A stretch of 64,000 nt of DNA from Antedon mediterranea. Its lineage: Eukaryota > Echinodermata > Crinoidea > Comatulida > Antedonidae. The position numbers were made by a program, and so were the translations under genes. The DNA lies in the NCBI RefSeq assembly GCF_964355755.1, contig NC_092670.1:1823001-1887000 (forward strand), in the 5' to 3' direction. The notes under the pieces were generated by a model. The model saw only the letters and a program-made list of their open reading frames with translations, searched no databases and was not told where the DNA came from. Shown here one piece after another: positions 1 through 64,000 of the stretch (position 1 is its first letter; each line of letters starts with the position of its first letter).

Positions 1-1330
1 AGTTGAGATTATTAGAGGGTTAGGTTTAGTTGATAGTTGAGATTATTTAGAGTTTTAGGTTTAGTTGATAGTTGAGATTATTAGAGGGTTAGGTTCAGTT
101 GATAGTTGAGATTATTAGAGGGTTAGGTTTAGTTGATAGTTGAGATTATTTAGAGGGTTAGGTTTAGTTGATAGTTGAGATTATTTAGAGGGTTAGGTTC
201 AGTTCATGGTTGAGATTATTTAGAGGGTTAGGTTCAGTTCATGGTTGAGATTATTTTGAGGGTTAGGTTCAGTTGATAGTTGAGATTATTTAGAGGGTAG
301 GTTCAGTTCGTAGTTGAGATTATTTAGAGGGTTAGGTTCAGTTCGTAGTTTGAGATTATTTAGAGGGTTATGTTCAGTTCATAGATGATTTAGAGGGTTA
401 GGTTCAGTATAGTTGAGATTATTTAGAGGGTTAGGTTCAGTTCATAGTTGGGATTATTTAGAGGGTTAGGTTCAGTTCATAGTTGAGGTTATTTAGAGTT
501 GGTTCAGTTGATAGTTGAGATTATTAGAGGGTTAGGTTCAGTTGATAGTTGAGATTATTTAGAGGTTTAGTAGATACCGTACTTGATATTATTTAGAGGG
601 TTAGGTTTAGTTGATAGTTGAGATTATTTAGAGGGTTAGGTTTAGTTGATAGTTGAGATTATTTAGAGGGGAAGGTTCAGTTCATGGTTGAGATTATTTA
701 GAGGGTTAGGTTCAGTTCATGGTTGAGATTATTTAGAGGGTTAGGTTCAATTTATAGTTGAGATTATTTAGAGGGTTAGGTTCAGTTCGTAGTTGAAATT
801 ATTTAGAGGGTTAGGTTCAGTTCGTAGTTTGAGATTATTTAGAGGGTTAGGTTCAGTTCATAGATGAAATAATTATTTAGAGGGTTAGGTTCAGTATAGT
901 TGAGATTATTTAGAGTTGGTTCAGTTGATAGTTGAGATTATTAGAGGGTTAGGTTCAGTTCGTAGTTGAAATTATTTAGAGGGTTAGGTTCAGTTCGTAG
1001 TTTGAGATTATTTAGAGGGTTAGGTTCAGTTCATAGTTGGGATTATTTAGAGGATTAGGTTCAGTTGATAGTTGAGGTTATTTAGAGTTGGTTCAGTTGA
1101 TAGTTGAGATTATTAGAGTGTTAGGTTCAGTTGATAGTTGAGATTATTAGAGGGTTAGGTTCAGTATAGTTGAGATTATTTAGAGGGTTAGGTTCAGTTC
1201 ATAGTTTAGATTATTCAGGGTTTGGTTCAGTTGATAGTTGAGATTATTAGAGAGGGTAGGTATAGTAGACTGTACAAAAGTTAGTAAAAGGGGTGATTCA
1301 GTTGATATTATTTAGAGGATTGGGTTCAGG
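1..1330. repeat. Degenerate minisatellite, unit about 30-35 bp
   Basis: Some forty degenerate copies of a unit built around GATTATTTAGAGGGTTAGGT run from the window edge to about 1330, where the pattern decays. Copies differ by small substitutions (GATAGTTG, CATGGTTG, CGTAGTTT) and by one-base length changes, so the array is old or unhomogenised. Each unit holds a GGGTTAGG word resembling the telomere repeat, but the array is not a true TTAGGG array. It probably continues left of the window. Confidence 0.95.
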
Positions 1331-1338
1331 TTGATCTA

Positions 1339-1440
1339 AAAGTCAGATATCAGAGTTTTCTAGATCTAGAAAAGTCAGATATCTGAGTTTTCTTGATCTA
1401 AAAAACTCAAATATATCTAAGATCTGAGTTTTCTAGAAAC
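1339..1440. repeat. Palindromic dispersed repeat (TCTAGATCTAGAAAA type)
   Basis: Several overlapping copies of a short palindromic word (TTTTCTAGATCTAGAAAA and variants, with AGATATCTGAG spacers) lie here. The same kind of sequence recurs at 12601-12666, so it is a dispersed repeat or foldback fragment, not a local accident. No coding potential is seen. Confidence 0.6.
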
Positions 1441-4055
1441 CTAAAAAATAACATTCTTTTGTAAAGTGACCATCACCTGTCTCAGTTTTACCATATTTCA
1501 TCACCCTGTTTGTGAGAATGGCCCTACTACCACAGGACACCACCATGTAAGTGTACTGTAATGACAAGCCTCTGCTGTTTGTATTTACATGATAGTTAAA
1601 TAATGTTCGTTATACATGATTTTACAATCATGTTAATAATAATATTTATTAATAATTATTATTAGTTTACATATGGTACTTTCGAAAAGGCAATAATAAA
1701 TTCAAAAGAATACCGGAAACATGTTTTCAGACACAATATTTTCTTCCACACAATTCAATAAGAACATACAGCCTGGTATATTTATTTATTTGATACCCAC
1801 ATTTTTTCCACTAATTTGCATTTAGATATTATGTAAGTGTATATTTAAGAGAAGTAGCAAAACTTAATTTATTTAAAGAGGGGTTCCGGGTTTAAAATGA
1901 ATAGTAAAAAATGTAAAATATATTTGTTTGTCTCTTGAACGGTAAAAGTTTCAATTTATATAAGCGCCCAGTGAAGCAGAACGAAGGCTGTGAAATGACG
2001 CCAGATTACAAGTGCAGCTACGGCAAAATCACACTGTGGTTACAGAATACGAAATTCGTGAAATGGTCAATCTTCCGACGACTCGTTATCATTAACCATA
2101 TCAATTACTTTTGTAAAATTATACTTATCTGATGTGATTTTAGTCGGTCTTCCCATTTATAAAATCAATTTTCTATGAAAATCCATCAAAACAGTGAAAA
2201 ATTAGATAAGTTTGCACTTTACGTTTGCCGATTTTCGCACTGACTTAGGGAAAGCCTTCAAAATCAATGAAGCGTAACGTATACATTCCTGCTGAGCGAG
2301 GAGAGCGAGACGACGATACACGTGCTCTCTCTGCCCATGCCTGGCATCGTCACGTGATAAGCAGATACAGTATACAATACCAAACTGGTCGGGTCGAGTA
2401 TACCCCGTCTATATCACAACATGAACGATGTACAGTATTTGATTGAAGGTCGACTCAACCTACCGGAATGGTATAGATAATATAGCTCGAATGAGAGAGT
2501 TGGAATATTTGTAAACATAAGTACAGTATTGCTAATTTTAACAAGTGTAGCCTATAGTAAAAGGCCTGGTAGTATCAATTCGCATAGGGTCTACTACACT
2601 AGCTAGCTCAATTTTTAACTGGGCCGGATCGGCTAGGCTAGGCTAGGCTAGGTCTCCTTCCTACTACCGGTCTACTTGCTTGATGCAGTATCCGCTTTTT
2701 TGGAGAGTAAACTAGGCCTACTTATTAATTAGACGATCGGGACACCCACCATACGTGCGGACGGCGATCGGACCTTGTTTTGCCTCAATATTTACAGCCG
2801 ATTTTTGTAGAACGTTTTAGGTTTAGATTGTTTAGGAGTTTGGTTGATAGGATGGGTTTGGAATCCACTGAGTTTTGTTATTTATGGGCCAATCGTTTAG
2901 TAATAGGCTAGCTAGGCCCATGAATGATGGCCATCGTGGCATGGAATCCCTAGTCAGAAATGGCTCTCACCCCGGCATGAATAAAATGATTTAGGCTAGG
3001 CCTAGCCTAGTACGTGAAGCCGATATACGATCTGTACTATTAATTCGAGGTATAAAAATAGTATAATTTATGACTCCGTAATCTGTACTAAATTTTGTAT
3101 TTCATTAAATGTCAAATAAATATATGCTACTACTGTTATTATTACACTTTAGGCCTAGCTTAGCAAATCTACAAAAAATGTATTTCACAATGATCGGGTG
3201 GTCGTCGTTTGACAGAGGAGAGAGAACACAACGTACAAGCTTGACGTCGCGAGTTTGGAATCCACTGATGACGAGATTTTGTGAATATCTCATGAATATT
3301 AATGAGCTTCCCTAAGCTGCTGAAAAACAGACTTTCCATGAATTTACCCTAAAATGTATATGAAATTTAATTTTTTTAATTTCTCGTTATTACTTCTTCA
3401 TTCTGACATGTCTATATTGTTATAATATTTTTTATTTAATAAATAAACGATATTTAAAAGCAATTTTAAACCCAGAATCCCCCTTTAATGAGTTGTTTGT
3501 ACTCCTGTCGGTTTTTTTATTCTAATTTTATTAAAATAAAGAAATTAAATATACGCCATAAAGCATCTGAGTATATTGTTTCAGTTTGTTTTCCATTTCA
3601 ATTTATGAACATAAGAGATGAACAACTTATATGGATGGATAACCGTAAGAGCGAAGCTCGTTAGCCGGTCACCCGTTAGTGCAGTGACATTACAGACAAC
3701 ATAAAGACAGGACAAAGGTGCAATACTTAACAAGACATGTGAACACTTGTGTTTGCAACCCCTTGGATAAAATAATATATTCATATAAAGGAGAAAATTA
3801 GATAGTATATTTCTTTTTGATCATAAAATGATAATTTTTAACTTACTTCTGAAGAAGGTTAACATGAAGATTACATATACAGTAGTTATTTTTATTTTTA
3901 CTAGTACATGGTAATAAAATCTGAATATCATCTTTTAGATAAAAAATGTAATAGATTTACATACACACACATATATATGTATATATATATATATGTATAT
4001 TGTTTAAGTAAACTTAAATAATGTTACTCTACTGATTAAATAATATAACATAATA
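1441..4055. other. Intergenic, no gene seen
   Basis: The open frames here are short and show no recognised domain or splice-consistent extension. The stretch 2260-3300 is less AT-rich and includes a run of GGCTA steps near 2630. A first exon or promoter of an unseen gene cannot be excluded. A TA/CA microsatellite lies near 3961-4001. Confidence 0.5.
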
Positions 4056-4643
4056 TTACTGATATGTTGATAATAAACTGTGAATAAATTTCTTCTTAAA
4101 TAAACTTAAGGTACATTGGTTCTTAATAAAATTGCTTATATCATTCCACAATATAGGTCCTTGCCGTTTAATGGTATTCATTCCCAGGTCTGTTCTGAAA
4201 TTATGCGGACGCAAATCATTTAATGTTCTTGTATTATGACAATGTGTTTCTTTTACCCTAGCCCAAAAAGTATTGAAATTACTTGGTAGATTATTATTAA
4301 CAAAATTAAACATAAAAATTGCTTTTTGTAATTTATGAATATCATAGATTGTTAAAGTTTTTAATTTTAAACATAAGGGTGCAGTATGGGCCAGCCAGGA
4401 TGAGTTTGTACAGAGTCTAATTATTTTCTTTTGTTTTAAATGAATGGTTTTCAAATTGCAGTTGTTTGCATCTGCCCAAATAAGATTACAATAATATAAG
4501 TATGGGAGAACTAATGTGCGATATAAAGAAAATAAAATATTCGGTGCGAGAGCATGTTTTAGTCTAAATAAAATGCCATTGTAGGGTATATAGTATATAA
4601 AATTACATAGGGAGAACTGATAAGACCTTTTGTTTGAAATCAA
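4056..4643 (-). pseudogene. Non-LTR retrotransposon fragment, C-terminal part of reverse transcriptase ORF
   Basis: A 195-residue open frame has the look of the region after the reverse-transcriptase palm in jockey/CR1-like LINEs. It contains the typical stretch LFSLYRTLVLPYLYYCNLIW near residues 38-57, then the usual helical, basic tail ending near the stop. The catalytic palm with its DD motif and the endonuclease domain are absent, so this is a 5'-truncated copy. No intact partner lies nearby. The family assignment rests on general resemblance only. Confidence 0.7.
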
Positions 4644-4918
4644 GTGAAACCCCTATAGCCGAGTTGTTGAGTAAGCTGGCAGGAATAACTGTGACTACCA
4701 CGGTGACGTTAGGACCCTGGGATACTTCTGCCCATGTTGCAAGCCGTCTAAAACATCTTCTTTCTTAGGCCGAAACGGCCCACTCTGTCGCGGAAGTTAG
4801 TTTCAAAAGATGTTTAAACTAAATAATGTATTAATTATACCAATTAGGATGGTATTTATTTGAATAAACGCCTCCCCAATAAAACATCACTTGAATAATA
4901 ATCGCATTTTGTATTATA
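4644..4918. other. Short spacer, no gene seen
   Basis: This spacer lies between the LINE fragment and the LTR element. A weakly tRNA-like promoter word (TAGCCGAGTTGTTGAG near 4658) occurs but no tRNA fold is visible. The AT-rich right end forms the left target site of the LTR element. Confidence 0.4.
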
Positions 4919-4922
4919 TTTA

Positions 4923-5584
4923 TGTCGTGGTCCGAACAAATAAAGAGGAGAAAACACTTGGTTTCTTTCCTTCAGTGCGATTTTATTAGTTTCGTATATA
5001 TTGTACTTCAACATCAAATTATTACATAGACATAAGTCATTTCAGGTACAAGAATTCGAGATTCAAGATATAAGATTCAAGCCCTGCAAAATACGAATAA
5101 CAAATAACAATTGCCACTGTATCTAACAGTCAATTATAACAATAAGTAATAATGTAATAATTCACAACACTAATACAACAACGAACAATCACAATATAAT
5201 AGTACCTCAAGTTATCAACACCAACGTATGTATGACACAGCATCAACTCGTGATAACAAGATAACAACTCCTGATTATTATACTTCCGACTGAGCAAAAC
5301 TAAGATAAATATTGTAAATGCAAGTTTCATTAATCGTAAGCATGATTATAGTTAACATATGGTAAATCAGTTGCTTATACATAAAAGTTAAGCTTAGTAC
5401 TTACAAAATAAGAACATATCAATAGCTTAAACAAACTCTCAACCAAAACTGTAGTAACATAGCGAGAGCCAACAAAACGAACAAAAGACCCGCTCTGCTT
5501 ACGCACGGTCTTTTATCACACAGTGTCACCTGTATTCCAATTACAGAATGACTACGCAGCGCCCTCAATACTCAATTCATCACA
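4923..5584 (-). repeat. 3' LTR of the gypsy element
   Basis: This 662-bp terminal repeat is nearly identical to 10754-11415. In element orientation it begins TGTGATGAATTG and ends CCACGACA. It carries the same 66-codon chance open frame as its partner. It is the downstream LTR because gag-pol is read on the minus strand. Confidence 0.95.
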
Positions 5585-5597
5585 TCTTCCCCGCCCG
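5585..5597 (-). other. Polypurine tract next to 3' LTR
   Basis: Read on the minus strand, GGGCGGGGAAGA directly abuts the TG start of the 3' LTR, the position expected for the plus-strand primer in reverse transcription. Confidence 0.75.
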
Positions 5598-5654
5598 GAA
5601 GTACTTTTGCCCCCAAAAGTAAAGTTTCAATAAAAAAAAATGCAATAGCCATAT

Positions 5655-6500
5655 TTATTTGTTTAGAACAGAAATTGGAAGTCTATGAGGATTACTATTA
5701 ATACCCTTAGTGGAACGGGTTGACCTTCTCGGAGGAGAACGGACACTTTGTGTATTCCCACAATGGAATCTAATGTCCTCTAAATCATCCGAATTATCAG
5801 AGTCACTTAATACTTCGGATTGAAATGGTAGGCCCAAGGAATCATCTACTAACGAATGACCAACTGGATACAATGTATCTTCTTCATTGGATGGGTCTAG
5901 AACAAGTTTCCGTCTATTCACATACTTAAGTTCACCACCCCTTACTGGCCTAATACCAAACACATCATCTGTAGAATTAATTGACTCAATTATATAAGAA
6001 GAATCATGAAATTTATCAACAAGTTTATGACGTGAAGTAAAGGATTCCCTCCTAAGCAATACACAATCACCGATTTTAAGACACTCAACAGGCATCTTAA
6101 CAACATGCCTCTTTTCTTCACGAATTGCTACAGCCTTCAATCTGGACAATGTTATCTCATAAGCTCTTTTCATAAAATAAATAAACAATGTGACTAATTA
6201 ACTCAGGCCATCTTCTACGTTCTTTAGGATCCAGAGATCGTAACAATCCACATAAAGACTTATTAAATCGTTCACATTGTCCGTTTCCAGAAGGGTATAA
6301 CTAGTAGTACGAGATTTGCTAATACCATATAACTTACATATCTCACGAATTACGTTGTTCTCAAATGATTTACCCTGATCAGAATGTAACCGATCAGGAA
6401 CACCATAATGTACAAACCACGAATCCCTTAACACATTAGCAACAGTGATTGCTGTTTGATTTTTACATGGAACAGCCAAAGAAAATTTACAAAAAAACAT
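5655..6500 (-). pseudogene. Broken 3' part of pol: integrase core remnant and C-terminal region
   Basis: Two frames continue the integrase after the long gag-pol frame stops. The first (6198-6500) has core features including a GVPDRLHSDQGKSFENN stretch with the second catalytic Asp, then shifts out of frame. The second (5655-6188) carries the C-terminal part with an SH3-like basic region and an acidic tail. Between them the usual stretch after the catalytic Glu seems shortened, by roughly a hundred residues by comparison with typical gypsy integrases. The integrase is therefore interrupted by at least two frame changes and probably one deletion, or by assembly errors. Confidence 0.8.
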
Positions 6501-9500
6501 CGGTCATAACCAGAACATCTTCATAACCCCCCTTACCCCGATCTAATTTTAAGAAATCCAAAGCCAAAATCTCCTGAGGACGGAAAGCCAGTAAGTGTCG
6601 AAGTGGTGGTTTAACAGTAGGAGAGGGTAATTTGCTACGCACACAACGACCACAGCGAGAAATGTAAAGTCTTACTTCATTATTCATCCCCGGCCAATAA
6701 CAACGCCGTCTTAACAAGGACAAAGTTCGATAAACCCCCTGATGCGCCCACTTATCATGACAAAGCTCAATTAAAGTTGAACGCAAATTACGTGGAACTA
6801 GTAATTGTCTGAATGAAATAACAATAGGATCTTTTACTTGCCGATACAAAACACCATTAAATTCAACATAATTGGACCACTCATGCAACCAACCAGATAC
6901 ACACTCCGCTTCTAGACGCCCATCCTTTTCCCTACACCATCCAGCCTTCCATAGTTTCCAAACTTCACCTAGCTCATCATCTTTCTGCTGCATATCTGTA
7001 AGTTGCTGAAATGTATAACTTGGTAAAACAGAAGGAATAGACTTAGTTTCCAGAAGGGACTTTGCCATTGAAACTGAATTATCTGAATTTTGGATATCAA
7101 CAATAGCAGTACGAACATGTACCAACAAGCAACAAGCAACAGCCGCCAATGCTTCTTTATTTACACTCTCTTCTTCGAACGGATATCTGCTTAAAGTATC
7201 CGCACACTTATTGTTTGAACCCGGTTTATACTTTATTTCTATGTTAAACATTGCAAGCTGAGCAACCCACCTTAACTCAGTCGCTCCTAACTTAGCAGTT
7301 TGCAAATATGCTAAAGGATTGTTATCCGTGTAAACTATAGCTTTAGTACTCTGAATGTAAGAACCAAATTTATCAACAACGGCCCATTTTAAACCCAATA
7401 ATTCCAATTTGAAACTAGATAGTCCAGCATAGCTTTTCTCTGATCCACGTAACCCACGACTTGCATACGCAATAGGATGAAGAATCTGGTTATCGTCCCG
7501 CTGAGACAAACATGCCCCTATCCCATTACCACTAGAATCCACCTCAATAATGAACTCTCTATCAAAAATAGGATAAGCTAACACAGGTGGAGTCACTAAA
7601 CTTTTCTTAAGACTTTCAAATGCAATTTGTTGTGGTAAACCCCAATGAAATGTACTTATTTTGTTTTTACCGACTCCAGCACGACCATTCCCCGCCCGAG
7701 ATGCTGCCATATGGGTAATATTATGGAGCGGCGATGCAATCTTAGCGAAATTCGGGACGAACCTCCGATAATACGAGGCAAGTCCAAGGAAGGACTTAAC
7801 CTCAGTAACATTTTTTGGAACAGGCCACGAAACGACTTTATCAGTCTTACCTACATCAACAGAAACACCTTTACTCGAAATGACATGACCCAGATAAGCG
7901 ACTTCTTCCCTAAACAAATCACATTTTCTTCCTTTCACCTTTAACCCATACCTCGCTAACCTACTAAACACCTTATCTAGGCGATTCAAATGTTCATCAA
8001 ACGTAGCTGAAAAGATAAGAATATCATCAAGATATAAAACAACTTCAGAGAGATTCAAGTCACCCAGTACATACTCCATTACGCGTTGGAACGTGCTTGG
8101 ACTGTTCGTAAGACCCTGTGGCATCCGCAAAAACTCGTACAATCCCCACGGCACCCGGAACGCTGTTTTACCAATAGAATCATCAGCCATGATTATTTGA
8201 AAAAACCCATGTGCCAAATCAAGGGTTGAAAACCAACGAGAACCGGTTAAAACGTCAAGTACCTCATCAATTCTAGGTAAGGGAAATGAGTCTTTCATAG
8301 TACGCCCATTCAATTTGCGATAATCTATGCACAAACGCAAAGAATTATCCTTTTTCTGAACCAAAACGATGGGACTGGCGTAATCACTTTTTGAAGGCCT
8401 AATAATACCCTGATTTAGCATTTCTTGTAGCATTGCTTTAACTTCTTTAATATTATTAGGATGGACTCTACGATATGGCAATCTAATAGGTACATTGTTA
8501 CTAATTAATGAAATTGAGTGAGGTATCACATCGCACTTCCCAACATCATAGGGACCTGTAGAGAAAACATGTTTGTAATTATTTAACAGCAACAAAACTT
8601 TGCACTCCTTATCTCTAGGTAAGCCTTTCAATAGTAAACCCGGAGGACAGACCAACTCAGATTCTGCAACAATGCTACGTTTATGAGACGGATAATTACC
8701 ATCAACCAGCTCAGAACCGTTGGAACACACATTATCCGGTGGCAAAACACTTGAACACACATTGACTTCATGTAACTTATCACAAGCCACTGGAACAGCT
8801 GTATTAAAGTGCTTTAAAGAAACAAAAATTTGGGATTGCTCATCATTAACTCTCAAGACTACCTCAGCCCTACCAGTACAAGGCGAAGCTGTTTTCGCAC
8901 CAACTACCTTACCCAAGGTTTCCAGAATTCTCGGATCATCTTGAATATAACGTAAAATATTACATCCTGTCAAAATTGGATAAGAAACATTGTTATTACA
9001 TGCACTATCAGAAACAATGAGAAAACTACCCAACAAATTGTGCCCTAATATTTCAATTGGAACTTCAACATAGCCCTCAATCGGAACTTCAACACCACAG
9101 ACGCCAATCACATTGGTAAATAACTTGTCTGCACTGTGTAAACCACCCAGCTCAGATTTTAGAATTCTGTGATAAATTGAAGAAGGAATGATAGATGCTT
9201 CCGCTCCTGTGTCAAGAACTGAACCCAATTCAACTGAACCAAACTTTATAACAGCACAAGGGCTTTGGGCAACTAAACGGCTAAGCAAAGAGGATTCCGA
9301 GGGCTCTCGTAAATCATTAGGGGGAATAATTTTATCTTCCACAGAAACAACCGGAATTTGAACAGAACCTAGATTATGATTATCTGTAGATGGTTCGGGC
9401 TTTGACTTCCTAACTCTACTTGGACATTTTGCAGCAAAGTGGCCGACCTTTTTACATTCCCAGCAGAGACCTGGAGGCATTTCACAATTATCTCTATTAT

Positions 9501-10380
9501 GACCAAATTGTCCACAATTAAAACAACGACGGGGCCCACTTCTATTAAAAGAATTATTAGTAGTATTTTGGGAAAACTTACATAAACTCTGTTGAAGTTG
9601 ATCTAGCTGTTGTTTAAGAACCTTTAACTCCTTTTTAATTTCACAATTTTCAGATTGGTTTGAATAAGAATTTGTTGGAAAATCTACACCCTGAACTTTC
9701 GGTCTATAACCCCGTGATGTCTCGCCTTTAAACAATTCAAGAACTTCCTCCCTCATTTCCATAAAGGATTTACCCCTAGACGCCAATTCAATTCTGCGCA
9801 TTTCACGCCTAACGAGTGGATCCCGTACCCCTTCTACCAATCTCTGTTTGAGTGTGGAGTCCTGTAAATGTTTGAGAGCATTCTGTTCATTGGGGAAAGA
9901 AGCTTCCAATAATCGCGAATAAATTTTCATTAACTCTAAACTATATTCGGCCACACTTTCATAATCCAACTGATTACGAGAATAAAACAAAGTATTTAAA
10001 GCCGATACGGATTCATCTGGAGAAAAGGTAGTCTGTAACACTTGAATGGCCTTTTTAACATTTTTGCCTTTACCCAATATGGACATTTGGTAATGTACTT
10101 CGTCTTTAGCCGATCCCCCCAAGTGACTTACTAGGGCATCATATTTTACGTCCCCACCTAGATTATAATGTGTACAATATGTCTCAAAATCTTCGAGCCA
10201 TTCCCGCAACGTGACATCCCCAGGGGATTTTGGACGACCCCTAAATTTAGCCAACTTAATAGGAGGAGGAACTTTTTGAACACCCACACCTTTCAACACA
10301 TCAGTAAGCGCAGCAATCATACTATTAATTCCTGTGGTCTCAGTATCGGGTTTCTCAGCTTTCGCCATATTAATATACAC
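6487..10380 (-). CDS. Gag-Pol polyprotein of the gypsy element (to start of integrase core)
   Basis: The frame is 1297 residues. Gag occupies the N-terminal third and ends in two CCHC zinc knuckles (CFNCGQFGHNRDNC and CWECKKVGHFAAKC, about residues 285-320). An aspartic protease motif LDTGAEASII lies near 388. Reverse transcriptase follows with the catalytic YLDD near 780, then RNase H (first Asp near 947). The integrase zinc-binding HHCC module is near 1190-1245. The frame stops just inside the integrase core. Gag and Pol share one frame with no slippage site, as in some gypsy lineages. An alternative start is Met at 10368. The frame is intact apart from its 3' end, which fits a recent insertion. 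Confidence 0.93.
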   Translation of the reverse strand: MYINMAKAEKPDTETTGINSMIAALTDVLKGVGVQKVPPPIKLAKFRGRPKSPGDVTLREWLEDFETYCTHYNLGGDVKYDALVSHLGGSAKDEVHYQMSILGKGKNVKKAIQVLQTTFSPDESVSALNTLFYSRNQLDYESVAEYSLELMKIYSRLLEASFPNEQNALKHLQDSTLKQRLVEGVRDPLVRREMRRIELASRGKSFMEMREEVLELFKGETSRGYRPKVQGVDFPTNSYSNQSENCEIKKELKVLKQQLDQLQQSLCKFSQNTTNNSFNRSGPRRCFNCGQFGHNRDNCEMPPGLCWECKKVGHFAAKCPSRVRKSKPEPSTDNHNLGSVQIPVVSVEDKIIPPNDLREPSESSLLSRLVAQSPCAVIKFGSVELGSVLDTGAEASIIPSSIYHRILKSELGGLHSADKLFTNVIGVCGVEVPIEGYVEVPIEILGHNLLGSFLIVSDSACNNNVSYPILTGCNILRYIQDDPRILETLGKVVGAKTASPCTGRAEVVLRVNDEQSQIFVSLKHFNTAVPVACDKLHEVNVCSSVLPPDNVCSNGSELVDGNYPSHKRSIVAESELVCPPGLLLKGLPRDKECKVLLLLNNYKHVFSTGPYDVGKCDVIPHSISLISNNVPIRLPYRRVHPNNIKEVKAMLQEMLNQGIIRPSKSDYASPIVLVQKKDNSLRLCIDYRKLNGRTMKDSFPLPRIDEVLDVLTGSRWFSTLDLAHGFFQIIMADDSIGKTAFRVPWGLYEFLRMPQGLTNSPSTFQRVMEYVLGDLNLSEVVLYLDDILIFSATFDEHLNRLDKVFSRLARYGLKVKGRKCDLFREEVAYLGHVISSKGVSVDVGKTDKVVSWPVPKNVTEVKSFLGLASYYRRFVPNFAKIASPLHNITHMAASRAGNGRAGVGKNKISTFHWGLPQQIAFESLKKSLVTPPVLAYPIFDREFIIEVDSSGNGIGACLSQRDDNQILHPIAYASRGLRGSEKSYAGLSSFKLELLGLKWAVVDKFGSYIQSTKAIVYTDNNPLAYLQTAKLGATELRWVAQLAMFNIEIKYKPGSNNKCADTLSRYPFEEESVNKEALAAVACCLLVHVRTAIVDIQNSDNSVSMAKSLLETKSIPSVLPSYTFQQLTDMQQKDDELGEVWKLWKAGWCREKDGRLEAECVSGWLHEWSNYVEFNGVLYRQVKDPIVISFRQLLVPRNLRSTLIELCHDKWAHQGVYRTLSLLRRRCYWPGMNNEVRLYISRCGRCVRSKLPSPTVKPPLRHLLAFRPQEILALDFLKLDRGKGGYEDVLVMTDVFL

Positions 10381-10730
10381 AGATGATATAACGAGTTTAA
10401 ATCAAGAATATACGAACAATGATCATTCATAAACCAATCTATAAGGTACTATATAAACAATTGATCACAGATAACATATCAACAATATATTTTAACAGAT
10501 CCACACTTTTCAATGATTATAATTCCAAGCAAGAGTATTGTATGTCACACATGTCACACCAATTATTAGAATTATCAATTTAAATTATATGGTCAACTTC
10601 CCAAATGTTAAATTATAATCTACACATTCATATATAAGTATCAATGTTCTTATCTTCTTATCTCCATTCATAACTTGAGAGCCTAGATTCCGGTAACTGG
10701 TCCTCTTCGATCTTGATGCTTGATGCTTGG

Positions 10731-10752
10731 TACCCTGCTCGCAGCGCCAAGT
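10731..10752 (-). other. Putative tRNA primer-binding site
   Basis: Immediately inside the 5' LTR (minus-strand reading) is TTGGCGCTGCGAGCAGGG. Starting with TGG right after the LTR is the usual layout for a site complementary to a tRNA 3' CCA end. I cannot name the tRNA without a search. Confidence 0.6.
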
Positions 10753-10753
10753 T

Positions 10754-11415
10754 TGTCGTGGTCCGAACAAATAAAGAGGAGAAAACACTTGGTTTCTTTC
10801 CTTCAGTGCGATTTTATTAGTTTCGTATATATTGTACTTCAACATCAAATTATTACATAGACATAAGTCATTTCAGGTACAAGAATTCGAGATTCAAGAT
10901 ATAAGATTCAAGCCCTGCAAAATACGAATAACAAATAACAATTGCCACTGTATCTAACAGTCAATTATAACAATAAGTAATAATGTAATAATTCACAACA
11001 CTAATACAACAACGAACAATCACAATATAATAGTACCTCAAGTTATCAACACCAACGTATGTATGACACAGCATCAACTCGTGATAACAAGATAACAACT
11101 CCTGATTATTATACTTCCGACTGAGCAAAACTAAGATAAATATTGTAAATGCAAGTTTCATTAATCGTAAGCATGATTATAGTTAACATATGGTAAATCA
11201 GTTGCTTATATATACAAGTTAAGCTTAGTACTTACAAAATAAGAACATATCAATAGCTTAAACAAACTCTCAACCAAAACTGTAGTAACATAGCGAGAGC
11301 CAACAAAACGAACAAAAGACCCGCTCTGCTTACGCACGGTCTTTTATCACACAGTGTCAGCTGTATTCCAATTACAGAATGACTACGCAGCGCCCTCAAT
11401 ACTCAATTCATCACA
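10754..11415 (-). repeat. 5' LTR of the gypsy element
   Basis: This 662-bp terminal repeat partners 4923-5584 with only a few mismatches seen. It should contain the element's promoter, although no TATA box stands out clearly. Its outer edge is followed by TTTA, the right copy of the target duplication. Confidence 0.95.
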
Positions 11416-12600
11416 TTTATAACACAATTATACCTGTAATAGAATTCATCGGACTGTTATTTACAATTTACCATATATCAATTAGAGGATTTTATTTGAT
11501 TATAAATGTTACCATATGATTAGGCCTACAAAAAAAAATTAAAAGTATCCCTCGAATAAACACCCCTCAAATGAACTCTGCTTCCCCACCTCCGCCCTAC
11601 AAGGGCCCTACCAAACATTAAACAATATACTTTAAAATGTTATTAATCATCTAAGACACGTCTGTGAAACAGAGTAGGTTTAGTGTTATGAGTATCAATT
11701 AAGCATTTCAGTAATAACTAATACAGTATAATGGATAAAATCCTTCTAAAACCTTTTTACCCGATTCATTATCATTCCGAGAACCATCGTGTACATCCTA
11801 GAGGGGGAGCGAGCGAAGCGAGCAAACCCTCTAGTATTAAGTAATTTGAAATTGAAGATGTATTGTCCCCCAGGGCCCCAAAAACATGAAAAATAAAAAT
11901 TAATAAAATCAGACATTGAATAGATTATTTTGTAGTTTTAATAAAGTTAATCACGTTTATAGAAAAAAAAACCTGAAAAAATTAAGGTTTTCACTTATAA
12001 AATGACAACCAATTTGACTATTTTTTGCTTTAAATTACAGTTTTTTAGGTAAAAACTTTTTTTTCGATCCAAAAAAAGATTTATTTTTTTTCAGGGAGAC
12101 AATATATCTATAAATTAATCTGGCCAATTACTAAAAAAAAAAGAATAAATAAATAAAAAAAGAAATTGTATTTTACCTTGATTTTTAATGCATTTGTGAG
12201 AAAATAAATGGAGGATAGTAATACCCCTTTTTCATAAATAGCTTATAATACCTTAACATTTATTTGTTTATTACATAATGTAATATGCTAAATATGTACA
12301 CTCAAGCACATTCTTTAAAAAAATCACTGAAACTATTTAATACTAAATAACACTAAATAGTCTGGTTGTAAAATCAACTAAAAATAGTTACAAGAGCTTA
12401 AAGATTTCTTTATACTGTATACTGTAATTGTGTATACATGTGTACCACCAGAAAATTCTAAAATTGTTTACTGAAAATCTCATCCACATCTTAGAAATAA
12501 ACCCCCTTTAGTGGTAATAGACTAATCTAATCTAACCATTAAAAAGTCACTAAACAAAACATACATTATTCTTGATATAATGGTACAACCCACCACTAAA

Positions 12601-12666
12601 AAAAATCTTAGTTTTCTAGATCTAGAAAACTAAGATATCTTAGGTCTTCGTTTTCTAGATCTTTTA
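12601..12666. repeat. Palindromic dispersed repeat, second copy
   Basis: Palindromic TTTTCTAGATCTAGAAAA words with AAGATATCTTAGG spacers resemble 1339-1440. It directly precedes the other dispersed repeat at 12675, so the two may belong to one non-autonomous element. Confidence 0.55.
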
Positions 12667-12674
12667 AGTCAGTT

Positions 12675-12805
12675 GTTTATTGAATATTATTATTATAAAT
12701 ACCACATGCTTAAATTCATGTCATCTGATTGGTTGATAGTTGGTCTATTGATAATACTGCTGTCACCAGTGTTTGTAGTAGTTCAACTCAGAGGTGAACC
12801 AAAAA
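12675..12805 (+). repeat. Dispersed repeat, copy A (also at 19374)
   Basis: About 75 bases, beginning near AAATACCACATGCTTAAATT and running through a TTGGTTGATAGTTGGTCTAT core, are almost identical to 19394-19455 inside EME1 intron 1. A more diverged tail (AACTCAG, GGTGAACCAA) is shared as well. This is a member of an unclassified interspersed repeat family. Confidence 0.8.
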
Positions 12806-13272
12806 CTCCCAGGTACTACTTAGTCATTTGTTTTAGTGTCATACAGTGCTCCCGGTCAAAACGAAAGTGTTGGCATGGGGTGTGTAGAAAGCGATGACCT
12901 CGAATTGGACGACTCCTAGACGATTATTTTCCCATATCGGCCCCTACTGCTAGTGGCGGTGGTTGTACGACTGGTGACGGACCTAGTGTCAGAAATTAGT
13001 ATATTAATATCATAGGGAGAGGGAAGATAGAGTTTCAATTTCATATCTACCTACAGTATATTAAAACATCCTCCTAGATATAGAAAACGAAATATTTAAG
13101 AAAACAAACAATGTTGATATAATAGTAGTTGTGAAGTGGTGCTCATAAAAATGATGGAGAGAGTAGTGAATGGAAACAATGATATGCCCTGCAGTGTTTA
13201 GTTTTAAAATGATTACCGGAAATTAGGTTCCACCAGCCTATAGGAGAATACGTTTCATGGATTCAGTGATGG

Positions 13273-15956
13273 TCATTTTTCAAAACTGACCCTGTAGCCA
13301 AGACCAAACCTGAGGTCAACTGTACCTTGTTCATCAAGCTCCTGTTTGATGACATTGTGCAGTGGGTACTTCCCTTGACCACACCCTCTACCAGAGAAGT
13401 CATCTAGATCTAGAGACCAAACCATCGCACCAGCTAATCCTTGAGATTTTATACCCTGGAGCTGGAATTGTGTAAATACAATATTTGAAATCAATTTAAA
13501 TAAGTCTTTAAAATATTCCTTTATTTTCAATTTATTTTCTTATATAAAATAAAATTTATACTAAAGAAATTACTGTTCAACTTACAATAGTTCTAAAGCT
13601 ATCTTGATTATGATAGCCAACCCATTGGTTTCCCTTGTAAGCGTATGGTGCGGCAATTGACGGACTTTCCGCAGACGGACTATCCACAGACGTACCACCG
13701 CTTGATATCATTTGACAAATCTGAAACAACATAAACAATAATGGTTTTGAAAAAAAAAAAATGATGAACAGCTTTTATGGTACAACAGGCAGCCAATCCT
13801 CAGTAGTGTATTTAAATTAGTCCCGAATCATGCAAATCTCATGTGTTTCACATGTGAATCTTTATATCATAGACTTTCATGATACAGGTAAAACATGTGA
13901 TGTATAAACAATTCCGTATTTACAGAATATTTGTATATGATAGTGGACCAATATATTAGTGGGACAGGCATTCAAATACATGTGTGTAACCTCAGTGAAA
14001 CAGATGATTTAAAAGCCTTACGGCACAATTTCTTTTAAATTATGTGCATTATAGTATGATTAACTTAATTTTAATGATAGATATTATTGAGGCACTGAGA
14101 TGTAACTAATGACACACCTCATAGTACGACAAGAATCCTGCCTCTCTTGTGTGTTTGCCTTGATCTCCACCACCGTTTGCTGCAGACCCTAAACTTGTTT
14201 CTGATGAATTGCTCAGTCTAAATGACCTTCCATATGTAGCCAAGCCAATCACAAGTTTGTTTCTTGGTGTTCCAGCATTAAGCCACTTTTCTGCTGCCCA
14301 TATCTTTTTGTAATAATGATAAAATGTACGGTAAATTCACATATCGAGTAGTTTTTAAAAGTAATATCAAGTTAACAAAGCAAGTACTTTAAATGTTACA
14401 TACAATTGTAAGTTTTCTGTTGTTGGCAGATGAATCGTGTGAATAGAGGGCGTTGTGATGTCCAACGGTTGAATCCCAGCTGCCATGAAGATCGTAAGAT
14501 ACAAGTCCTACCCAATCTAGTTCCCTGAAATTCAATGTTTTTAAAAACCTTTCATTAAAAGATTGTTAAAATAGAAATTTGTATTCCCTTACAATGTGCT
14601 ATAATGATTCCAATTATGCTATTATTCCAATCTGGGGCACTTACTAGTACATACTACTTGTGACTTACTTTGCTAATTTAGCAACTTCATATCCTCTGTC
14701 AATCTTAGATTCTCCGGCTGCGACTGCTGCTGTCAATAGGAGGGGCACTTTTCCAGTACGAATTGCTTCGGCATTAAATGCTACTCTCATTTCCTAAAAT
14801 TGTAAATAGCACAATTAACATTAAATGTGCGTGTAGCACTTCGTAGGTAGTCTGCACAGTGTGTATGTACAGAGTTTGAGTTTTGTTATTTTATGTGAAG
14901 CTACAAGCTGGTAGTACTTGTAGTTTAAAATGTTGTGGATTGTAATTACCTGAACTAGGAGTGTAAAACGCTGTTTGTCTTCTAGTGGGCTACCATCGTC
15001 TGCAGGGTACTCCCAGTCAATGTCCAAACCGTCAAAACCATGTTCTCTCAGAAATGTAATACTGTTTGTTATGAATTGTTGCCGTGTGTTTGAGGTGGCC
15101 ACCATTCTCGTAAATCCTAAGGTGCCAAATGTCCCGCCACTAACGCCCAACAAAACTTTTAGTGACGGATTCTGGTAATACATACTAACCACCTAAAAAT
15201 TGGAAATTTAAAAAAATTAACTTAAATCAGCATTCAGTATATTTAATTACATACCTATCTAACCAGGAGACACACATTTCAATTGCTTGCAAGACTGCTC
15301 TCTATTAAAAGTGTCCAGTGTCCACAACTTATGATATTATTTATTTCTTTTTCATTTCCAAAAGTACTAAATAAATAACTATTAATAAGTAACACAATAA
15401 TAATAACCTTGCAGTACAGTTACATTTTATTTTTATGTGTATATTTCCTGTGAACTTGTCTATTTTGGTCCATCATTTTTAATGTTTCAATCTTTGTACT
15501 ACAATATGTCTGCTTTTTGTAAATTTGTATATTATACCTAAATAAAAAAATATGCAAAAAAATGTCACCCTATGGTACATGCCATAACCCCAAGGTGAGG
15601 ACTCTTCGTTCCTTTCACTTTCCTGGAGGCAGTTGTCGTACCCTATATTTGCAAACGCGTACACAATGTGGGTACACAAATCAGGATCGATGTATTCAGG
15701 CACAAATTTGGCTACATCTGCCGATCTGTACTGCGACCAATTCGTATAGTAGCAGATGCGATAGTATGCTTCAACATCTAAGGACAAAATGTGATATTTT
15801 GAATCTAACAACACTTATACCTAGATTCTTGGAATTAGTAGATGAGCACCTTATCCCCACATTACCATTATATCGATTAACTATTTTAATTTAATTACAC
15901 TTACTTAAAATGCTGGCAAGTAATACCAACAGTAGCACAACCAGCAAACTGTATTC
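13273..15956 (-). CDS. GH18 chitinase (catalytic domain only)
   Basis: A family 18 chitinase, which hydrolyses beta-1,4 N-acetylglucosamine polymers outside the cell. Exons on the minus strand, by GT-AG and frame: 15905-15956, 15569-15777, 14950-15192, 14669-14793, 14404-14524, 14118-14303, 13586-13720, 13273-13461. The first holds a hydrophobic signal-peptide core ([12 protein letters not shown]). The mature start [11 protein letters not shown] and [10 protein letters not shown] are classic for the family. The catalytic motif [10 protein letters not shown] (DxxDxDxE complete) is in the third exon. [18 protein letters not shown] and [12 protein letters not shown] follow in the expected order. 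The protein ends soon after the barrel with no chitin-binding CBM14 module. The start codon lies in an exon I could not identify upstream of 15956. The 15569 donor is the least certain boundary. Confidence 0.92.
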
Positions 15957-16702
15957 CTATTAACAAAAAAATAAATATATATATATATATATATACAGAA
16001 CTTTGGTAAACAATTTCCTATTTGCAGAATATAATCATAAAGTTTGACGAGTACAAATTTGAAACATTGCATAACACTTGAGGTCGCTGTAAACTTTCAT
16101 GGCTGAAAATGATTGGTCAAAAACCAAATGACATCACATGTACACGAACATGTATGTTTGGCTTGTTCTAAAAGTGCTAGAAGAAACCCACAAAGAAAAC
16201 ATGAAAAAACACATAAATCAATACAATCTCAATTCCATGCTAAATATGTCAGATTTTCTTGTCTAATAATATATCATCCTACCATCTTTGTATAAACGCC
16301 AGATATGTCGATGGTTGCTGTGACCGTGGTGGCAAAAAAAACAAGTCTGCCTATTGACGTTCCACAACTGATCATGTAAAGTGCTTCTTGAATTTGAGGT
16401 CAACTTTTGTATTTCAAATTCAGCTTTTGTGATTGGTTGTTTTTTATTTGGATTCAGCAACCGTATAGTCTTGTTAAATGGATTATCTCTATTTTAAGGG
16501 ATTTATAACTTGTTGTTATGAGTTAAATATTTTCGAAACCAACAGGAGTTGAGAGGTGAATGAAAGGTTACATAAAATGGAGCACTGTTCAATTTGTGAA
16601 GAGATTATTGTTGAGACTGATCATATTAATCCTATTAATCCACACTTGAGATTAACACTACAAGAAAGTCAAGTTGAAATAGCAATAGAAATGGCCAATC
16701 AC
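15957..16702. other. Intergenic, no gene seen
   Basis: It contains a (TA)n microsatellite near 15973-15992 and short unconvincing frames. The missing first exon of the chitinase should lie here or further right. A search by eye for C-terminal METTL22 exons found none. Confidence 0.5.
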
Positions 16703-17789
16703 CATCAGCTGCGATGATAAAATCAACATTTGACAAAAGATCTAGCTCCTCCACGAGCCAATCAAATTGACTGGTGCTTTCTGTTGAGTCATTCATCTTA
16801 GTCCCTTAAAAAAAAAAAATTGTGGTTATGAAAAACATTAGGAAGGATATGAAGAAAATGAAGAATGTGAATTACATTGGAAGAAAACAATGAGCACGGA
16901 AGGGACAAATACTGTTTGACAGATGCTGTGGAACCCTCTACCTTTAAAACATTAAGCTCTGTCCACACTATCAAAGTTTATGTGACAAAAACGTGATATG
17001 CCCAAATATGGATATGATGATGTCATATCACTACCATATTTAATCATATCACTACCATATTTGGGCACATCACACTTTTTGGCAAACTAGTTTAATGGTG
17101 TACATAGAGCTTAATGCTAATCATTGGACATCTTTTTTGACAGATTGAAAGATTGATTACTAAAGATCGAGGATGGTTTAGAAAATTATGCCAATTTGAG
17201 ATATTTCAGCCTGTACCTTGTTTGTCTTTTTTCCAGTTCAGCTCCCGAATGATAGGTTTACACATTTCTTCATTGTTACAATTTCTATCAATGTTACGCG
17301 GCAGGCAAGTCTCTAAAACTTGAACACCAACATCTTCACGATAAAACAAATAGTTTTGTTTTAGAATTTAGTCGGCTTTATTTCTGTTCACCTTTAATAG
17401 CTTTGTAATTAGGATCGCTAAATTACTTTGTAAAAGAAAACATATATTTACATTAATCTAGAAATCTCCTTTTTATTTTCAAAAACAGTTCAAAGCTTAA
17501 CATTTGCAAATGCTGCCATGGTAATACTAGCTAATATAAATTGCAATATTTTTATAAATTGTCTTAAAAACATCATAATTAACTATGAAATTGTTTTGAG
17601 TCGGAGCAGGGAGCTGCCTGGGTGACACTAGTTATTATCAATTACCTATAATGATGCAGTCTTTGTTAACTGGTGATTTTCGTCTTGTTACTTCAGTCAC
17701 CATCTTCGTCCATGTGCACTGATGCATGACAAGCACCTCTTGAACAATCAGTTTCATCAGGAATAAGATACTCAAATCTTGTTCCAATC
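16703..17789 (-). pseudogene. METTL22: METTL22-like methyltransferase remnant (unprocessed)
   Basis: Three exons with good splice sites on the minus strand resemble the protein methyltransferase METTL22. Exon 17646-17789 contains MDEDGD, like the family's DEDGD segment, but that frame then stops. A second frame, open across the exon, carries TRRKSPVNKD. Exon 17217-17333 reads DVGVQVLETC and later IIRELNWKKD, matching the post-motif region of the family. Exon 16703-16804 reads FDWLVEELDLLSNVDFIIAAD in continuing frame and phase, matching the step before the (D/E)VxYD motif. The exon with the glycine-rich SAM-binding motif and the C-terminal exons are missing. I infer a decayed duplicate. A real gene with diverged exons, or assembly gaps, is the alternative. 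Confidence 0.5.
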
Positions 17790-18937
17790 CTACAAATAAT
17801 ACAACTATGAATTTAGGAATTCAATACGGTAGTTTATTTTACAGTATTTTTTTTGTACTGTTAGACCGTATAATATTTGATAAAATACAGATATAACTAT
17901 GTCGTATAACAAAGAAACATATAAATATAGATACAAAGTGAATATTATTATTATTGTCAGATTAAAACATAAAAATAATTTTTTTTAAATATAATTAAAT
18001 GACTGCTTTTATTAAGAGCAATTGATAAGACGAAATAAAGTGGAATTTAAGTAATTTGCGAAAGGAACTACAAAAACAACGAATGAACATTGTTGTTAAA
18101 AGTATCATTAAGTTTGTGTTTCCACGATTAAATTGTGGATCTGAGCACAATCTTTGCACCCCTTGAAGCTGTAGTATAGTAGGGCATGGGCCTACCTAGT
18201 CCTGTACTCTATCTAGGCCTGGCCCTAGTCTAAAACTGTATCATACGGGCTTTGCCTGGTGCTGGTACACAGTACAGACAGTACAGTAGGTATTCTAGTA
18301 GAAAGTACTACCCAGCAGAGGGCAAGGCCTGCCTGGGCCTAAACTACTTTAAATAGTGAGGTTTTTAAGATGTTTACGTTGAAATTCTGATTTATTATTA
18401 TGCTTGTATTCAATGTGGACATCTGACAGAAATATTTTAGGTTCTCCTGCCATCTCCCAATGCTCCTATTTTTTACTTTCAGGTCTTCTAATTTTCTGTA
18501 CACCTCTGCCACCAAAGATCTTCTATGGAACGCCGTTTACGCAACATTTCGATGATATGAATTTTATGACGCGATATGTGAATGAAATGCATCGATATGA
18601 ATTGAATGGCGTGATATATGAATGAAATGTTTTGAATTGAATGCTTTGAATTGAATGTTTTGAATGAAATGTTTTGAATGAAATGTTTTGAATTGAATGT
18701 TTTGAATAAAATGTTTTGAATGAAATGCTTTGACACCTAACCACAAAAAAAAAGGAAATAACCAAAGGCACATGGCACTAGAGCGCCACCAATTGTTGTG
18801 TTGTTTGGTGTTCAGTGGACCGTGAACATTTCCCGCTAAGCTTCCCGCCGCCCGAGATTCAATCAAAATACAAGGTCAGTTTTATTTGACACCGCTTTCA
18901 TCCATCATCCATGTGTGTGTGTTGTTGTTCACAGAAA
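17790..18937. other. Upstream region of EME1, no gene seen
   Basis: AT-rich sequence with AGGCCT-type words near 18190-18340. The last part should include the EME1 promoter and 5' UTR. A possible 3' splice site TTGTTCACAG (18925-18934) just before the EME1 ATG could mean an upstream non-coding exon. Confidence 0.45.
18560..18735. repeat. Short tandem repeat, GAATGAAATGTTTT type
   Basis: Some ten imperfect copies of a 13-15 bp word alternating GAATGAAATG and GAATTGAATG with TTTT spacers. It creates overlapping open frames on the minus strand in all three phases, which are artefacts of the periodicity. Confidence 0.85.
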
Positions 18938-21900
18938 ATGGCATTTCTGAATAATTCTTTAAAAGAACAGGTGGAGCAAGTTTACCATGTTTGCCCAGAC
19001 GTTTCAAAAGATGACATTAGACGTGACCTGTCTATTACGTCTAATGTTGAAGAAACAATCAACAGGATATTTGATGGGAATGTAAGTTTAGTTTTTACTA
19101 AACTGTTATGCTAGCTAGAGAGTGACACTACTTTAGCCTAGCTACTAGGCCGTAGTATTAGCTTAGTAGTAGTCGTAGGCCCGCTCTCTGTTGGTCTGGG
19201 GCCTAGTACAAAACTTGTCTCAGAAAGTATAATAGGTAGTAGTGAGTTTATGCTCGTAATGATGGGTGCCATGTGATGTCACATAATAACAGCAAAAGAA
19301 TTAATTAAATAATAATTAAGTATTATTGGCCATCATAACATAATATTAATAATAATATATATATATTTTTTTAATTGAATATTATTAATAATAAATACCA
19401 CATGCTTAAATTCATGTCATCTGATTGGTTGATAGTTGGTCTATTGATAATAGTAGTTTAACTCAGGTGAACCAACTCTCAAACGGGAATTGCTGGCATG
19501 CTGTTGCAATTATTACAAATACAACCATTGTATATTGAGGGTAATAATACAGATTGTTTAGTACTGACATACTGGGATCTTTTTTTTTTATTAGTTTCTG
19601 AATGGTTTCATAGAGGAATTGCAGAAGGAAAATAATACAAGAAATATTGACAACAATTATGGAATTGATCGCGATGATGATGATGATTTGAAAGATCTTC
19701 CTGATATTAAAATTCATTCATTAAAATCAACTGAAACCAGAAAATTAAAAAGACAACTGACCGACAGAGAAACCAGTTCAGTAAAGTTTGTAAGAACTCA
19801 TGCTGAATTCTCAGTAGAGAATATAGCCGTTAGTCCAACAAAGCTGAATTGTGGAAGGGGGAAAACCCCAGACAGAAGGAAAACCTCAGACAGACAAACT
19901 ATCACAGTTTCAGATAACAAGTTTAAACAAAAAGATATATTAGCAAACATTGACTTAACAAGGCATCCATCGGAAATGAGTGCAGTTTATAATTCAGACC
20001 ATAGAGGGAGCCCTATATCTCTTTCAAGTAGTGATGATGAATCCAATAATACAATTGAACTTTTGAATAGGATAAGAGGTCAAAGGGCAAAAGTTACTGA
20101 TAATAACAATCGAGCAAATGTGTTTGACATTGCATCCATTTCCTACAAAAAACCATCCGAAGGAAATTACGAAGACTATCGGTCGTCTGAACAATTTAGT
20201 TACGAAAGCGTGGACTCCATGACCGTGTCCGATTCACAAGAAACGTTAGACAGTGTGTCCAGTGTGGTCTCATCTGTATCATCCTCGTCATCGAAATCAC
20301 GGAAGAATCGGTCGGCGGAAGAAATTGCTGAACATAAGCAGGAAGCATTGGTAAGTTAATATGGTTTCCATTTCCAATAATTTATCGGAATCAATAATCT
20401 GATATTTATATTGAAGACATGACTTTGTTTTTGTTAAATTTCAGGAACGTAAAGCCCAGAAACAGAAAGAAAGGTTGGAAAAGAAGACAGAAAAGGCAAA
20501 AGAACTTGCAAAAAGAAAGGTAAATTCAAGATAATTCTGTCAAAATATCTTATTAATGTGTCTTCCACAATTAACTCTCACCAATCTATTTTCTATTCGC
20601 AGTTTCTATTCGCTCTCTTTATCCTCATTTTGAATTTTTTTTTCCGTAGGCATTGCAAGAGCTTAAAAAATCCAGTCGTCCTGAAGAATGCATGAAGGTA
20701 CAGTATTTGTATATATGCATTTCAATCACTAATTCAACTCAAAGAAACAAAACTTAGATAAAGTCCTGCACCAGTAATAACTAATTAAGCAACACCTTAA
20801 CCCTCATAATGAAGCACAGGCTTATCCTCATCCTGGGGATAATGACATTTTAAACTTTACAAATGTATATCTTTATGAACATTAACGTAGTATGTCACAG
20901 CACTGGTGGATCCAGCTGTACTAGAGAGCAGTGGTGGTGGTGAAGTTCTGGCTAAGCTGCAAAGCTTGGAATGTAAAACGGAACTAAGAGCACAACCAAT
21001 GACAAACACAATATCTTGGACAAGAGACAACATTGACCATCAACTCATGGATGATTTACAGGTACTGGTGGTACATCTCGACGTTATCCATAGGTTTTGC
21101 CACAAGAAGGCTATTCTGTCAAGTTTTTGTAGTGGTATCATTTCATTTATTATATTATCAAGTCTTTTCTCTGCATACAGTATTAATGGAACTGTCTTAT
21201 TAATTGGAATGGTTCTACTTTATACAAAATCCCAATTGAGACTACTTTACGACAAAGTGTGTCATTAATAGGAATTGAACATAGTTCTTAAAACATAATA
21301 TTTCTCCTTGTTGTCGCCTTTCAGTAGGAATGTCCCCTGAATAGATGTATACCAAAGGAGAGATTCTGTTGTATACAGAACCCCTTTATAGTAGTTGGCT
21401 GTAGTGTTTAAACATATATTATTTCCCCCTTAATATAGGAGTGTGCCAAATGTCTGTATTTAAATAACATCTTTCTTGCAGTTACAGAGCTTTACAACAC
21501 AAACACAAGAAGACGTAATACTCATTGTTATACCAACCAGTGATTTTGTTGAAATGATCAGTAATTATCGCAAAGAAAAATCAATTGGTTGCTGCGACAG
21601 TGATGACCTTAGGTCATTTGCCCAAGAGGCAAAGAAAAAATACCCAGAAAAGACTGTTACTATGGTTACAATAGCTATGGAACGATATTTTAGGTAAGAC
21701 TACTAATATATCACTTTAAAAAACAAATACTATTAAACTGTCAATAAATAAATAGAAAGCTCAGGTTTCGGCTTAAAAGGACATACCTGTTAATGTTTAT
21801 TATTTCTCTCATTTTGGTATAAGACACCAAAAGACTTTACAGAATCGTAATTTCCGAGCTGCATGTCTTGGTACGGATGCGTCAACCAAGCAAACAAAGA

Positions 21901-23694
21901 CGAAGAAAATTAAGAAAGTTGAAGACATTACAAATTGTGTAACCAGGCTGGAGGTAGAGGAGGTAATGTAACCGAGTACAATGATCAACGTGACTTTAAA
22001 TCCTTCATGTTGTAATAAGTCTTCCTAGATGGCAAATAGCTCACTGTTACCCAATCCAGTTTTCTACTGTAATTCTTTGATAAACCTGTGGCTGTTAAGC
22101 TCTTATACATCTACTTTATTGAATCTTCATCCGGCAGTCATATACTTACATTTCATTTTGATTTACAGGCCTTAGTTGATCTGCAGCTGCAAGAAGGCTG
22201 CATTCTAAAAATGATAGAAACCACAACGGAGCTTGGTGATATGGTTGCTATGTACACAAAGGCTGTTGCTGAAACTCCTTTCAAGTAAACATAATGTTAA
22301 CATTTTAATTCAGATTTTCTGCTTAAAATCAGATAATAAAATATTGTACTTATTTATTATGTCTCAAATTACCTATTAAGATTTCTCTTATACATACTAA
22401 CCATGGATTTCGCTTCTTATTTCTCTTCTTCATAGACGAGAACGGGACAAAGCAACATTTTCTTTTCACGTTGATACCGAATGGGCCGGTGGTGTGAAGA
22501 TTGGCAAAGACGGAAAAGGCTTGTTACGACTGTGGCGGCAGCAGATACAACAATTTCGTAATGTCAGCCCGGAAATTGCACAAGCAGTAGTAGCAGAGTA
22601 TCCATCTCCACAGCTGTTACTGCAGGTCAAACATCTTCATCTTTATTTTGATTCCATTCAGGCTCCACCACTATTACTTTATTTCCAAGCACCTATATAT
22701 AGAAAGAAAATATTATATGCCAGGCCACATTATGTTTTCAGAAATAAGTAGAACTTTATGTTTATTCAATAAATACTTACCAGCATACATGCCAGACCCA
22801 AGAAGGAAGTCATCTGCTCCAGGACGTGCTGCTAAATAAAAAATACAGTTAGATATAATAGGGAGGTTTCGCAACGCTACGATAACGAAAACGTCATACA
22901 TTTATGAAACTTTTAAGCTGATCCCCATTTCATATTCGTAAAGCGTATTTGTGTTGACGAATATCACATATCATATTCGTAACTACAAAACGAGTATAGT
23001 TTTTTTATTATTTTCCACATTTTGCATTTGAATCAGGAATGATTCATGATTATAATATAATTATAGATTTATTGAAAGTAATTTACTAAAAGTAATTTGC
23101 TAAAATAACAAGTCGGTTTTGATAAATAGCAGTTTTTAAAGTGCTCACTCGCTTTTATGTTACGCTAGGCCTAGGCAGCCAAGCAACTCGTACCTGCTGC
23201 GCTTCGAATTTACCGCAGTCACATTTTTTTTTAGATCGACGGCGCCCTCGATTTTTGCAAAAACGAATACATGTGCGTGACGTATTCATTGCGTTGCGAA
23301 ACCTCTCTAATTAGAACATTAGTTTTACTATTTTGATCTGCCAATGGATATACAGTACTTTAAGATTTGACTCACCTGACAAGTTTGAATGATAGATGGT
23401 TTATATTATGATTTCTGTTCTTGTTTTCAGGCTTATAGTCAATGCGACAGCCCACAAGAAGCAGAGAAGTTACTGGAAGATATCATGGTAAATATATACT
23501 GGCCACACTAGAAAATTATGTTTTTGTATCTGGTCTGTGCTCAGATACTGTACTTTAATATTGCCTCTCGTTTATTGTTACAGGTAAGGCGTGGCACTGG
23601 TGTTTTATCTCGAAGCAGGCGTGTCGGGAAGGAGTTATCGCGTCGTATCTACATTCAGATGACAAGCAGGGATAATAGTCAAATTTTACACTAA
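18938..23694 (+). CDS. EME1: Crossover junction endonuclease subunit EME1, with N-terminal CUE-like domain
   Basis: Regulatory partner of MUS81 in the nuclear structure-specific endonuclease that cuts replication forks and recombination intermediates. Exons: 18938-19081, 19595-20350, 20445-20519, 20650-20697, 20891-21061, 21482-21693, 21824-21962, 22169-22284, 22436-22625, 23431-23487, 23584-23694, giving about 672 residues (human about 570-583). Residues 8-55 look like a CUE ubiquitin-binding domain ([25 protein letters not shown]). A disordered acidic/serine-rich region and a basic coiled coil follow. The ERCC4-like pseudo-nuclease domain starts near RPEECMK and [18 protein letters not shown], continuing to EEALVDLQL and [11 protein letters not shown]-like segments. 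The C-terminal HhH region contains [26 protein letters not shown] and [10 protein letters not shown]. The splice site at 20890 was chosen because it keeps length and frame with known EME1. Confidence 0.93.
19374..19500 (+). repeat. Dispersed repeat, copy B, in EME1 intron 1
   Basis: Nearly identical to the core of 12675-12805 over about 65 bases, with a recognisable but diverged tail. It lies in an AT-rich part of the intron preceded by an ATAT run. Confidence 0.8.
22859..23310. mobile_element. MITE with inverted repeats, in EME1 intron 9
   Basis: The left end reads GGGAGGTTTCGCAACGC (from 22861). The right end is the inverse of GAGAGGTTTCGCAACGC (to about 23308). A TA lies directly outside each end, fitting the TA target duplication of Tc1/mariner-like elements. 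The length is about 450 bp and there is no transposase, so it is non-autonomous. It contains CG-containing words unlike the surrounding intron. Confidence 0.75.
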
Positions 23695-23761
23695 CAATTT
23701 ATCAGTGCATACAAAGTCATAAATTTGATGTTCATTAAAAAAAATCTTATTAATTAAAGAA

Positions 23762-23767
23762 AATAAA
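23762..23767 (+). terminator. Polyadenylation signal AATAAA of EME1
   Basis: AATAAA lies 67 bp after the EME1 stop codon, on the coding strand. The position is suitable for 3' end formation, but no transcript evidence is available. Confidence 0.5.
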
Positions 23768-25281
23768 TATCACATTTACATCCACAGTGATTTGAGTCTC
23801 CTTTTGAGTTTTTTTACGTCGATATTATTTAACTTGTCTTTTTTTGCGGTGCTACAGCTGGTTTAAATGCACTCTTATTGGAGACAACAATGATAGAAGT
23901 GTGGAAGGAACATAGAGGTATTATACAACTAGAGGGTCCACTAGCTGTATACTACCAGGTGTACTATCTCACCATTTTAAAAAGTCCAACATTTCCAAAA
24001 CAAAACTATTGGAATTTTAGCCATATAGAAAGTAACAGTGCAGTACTGCAAACAAAGATGAAATGAGAGACAAAACAATAACAACAAAACAATTAACAGG
24101 CTATATATATGATATGATTTTAAATATATTTTATTACACAATAAATGTAACCATCTTGTGGTTGACATGTGTCAATGAAAATAAAGTGTTTGTATTATAC
24201 ATTAATATCCTGAAGATAAAACCTTATAATTTACCTTAAAAGTTCAATTCAAACAAAATACATTGAATTAATTGGAAAAAATAATTAACATTTCATTTTC
24301 GATGTACTGTATATACTGAAATCATTGATTGTCTATTTTCTATTTATAGATTAAGAACATTAAAAAGTTAAAAAACTTAAATTATTTACAAACTAAAATG
24401 TGCACTGTCTAATTTGATTGTATACACCGGCCTTTGAAACTGGGGATCTGATATCAACAGGGAATGGATATCATTTACAATTTTTAGGGTAAAACACAAG
24501 ATGTTACAGTTAAAACATTTCTCATCTATTAAATAACTGCACTAATGATTTTGTCCATCATTAAAATAACATTGTAAGAGTTTTACCAATATTAACAATG
24601 ATGAAATGATTGAAAATTGACAGCAGGAAAGGACAGACATAATTATTATGTAAAGGATACCATTTGGACACTACATCTAACCAATGGCACATTTGCATTG
24701 AGGGTGTGTCCTTGTGTTGTGTCCTAGAGGGAAGATAAGGACCAAGCAAGGAAGGCCAAAACTGTTTACATGGCAGTGAAACCTAACCTCTCAATTATGG
24801 CCACTCCTTAAATCAATTTGAGTAAAACTATTTTCCTGATTACGAAAATATAGAATTCACAGATTTTGAATAAAATTTTGAGTTTTAAAAATGTCTATAT
24901 AACTCTGCTGATTGTATACATTTTTACATTTTTAGCTGATCATATTAACTGGATAATAAATTCCTATATACAAGTTAATTGAATAAATAATACATAGTAC
25001 ATAGTTTTTTAAAAGTTAACTTACAAATCAACAGAAAGCTAAAATCGTAACAAATTAAAATATTCCTCACTCACTCACTGTACAGCCTTGCCTCTTCCAC
25101 TCAGCAGTTACGATGCAGGCCTGTCTTCACTTTTCAACCACCCTTCCCCCTCCCATCAACTTTGATATGGCCCTACCTCTCCCATCTTTCTCATCCAATT
25201 TCTCATTTTAGCATTTGTAACGCAAAAGTGTGAACTGTAAACACATACTTCCAAACCTTAACTTTGTGGTATTTCTTAAAC
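23768..25281. other. Intergenic, no gene seen
   Basis: AT-rich sequence between EME1 and SPSB3, whose 3' ends face each other. No recognised coding frame or repeat is visible. It should contain the SPSB3 3' UTR. Confidence 0.6.
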
Positions 25282-28254
25282 TTATTTACTTTTTTCGCCA
25301 TCTTCAGTCGAATATAATTTCCCTTTAATTGTCAATAATGTTTGTGTACCTTTATTATAGCATGGTATATTTGATGTTGGATCCACCTGACTACCTAGCA
25401 ACCAGCTCAGACGATCGTTCAAGTAATTTTTAAGGCCTGGTGGGAAAGGCAGCGCAGTAAGAACGTTCTTCTCCACTGGTATGTTTTTACGTAGAACTGT
25501 GCAGCACATAAACTGTAAACTTGAGGGATACGAGACAGCTTGTACTAAGCGCATGCTTGAGCGAGCAGCGGTCGAACAAACCATTGGGTACCATGACTTT
25601 CCGACCAATCCATTTTTTGCCGTTCCTTAAAAAAATTGAATTCAAAAACATTGATGGAGCAGTTTATTATGGGAAATTTTTCAATTTTTCATCATAATCA
25701 TATAGTTTTGTAAATATGTTTAAATTGAGGGTTCTGGTTAATTTTGTAAAAGTCTAGCAAACTTGTAGAACAAAACTTTGAGGTTAAGATCTAGATATCC
25801 AAGTATTTTTACTTAAAGATCAAAATGAAGGTCAAAATATTCTAAATTTAAATTGGCCATATCAAAGTAATATTAAAGTTATTCACCTTAAGTCGAAAAT
25901 TCGAGCCAAAAACAACAATTTTACGTAATTAATAGCTAAATTAATTTGATTACATTTCGTCTGAATAATCGTCCCGAGCGAAAGTAAACAAAGATTTCAA
26001 ACCATGAGTATACATTATGCATGATGCTAATTCAAATTAGGATTGTTTACAACTGGTCACGGATGAGAAGGTGTATTCACACAGATCGCGAGGAAGTTTT
26101 ATGATTATGCATACAGAGTAGCCAAATAAGCGCTTGCATTATGAGATATGTTTTGATAGAAAAGTTATTTTTTGAACCAAAAAACGTCTGTATTTAAGTT
26201 AAATTTTTTTTTTTCGACTCATTTTTGGTGAAAATTAATAACTAATATTATGATACTTCAAAATGACCCACTTTTTTTCGAAATCTTTTTTTTTTTTTGA
26301 ATTTGACAAAGGGACAATACATCTTTAAACTTAAGGTGCCCTTTTATAAATAACTCACCCAAGCGTTGGCCATTTTTATAGAAACTTAAGGTGCCCTTCC
26401 ACATGTCAAGATGTACACCAATCACATCTGTCTGGCCAAACTTTCCACAAAACACATTTGTGGAACCTGCAAAATGGAACGCTCCAGTGTACGACAATCC
26501 GCAACTTTCACCGTTGTTATCATTACCCAGAAGGCTACAGAACGTCTGGCTATAATCATTGAAGTTAATTTCTTTTGTACCAATGCCAACCATCTACAAA
26601 ATACCATGATCGACACTTAAATATTGTTTTTAAAATTAAATCTTGTTAATGTTACTACTTGTTTGAGGGATTGTGGGCACCTTTAAGGTATTATGGTCAA
26701 CTGTTGTGATTCAAATCCTGGACTGTTTGTGCCAATAAAATAAATGAAAAACATTTTTTCCTCACCATATCCGTTCCATAAACAGAAGATACCATTTTTA
26801 TCTCCCAATAATGTTGCCCTTCTCCCATTTCCATTGTCCCCCGACATGCGGCCGTTCCGCAACTATATTCCAGATGAAAATTGACTTCCCGTTCATCTAA
26901 TGTCACATGACTTGCCGTTGATTTAGACTCCCTATCCCAGACCCAATCAAAACCTAGGTAAACAATATTTAAACTTTTTTATTAGATACAGTAATTAGAT
27001 TCATCAAAAGGTTTTGTCACTAATATCTAAATATTGTCTAGTTATTTGTATATTTTTGCATGTATATTACACTAGTATATTTTATGTCTTTCAACCATGT
27101 TAATGGTGACGTATGGTCACTCTAGGGTGATGATGAAATAAAAAATAACATCAGCAGCCATTTGTTTATCTTTCTCTTCAATGACTCGTGCTTTTTTAGC
27201 TGTTAATTAATGTGTCTGTCTCTTATTATTGTTTGAAGGGTGGACAGTGCAATATTTGTTAGGCTTATTGTCATCCTTTCAATATTTCTGTATTTTTAGG
27301 TTTTTAGTAATTCCATGCTTGTTTTGCTTGACCATTCATTAACCAATTTGCTTTGACCATGGAAATTCTTATATAATTGGAACTCTGCCAGGTGACCTTA
27401 CAATTAGAAATCAATAGGTAAAATGACCTTCACCTACTACCTAAGTAAAAGTTACTTTCTATTGTTTATTTACCAGTACCAGCTATTATTCAAAGTTTAA
27501 TCATTTACAATAATATAACGTAATAATAGACAAGAATATATTATGGAGCTTCAATATTTATAATACTAATAACCACTCTCTAGCCTACCAACTGTTTTGT
27601 TATGTAAATTATACTATTTATTCGGTATTTATACTATTATTACTTATTATTAGACCTACCTACTCTATAGAGGCTAAATCGTAATGTGTGTAGTTATCCG
27701 TGTAGTAATAGTATTATTACCTAGCTAAAAAATATGCCTACAGTAGCTAGTCTAAGGATCATATTAATATTATAGGGTAGGCCATCCATAGCCCATAGTT
27801 TTCCTACTGAAAAATATGCCTACAGTAGAAAAAAAAATCCACACAAAAAAATTTTTTTCTTACTTCTTTTTGCTTCATCTTCTATCGCTGCAAGATCAGA
27901 AGTTGTTGCTTCATTTTCTTCTGGATTATGTGAAGTTTTGGCTGTAAAATAACAACGTAAACTCCTTCTACTCATCTCCCCCTCATTTTCATCACTGTCA
28001 GAGTTACTATCCCTGCCAGGGCTAGGCCTATGACAGCGTTCGAGTCGTCGTCGTTCCATCCTCCCTCTTCTTGCGGTGCTGGTGGCCGCTGAACATTCCA
28101 AATCATCATCTTCCTCCTCGTGGCCTAGCCCTGGGTTTCTCTGTTGTCCGTCTCGATTTCTGGAAAACGAGACTTCTGTTTGAGACTCGACCTTTTGGCA
28201 TTTCGTGGTATCTCTATCAGTCTTTTTGTCAGCCATTACGGAGTTCCTCTTCAA
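25282..28254 (-). CDS. SPSB3: SPRY domain-containing SOCS box protein 3
   Basis: Substrate receptor of a cullin-RING E3 ubiquitin ligase: the SPRY domain binds the target and the SOCS box binds elongin and the cullin. Exons: 27864-28254, 26766-26953, 26359-26593, 25282-25625, about 385 residues. The first exon encodes a charged, disordered N-terminus with an EEEDDD stretch. The SPRY domain runs from FDWVWD through [46 protein letters not shown] and [17 protein letters not shown] to [14 protein letters not shown]. The C-terminal SOCS box includes LQFMCC and [11 protein letters not shown]. Order and spacing match vertebrate SPSB3 closely. The start may be Met at 28254 or at 28236 (MADKK). Intron 3 (25626-26358) is very AT-rich. 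Confidence 0.94.
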
Positions 28255-28444
28255 AATTCAAACATATTTATTGAACTTTCATTCACAAAAATCAACAAAA
28301 CAAACAAAACGCATTTCATAATTCTTCATCCATCAAAAAAGTAAAAGTGCGCCCTCTATAAAAAATATATTCACACAATGTCGTTTTGATAATTCATCCA
28401 AAGAAATTAAATTATCTTATTAGTTTTTCTTTACTTATTTAAAT

Positions 28445-28770
28445 TACATGCCCATTCATATAGTGAGTAATCTTTGGTATCCTCATCTTCATCCTAATTA
28501 CATGCCCATTCATATAGTCAGTAATCTTTGGTATCCTCATCTTCATCCTAATTACATGCCCATTCATATAGTCAGTAATCTTTGGTATCCTCATCTTCAT
28601 CCTAATTACATGCCCATTCATATAGTCAGTAATCTTTGGTATCCTCATCTTCATCCTAATTACATGCCCATTCATATAGTCAGTAATCTTTGGTATCCTC
28701 ATCTTCATCCTAATTACATGCCCATTCATATAGTCAGTAATCTTTGGTATCCTCATCTTCATCCTCTCTA
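28445..28770. repeat. 54-bp minisatellite, six near-identical copies
   Basis: The unit begins TTACATGCCCATTCATATAG and repeats six times with almost no differences (one GTGAG/GTCAG change in the first copy). Because 54 is divisible by three, it stays open on both strands, giving 18-residue peptide repeats each way. It lies upstream of SPSB3 and is most likely non-coding. Confidence 0.95.
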
Positions 28771-29513
28771 TCCTATTTTTCTCCGCGACCAAAGCTGTAC
28801 GCGTTTTCCATAGCAATTTTCTTTAAAACATGCATGCCGCACTAATGAGTAGTAGTAGACAAGTAACACAATTATTACTTCAGTTATACTAAAAGTTCAA
28901 TATAAATAAGTTTTCCTCTAACAAAAGATTGAGCATTATTGAACTTATTCTTTGAAGTAAGATGATGGTATGGTCTGGTTATTTTACTAATGTTATGATT
29001 TGTTCATTAAGTTTTTTGGATAGCGATAATATGTCTCTCTACATGTTGCAATATATTTATTGGTACATAATAACGTCACATACATTGAACATTACCTTTC
29101 AGTTTTGTTTAAAAAAAAACCAAAAATGATTTAAAAAAATATAAGCATAGTTCACTATAATATCTCTATGATATAAGTCAAAGTAAAAAGTAGTGGGTAA
29201 AATTAAATAAAAAAAACAAAATAAGATTGTATGCATTTATAGCGTAACAAATAACTATTGAATTGATGGAATGATATTTTGTCAAATATAGGATTGTTAT
29301 TATTGTGGGTTTGTTCTTAGTTTGACACCAGCTCTCTGTTCACTGTCCATTTAGTACCATCTTTAATCTGTTTACAATCTCTATGGAAACACAATTGAGG
29401 GCGCTACGTTTAAGTCAATTTCTTACATCCAAGACACAACTGTGTAAACTCAACATTTAATTTTACTTCATAGCTATATAGCGTCCAAATATTTATTAAC
29501 TAACCAATCCACA
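28771..29513. other. Intergenic, no gene seen
   Basis: AT-rich spacer between the 54-bp array and the small gene at 29514. It should contain that gene's promoter and 5' UTR. No clear TATA box stands out. Confidence 0.5.
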
Positions 29514-30518
29514 ATGGCTAAATCTATCGTCGATGCCCGCGATGTTGGCGTCGGTTCTTGCTCGGCTAGCTCCGTAGGATTAACGACGGTATCGCTACCT
29601 CAGATCGCCCACCATCCCGACTCCTGGACCAGGGTCACCACCAACAATATGCACTTAAGATCGCTACACCAGATCGATCAATTTCAGGTAAGGATAGGCT
29701 CATGCCAAGACTGAACTAAGAGAGCAAATTACATGCAGGAAAAATTAGACAAAACATTCATTATTTTCAAACAAATGTTATGGCGTGTTGAACGGCTTGT
29801 ATTAAATTGTTGATTTTTGAAAAAAGGAAAACAGTTTTTAACGAGGCCGCATCCATGGAGCTGTGTCTTTAAAAGCGGTAAATTATGTTTACTGCTGACT
29901 GTTTCAATAAGTTACAATTTTAATTTGTATCAAAATATGTTTTTATTTTTCATAGGCGTGGCAAAGCGATGTACAAAGCCAAATATCCTGTATTTCTGAA
30001 AAACTGGTAAATACTTATCGTACTTTATTTTCAAAGTAGTCTTTGGTGGTTCCTTTTACCATCACTAAGATCAAGGGCGTAAAAACCCACGCAAGAAGTT
30101 TGACCAATCACAAGCGATGAATCATCCTCTGAATTGTGATTGGTTAAATGTAGGCCTACTTGCACGCAGCGGTTTTTATCAATAGAAAGTGATCAAATTC
30201 AATACTGTACAACCAAACGAACGGGTTTTTGTGCAGGAAAAAATGTATTGGAACAACGCGTCCGTACGCGAGATATTCGGGCAGGACGAGTAGGGCCTAT
30301 CATACTCTACTTTAAAAATATAAAAGTAAGCCTACTGAAATTGATCATGTATTATTATTTTGTAGAGATCATCACTAGAAGAAAATCCGCATCCTAATAT
30401 TAACATTTCCACATACGGTCCTGAAGAAGTCAGCTTTGAAGATAAAAGAAAACAATACACTCGCAAGACAACGCCCCAAATACAGAATGCCATAGCATTC
30501 GGCAATGGCCGAACGTAA
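29514..30518 (+). CDS. Small uncharacterised protein, three exons
   Basis: I do not recognise this family. Three exons join in phase 0 at consensus sites: 29514-29687, 29956-30006 and 30366-30518, giving about 125 residues. The first exon is codon-like and comparatively GC-rich (MAKSIVDARDVGVGSC at the start, then a segment rich in H, T and L). Exon 2 reads AWQSDVQSQISCISEKL, a possible amphipathic helix. Exon 3 starts RSSLEENPHPN and becomes charged (FEDKRKQYTRK). The last 11 codons and the stop lie inside a 61-bp tandem repeat. No signal peptide or membrane segment is seen. It could be a cytoskeletal or ciliary small protein, but nothing in the sequence proves a role. Confidence 0.55.
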
Positions 30519-30642
30519 AGAATGCCTTTCGGCAATGGACGAGTAGAATGCCATAGCATTCGGCAATGGCCGAACATAAAGAATGCCTTTCGGCAATGGA
30601 CGAGTAGAATGCCAGAGCATTCGGCAATGGACGAACGTAACA
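30485..30642. repeat. 61-bp minisatellite overlapping the end of the small gene
   Basis: About 2.6 copies of a 61-bp unit start at 30485, 30546 and 30607. Within the unit TTCGGCAATGG occurs twice, and a GCATTCGGCAATGGCCGAA stretch is partly palindromic. The first copy supplies the C-terminal codons and stop codon of the gene at 29514-30518. Confidence 0.9.
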
Positions 30643-31377
30643 GAATTGTTGTATTTCAATAACACAGAATTGTTGTTGATAAAGCTGCAGAGGTGGCATC
30701 AGAGTGCAGTGGGCGGCAAGGAATTAACATAAATGACTAAAAAGATGCAACCAAAAAAGATCATGTTTTAGCAATATAAACCTCGAGGTTGTTTATTTTT
30801 AATATTCACATAAATTTGGACATCAACAAATCGAAGAAAGTAAAATAAATATAAATTGAAATAAATCATGGAAGTCCCTGATATAGTAATATAAATATAT
30901 ATTAATGTTAAAACAAAATACGTTAAAATGCTGATTTGGTCGGCGGTAAGTGTATGTTCTTATCCAAAAAAAACCAGCACAATAGGCATATGCCGGTTAC
31001 AAAATAAAAAAAGACACATTAGACTACATTAAGACAAGGGACGTATATTTTATGCTATTTTAAAAGAGATAAACAGGTGGTCACTAATGGGCCGTTATAC
31101 TTTTAGGTAGCGATGCAGAAAACACGAATTATTCATTATATATCCGATATTCCTTACTGAATATACATTAGATGTACGTAACTGAAAATGCTAATTCTGC
31201 CGTCCGTTGAAGTTGTATTTAAGATATTATTATAATATTCTTGCCTGATTACAATAAGCACACATTTTAGCAGCATTAATTACAAATATATTTTTATCTT
31301 TAGTGTTTGTAGGGCCTAGACGTGTGGTTCCAGCAAATAAAATATATAATTATTTCAAACAATCTTGTGCTTGCTTT
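30643..31377. other. Intergenic, no gene seen
   Basis: AT-rich spacer between convergent genes. It should include the 3' UTRs of both neighbours. No domain or repeat is recognised. Confidence 0.55.
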
Positions 31378-33429
31378 TTATTCATAGAGACTGCTAACAC
31401 CTTTTGTAGTCAATAATTTTTCAAAATCTTCTCTTGCCTTATCAACCGACTGTCCTCTAAGATTCGATACTAATGACACTTTTCCTTTCGTTAGCTCCGG
31501 GAAAGCCGGACTACTGACAACATTCTTCGCTTTTGTAACTTGATCGTCGTCTGTTCCAGAATTTGTTTCGGATATTTGTTGTCGGGTTTTTGCTCGTTGA
31601 ACGCTCTTTTCACCAACTTTCTTGCGAAGGTCTGTATAGGTTGACCGTTTTTGACCATCTGAAAAGGAGAAAAAATCTAAAAATCAGTCAACTATTATTA
31701 TTAATAAAAGACGATCGCAATGCACACCACCCCACTCGTAGGCCTACACTGATGTTACCAAGGTCCGTACGCGGGGAGATAAAAACACGCACGCGTACTA
31801 TCATTGATGTCACCAAGGTCCGTACGCGGGGAGATAAAAAAAAAAAACACGCACGTGTACTAACATTGATGTCACCATACGTCCGTACGCGGGGAGATAA
31901 AAAACACGCACGCGTACAAACATTGCACCAAGGTCCGTACGCAGGGCGATAACAAAACACACGCGTACTAACATTGATGTCACCAAGGTCCGTACGCGCG
32001 CAAAGAGTATACTTATTACTTATATCGCAAAGGATCTTACTTGAAAACTCACAAATTTATGGTATAAAATAAATATGAATTGAATAATAATTGCATAATT
32101 AGGCCTAATGGATTAATGAGTATTTTTTTTTTGCCAAACGTTTAACGGGTTTGTTAGGCATGATAGTTTAAATGTCGAGGATTTTAAATAAGCAACAGAA
32201 AAAAAAAATCAAAACTTACGAATATCTTTTTTTGAGTCAGTTTTCTTGTTTTTTCTATTCGCTTGTACAACTCGTTGAATACTTTCCTCTGAAAATACCA
32301 ATGCTCTATCACCGGCCACCGGGTTGCCATTACAGCATTCTGCATTACACATTTCTCTATCATCTTCCACTTTTCCATGCGGGGCAGCCGTTTCTTTAGC
32401 ATTTTTATGTAAAATATCGTAGCCGGGTCGGAATGAGTCGGTGAGTTGATGTTGTAAATAATCGTATAACTTACGAAGTTCTTTATATTGCAATTTGTTG
32501 TTCAGTGTTTCATCATTGTCGTCAAGATTATTGATAGAAGGCGATTTAAAAAGTTCGTTTCTGTCTCCGGTCGCCGGTTCCGGAGACGGATACTGTATCG
32601 ACTTGTAAGAACTGTGCATCTTACTAATAGCTGACCCGTCTATTGTCTGATTTTCGTCGTCAAAAGTTACGTAAGAGACAGAATCATCGGAACCATACAA
32701 AGAGTCGTACTCATCATCGTCATCTGAGGCGCCAACCCGCCGTTGTCGAACAGCGTTCTGTTCTCTGTACGCTATCATATTGGATACTTTATTTGGGATG
32801 GTTGGTAAAAAAGACTGCTGTTTGGTCGTCTGAATAACCTTTTTCGGACGCATTTCCGCCCAGTCGTACGCACTACGAAATTCACGGTCGCGTACGGTTG
32901 TCGACGCGTTACCTTGATGGATTAGAATACTAGCGCTCACATCATGTCCTCCACGCATAGCTTGCATTAATGGAGTCATTCCATTGAAATTTGGAATATC
33001 CACGCTCAGAGAGTATTTCAGTAAGGCATCCACCATCCTTTTCACAGTGGCAGCACTACCAGAAGATGCAGCGTGAAAAAGAGCTGTACAGCCATTCATA
33101 TCCACCTGGTTCAGGTCAAGATCCACGTCTCTGTGAGCTAGAAGGTAACTTACAAGATAGTCTTTACCGTAGATGCACGCCCATTGCAGCGCATTCCTCC
33201 CGACGACATCTGTCTGCGAAACTTTAGCGCCATATTTCAGAAGCAGTTTTACAACTTTGATCTGGTTTCGGTTGTTGTCGATGAAGACCGCTCGTATCAG
33301 CGGACCTTGTATGCAGTCGTCGACGACGGAGACACGAACGCCGGATTCGATAAGCAGACGAACTTGCCGAGGTCTACCCGCCGAGACTGCCTTAAGTATA
33401 GCGGAACTTGTACCGCTTTCTTCTAGCAT
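31378..33429 (-). CDS. Ankyrin-repeat protein, ANKRD34-like (tentative)
   Basis: Two exons, 32220-33429 and 31378-31658, give about 496 residues. The N-terminal 190 residues form an ankyrin-repeat block: SSAILKAVSAGRPRQVRLLI, a second repeat with NQIKVVKLLLKYGA, GRNALQWACIYGKDYLVSYL, NGCTALFHAASSGSAATV, and NGMTPLMQAMRGGHDVS. An acidic, serine-rich disordered region follows (SDDDDEYDSLYGSDDS). The end is a basic, coil-prone tail. The layout of ankyrin repeats followed by a long disordered tail recalls ANKRD34 proteins, but I see no family-specific motif, so only a scaffold or binding role is supported. The upstream region is not coding. The intron carries a CG-rich minisatellite. Confidence 0.85.
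31745..32005. repeat. CG-rich minisatellite in the intron of the ankyrin gene
   Basis: Five copies of a 54-58 bp unit containing CAAGGTCCGTACGCGGGGAG, an A run of variable length, and CACGCACGCGTAC. It is unusually rich in CG steps for this window, and the copies differ mainly in the length of the A run. It creates spurious open frames on both strands. Confidence 0.9.
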
Positions 33430-35021
33430 GGTTAATTCTTACAGTAGAGATGATTTGAAAAAATAGTTAATTTTCAATAGACGATTAAAAAGAAGCTGTA
33501 AATATGTTTTTGCTTCTGTTGGTCAAACACAAACGTTCAGCCCTACTGTACTGTTGGTCAAGGCAAACTGTTATGCGAATATACGTGATAACAATCGAGC
33601 TAAACTCTTGTAGACAAGATAAGGTATCAACTAAACTTAGGGACGGATGTGAACATTATCAATATCTCTACACGTCCTCCTTCCAAAGTTTCGTCATTAC
33701 GTCACTTTAATTGACGGAGTGACGTCACATGGAACGATGATTGACGAAATGTCAAATTAATTATCACATAATGGTTATTAAATGTTATCTTCCGCTAGTC
33801 AATGTGGATTACAAGTGTATGTTACACAAACCACTTTCAATTTAATAAAGGTTGAAGCATTCAATGATTAGGAGACTGACCTTTACCGGATAAGGTCTTT
33901 GTTCTCAGGAGGAAGAAAAGAGTTCTCTGTTTATGGCACGTCATTGTCGACATCATGCGTCCACAATGGAACATGTCCCCCGGTTTGTGGCGCACTGTGA
34001 ATACCTCACAGTCGGTTTTTTCGTTACAGTGTTCAAATCAATTACTGAGATAAACTCATTAGATTTGTTGCATTAAAGATTTTATGATCAATTAAAAATC
34101 TATTTTTATTGATTTCTGTTCGGCTGTTCAGAATCGGATACTACTGCTACCTATCCTATTTTGTAACGATTAAGTATAAACAGTTACTGTAATGTTACAG
34201 ATTACACAAAAGTGAATTCAGGAGAGAATTCAAGGCAGGAACAAAATAAGTCGAAAATAATTATGATCAAAGATGTAGGGCTATTATTAATAAAATCAGA
34301 CTTAAAATAGGCCATGTTGTAGTTTTAATAAAGTTAATGTTTTCGATCCCAATTTTGGTCAAAGTGAACAAAAAAAACATTTAGGGGCTGTATATTATTA
34401 AGAATCAGAATCTTATTATTGTTATAATGGAGAAGGGAGGGAGGGGAATTAATGGGTTTTATTACAAGTTACCGTATGTAGATTAAGTAAGATTACCTAT
34501 GTTTTTTGTCTATTTTGTGCTTTCATTTATTATATATTTTTGTTGGACGCACCTTCAAAATGTGAAGTGTGCCACTGTTACAAAAGTGAAGTTCCGAAAT
34601 AATAATTAATTATTATTATAGTATTTTTTAAGGATCTTTTTGATTGACAGTGTCAAACATAGGCCTACACAATCAACAATCTACAAACAAATTGTCAAAT
34701 CAAAGTGTACACAAAATACTTTACAATGCTGAAGGAGATATGACGTCACGCGATGTCAAATAAATTGTACTGTGTATTAATATTATTATTTGACTGTTAA
34801 CAATAAAATGGCATTTTAAGGAACTTTTAAAACATGGTTCACGATGATATAATAATAGCATGAATGAAGAACAGAGTTTTAAATGACTTGCATCTTGGAC
34901 AAGTGTGTGTTCTTCACACGGACTTCTCACCAAGTGTTTTCTGTGTGTTTAAACATTGTATAGTGAATATTAAAAGTAAACACGGAACACCCGCTATGAA
35001 TTAATAAATAGGTCAATTTGG
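33430..35021. other. Intergenic, no gene seen
   Basis: Upstream side of the ankyrin gene. The first few hundred bases hold several TGACGT-like words (33695-33730) that could be CREB/ATF-type sites, though this is only a word match. The rest is AT-rich with no recognised gene. Confidence 0.45.
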
Positions 35022-35138
35022 GGTGGGTGAGAGAACAAGGGAGAACAATACGCAATACGGGCTGAAGAATGGTAGCCATACCATGCAGGTGATGGGTGAG
35101 AGAAAGGGAGAACAATACGCAATACGGGCTGAAGAATG
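35022..35138. repeat. 69-bp minisatellite, left block
   Basis: About 1.8 copies of a unit containing GGGAGAACAATACGCAATAC and GGCTGAAGAATGGTAGCCAT. The last copy has a 2-base-shorter GAGAGAAAGGG variant and is cut at 35138, where the LINE begins. The same unit continues at 36163. Confidence 0.95.
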
Positions 35139-36162
35139 ACGACTTTGAAAGTGGCTATGCTGACGACTTTGCTGTAAGCTCCTGGTCACAAGAAGAACTG
35201 CAAACCATTGTGAACATCTTGAATAAAGTTTGTCTGGAATTTGGTCTAAGAATTAGTGCCCCCAAAACAGAAACCATTATATGGAACTGGAAAGAGGAAG
35301 TTGAAGAATACCCAAGATGCATCATACAAATTGGCGGCGTACACATTAACAACGTAACACACTTTAGATACCTTGGTGTATGGGCTACCTACAATGATGT
35401 TCATATTGGAGATCAAGAAGTAAAATACAGAATCAATTCAGCCAAAGGAGCATTTGCAGAGAATAGGGCATTGCTTACCAACAGAACGATCCACCTACAA
35501 ACAAGAATGATGTTTCTTAATGGTCTAGTTAGGAGTAGACTCACCTATGGTTGCCATGCTTGGAGGGCAACAGGAAGTGAAATGTCCAAACTTAGCACAA
35601 CATACAAAACCTTCCTAAGAAGAATGCTAGTGAATGGCTTTCAAAGAGTCTGCCCACCAAACCATGTAGACATATCCTCAGATGAAGAAACAGATGAAAA
35701 CTATATAGACTGGCGTTACGTAATTGATAATGACGATCTCTACAAAATTACTGGCTGTCAACCGCTAGAAGAATATGTCTACAAGCAACAATTCAACTGG
35801 ATCGGACATGTAATTAGAAAAGAAAATGAAGATCCTACAAAAATTCTTACTTTTCACACAACACAAAGTAAACGAAGAGGTCGGAAGATACCATCAGTAC
35901 TTGATAGAGTTGTACAACAAAGTCAACTTACTAGATGCAACTTCATTAGAGCCTGCTTCAACAGAAATTTATAATTCCCAGCAATGTTTTAACTGTATAT
36001 ATGAACTGTTTTATAAGTTGTTTTGTGACTGTGTAATTTGGTAGTAGTCACTCTCATACTGTAGGCCTACATTTAAAAGTAACACATCCAAATGCCAACT
36101 TCAAGTCAATGGCTACCAGATGTCTCTGTGAGACGGTTATTTGAACCAGTACCAGTACCAGT
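35139..36162 (+). mobile_element. 5'-truncated LINE inserted in the 69-bp minisatellite
   Basis: The insert carries the 3' part of a reverse transcriptase frame, open to 35974. It begins right at the catalytic YADD (GYADDFAVSSWSQ), followed by thumb and C-terminal regions with the common WIGHVIRKE and KRRGRKIPSVLDR motifs. It ends in a short ACCAGT repeat tail (36146-36162), as several LINE families do. Both flanks carry the same 61 bp (35078-35138 and 36163-36223), interpreted as a long target duplication. The endonuclease and most of the palm are missing, so it is dead on arrival. Confidence 0.85.
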
Positions 36163-36517
36163 ATACCATGCAGGTGATGGGTGAGAGAAAGGGAGAACAA
36201 TACGCAATACGGGCTGAAGAATGGTAGCCATACCATGCAGGTGATGGGTGAGAGAACAAGGGAGAACAATACGCTATACGGGCTGAAGAATGGTAGCCAT
36301 ACCATGTAGGTGATGGGTGAGAGAACAAGGGAGAACAATACGCAATACGGGCTGAAGAATGGTAGCCATACCATGCAGGTGATGGGTGAGAGAACAAGGG
36401 AGAACAATACGCAATACGGGCTGAAGAATGGTAGCCATACCATGTAGGTGATGGGTGAGAGAACAAGGGAGAACAATACGCAATACGGGCTGAAGAATGG
36501 TAGCCATACCATGCAGG
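36163..36517. repeat. 69-bp minisatellite, middle block
   Basis: Five copies of the 69-bp unit, the first being the 67-bp GAGAGAAAGGG variant shared with the left block. ACCATGCAG and ACCATGTAG versions alternate. The block is cut by the foldback element at 36518. Confidence 0.95.
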
Positions 36518-37607
36518 GGGTGTCACGAAAGCTCAGACCACGAAAGCTCAGACCCCCTAAGACCTAAGATCACGAAAGCTAAGACCCAACACCTAAGATT
36601 ACAAATATTTATCTTTCGCACCTGCCTTGTATTTTAACTCCCAACATTTATTCTGAATACCACACCTTAGAATTGGCACTTTCATGAAAAAGAATCACAT
36701 AAAAAGTAACAAATACATTTTTAAATTGATGATTTTACAGACGTTTTTCTCGCACACAAAATGACTAGCCTACACCGTACAGTAGGCCTACCCCATGGGC
36801 CATGTTCAATGTTTTTGTTTCTATGGAACGTCAAAAGAGCAAAAATTATATAGAGGGCTGAAAACTCTGTGGAGTCCATCTACAGTGTGGATGGAACAAT
36901 GTAAAATTAAAATTGTAATGATAATAGTATAATCATGCAAGTACGAAGAAATAAATACTGGCAAATAAATTTTAACTTAAAAGGTTTTTTGTTTCGTTTT
37001 CTTTCTGTTTTTATACTTGTACTATTATTGTTGCTCTTTTGGCGCTCCATAGAAACAAAAACATTGAACGGGGAGCTCGAGGAGTTACATTACAGTATAC
37101 AAAGAACGCGCGTACAAAGAAACACGCCTGTAAAATCATCAATTTAAAGGATTTATTTATTTGTTATGTGTTTCTCCTTCTGAAAGTACTTATAAGTCCT
37201 AATTTTAAAGTGTGGTGTTCAGGATAAAGTTAGTCAACAAATTATAATATTTGGAGTCAAAATACAAGAAAGGCAGGTGCGTAAGAAAAACATCCTCTGA
37301 AGCAACACAATGGAGTAAATATATACCAACAAACAACCCGTCAAGTTTGTTTGTTGTAAAGAAAAAATATACATTTACTCAACGGGCGAAAATAATGTGA
37401 GTTTATCTATGTTTTGCGGTAGTATTAAATTATATTTATGGTAATAAATGAAACCTACTGTGTTTAAAATTATGTATGGATAAACAAGTATTGTTTTTAA
37501 GCTGTAGTATATCTTAGTATTTGTAATCTTAGGTGTTGGGTCTTAGCTTTCGTGATCTTAGGTCTTAGGGGGTCTGAGCTTTCGTGGTCTGAGCTTTCGT
37601 GACACCC
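36518..37607. mobile_element. Non-autonomous foldback (MULE-like) DNA transposon
   Basis: A 1090-bp element with perfect 90-bp terminal inverted repeats (36518-36607 and 37518-37607), starting GGGTGTCACGAAAGCTCAGA. The flanking minisatellite supplies the same ACCATGCAGG on both sides (36508-36517 and 37608-37617), so the target duplication is 9-10 bp, as for Mutator-like elements. Each terminal repeat contains three CACGAAAGCT(C/A)AGAC subrepeats. A second, imperfect inverted pair lies inside (about 36803-36846 and 37029-37072). No transposase frame is present. Confidence 0.85.
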
Positions 37608-37755
37608 ACCATGCAGGTGATGGGTGAGAGAACAAGGGAGAACAATACGCAATACGGGCTGAAGAATGGTAGCCATACCATGTAGGTGATGGGTGAGAGA
37701 ACAAGGGAGAACAATACGCAATACGGGCTGAAGAATGGTAGCCATACCATGCAGG
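37608..37755. repeat. 69-bp minisatellite, right block
   Basis: Two further copies of the 69-bp unit resume directly after the foldback element, ending at ACCATGCAG near 37755. This shows the array was continuous before the insertion. Confidence 0.95.
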
Positions 37756-38642
37756 CACTGTGTTCTACTTATTTTGTAATGTCCAGAATAATTCATAACC
37801 GCTTATTCGCGTGAGGATAAATATAATAAGTTTTTGAAATTATATCTAATCACTTTTATTTATTTATTTTCAATCTTTCGACAATCAGAAACAAAAAAGT
37901 TGAACGGGGCTGTCGAGGTAAAGCAAAACTGTCACTACAAAAGATGTGCTTTAAACCCACGTCAACAATACATATCAACAAAAAAAAATTCAATACAAAA
38001 CATAAAAACAAATAAAATACACTGTGCAAAAATTATATTGGAGATAGATGTTGAATTGAAGAGATCATGTTAAATTGTTGTTCATTCGTTAAAATACATG
38101 GCTTACTTATTCCATGGAGTAAAGAATACTCCATGCTTATTCCATGGACCTATAATTCATAGGTTCTTGCTTTATTCCGTTATAGCATGGAGCTATTTAT
38201 AGAGGAAATTGCATTTGAAGGTATTTGTATGCTTAATTACCACCCGCCGCTTTGTTCATGAACATAAAACATTATCATAAACATCAATAAATTACGCCCT
38301 CTACAACTATAAAAAGGGAAAACCCCTTTAGGAGTACTCCACTTTACAAAGGTAAAATTGTTTTATAATTAGAACAATGAATCTCATTTTTTTAAACATA
38401 AACAAATAATCTAAAACAATTAGACAATATGCAATAATATAAATGTTTTGATTCAGTTTAATTTTGCATCTTAACATACAATTAGAAACTGAAACCTAAA
38501 TTTTAAAAACCTAACACAACTATTTACATAATGGAATGGTCCAACATTGAAGACGCTAAAAAAGAATATAAGTATTTCCTTGTTTCACTTCTTCTTCTTG
38601 CTGGTAGAATAGACATTTTTGTAGGCCTACTGTAGAATAGAA
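37756..38642. other. Upstream region of the canopy gene, no other gene seen
   Basis: AT-rich. A stretch near 37880-37930 (GAAACAAAAAAGTTGAACGG) resembles the interior of the foldback element near 37050. Palindromic TCCATGGA words occur at 38110-38150. The last few hundred bases should contain the canopy promoter. Confidence 0.45.
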
Positions 38643-41600
38643 ATGGCGAACAAGGGGCACGTTTTGATTTACTTGTCTGTTATTTTAAAGCTGGCTTTGA
38701 GTCAGAGCGACGACCCAACAAATCCTCATAGAGATCCGTCAAAATGTGAAGGTAAGAAATATTGGAAACAGGCTAATAAATAGTAGTAGGCTAGGGCCTA
38801 GCTAGCAAGCAGTTGTACAACTCTCCATACAGTACCACGCCTGGTGTAGCACAGTACTATTTAGCTTCCAATCTGACTATTCTGTTGATTTTGGATCATT
38901 ACTATGGGCTCTGGCCAAAAGCAATTATAATTATACCTACAATGTACATCTATCTATTTAATTGCACTAGGCCTAGGCTAGGCCTACTACCACCGCCGTG
39001 CAAAGGGCAGGCGCTAATATAAGGATCTGATGTACAGATTTAAATATTGTATATAGTTTATACTGTCACTGCACAGGTAGTTAAATTATTAACAACATAA
39101 AGTGGCCTTATACTTTATTTTAATCTGGTTATTAAAATAGAAAACATAATTTGGTTTCCAGATTTAATGATGAATAATAAATAATGTAATGTTTTAGTTT
39201 GATATTCTGTTTTTTAGATTTTCAATAATTGTTGAAAAATTCATTTCCTGTTTTGCAGTTTGTAAATATGTTGTTGACGAATTAGAGGGTAGCTTATCTG
39301 ACACCTCAAAAACTCATGAGGTTTTAAGAATAGGACACGAGTTTGATAAAGAAGCTAAAGAAATAAAGTACAGGCATTCGTAAGTACATTAACTATTTTT
39401 AGGGATGCTTCTATATATAGATTAATTAATTTAGTTTCAGCAATTTACTCTATAACCAAATTTTGGAGTCCCCTTACACATGAAATACATGTGATAAATA
39501 AAACAGTAAATACAGAAATGTCTGGCTTACAACTTTGAGGCATAATACATTATTAAATGCATACAAATCAATAAAGGAAATGAATAATGGATCCATTTTA
39601 TATACGAATAATGCATTTAATTATACATACAACATTAACCAATGATTGTTGTCTCAGCAAGAATTAATATGAGTACTGCATATATCTTAATGAATAATGC
39701 ATACATGTTAATGAGTACTACTGTATTAATAATACATACATGTTAATGAGTACTATGAACAATGCATGAACCAAGTACAGAGAAATATAATCACAAATTT
39801 AAGCTCAATTTCACAACAAGAAAGTATTACTTTAGATTCCTATGGAAAGCCAAACCCGCCAAAAATACATAATACATACCATCCACCAATAATTAATTCG
39901 TACAAAATTCAAACCATCCAATATTATCTCATGCAGTTCAATGAAAACTTAAACCATTCACCTAGTATCTACACCATCCAATATAATGTGTGACCATCTA
40001 TCACTAGCCCAAACGACAATACGCCGAACAAACTACCCATAACACAAACCATCTAAAGAATGTTGAGCCCAGGCAGCAATAATTGAATTAATCTAACGTT
40101 AATACAAGTATATATTAGTCAACTCATTTATCAACATTTCATGTAGTTCATGAACATTTCAAACAAAGCATCTTAATTATAGTTCATCGAATTATAATTC
40201 TAATACATTGCCTGTTTTATACACCGTTCGTCTGTTCAACAGTTGAAACAACTGTTTTGCACACGATACGCCCGTTCGTGAGTTCAAACCATGATATTTG
40301 AAGCATCGACTTTCCAAACAGCGATTTTTCGCACCGAACGTATTTTCTTGAGTTAAAGTGGTTGCATTTCAATCACTTACTTTTGATTGGCCAGTATTAC
40401 ACACCGTTCGCTTGTTCGTGATTTCAAACCATGATATTTGAAGCATCGACTTTCCAAACGGCGATTTTTCGCACCGAACGTATTTTCTTGAGTTAAAGTG
40501 GTTGCATTTCAATCACCTACTTTCGATTGGCCAGTATTACACACCGTTCGCTTGTTCGTGATTTAATGTGATAACATTTCATTCGACAACTTTTCAAACG
40601 TTAGCTTTTGGCTCCGCTTACGTATATATCAGTTGATATACTATTTTTTAATTTTCATACTTTCCATACATCAGTTTTGTACATCATTCGCATTTACGCA
40701 TGTAAAGTGTAGATATTCCACTCGACAAGTTTTAAAACGGTAGTTTTTGTTTTATTGTTTAATTGTAACTGTTGGCGCCGATTTTATATTGGGGTGGGGG
40801 GGGGGGGGAGGTGTTCGGTACTGAATGTGAACAGTACACATTTTTAAATATGGTACCTCTACATGTCCGGAAATTACACTCTCTCAAAAAAGGGTTTTTT
40901 TTTCCGTAGTGTGTAATATTAAATCAACCACAACCACAACCGTAAGATGAGAACATTTTAGGAACAATGGACATGTTATGCCCTGAAATTGTACTCATTA
41001 AAAATATTCCAGCTAGAATAAAATGTATAGTCCCCTCTCATATTCCCAAAAGTCTTTAACATGGCGTATGTTCCTATTGCTATTGCTTTGCAAGAAATCT
41101 GTCAAACACTTGAACAGTATGTGAATGGTAACATTGATAGAAATCTATTAATGCCACTCCCAATGCGACTGGAGGTTATTATCGAAACGATAATCGGGCA
41201 TGAAAATATCCGGTTAGAGGTAATCGATAATCTTGTAGCGAGTAAAAGAGCGATAGAAGAAGTCATTGGCCCAGGCCAGGTAGGAGACGAACATCCCACT
41301 ACGGACTCTGCCATGATTCACACTGGCAGACCAGGACGGGCAAGATTTGTGATCGGGCGTAGTCAGCTGCAGTTCTTTGTGGGTGCGTATTATTTTTAGG
41401 CCTCCTAGGTTTTGGGCCTAGGCCTATGTATCATTATCTACTTTAATTATTTCTTGTCTTTGGTAAAGTGGCTACCATCGAAGTAAGTAATTCATTCATT
41501 AAATTAAATTCGTGTTTCGGAAGCCATCTTCTTCTTGAAGAGAGTGGCAAACAGTCGTAACCAGCCGAGCCTTAAAAACAATTATTTTTTGTTTTTTACG

Positions 41601-44600
41601 CTCGGCTGATCATGGTTGTTTATCATCTTTGTAAGATAGTAGCACGAACATAGTGTGTTTAATACAAATTTAAAGTAGGCCTAACGACCTTTACTTTTAT
41701 GTGAAACAAATTTTGTAATTTAAATATTAATATATTGCATGACAAAAGGTAGGTAGGTTGCATGATAGGTAGGCCTACTGTATTATTTTTTTTTAAATTA
41801 TTATGAGGCTCTTGCAATAATAAGCATGTAGAGTCTTTTTTCTCTCGAAAATATTACCTTACAGTACAGTACTTTGAATTATTTCTTAGAATTTTCTAGC
41901 CAATATATTATCCAATTCCCATATAACAATTTAGTATTAATAATGAACAAAATTTGGTGTTTTTGTAAACCTAATATTTTACTTTCCGTTCAGTCTTCTC
42001 TCCATAGTCAGTTATTTTCATTTACTTCGTAGACAACAACTTTACTGTTCAGGACATGAGTAAAATGTTTTCTGTAAGTAAAAGAACGATAGAAAGGAGG
42101 CTACAAGAATACAACATGACAACAAGAAACTACACAGATATTTCTTCCGAGTTTCTAGACGCGCGTATTGGCATGATAACCATGAATTTTCCAAGATCAG
42201 GTAGGTATTTAAAATATACAGAATGGCTTGTTTTGTTACGCGACGGACTTTAGAATAGAAGAAGTACTCCTTCGACATGATAAGCATACAAAATAAGGAT
42301 TATTTTTTGAAAGGTTGGGTTAGATACGATGATCGCATCATTTATTGATGGGATGGGATTCTTTCTAAATGATAGAGAGTAGTACCACTGTTTGTAGCGG
42401 TAGCTATTTGCATAGTTTGCTTATTTGTTTTTCTTTATTCATCATTTCATCTTAACACTAGGACTTAAGTCAATTGAGGCTCATTTGATGAAAGACGGCA
42501 TACGAGTACGAAGAGAAGCATTGCGAGATTCTGTCAAAAGGGTTGATCCCGTTGGGCGTCATTTGCGGTCTCTGCGTTGCATACGCAGACGAGTTTATTC
42601 AGTGCCATCTCCGTTGGCTCTGTGGCACATAGACGGGAATCATAAACTAATAAAGTAGGTCTACACGTTTACGATATGTTATGATCAAAACAGATTCGTA
42701 GGCAACCCGACGCAGATATGAAAAATGATAATGTAAATGTAAGAAATTTACATTTTATGATACAATAACATAAAAGTATTTTCAGTTTCCTTTATAATTG
42801 TCGTATGTTTGATTCTACAGATGGAGGTGTGTGATTCATGGAGGTATTGATGGTTATAGTAGAGCGATAGTGTACCTAAAACTCAGTACAAATAACAGGG
42901 CATGCACGGTTCTAACTTGTTTCCAGGAAGCTGTCAGAAAATGGGGATTGCCGTCGAGGGTGAGAGCGGACAAGGGGATCGAAAATGTTGATGTGGCTCG
43001 CTTAATGTTGAACCACCCTTCTAGAGGACCAGGCAGAGGTAGTTTTATTACTGGAAAAAGTGTTCATAACAGCAGGATTGAAAGATTGTGGAGAGATGTA
43101 TTTGAGGCTGTTATATGTTCCTGGCGCACATTCTTTAGCAGTTTGGAAACCATGGGTTGTTTGGACCCAGATAACGAGGCGCATATTTTTATTTTACATT
43201 TCATTTATGTACCCATTATTAATAGTATGTTGATGGATTTCCAACTGATGTGGAACAACCACAAACTGCGGACCGAGCACAACAAAACCCCAAATCAATT
43301 GTTCATAATGGGTATACAAAATATTGCATCCGATGCAAGCATCATAGCGTCTGAGTACTTTGAAGCCATACCAGAGGTAACGTGGAGTTGTATAAATTAA
43401 AGTAATAAATAAAACCTTCATTTTATACGGTATTCTTGGATTTAGAATGTAAGGCGAACGGATGTTCGTATAATTTGTTTGTCGTAACAACTACGTTATT
43501 ATAAACCTGTAACAAAAACTGTTTTAAAAATAGTCTCCCCGACACACACATTATACGTGAGAAACTACTTGTATAGTTAGCCGTTACCGTACACATTTTA
43601 ATTTTACCGTGTCTTGTATGATCTACCTAATCTTCTTTCATTATTTTGGCTTATTGTAGGAAAGTGTTCAGCAGTATGGTATAGATCCAAACTCACCCCT
43701 TCCAGAAGAAAATGATGGTATAGTTGTCCCTGACACTGCCTGTCCAATGAATGATGAACAACTCTCTTTATTTAAGGATGAAATAGACAATGCGCTAAAT
43801 AATGCAGTTGATATTTGGGATGCAACTCCTTATTTACGAGGCTTAGATATTGTTTCTGAATTTTGATGAGTAATAATGACTATTGTGAATGTTTAAAATA
43901 GAAAATTATCATAATGCATATATTAATAATTTGGTTGGCATTTACACTTTAGTATTGGAAATCAGGCTGTGTGAATATCGATTGTTTTGAAAAACAACTT
44001 ATTCTCAAATGAATGTTAATGTTTTTATTAGTTAATTATATTAGGCCTAAAAATATCTGTGTAGATTGGGGATAGAGAGAGAGAGAGCATGTTGCACAAT
44101 TTTACTGATTGGTGTATTTAATGACTGCCTTAATTGTTAATTAACAACAAGTTTCTTTAATTGTTAAAGAAAAACGTTTATTGCCATTAAATTGAAAAGG
44201 TTATTATATGTCCTAAAATCAATACCGTAGTCAACATATGATTTGCTTTAACATTTTTTCTACTGATGTGTAAACTAAATATGTTTGTTGAAAATAATGT
44301 TGTACTTAATGTTTCAAGAACTGCCGACACTAAAATGTTTAGAATCAAATATTATATTTCATTTATTTAGATCTACCCTGTACAGGGGGTTTAAGAACTG
44401 GTATGCCTAATGTTTAAAACGGAAATAATATGAAAACGTATTAGCTCATAACAACCCTTTCAACCATCGCTCATCTTCTTCTGTCATATATCTTTCCGTT
44501 ATGTAAATACAAATTACCACCACTCTTTCTCAACGGTCACCTCCTCTATCCACTCTCCATGTCCTAAATTGAAGCATTATGGATTTTGCTCTGTGATTGA

Positions 44601-47600
44601 ACCAACCCATATCTACAGTAGAAAACTTTATTTAAAGTATGTCACTTGCTTTGTTCTGACCCACTTAGGTCTACACATTACCAAAAAACTGTTGAGAAAA
44701 TGCCAAATCATACATATTGAACAGTGTGTCTTTTGGCGGCAGACTGCATGTTAAACCTGGCCGTGGAAGTTGCATACTGTTAATACACGTGTTGGCAGAC
44801 GGGAGAAAAGAACCTGCTGTTTCTGTAAATACTATTTGTGGATGGAGAACAAAACCCAACACTGGTTCTTCATCCGTTCCGGTCACAAACTGCAACAGAT
44901 GACCAAGCGTCAGGTGACCTCTTCTACCACCTATGAAAAAGAGAGGTAAAAGTCAAAACAAATCAAGTCATAACAAAACCCTTTTAGCCATCGCATCAGT
45001 AAGTGACTTGGCTTAAATGCTTTGAATAGTTTTAACACTGCATGTTCTGATATGAATTAAAAGTAATGAGGTTTAAGAAAATTTGAAAAATGTCGGAGTA
45101 AAGCGAATTTATTTTGGTATGTTACGGTTATTGCTCTTTTTTGCCATTTTAGACACTGTTATTATATGGTTTGCGACGGCAACAACAAATACTTCACTTG
45201 TATAGCGGACACATCCACTACAAGTGTGCTCAATGCAATATTCCTTTATTGTTTGTTTATTGTTTTCCACACATAATAAACTTAAAGTTAAATTGTACTA
45301 AACAAAAAGTGACTTCAGAAATACACATAAATAAAAAAGGGTAAGTGTGTGGAAGCCAAAATAAGCTTGAGAACTTTAGGGCATGGCCACCGGTTAAAAT
45401 AAGGGTTTAAACAAATAATGGATTGCATTATGCTACAGTAGGGCAGAAAAAGGAAAATATACGAACAGACAGTCTGTGTTTTTCTATAACTTATAACTTA
45501 CTAGCAACCTCTCTGACGTAGTCCAGAAATTGGGCATATACAGAACTTTCAAATATCTTAGTGTTTGAGCCATCGCTGCCTTTAAAAGATGGCTTCAACA
45601 ATTCTTTCATCTTTTTTACAGATAATAGTGCTGCAGGGCTGGGTCGAAAAAGATGAACAAATGTTGGTATGTGACAACAAAGCTATAGAAAATAATTAGA
45701 TAAAATGGTAGACAAGTGAATTGAATTTACAATTTTCAGTTGATCATTGAACGCATTACATTATTGTTTCAAGCAGAGATGAAGCATTATAGTGATTGGA
45801 TCTGACGTATGCATATCATTGTGTTTTAGTTACTTATTTAAAGATATGGATCAGAAGCTTAAACTGGCAGTAACTGGTTTTGCGCTCTGTATATGTATAT
45901 TGTAGCAGTACTGTACGACATACCTGATATATCCCCAACTTTGCGAGTCCCTTTCTTAAATTGGTTATGCACTCAGAAGGAGCACTGCTGTTGACGAGTT
46001 CGTCGATAAGGTCACTGTGCATGAATTGTGGCAATTTGCCATTCTGGACGATACTCATAGCTGTTAAAAGATAACCATTTTTAAATACATTAAATCATTA
46101 TAACAGTACCGTACTAGTAAAAAGAAACAAAATAAAACATACGGTATAAGGCTATTAGGAACCAATTTGGTGAAAACAATTGTTGCATTTACACGCCACG
46201 TCACACGTCAAGGAACCTCAAATAGCACCGTGAATCGCGTGATTTTATTGTAAGTAGACATTGAAAACCTACCCATTATTATGCCGATGTAGTAATATTC
46301 CTCGGGAACGTGTTCTTTCATACCGTTATCAAAATAACCATCTTTTATTGCTCTTAAAGCCAACACAAAAAATTCTTTCCTCGGGCCGCCATAATCGGCT
46401 GCTCTCTGTGTGTAAGATATGAAATTACTGTATAGCAACACGGTTAACATCTCATTTTAACTAAAATGCTTTGAATATATTCGATTAGTTTTTACAAATT
46501 CAATTGTTTTTTTTTATTATCATTGTATTTCAAAAGGTTAATTTTATTTATTACAATAAAAATGTATTTAATATACCTCATCATAGAATTGCACTTCCAG
46601 TGTTTTGCGGTAGTCGGCCATATCCCTAATTTCCGAAAAAGCAGTTGCAAGCACATCTTCTCTATTAATCATAATAAAATTTGTTTCCCCTTCGATTACC
46701 TCTGCTTCATCTTCTATCTCTAGTGGTCTTCCTGAAACAATAGCTTTTTGGTAATAACGTAGCACTTCTACAGGATTCCCATTAATGTTGTGGGTATTGC
46801 AGTAATTCACGGTATCTTTGACAATTGTTTCAATAGTAGTAAGAGCAGGTTCTCGTTCGTTACGTTCTGGTTCGTTAACAAACTAAAAATAACAATTATT
46901 TTTGTAAATGATGATACTCATCAAAACCGAAAGCTATAGTACATACTCTTGCAATAATACATAACTTCTATTATAACATAGCTAGGTAGCTTATCTTTTT
47001 CACTGAAATCGCACTATGTTTAGTTTTTTAGTTCTAAAAGTTGTTTATATAATTATATTTAAATAATGAACTAGGAACTAGCTTCACAGACATTGAATGA
47101 GTAGTGCCTACGTACAATGTTTTCAACAATTTCTAAGTCTAAGTTCTGTTCTGTTCTGTTCTGTTCTAAGTTCTCGGAGGCCGGTATTGGTTCGGTGGCC
47201 GGTATTGTTTCGGTGGCCGGTACTTCATGTAGTCCCGGTTCCAGGTCACTGTCTGAACTTGAATCTTCGTTCTGGGGTTCAATAAGAGAAGATAATGTAC
47301 AGTAATATTGCGTGGTCGAGTGAAAAAAAAGTTGTTAGCCTAAATTATGATAGAAATATTCAAATTAAGCATTTTGTTATGTTAAAAATGTATTATACAA
47401 ATCAAATAAAAAAAGGAGAATATTGATAATATCTGAAAACCGGTAATTACCGGCAAGTCCGTATCGGGAAAATTGATTTTCAATTCTCGTTTCTGAAAAC
47501 TGAAACTGATTACCAATACTACTTTCTTCTCTTTCACAGGTAATTACCATGCAATATTTGATGTGCACTTTCATGTTCTTCATGGAAATGTTGGCCCTAC

Positions 47601-50600
47601 AATTTAAACATTTTTCTCGGGCTTCCACTAATGGTATTTCTGCCTCCGGTATATCCCGCTGCAATGGGCGAATGTATAATTTTCCAGAACCAAATGTTCT
47701 AAGGTCTTGAACTTTACATGGCCCGTAATGGACAACAATCAGTTTTTTGCGATCACCTGTTGTTATCTCAAACCCTCCGCAATTTGCAAGCAACGGAAAT
47801 GTTCTACAAAAACAAATTAAAAATAAATATGTAGAATTTTGTTCTCATTTGCAAACTGTCATAAGCATCATCATCATAGTTGATTATTTTCTCTTTAACA
47901 AACAGTATTTTGGCAAAATCACCACAGAAAACATTTCGATGTGAAAACATTAGAAAAATTATCTTACTTAAATACCAGGTTGCAAAAATCGTCTTGATTG
48001 CCTTCCGCTGGAAACACAATTTTCTTCTCGCCATAGCCGTTATCTTTCAGTTTTCGACGTTGGGCTACAGTAGGAACAGTTTCCATTTTGTGTTCCATGA
48101 GGCATACTAAAAATCTTGTCAATGTTCTTCCTAAAAAAGGATAAAATATCTTATAAAAACCATCTTTTATTAATAATCATTTCGGTCAATTAAGAAGATA
48201 AGACCTCCTTGTATTATTATTAGGCATGTTTTTTGGTTAAATAGCAAATTTTGTTACATGGGCTAATTGTTGGAGGTTAGCAAATATACAGATATGTTAG
48301 GAAATACATAACATCGTTATTCTTTTTATTATATGTTTAATAAAACTGTTAACATTTCAACTTTATATAAAAAACATACACCAATAAACCTGATTGGCAG
48401 TATTATCCGAACTCAACTATAACATGACGTAATAACTGTACCGACCTAAATACATTACACACGACAGCTTCTAAACTCTCATTGTGAAAATACAATTAAA
48501 ATTGATGCGATAAAACAATTAGCATCGTACCTTTTCCAGATGGTTTACTACTGGTACTGTTGTTGCTATGACCCCTGTTATATGGGGTTTGTCTCTGAAA
48601 TAATATTATATGTACACAGTGATAAAAACTCGTTCAAAATGTTAATTTTACTTGTAATACAAAAAATATATGATGTTTTACTGAACGGCCAGGTAAGTCT
48701 CCAACAAAATTAATAAAAATGTGATGGACAACATGTTAAAATGTGGCACCATTGTATTGAAAATTATTTAAACTGGATTGGTACAGGCGCGGAGCCACTT
48801 AATAAGCTATCTATCGGTACAATAGTAAACGATTCGGGTGCCAAGAAGAAGGGGGTTTAGTAACATGATGCAACTTACATAATTTCGATTGAACAGTCGT
48901 CTGTGTTCACTCGCAATACTTTGGTCTCTGCTAGGCGTACTGCTGGTGCTAGCACTGGAACTCAACGTAGATCTACTACTAGGCCTACTAGTACTAGCAG
49001 CATGACTAGTGGTTGTAGTAGTACTAAGCTCACTACTACTATTGGAAATGGTAGCAGACGAAGGAGTGTTTGTGATAGAATTTGCTAACCCCTGCAGCAC
49101 CTGCAAAACACTACGTAAATCATCTGACATACTGGATGATACCTGAAACGAATGAGTCCATACAACTTGTATTTACACTTTTTCACAATTTCACGTTAAT
49201 TTATCACATTTTAAGTTTATATACTAGAAAATCAATATTATTCCTAGAGCCTAGTAGGCCTATATGGTTTAGAGCTATTTGGCAAAATAAAAAATAATTG
49301 TTCAGTGGTAGGCTTCTGTACTATTATTATTATTAATAAATACAACCATTGATTAAAATATCGGTCTACGCACAATCGGAGGTTTATATATAATTTAATA
49401 TAAGTATGTGTAATAATAATAATATTATATTATAGGCCTAGCTAGGGCCTGGCCTAGCTGGATAATTCCTATAATTAGTAATTTCAGCTACAAAATCCAG
49501 GTTCCAATCCTGGTCACCACTCATGGCACTAATTGTAGCTTTTTATAAAATAATGATAATAATTCCAATATTAATAATTATTAGGCCTATGCCTAGTATT
49601 AGTATTGTAAGTAGGCCTAGGGCCTATATCATGCCTAGCCTGCTAGGCCTATCTAGGCCTATACAGAAAAGTATAACAATAACTTAAACCATCATCAATT
49701 TCACCTACAAAATCGATAAAACACAGAATTTAAAATAATAATAATAATAAAACAGGAAAACACTATTAAACATTATTATATTTATTTATCTACCTATCAT
49801 CAGTATACGTACGGTACGTACCTTTTTGGTCTTCCTGAGCTGAATCAATTCAAAAATCAGCATCAATGTGTGAAAAATGACGAACTACGCAGTTGAATAG
49901 CCCCCCATCCATAACAGCGTTGGGTTATTTAATGCATGATGAATAACAAATAATTATGATTTAATAACAAATACACATGTTTTTATTTAATCCATGATAA
50001 ATATTCGTAAAATATGTTTATTCGGATATTTATTAATTACGTCTCCACTATAGTCTATAAAACATAATGAATGTCATTATTTCAAAAAAAATAGGCCTAC
50101 CCCGTAAACAAATGGAAGCTTCTCAACAACAGTTAATTTATGCATCATATAGAGAGCACAGAGCAGAAAATGGCTCTAGGCCGGCCTCATCCTAGCAGCC
50201 GCCGCACAGGGGGAGAGAGAAGCACAACACCAGCTCTCTCTCTCTCCCCTGTCTCTCCCCCACAGGCGGGTGAGGTGGGTGTTACCCCGGGCCTAGTTGT
50301 GGGGCGTAAAATTGTAACAGGCCCACAAGCTAAATTATATTATTTCATTCTGGTTTTTTTTTCATTATTTAAGTTTGTGATAATGTGTGTAACCAGGGAG
50401 ATGTAAAATAAATTTATAAATTAGTTTACATCTCCCTGACCTGTGTGTGTAACGTAGGCCTAAGTAAGTGTCATACAGTCGTATTAGTTGACATTCACCC
50501 CCCGCCCCTCAATATTAAATCGGCGCCAACAGTTACAATTTAACAATAAAACAATAAATGTGCGAACAACTACCGTTTAAAACTTGTCGAGTGGAATATC

Positions 50601-53600
50601 TACACTTTACATGCGTAAATGCGAATGATGTACAAAACTGACTATGGAAAGTATGAAAATTAAAAATTAGTATATCAACTGATATATACGTAAGCGGAGC
50701 CAAAAGCTAACGTTTGAAAAGTTGTCGAATGAAATGTTATCACATTAAATCACGAACAAGCGAACGGTGTGTAATACTGGCCAATCGAAAGTAGGTGATT
50801 GAAATGCAACCACTTTAACTCAAGAAAATACGTTCGGTGCGAAAAATCGCCGTTTGGAAAGTCGATGCTTCAAATATCATGGTTTGAAATCACGAACAAG
50901 CGAACGGTGTGTAATACTGGCCAATCAAAAGTAAGTGATTGAAATGCAACCACTTTAACTCAAGAAAATACGTTCGGTGCGAAAAATCGCTGTTTGGAAA
51001 GTCGATGCTTCAAATATCATGGTTTGAACTCACGAACGGGCGTATCGTGTGCAAAACAGTTGTTTCAACTGTTGAACAGACGAACGGTGTATAAAACAGG
51101 CAATGAATTAGAATTATAATTCGATGAACTATAATTAAGATGCTTTGTTTGAAATGTTCATGAACTACATGAAATGTTGATAAATGAGTTGACTAATATA
51201 TACTTGTATTAACGTTAGATTAATTCAATTATTGCTGCCTGGGCTCAACATTCTTTAGATGGTTTGTGTTATGGGTAGTTTGTTCGGCGTATTGTCGTTT
51301 GGGCTAGTGGTAGATGGTCACACATTATATTGGATGGTGTAGATACTAGGTGAATGGTTTAAGTTTTCATTGAACTGCATGAGATAATATTGGATGGTTT
51401 AAATTTTGTACGAATTAATTATTGGTGGATGGTATGTATTATGTATTTTTGGCGGGTTTGGCTTTCCATAGATTCCTCCATAAACTATATAATACAACGA
51501 TTGTAGGAGCAATAGGAACTAGAACTATTCCTCCATAAACTATATAATACAACGATTGTAGGAGCAGTAGGAACTAGAACTATTCCTCCATAAACTATAT
51601 AATACAACGATTGTAGGAGCAATAGGAACTAGAACTATTCCTCCATAAACTATATAATACAACGATTGTACAGTAGGAGCAATAGGAACTAGAACTATTC
51701 CTCCATAAACTATATAATACAACGATTGTAGGAGCAATAGGAACTAGAACTATTCCTCCATAAACTATATAATACAACGATTGTAGGAGCAATAGGAACT
51801 AGAACTATTCCTCCATAAACTATATAATACAACGATTGTAGGAGCAATAGGAACTAGAACTATTCCTCCATAAACTATATAATACAACGATTGTAGGAGC
51901 AATAGGAACTAGAACTATTCCTCCATAAACTATATAATACAACGATTGTACAGTAGGAGCAATAGGAACTAGAACTATTCCTCCATAAACTATATAATAC
52001 AACGATTGTACAGTAGGAGCAATAGGAACTAGAACTATTCCTCCATAAACTATATACTACAACGATTGTAGGAGCAATAGGAACTAGAACTATTCCTCCA
52101 TAAACTATATACTACAACGATTGTAGGAGCAGTAGGAACTAGAACTATTCCTCCATAAACTATATAATACAACGATTGTAGGAGCAATAGGAACTAGAAC
52201 TATTCCTCCATAAACTATATACTACAACGATTGTAGGAGCAATAGGAACTAGAACTATTCCTCCATAAACTATATAATACAACGATTGTAGGAGCAATAG
52301 GAACTAGAACTATTCCTCCATAAACTATATAATACAACGATTGTAGGAGCAATAGGAACTAGAACTATTCTAGAATATGACAAATACTGTGTCTACTGTA
52401 ATTCGTAATTATAGCTTAAATCGTTTTTATTTTACAGTGAAACCAGACTGATAGATGTGCTGGAACAAGTTTGTGAAAGAATATTGAAGTATAACATCCA
52501 TGCTGAAAGAGAGGCAAGCCGAAGGTATTTAACTGGTTTTGTGGTTAAGGTACCCGATGTCTTTATTGGTTCTGGTACCCGATGTCTTTGTTGGTTCTAA
52601 GTTCAACAATTCTGATGTTCAATTTTGTTTTTTTCAAAACGTTTCAGGTTTGCAAAAGGAACCGCTGAAACAATGCAGACGCTGATGAACTTACGAGATA
52701 AAGGGGTCAAAGTTGAACTTGGAATACCAGATAACATGTGGGAAGTACCAGGTGCTCCCATATATAAAATGAAACAATACGTAAGTATCTCACGTTATCA
52801 GTTAATTACGCACCATATGATAAGTTAATTATATTTACAGTCCGTGTAAGAATGAACTGATGGAAAATGCTAAAATCTTATCCAGGGAGGTTTTATACCT
52901 TCATCATATTCATGAATTTTGTCATATTATTAATTATTAATAATAAGAATACAGTCGAAGTTAACATACAGCCTAGAGGTTGAGGGCATTGAGGCATGTC
53001 TTCATCACCTATACGGTGCATGGCCTCATTTGGGTATACCATAGTCTTCTTATGATAGCCTAAATTTATTTAACAGTTGAAAGAGTGACAATAAAATACT
53101 GTAATACTTTGCTCATTTTTTTCTAGTGTGATTCACTAATTGAGCAATATGAAGATGTGATAAATGATTGGTATTTTGCCGAACCAGATGAAAGGACTGA
53201 CCTAACAAACCTTCTGTGTCTAGATAACTACCTAGCTAAGGGTGACCAAGGTAATATAAAGAACTGACCTAACAAACCTTCTATGTGGCAGTGATATGGG
53301 TAGTGACATCATCATGTCCATATATGGGCACATCATATTTTATTGTCACATAGAGACAAGTTTGATAGTGTAAGCAGAGCTTAAATTATTGAAACTTTTT
53401 TTTTATTCCCAAGAGTGTTTAAAGGAAGTTTGGACCGGTAAAGAGCGAGTGGACTTTGATGGTGACCAAGAAGATGAGGAGAAACAAGAGAAAAAAAAAA
53501 AAACAGGCAAAAAACGTAAGAAAAACAACACGCAGGATGGTGAAAAGAAGAAAAAGGCAAAAAAAGGCATTCATTTGAATTCAGAAAATATCCACTCAAC

Positions 53601-53625
53601 AGTACACAGCAAAACAGAACTTTGA
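38643..53625 (+). CDS. CNPY3: Canopy-family ER chaperone cofactor (CNPY3/4-like)
   Basis: A saposin-like ER protein. In vertebrates CNPY3 assists folding of Toll-like receptors with gp96. Exons: 38643-38751, 39259-39379, 52438-52524, 52648-52780, 53127-53250, 53414-53625, all in consistent phase. A signal peptide ([14 protein letters not shown]) is followed by the hallmark [65 protein letters not shown] and LLCLDNYL, then a lysine-rich tail. The last four residues, KTEL, are a plausible ER-retrieval signal. Six conserved cysteines are visible. Intron 2 is about 13 kb because it holds the 11.6-kb transposon and a minisatellite. CNPY4 is the main alternative name. Confidence 0.92.
39380..39834. 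other. Intron 2 of the canopy gene, left of the transposon
   Basis: AT-rich intron sequence. Imperfect repeats of a TACATGTTAATGAGTACTA word occur near 39690-39760. No gene is seen. Confidence 0.5.
39835..39840. repeat. Left target duplication of the 11.6-kb transposon
   Basis: GATTCC here is repeated at 51471-51476. Because the ends are symmetrical, the duplication can be read as 4 (ATTC), 6 (GATTCC) or 8 (AGATTCCT) bases with equal support. Confidence 0.8.
39841..40800. repeat. Left terminal inverted repeat, about 960 bp
   Basis: It matches the inverse of 50492-51470 with few differences, the inner limit being near GGCGCCGATTTTATATTGGG. It contains two tandem copies of a roughly 145-bp block (about 40250-40540) with CACACCGTTCGCTTGTTCGTG, CATCGACTTTCCAAAC and GCACCGAACGTATTTTCTTG words. 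These may be multiple transposase-binding sites. A poly-G run follows at 40793-40812. Confidence 0.9.
41061..43866 (+). CDS. Transposase with HTH and DDE/rve integrase core
   Basis: Five exons, 41061-41382, 42033-42200, 42462-42654, 42821-43376 and 43660-43866, give about 481 residues. An N-terminal helical region is followed by a helix-turn-helix candidate ([20 protein letters not shown], about 110-130). The rve fold then supplies a DDE triad: D221 in [10 protein letters not shown]278 in VRADKGIEN and E315 in [10 protein letters not shown], with 36 residues between D278 and E315. [13 protein letters not shown] and [19 protein letters not shown] are typical of this animal transposon family. 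The C-terminus is acidic. All catalytic residues are present and no frame break is seen, so the protein may be active. Confidence 0.88.
43867..44670. other. Spacer between the two transposon genes
   Basis: Tail-to-tail intergenic stretch inside the transposon, AT-rich. It should contain both 3' UTRs and polyadenylation sites. No further gene is seen. Confidence 0.55.
44671..49130 (-). CDS. HECT-type E3 ubiquitin-ligase-like protein encoded by the transposon
   Basis: Ten exons: 48879-49130, 48531-48594, 47968-48130, 47451-47803, 47116-47264, 46577-46882, 46273-46405, 45924-46060, 45502-45682, 44671-44930; all phases fit, giving about 665 residues. The N-terminal 84 residues are Ser/Thr-rich. 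A C2HC zinc-finger candidate uses C225, C228, H240 and C244. An acidic linker with PATE/PATEP repeats follows. The C-terminal half is a HECT-like domain with [20 protein letters not shown] joined to [12 protein letters not shown] (the usual D-GGxRxEFF segment), [14 protein letters not shown] and [14 protein letters not shown]. In HECT enzymes that cysteine (C628 here) accepts ubiquitin. It resembles proteins annotated in animals as G2/M-phase-specific E3 ligase-like. The acceptor at 47264 is the least certain. Confidence 0.85.
49131..50491. other. 5' side of the HECT gene inside the transposon
   Basis: It contains several GGCCTAGGCCTA-type runs (49430-49680), ATT microsatellites, and a CT/GA-rich patch (50205-50280). 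It presumably holds the promoter of the HECT gene, possibly with a non-coding exon ending at CAG before 49142. No additional coding frame is convincing. Confidence 0.5.
50492..51470. repeat. Right terminal inverted repeat, about 970 bp
   Basis: Inverse of 39841-40800, including the duplicated 145-bp subterminal blocks and the outer TATGG end. Its outer edge is followed directly by GATTCC. Confidence 0.9.
51472..52372. repeat. 55-bp minisatellite, about 16 copies, in canopy intron 2
   Basis: The unit begins ATTCCTCCATAAACTATATA and continues to GGAGCAATAGGAACTAGAACT. Copies are nearly identical. Some carry a 5-base CAGTA insertion and some read TACTAC for TAATAC. The array begins within the right target duplication of the transposon and ends 65 bp before canopy exon 3. 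Confidence 0.97.
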
Positions 53626-54200
53626 ATATTTAATCATTTTAACACCTTTTTTGTTTTCAAATTCAACATTTTACTCAGCAAGCGTTATTTAAAAGTTAGA
53701 AAAAGGGGAGTTTATAGTGTTTAATAGTTTAATATGTAAATAGTTGAAATATTTCATTACATCAGAGTATACATTTTCATAAAATAATCGAACAATTTAA
53801 ACAATGTACATTTTTGGAACATTCCATTTTAATAGCTTTGCAACAACTTTTATATAAATGTTTACAGTACTTTCAGGTTTCAGAATTGCATGCAATTTTT
53901 ATATTTAAAAAGATTATTTGTTATTATAAAATATGTTTTAGTAATTAGAGTTATATACGGTAGCTAACCACGAAATACATTTTGAAAGTTATATTGTTGT
54001 TTTTTTATGTTGTGTTGATTTGGAACTGTGCAACGACAAACTTGTTCTGCGACTTTCACACATTTCTACCAATGTAGAATTTGTTATAAAAGATTACATT
54101 TAGACCTCTCTTCCCTAGCTCTATCAACTTTTTTATACAGAACACTATAAAAAAAAAGGTATACATACAATAATTACAACCTTAGAGTCCTGTCTCAAGT
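53626..54200. other. Spacer between convergent genes, no gene seen
   Basis: AT-rich 3' flanking sequence of the canopy gene and of PSMD10, which is read toward it. Confidence 0.6.
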
Positions 54201-57200
54201 TTAGTTTGGTACAGTTTTTTGTAACACTTTTACAAGATTTGAAGTTGCCAACTGAAGTGGTGTTTTTTCTTCCTAGTATAAAACAATTATTTGATAATAT
54301 TAAAAATCATATCACAATACAAAATTAAATTCTTCACCCTGTATTTAAGATAAGATAAGATAAATCTTTATTGTCATGAACACAACAAGGCGAACATGAA
54401 ATTGGTTTTCCTTGATGCTTAAAAACATACAATATATAAAACATTAAAAATATCAATACAATACATTAAAACTATATACAGAAGTAAACAAACTATCTTT
54501 GGAATGTTGTGTTGGAAACATGAATTCCTACATCGAGTGGTATTGCACATTAAAGGACGAATTCTACCTGATTTATTAACAACATATTTATCATTCAATG
54601 GGTGTGAGTTATCTTCCATTATTTTGTTAACTTGGCTAATAACATCGCGCCTGTAAACTGCGTCGATAACACTGAAATTCCTTCCTATTATTTTACTAGC
54701 AGTTTTCATAGTACGGTCAAGTTTCATTTTATCATTAGCACTCAGACTATTGTACCAAACAACACAGTTGAAAGTTACAACACTAAGAATAACACTCTGG
54801 TGAAACATAAAAAGTACATAATTATTTCACTCTGAAAGAGCTTTCTGAGAAGGTACAGCCGTTGATTACATTTTTAAATAATATTTACAGTATTTGCATT
54901 CCAATTTAATTCACAATTTACTGTGTTGTTTATAAAATATTTACCTTATTTTGTGCTGTCAAATCTGCACCATTCTTCACTAAATACGTAGCAACCTCAG
55001 TCCTGTCCTCTTCACAAGCTAAATGTCTAAAAGACGAAAAAGAAAGTTTACAGGAAATTTACAGCAATGACAGTGCTGTAGCCACAAGAAATAAAGTGGT
55101 GAGGTTGTTGCAAGAAAATTAAACTCTGTATGAAAAAGTGGTCAGGTTGAACCTTACCAACCATAATGTACCAAAGAGTACAATTACTTTATTTACATAC
55201 AAACTAATACAATACATATTGAAATACAATCAATCAAGGTTATTATAAATTGCATTCTAACTTACAAAGCTGTGTTACCAACGGAATCTTGAAGTCCAAG
55301 TTGGCAGTGATGGTCAATAAAAAGTTCTACTATTTTCAAATGACCTTTGGATGTGGCGCGATGGAGCGGTGTTGACCCCATGTGGTCACCTTGGTCTGGG
55401 TCTGCTCCATTCTCCAACAAAACCTTTGCAATCTGAAAAAAAAGAGTATAAATCGTAAGTTAATTTTTTAATTAAAAATGTTGATATTAAAACCTGGATA
55501 AAAGTGCTCCTGTTGCTAATTATGTATAAATGCAGTTACAGTACTGACTACAAATCATGTACCATAACCCGCGTTTGTCGCGCGTGTAAAATATGTGTAA
55601 TTGCCGCGTGCCTGTATTTGCCGTGTGGACCATGACGTCATCACTTTGTAGCTTTTTACTGGTAAAATATGGAACTCCCGGTACGACGCCCGCGACAACA
55701 CACACGTGGGTATCTGTTTGTTTCTATTGTTTAGGCCTACCATCATATGTAATCTGAACCCGCCCGTTACTGTATGCAACAAAGTTTATTTTTTCTCTAT
55801 TGTTAGGCAAACAATAAATAAGAAAGTTTATAGAATTCATGTAAATTGTTTTTCATCGGGGTTTTGTTTAGAGTTCACGTCGTATCATTTTATATAATGT
55901 GAGGCTTACAGAGAGAAGTGTACAACAGGGAGGCTAGAATAGAGAGCTACTAATACTATACCTACTAAGCCCCCGACAACAACAAAACATATTTAGCGAT
56001 CTTTAATAGGTCAATAAATAGCCTAATAATAGTAATATTATAAAATGATGTTTCCTTGTATTTTCCTAACCGTAAGCCAAATATTTAATTTAAAATACAG
56101 AGCTAGTGTTTATTTTAGGCCAAGAAGTACAGTATGTATTCGCTCAAATAACTGTGACTGTGAATGGGTTTTCCGCCGCTCGGTGTAGAAAGTCAAATGA
56201 TTACGTTCTTCTAACACGTTTATTAAATGTCTTTTAGTATATTTCTATCTAACATGTCTGCATTGTATACTTGCTTTATGAATTCTCTGCTTATGTAACG
56301 ACTTAATAAGTTGCTAAATTGACGTTTATAAAGCAGATATTTGTCTGACATCAGCCCATGTTTATAATGAAAACAAAACAAGGTTCCGAAAATGGTACAG
56401 TCCAAAATGGGGTGTGCAATTAAATAATATCAACGTAAACATGCGCACGGTATCAGGGCTGTAATTATAAGAGAACTGATTTCCCCTGGACGGGAAATGG
56501 TAAAAACTTGTATTTATTCGACCTCGCTTCTCTCTCGCTCTGGCTGTGTGCGGAGGATCGCTCCAACGTGGTTTCGTGGAGCATGGTTTCGTGGAGCGAT
56601 TAATGGTCCAGTCCGTAACAGGGGTGTACATTGTTTACCGCGCTAAATACATGCATGTCAATACTGGCGTTGTAATACTATATAAATGTTTTCCTCCCCG
56701 ACGGGGAATGGTAAAATCTTTATGTTATTATTTGGCCTAGCAACTGTGTGTACCTGTGTGAACTCCATGGATGAACTCTACAACGTGGTGTGTACAGAAA
56801 GTACGTCATTCGGCCACCAGTGACGATCGTGTTTTGAAAGATATTGTTGGGTCTTTTCTACCTTGTTTTTTTAATGAGTTTTCTCAAATACTTAATAAAT
56901 ATGACTTAAAAATATATATAAACAAACCCTGAAAGCAAACTAGGCCTAGAATAGTAGTACTGTACTCCCGGTAGTACTAGTAGGCCTACTAACTAGGCCT
57001 AGTATTTTCAATCACAGACATAGCCTAATTGCATCATGGAGGTTTTTACCTTCATTATTGCAGTATGATAAATAAATCGATTTTTTATTTCAAATAGGCC
57101 TATATTTTGTTATATAAAATGCTGTTATCCTGTACTGTAATTCCAGTTATTGTCTGTTTGATAATAATAATATATATGAACAAAACATCAACAAATTATA

Positions 57201-58079
57201 AATACAGTTCGCTGCAGTTGAATTACTCAATGCAGTAATGCATGAGTGAATATGGACAGTATTGTTAGTACCTAATTACACGCGAGTCACGCGTTTTTCA
57301 CACCCGTGTAAAATGTGTGGGCTTGGTATATGATATGTAGTCAGTACTGTACAGTACCTCAAACCAATCTTTGGAAGCTGCATAATGGAGCGGAATTTGG
57401 CGTGTTTGGTTCGTCGCATTCACTTTAGCACCACTTTTTAGTAAAAGCTGTAAAATCTCTTTTCTGCCAGCTGATGACGCTATATGCAGAGAAGACCAAT
57501 CCGCCTAAGAGTAAGAGAACAATGTCAATGTACTCTAATTAGATTTGTTTACAGATGAGACATTAGTAGTACAGTACACAAACTTTTTAAACTGTGATGC
57601 CTACCTCATCAGTAGCATTGACATCTGCTCCTTTATCCAAAAGATAAGATACTATGTGGAGATGACCTGCTGATGATGCCCAGTGAAGAGGAGTGCGTTG
57701 AACCTAAAAGTACACAATAAATGAAGACAAATATTTCAATGATTAAAACTATAAATTTAAAATCTAAAAACAAAATTATACCAGTCTACAACACTCTTTT
57801 TAAACTAAAAACTAACTAATTTTAATTAAGCATTAGCTTTCAAAACCAATAAATGTGATGTTCAGTTCCCTTTTTGCTGTGTCATTTAAATGAAAATAAC
57901 CACCTTCACTTCAACCAGCCAGCCAGCCATTCACAAAAACATAACAATCTGTTTTTTGTTTCACTCAAATTAGTTACCTGATCCACTTTTGATATCAAAT
58001 TTGGTTCTGTCTCAATTTTAGACGACAACAAATTAAGATCTCCGTCATACGCTAATATGCATGATTCTAAGTTAGACAT
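54201..58079 (-). CDS. PSMD10: 26S proteasome non-ATPase regulatory subunit 10 (gankyrin)
   Basis: An ankyrin-repeat assembly chaperone of the proteasome 19S base. Exons: 57978-58079, 57605-57703, 57358-57504, 55266-55432, 54945-55026, 54201-54272, giving about 222 residues (human 226). The start is [20 protein letters not shown]. Successive ankyrin repeats follow: [56 protein letters not shown]-like across a splice, [19 protein letters not shown] and [17 protein letters not shown]. The end [18 protein letters not shown] matches gankyrin's last repeat. Intron 3 (55433-57357) is large and contains a possible inverted-repeat element. Intron 5 holds a LINE fragment in the same orientation. Confidence 0.93.
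54352..54830 (-). mobile_element. CR1/L2-like LINE 3' fragment in PSMD10 intron 5
   Basis: A 129-residue frame (54419-54808) matches the C-terminal part of a LINE reverse transcriptase ([17 protein letters not shown], and a region rich in R and N near [15 protein letters not shown]). The minus-strand 3' end reads CAATAAAGATTTATCTTATC and finishes in a TTATC microsatellite tail, typical of CR1/L2-like families. It is severely 5'-truncated. Confidence 0.8.
55539..57350. mobile_element. Possible inverted-repeat element in PSMD10 intron 3
   Basis: ACAGTACTGACTACA near 55539 reappears inverted near 57336-57350, and the similarity continues inward for about 30 bp with mismatches (ATCAT(G/A)TACCA). 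The interior of about 1.8 kb has CG-containing words and no transposase. A clear target duplication was not found, so the call is weak. Confidence 0.35.
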
Positions 58080-58467
58080 TTTTATAATACTGTAATAATA
58101 TAATTTCAAGAATACTCTTCAAAAATGCTTGTTACCACAGTGTAAAAATGTATGTGTGTAGTGTAGTCTGCTCTTGATCCACTGTAAACATATTTTTGCA
58201 TAATCTCTTTATTCCTTTTAAAAATAAGCTTATTACAACCTAATCAAATTAATAATTAATTGTATTCATACCTATATTTATAACGTGTACATTAACGTAG
58301 ACTTAAACATTAAATGTTTAATTTAAAACATTAGAAAAACTAATTCATGATTAAATTTCAATAGCCAATCACAATAAGCAATATCTTTTCCCATAAAGAA
58401 CAACGTGCGCTAACCCCCTACCATCCGGCTTGAAGTGTAAGAAAAGGGAGTGGAGAAAAGGTCTAAA
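58080..58467. promoter_or_regulatory. Shared head-to-head promoter region of PSMD10 and EIF3B
   Basis: Only 388 bp separate the two start codons, which point away from each other, so both promoters and 5' UTRs must lie here unless non-coding exons exist elsewhere. It is AT-rich with a CCAAT word (58364-58368, CAATAGCCAATCAC). No TATA box is clearly placed for either gene. Confidence 0.55.
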
Positions 58468-61400
58468 ATGACGAATTTAGCATCAATGCAAAACAACGAT
58501 GACCCGTCAAATGAAAGAGTACAAGAGCCTGACTTTGATGATCCTCCTGGCTTCGTAGATGACATATCAAATGAAGGTAAATGTTGTGTTTTAGCTAAGC
58601 TATAAAACTCACCGGGAAGAAGCAAAAGACGCTGCGATTCCCGGCAAAATGCAGGCTAGCTAGGCCGCCACCTATAGTAAATTAATTACAGGCTTAGGAC
58701 TGTAACATATGTGTCGAGCTAGAATAGATAGAAGGTGGCATTATTCTTTGCTTCATGCATAAATGTAGTATCATTTTTGTGTAAGAGTGTAGGCCTATAT
58801 ATATTTTCTTTGATTGACGCATTATCTAAATTGAATTTATTATTAATCCTAGCTAGCTAAGCCTATTCTATGCCTATTATTAATTAATATATATTAATAA
58901 TGTACTTTTTTTAGACTGACTGAATTTGAATAGGAGTATTGATTACATTGCGATTTTTGAAAAATGGTTTCATAATATAAATATTAAATCTATGCTAAGC
59001 CTAGGCTAGTATTTCAATAAATATGTTATTTGTTATTTTCAGAGCTTCTTGCAGATCTGTTGAAGGATAAACCTAAAGAAGCCGATGGAATAGATTCTGT
59101 TGTTGTGATTGATAACGTTCCTTCGGTTGGACCAGAACGTTTAGAAAAACTAAAGAATGTCATAAATAAGATTTTTTCAAAATTTGGTCAAATTGTTTCA
59201 GACCACTATCCACTTGATAATGGAAAGACAATGGGGTAGGTATTTATTGAAGTTTCTTCTTTACTACTCTGGCCAAAAAATTAAACATTTGTACTCAAAA
59301 TCTAAATATTATATTATTATTGTATTAACATAATGTATGTATAAGAAAAGGTTATATACACATGTATGAATATAGTACTAGTAGACTAGAGAAACATATT
59401 AATGAACATGTTACATATGAAGAATATAAATATGATAACATATACATTTATTATATAAAATTAAATATGCATTTTTATACAAGTACAGTAAAAGTGGGTG
59501 AAATCCCCACAACAAGAAAAAAAATCAAAATGTATTTTTTAATTCTTATTTTTATAATTTTACAGATATATATTCTTGGAGTACAAGTCTCCAGCCAATG
59601 CTGTGTCAGCCGTCAAAATGTTAAATGGATATAAACTGGATAAACAACACACATTTGCTGTCAATCTATTTACAGATTTTGAAAAGTAAGAATAAAATAG
59701 CTTTCCATTCTTAACTTTATGTTGTTCCACGGCTCACATCACAGGAAAATTAGATTTTTAAAAAAAACACAATTTTTTGTATGTTTATATTTGTTTCTTT
59801 ACAGGTATGCCAATCGACCTCCGTCGCAAAACCTTGAAAAAAGACCATTTCAGGACATGGTAAGTAGTTGCTAGCAATCTCTATAAAAATTGAAGTAATA
59901 GTAAGTCCAATCTCTGCTGTTTGGTGGCAATGTCAGATGTGTGAGAGTTTCTAGTGATCTATCAGTTGGATGTAGTTAAGATGTTCTCTGCTGTTTGGTG
60001 GCGATGTCAGATGTGTGAGAGTTTCTAGTGATCTATCAGTTGGATGTAGTTAAGATGTTCTCCGCTGTTTGGTGGCGATGTCAGATGTGTGAGAGTTTCT
60101 AGTGATCTATCAGTTGGATGTAGTTAAGATGTTCTCTGCTGTTTAGTGGCAATGTCAGATGTGTGAGAGTTTCGAGTGATCTATCTGTTGGATGTAGTTA
60201 AGATGTTCTCTGCTGTTTGGTGGCAATGTCAGATGTGTGAGAGTTTCTAGTGATCTATCAGTTGGATGTAGTTAAGATGTTCTCTGCTGTTTGGTGGCAA
60301 TGTCAGATGTGTGAGAGTTTCGAGTGATCTATCAGTTGGATGTAGTTAAGATGTTCTTCTAGAACAGTAGTATGTGTATATAACAAATTCACAGTTGCTG
60401 GTAACTATCATCCTACAAATCTTTTTACTTTGCTCTTAGCTGTTTAGGGGATGTTGATTGAAATAAATGGGGAATGTGTATATGCAATCTGGTAAACTAG
60501 TTTAATATTGTTTTTTTTTTTGTTAGGGTAATCTACGGTCATGGCTTCAAGATATTGATGCTAATGATCATTACAGCGTGATCCATGACGCAGGAGAAAA
60601 GACGAGCATTTACCTTAACACGTCATCAGAGGCCATCAAGGTTGAAGAAAGAGCGGTAGGTAGTATTTACCATTTTGGTTAACAATATTCAGGGAACACT
60701 GTTGGCTCCTGAAAGTGTCTATTAGAGCCGTTTTTGTAAAATCATCATTTATTGGAAATAAAAACATAAGAATGTAAAAACATCCCAGGTTACTGCTTGG
60801 AGAACCAAGCATATGCAGTGCAAAACAAGACAACAAATACAACACACTTAAAATAAGAAGGTAAAAAAGGCTTAAAATTCAGATAGCCCTACTGCCAGCT
60901 TTAAAACAGTTTTTCTCAATCCTTATTTGCTGTGTATTTTTCAGAGATGGACAGAAACATATGTACGCTGGTCTCCCCAGGGCACTTACCTGACTACCTT
61001 CCATCAAAAAGGTATCGCTTTGTGGGGCGGGGAAAAGTTTCAACAAATACAAAGGTTTGCCCACACAGGAGTACAACTGATTGACTTCTCACCGTGTGAA
61101 AGGTAATTTTACAGATTTCTAGAACTTAGCATGCAATCACCTCAAATTAAATGCACAATAAACAACTATGTATATTCTTGCCATACATGCTGTTTTAATT
61201 TACAAACCGGTAAAAACTAGTGATGACTAGAAGTAAGAAATCAAAGTAGTTGTAACTGGAATTCTTTCTTGTTTTCAATTCAGATATTTAGTCAGCTTTA
61301 GTCCGTTGATGGACTCCAAAGATGACCCAAAGGCAATCATCATCTGGGATGTTTTAACGGGTGCTAAAAAACGTGGCTTCCACTGTCTTAGTACTTCTCA

Positions 61401-63945
61401 ATGGCCGGTGTTCAAGTAAGTATTGTTGCTTTCTTTACTTGTTTTTGTGTACCACAGCATTTTTTTGTTACTTGGTAATTTATTGATGTACTTGCTTGTC
61501 TTTTTAGATGGAGTCATGATGGTAAATACTTTGCTAGGATTGGTGAAGACAGCCTCAGTGTTTATGAAACACCGTCGTTCGGCCTTCTGGACAAGAAAAG
61601 TTTTAAGTGTAATGATATAAAGTAAGTAAAGAACATGTTCATAGTTCATGTTCATAATATATAATAATAATATATACATTTTGGTTATAATTTAGTCAAA
61701 TATAAAGACATTTTAATCAAAGATTGACATACTTTTTAGGGATTTTTGTTGGTCACCAGCCGATAGCATCATTTCTTATTGGGTCCCCGAACAAGGAGAA
61801 AGTCCTGCTCGTGTCACGCTTCTTGAGATCCCATCGCGTAAAGAGCTTCGAGTTAAGAACCTTTTCAACGTATCCGAGTGTAAACTACACTGGCAGAAAG
61901 CGGGTGATTATCTCGGGGTCAAAGTTGATAGACTTACTAAAAGCAAGAAGGGACAATACTACAGTTTTGAAATCTTCCGCATACGAGAGAAGCAGATTCC
62001 GGTAGATGTAGTAGAAATTAAGGATCCTATCGGAGCATTTGCGTGGGAACCAGTTGGGTCGCGGTTCGCTGTACTTCATGGTGAATCACCAAGAATTGGT
62101 GCTAGCTTTTATAATGTGAAGCCTAACAGTAAAATTGAGTTAATAAGTAAGTTACACAAATTAAGCATCATCAAATAGGTCAACTTAAGCCTGTTTTTCA
62201 TTTAGGCTAATTTATACGTTGACTATTGCACATGCATAGTATTATTTTCATGTTTTATGACTTGAAAAATTGTACAATAAATCAAAACTTAGAATTGTTT
62301 GTTTCGCGCGAATATATTTGCCTAGTGGAAAATATGCTGTAGAGCATTAATTTATATCTAATATTATAATCTGCATGAATCATTTGCTTGGGGTGAGCAT
62401 CGGAACTTGTATATTCAATTTCATAGTTAACAATACTACAACTAAGACATTCTTTTTTATTATCTAGCTACATTAGAGAAAAAAGCAGCAAATGCATTGT
62501 TCTGGGCACCAAATGGTCAATTTATAGTACTCGCTGGTCTGCGATCGTAAGTAAAGTATATACTAACTCTATGGCGTGTTTAATCGAAATTCATGTCATA
62601 AATTGTATTTAATTCCACAAACCTATGTTTGGATTTACTGTAGAAAAGAAAAATATGAAGATTAAATTCTGCTATTTTTTAGACCTGTTTCATGTTTTCA
62701 ATTCCAGAATGAATGGAGCATTGGAGTTTGTCGACGCCAATGACATGACTATCATGAACACGTCGGAGCATTTTATGGCAACCGACGTTGAATGGGACCC
62801 AACTGGACGATATGTAGCAACAGGTGTCAGCTGGTGGAGTCATAAGGTTAGATTAATATCTTCTGAAGATTTTCCAGTTTGTGACACTCTTCCTATTTGT
62901 TAAATTTTTCGCCTTTTGTTGGCAGGATGTTTGGAATTACAGAATAGATTAATATTCAAGGGGAAATTGTTTCACTGGACCTAAAGTTTATAGTCCTTAC
63001 TCTATCTACCACAAGAACCATGGAGCTAGTGGTGATGGCTGTTCCACTGTCTTAACCACTCGGTTCTCACATGTGGTTATGGCTACTGTTCCACTGTCTT
63101 AACCACTCAGTTCTCACATGTGGTTATGGCTACTGTTCCACTGTCTTAACCACTCAGTTCTCACATGTGGTTATGGCTATGTATTACTGTTCCACTGTCT
63201 TAACCACTCAGTTCTCACATGTGGTTATGGCTACTGTTCCACTGTCTTAACCACTCAGTTCTCACATGTAGTTCAAATATCAATTTGTTACTACGTACTT
63301 AAATGTGAGAATTAAAATATTGATTTATAACTATTTATATTGATGACTCTGCATTTGTGTCTGCAGGTTGACAATGCATACTGGATGTGGTCGTTCCAAG
63401 GAAAAGTACTTCAAAAATGCACTACAGATCGCTTCTGTCAACTGTTATGGCGGCCACGCCCACCGCCAGTGCTTACTGAAGAACAAATCAAGGTACTATC
63501 TACACCCCTTCACATTGAATGGAATAATCTGTCCAGTTTATTTACTTACTGTGAATTCTGAAAGATAGATAATATATATTAAAATGGAACCCATACTCTA
63601 CATAACTACTGTAAATCCTTTAGTTACAATTACATCTAATAAATAAAGAATCACAGGAAAAAGTGAAACATTCATTGAAAGCCCGATCATTAATTAATGA
63701 CAGTGACAGTGGCTTTGGCTGCTTCTGTGCTTTCCTGGCAGATAGTGACTATGATACATTTTCTCCTTGCATCATGTTTGTTTAATTTGTATTATATTTT
63801 GTAAAATGTGTCTTTTGCCTGATTAATTAATAGTAATAAAAGTATTGTTTATTTTTATCCTCCAAAGGATTTGAAAAAGAATATGAAGACGTACAGCAAA
63901 CGTTATGAATTGAAAGATAGAATGAGCCAATCAAAGGCCTCCAAG
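58468..63945 (+). CDS. EIF3B: Eukaryotic translation initiation factor 3 subunit B (3' end outside window)
   Basis: Scaffold subunit of eIF3, which binds the 40S ribosome in the cytoplasm. Thirteen exons seen: 58468-58576, 59043-59235, 59566-59685, 59805-59859, 60527-60655, 60945-61102, 61284-61415, 61508-61621, 61740-62146, 62468-62546, 62708-62846, 63367-63492, 63868-63945. An acidic N-terminus leads into an RRM ([19 protein letters not shown], then [20 protein letters not shown]). The WD40/beta-propeller region follows with [54 protein letters not shown]-like ([20 protein letters not shown]) and [12 protein letters not shown]. The frame leaves the window in the charged C-terminal helix ([15 protein letters not shown]). 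Order and spacing match EIF3B throughout. Confidence 0.96.
59911..60354. repeat. 74-bp minisatellite in EIF3B intron 4
   Basis: Six copies at a strict 74-bp period, each beginning TCTCTGCTGTTTGGTGGC and including GTCAGATGTGTGAGAGTTTC. Variation is limited to single bases (CAA/CGA, CTAG/CGAG). Confidence 0.95.
63036..63268. repeat. 47-bp minisatellite in EIF3B intron 11
   Basis: About five copies of a unit containing TTCCACTGTCTTAACCACTC and CTCACATGTGGTTATGGCTA. One copy has a short extra insertion near 63178. Confidence 0.92.
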
Positions 63946-64000
63946 GTAAGACGATTTGTGGAAATAATGCAATAGTAGGCTAGTTACATTGTTTTGAATA

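Follow-up and report, generated by a model that had tools for sequence, protein, structure and literature searches.

The transposon and its two genes

The window, i.e., the whole stretch of 64,000 nucleotides of Antedon mediterranea DNA that was analysed (G000:C1:1823001-1887000), belongs to a genome of which 354 Mb in 18 contigs were searched. It holds a bounded element of 11,630 bp (39841-51470) with terminal inverted repeats (TIRs) and a target site duplication (TSD). The left TIR (39841..40803, plus strand, about 0.96 kb) starts TATGGAAAGCC and the right one (50498..51470, minus strand) ends GGCTTTCCATA, so that the termini read TATGG..CCATA, and the 6-bp duplication GATTCC, to which no strand is assigned, stands on either side (39835..39840 and 51471..51476). 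The two arms are 100% complementary over 829 bp and can be aligned over about 970 bp at 97.5%; arms of this kind cannot arise by chance. The boundaries, the repeats of about 960 bp and the target duplication proposed in a sequence-only reading of the window are all present as claimed. Inside each TIR there are direct repeats of about 70/140 bp (40254-40603; 50695-51057), which are candidate transposase-binding arrays. A 55-bp minisatellite array (51477-52472) starts exactly at the right target duplication, the element having been inserted at the edge of the array.

The transposase gene (41061..43866, plus strand) consists of five exons (41061-41382, 42033-42200, 42462-42654, 42821-43376, 43660-43866) and encodes a protein of 481 aa with a helix-turn-helix (HTH) and an rva_4/rve catalytic core. 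The core matches the Pfam family rva_4 with an E value of 6e-69, the rve match being weaker, and its triad is formed by D221, D278 and E315, with 36 residues separating the second aspartate from the glutamate (DD36E). A five-exon transposase with a full DDE triad had already been read from the sequence, and the present model agrees.

Convergent to it lies the gene of a HECT E3 ubiquitin ligase (44671..49130, minus strand), with nine exons (49130-48879, 48149-47968, 47803-47451, 47252-47116, 46882-46577, 46405-46273, 46060-45924, 45682-45502, 44930-44671) and a product of 646 aa; its splice sites were predicted from the sequence and from relatives, exons 1-2 and 4 being the least certain. A minus-strand HECT gene had been called before and is real, with 10 exons and 665 residues in the earlier model as against the 9 exons and 646 residues of the present one. 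The protein has a Ser/Thr-rich start, followed by a CCHC zinc finger (C-x2-C-x11-H-x3-C, residues 210-229, encoded by the exon at 47451..47803, minus strand) and by a HECT region of about 300 aa from residue 344. The spacing of the finger resembles, by eye, that of UBZ4 ubiquitin-binding fingers, with a Pfam match that is marginal only. The last exon (44671..44930, minus strand) encodes the C-lobe, with the catalytic Cys609 and a phenylalanine at position -4 from the C-terminus.

The HECT region of the window protein matches PF00632 (E 5.5e-10, 39.8 bits with a cut-off of 23.9) and Cys609 lies in a TCxN motif, which bears out the HECT-like domain with a TC-x-N catalytic cysteine that had been noticed earlier. 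The Pfam HECT model is matched by all nine aligned HECT domains (window and relatives); at identities of 15-40%, only 8 columns are invariant across them, and the catalytic cysteine is one of these. The phenylalanine at -4, found in the window protein, is present in 7 of the 10 families checked. In sequence profile comparisons the HECT profile matches the solved domains of AREL1, E6AP, Rsp5 and HUWE1 across both lobes. Single-sequence AlphaFold models of two single window exons were poor (pLDDT 32 and 40, the latter for the C-lobe), so the assignment of a HECT fold rests on the profile matches. From the conserved catalytic residues we infer that the window ligase is a catalytically competent HECT E3. 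It shares with AREL1, E6AP, Rsp5/NEDD4 and HUWE1 the N- and C-lobe motifs, the cysteine in TCxN and the phenylalanine at -4; unlike them, it is encoded by a transposon, its HECT region is of about 300 aa and its N-terminal part is different (Ser-rich with a CCHC finger, or with a SAM domain in a relative). It is not of the G2E3-like type named in the sequence-only reading, which is marked by PHD/RING fingers and a degenerate HECT: neither PHD nor RING was found in Pfam scans of the tested exons, and the protein instead combines a CCHC finger with a catalytic cysteine of the normal kind.

Assignment to IS3EU and recent movement

The IS3EU superfamily is defined by TA..TA ends and 6-bp TSDs (PMC10045372), the ends of fungal members being TAYGG..CCRTA (PMC12730594). 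The window element ends in TATGG..CCATA and a second bounded element of the same genome (L021) in TACGG..CCGTA; TSDs of 6 bp were found in six insertions (GATTCC, CATATA, CGCCAG, TATAAT, CTTGAA and AATATC), and the rva_4 match and triad place the transposase among the integrase-type DDE enzymes of the IS3/IS481-like kind. The window element is like IS3EU as described in its ends, its TSD, the HTH upstream of the core and an integrase-like DDE core without an HHCC finger, whereas the HECT ligase gene is absent from the cited IS3EU descriptions. By its ends, TSD length and transposase it belongs to IS3EU; it is a young, complete and recently active cut-and-paste transposon.

When the genome was searched with the transposase, its core was recovered with 100% identity on C1, C4 and C5, in all three cases beside a HECT exon. 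The C4 and C5 copies are, like that of the window, near full length. The C4 copy has the TSD CATATA and a 1.5-kb insertion, with 99.7% identity elsewhere, and its transposase and HECT proteins are both 100% identical to those of the window; in the C5 copy (TSD CGCCAG) the transposase is likewise identical, but the HECT gene has been shortened by an internal deletion. The TIRs of the family were found at no fewer than 40 places, at least, in the genome. Three short derivatives examined are about 2.5 kb long, lack both genes and have a common internal junction at element positions 1023/10074, with clear TSDs in two of the three (TATAAT, CTTGAA). The near-identical copies and the short derivatives with TSDs indicate recent movement of the family, whose transposase probably mobilises the derivatives in trans. 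As to whether the ligase always travels with the transposase among copies with the same TIRs, a check that had been proposed earlier, the C4 copy keeps both genes, the C5 copy has lost part of the HECT gene and the 2.5-kb derivatives have neither.

Transposase and HECT pairs across the genome

The pairing was followed genome-wide by Pfam scans for HECT and rva_4 and by protein searches with two divergent HECTs. A HECT place was found at 10 kb or less from 42 of the 63 IS3EU transposase places, with 0.22 expected by chance. Some of the HECT places in this tally were retrieved with queries that themselves came from IS3EU loci; when only the Pfam HECT scan, which is free of this bias, is counted, 21 HECT places are still no more than about 7 kb away from a transposase. 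The pairs belong to about 10 divergent families and are mostly convergent, the exceptions being C5:18.78M (divergent), C6:14.56M (tandem) and pairs beside duplicated transposases. The second bounded element (L021 349-7013) has TIRs, the TSD AATATC and a very distant HECT protein of 685 aa, which is unreported by Pfam and joins the other HECTs by profile comparison (E 9e-15). No recognisable HECT was found within 6 kb in two groups of IS3EU-like transposases (L020, L031). A lack of the ligase from most other copies, named beforehand as what would speak against a true pairing, was not encountered across families.

In another family (L013) one HECT deletion junction is common to eight copies on seven contigs (C1:3.07M, C3:3.62M, C3:15.56M, C4:14.15M, C8:21.80M, C9:13.28M, C10:12.70M and C11:14.15M, L019 included), most of them with an open transposase frame, and the HECT gene is intact in two copies. 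Since this HECT-deleted derivative was amplified, and since the C5 copy of the window family lost part of its HECT gene, an element does not require the ligase in cis; the ligase of IS3EU elements may be dispensable or may work in trans. The proposal that the ligase is cargo of the element stands with this qualification, the pairing being found in about 10 families.

Between families, both genes show saturated synonymous divergence (pS 0.72-0.88) as against pN of 0.27-0.49, and the conservation of the proteins over saturated synonymous sites points to long-term purifying selection on ligase and transposase. With their intact frames, this is what had been expected of two genes under selection. 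The ligase diverges faster, with 37% identity between the window and C2:12.76M families compared with 56% for the transposase. Estimates of dN/dS within families were discarded, for the window family because the copies are too young (the C4 proteins are identical), and for the L011 family because internal deletions and the misalignment of dead copies distort the values (omega 0.7-0.9). HECT and transposase distances showed no significant correlation (Mantel r 0.17, p 0.17), so that strict co-inheritance is not claimed; on these distances, it is possible that HECT genes were exchanged between elements.

In the divergent C5:18.78M pair (L008:1228-1848, L008:3860-5302) the ligase and the transposase both start with a SAM domain. 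That of the ligase is found by Pfam (E 7.6e-5; 5.6e-6 for a fragment), and that of the transposase is marginal in Pfam and 36% identical to the ligase SAM in BLASTP. SAM domains often bind one another, and the presence of homologous ones suggests that the ligase and transposase of the C5:18.78M family may touch. The SAM domain was found in this family only, and none was seen in the two proteins of the window element.

Some loci depart from this picture. At L009 (G000:C9:22690000-22699999) there is a HECT gene related to that of C5:18.78M with an altered C-terminus, which is a relic or a possible domesticated gene; no transposase was found nearby. At L012, and at C6:31.605-31.616M, C1:26.566-26.570M and C4:20.155-20.159M, two transposase copies in inverted orientation flank HECT exons, a layout that looks as if the inverted repeats had grown to take in the transposase. 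In viral contigs, searches with HECT and transposase queries found no relative, the matches being three weak ones of 40 residues.

The role of the ligase

We consider it probable that the window element is an IS3EU transposon that encodes a conserved accessory HECT E3 ligase in its second, convergent gene. Because the pairing recurs in about 10 very different families, the ligase seems to be a durable functional component of IS3EU elements in the A. mediterranea genome and not a chance passenger. In the mechanism that we propose, the ligase would be expressed and would charge ubiquitin on Cys609; it would work in trans next to the transposase, where the shared SAM domain would keep it in at least one family. 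The substrate that it ubiquitinates would be the transposase complex, or else a protein of chromatin or of silencing present where the element inserts. This ubiquitination would set the level of the transposase or the disassembly of its complex, or else remove a host restriction factor. In either case the ligase could tune transposase stability or host defence, as the sequence-only reading had it, and the transposase complex and a host defence protein are weighed about equally as its target.

If the target is the transposase or the strand-transfer complex, the ligase would limit its level or aid disassembly after insertion. The adjoining position of the two genes within one element and the homologous N-terminal SAM domains of the C5:18.78M pair, which suggest direct binding, argue for this, against which stands the absence of a visible SAM domain from the two proteins of the window element; we regard it as a serious possibility that falls short of being probable. 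If the ligase instead degrades a silencing or restriction protein in trans, ligase-less copies would profit from intact ones, in keeping with the spread of HECT-deleted copies and the persistence of intact ones. A changing host target would also be expected to make the ligase evolve faster than the transposase, as it does, but weaker constraint fits the faster divergence too. For fungal IS3EU, the TET/JBP genes have been proposed to undo methylation silencing (PMC12730594), a further point in favour of an action against the host, which we hold possible and put forward tentatively. Equally tentative is the most specific form of the proposal, in which a dedicated HECT ligase would dock on the transposase (SAM-SAM, in one family) and control transposition through ubiquitin placed on the transpososome or on a host protein at the target site, and would have reached very divergent families by inheritance or by exchange.

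It is unlikely that IS3EU elements merely captured host HECT genes, which drift along without benefit. The transposition of HECT-deleted derivatives, the two IS3EU groups in which no HECT was detected and the lack of clear congruence between HECT and transposase trees would agree with such passengers, but the same convergent layout recurs in about 10 families, the catalytic cysteine is invariant at 15-40% identity and purifying selection is strong despite saturated synonymous divergence. The view that this is a host gene which lies by chance in or next to the inserted element, conceivable given the many cellular HECT genes of host genomes, is refuted by three copies with HECT between the TIRs on three chromosomes with different TSDs, and is opposed as well by the HECT gene inside the bounded element of the unrelated second family and by the 42 close pairs seen against 0.22 expected.

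IS3EU elements, HECT ligases and the occurrence of accessory enzymes in IS3EU are already known. The RAG1/RAG2 (ProtoRAG) transposon also combines a transposase with a convergent accessory gene, and RAG1 carries a RING E3 domain; the convergent accessory gene is common to ProtoRAG and the window element, whereas transposase class and E3 type are unrelated. Closer are fungal IS3EU, which carry alpha-kinase and TET/JBP genes, the TET/JBP gene, where present, lying between the transposase and the oppositely oriented alpha-kinase gene (PMC12730594). They are like the window element in their TAYGG..CCRTA ends, 6-bp TSD and second enzyme gene in opposite orientation, and differ from it in that the second enzyme is a kinase (with a DNA dioxygenase) in fungi and a HECT ligase in this animal (PMC12730594). 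Styx of Zymoseptoria, in the parts of its description consulted, has likewise an IS3EU-related integrase, a 6-bp TSD and a large size with extra coding sequences, but is fungal and has no HECT gene reported in those parts, whereas the window element has one (PMC10853768). The IS3EU-HECT pairing was not found in the literature searched, which left out Repbase Reports and most subscription papers. To our knowledge, ubiquitin-system enzymes are rarely carried by transposons.

The pairing, repeated and under selection, offers a testable case of an element using ubiquitination to control its transposase or to disarm its host, and suggests a possible source of the orphan HECT genes of animal genomes. 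Together with the kinase-bearing fungal elements, it points to a possible rule by which IS3EU pair their transposase with a protein-modifying enzyme. If the ligase does dock on the transposase and control transposition in this way, the window element and its relatives would be DNA transposons with their own built-in ubiquitin switch.
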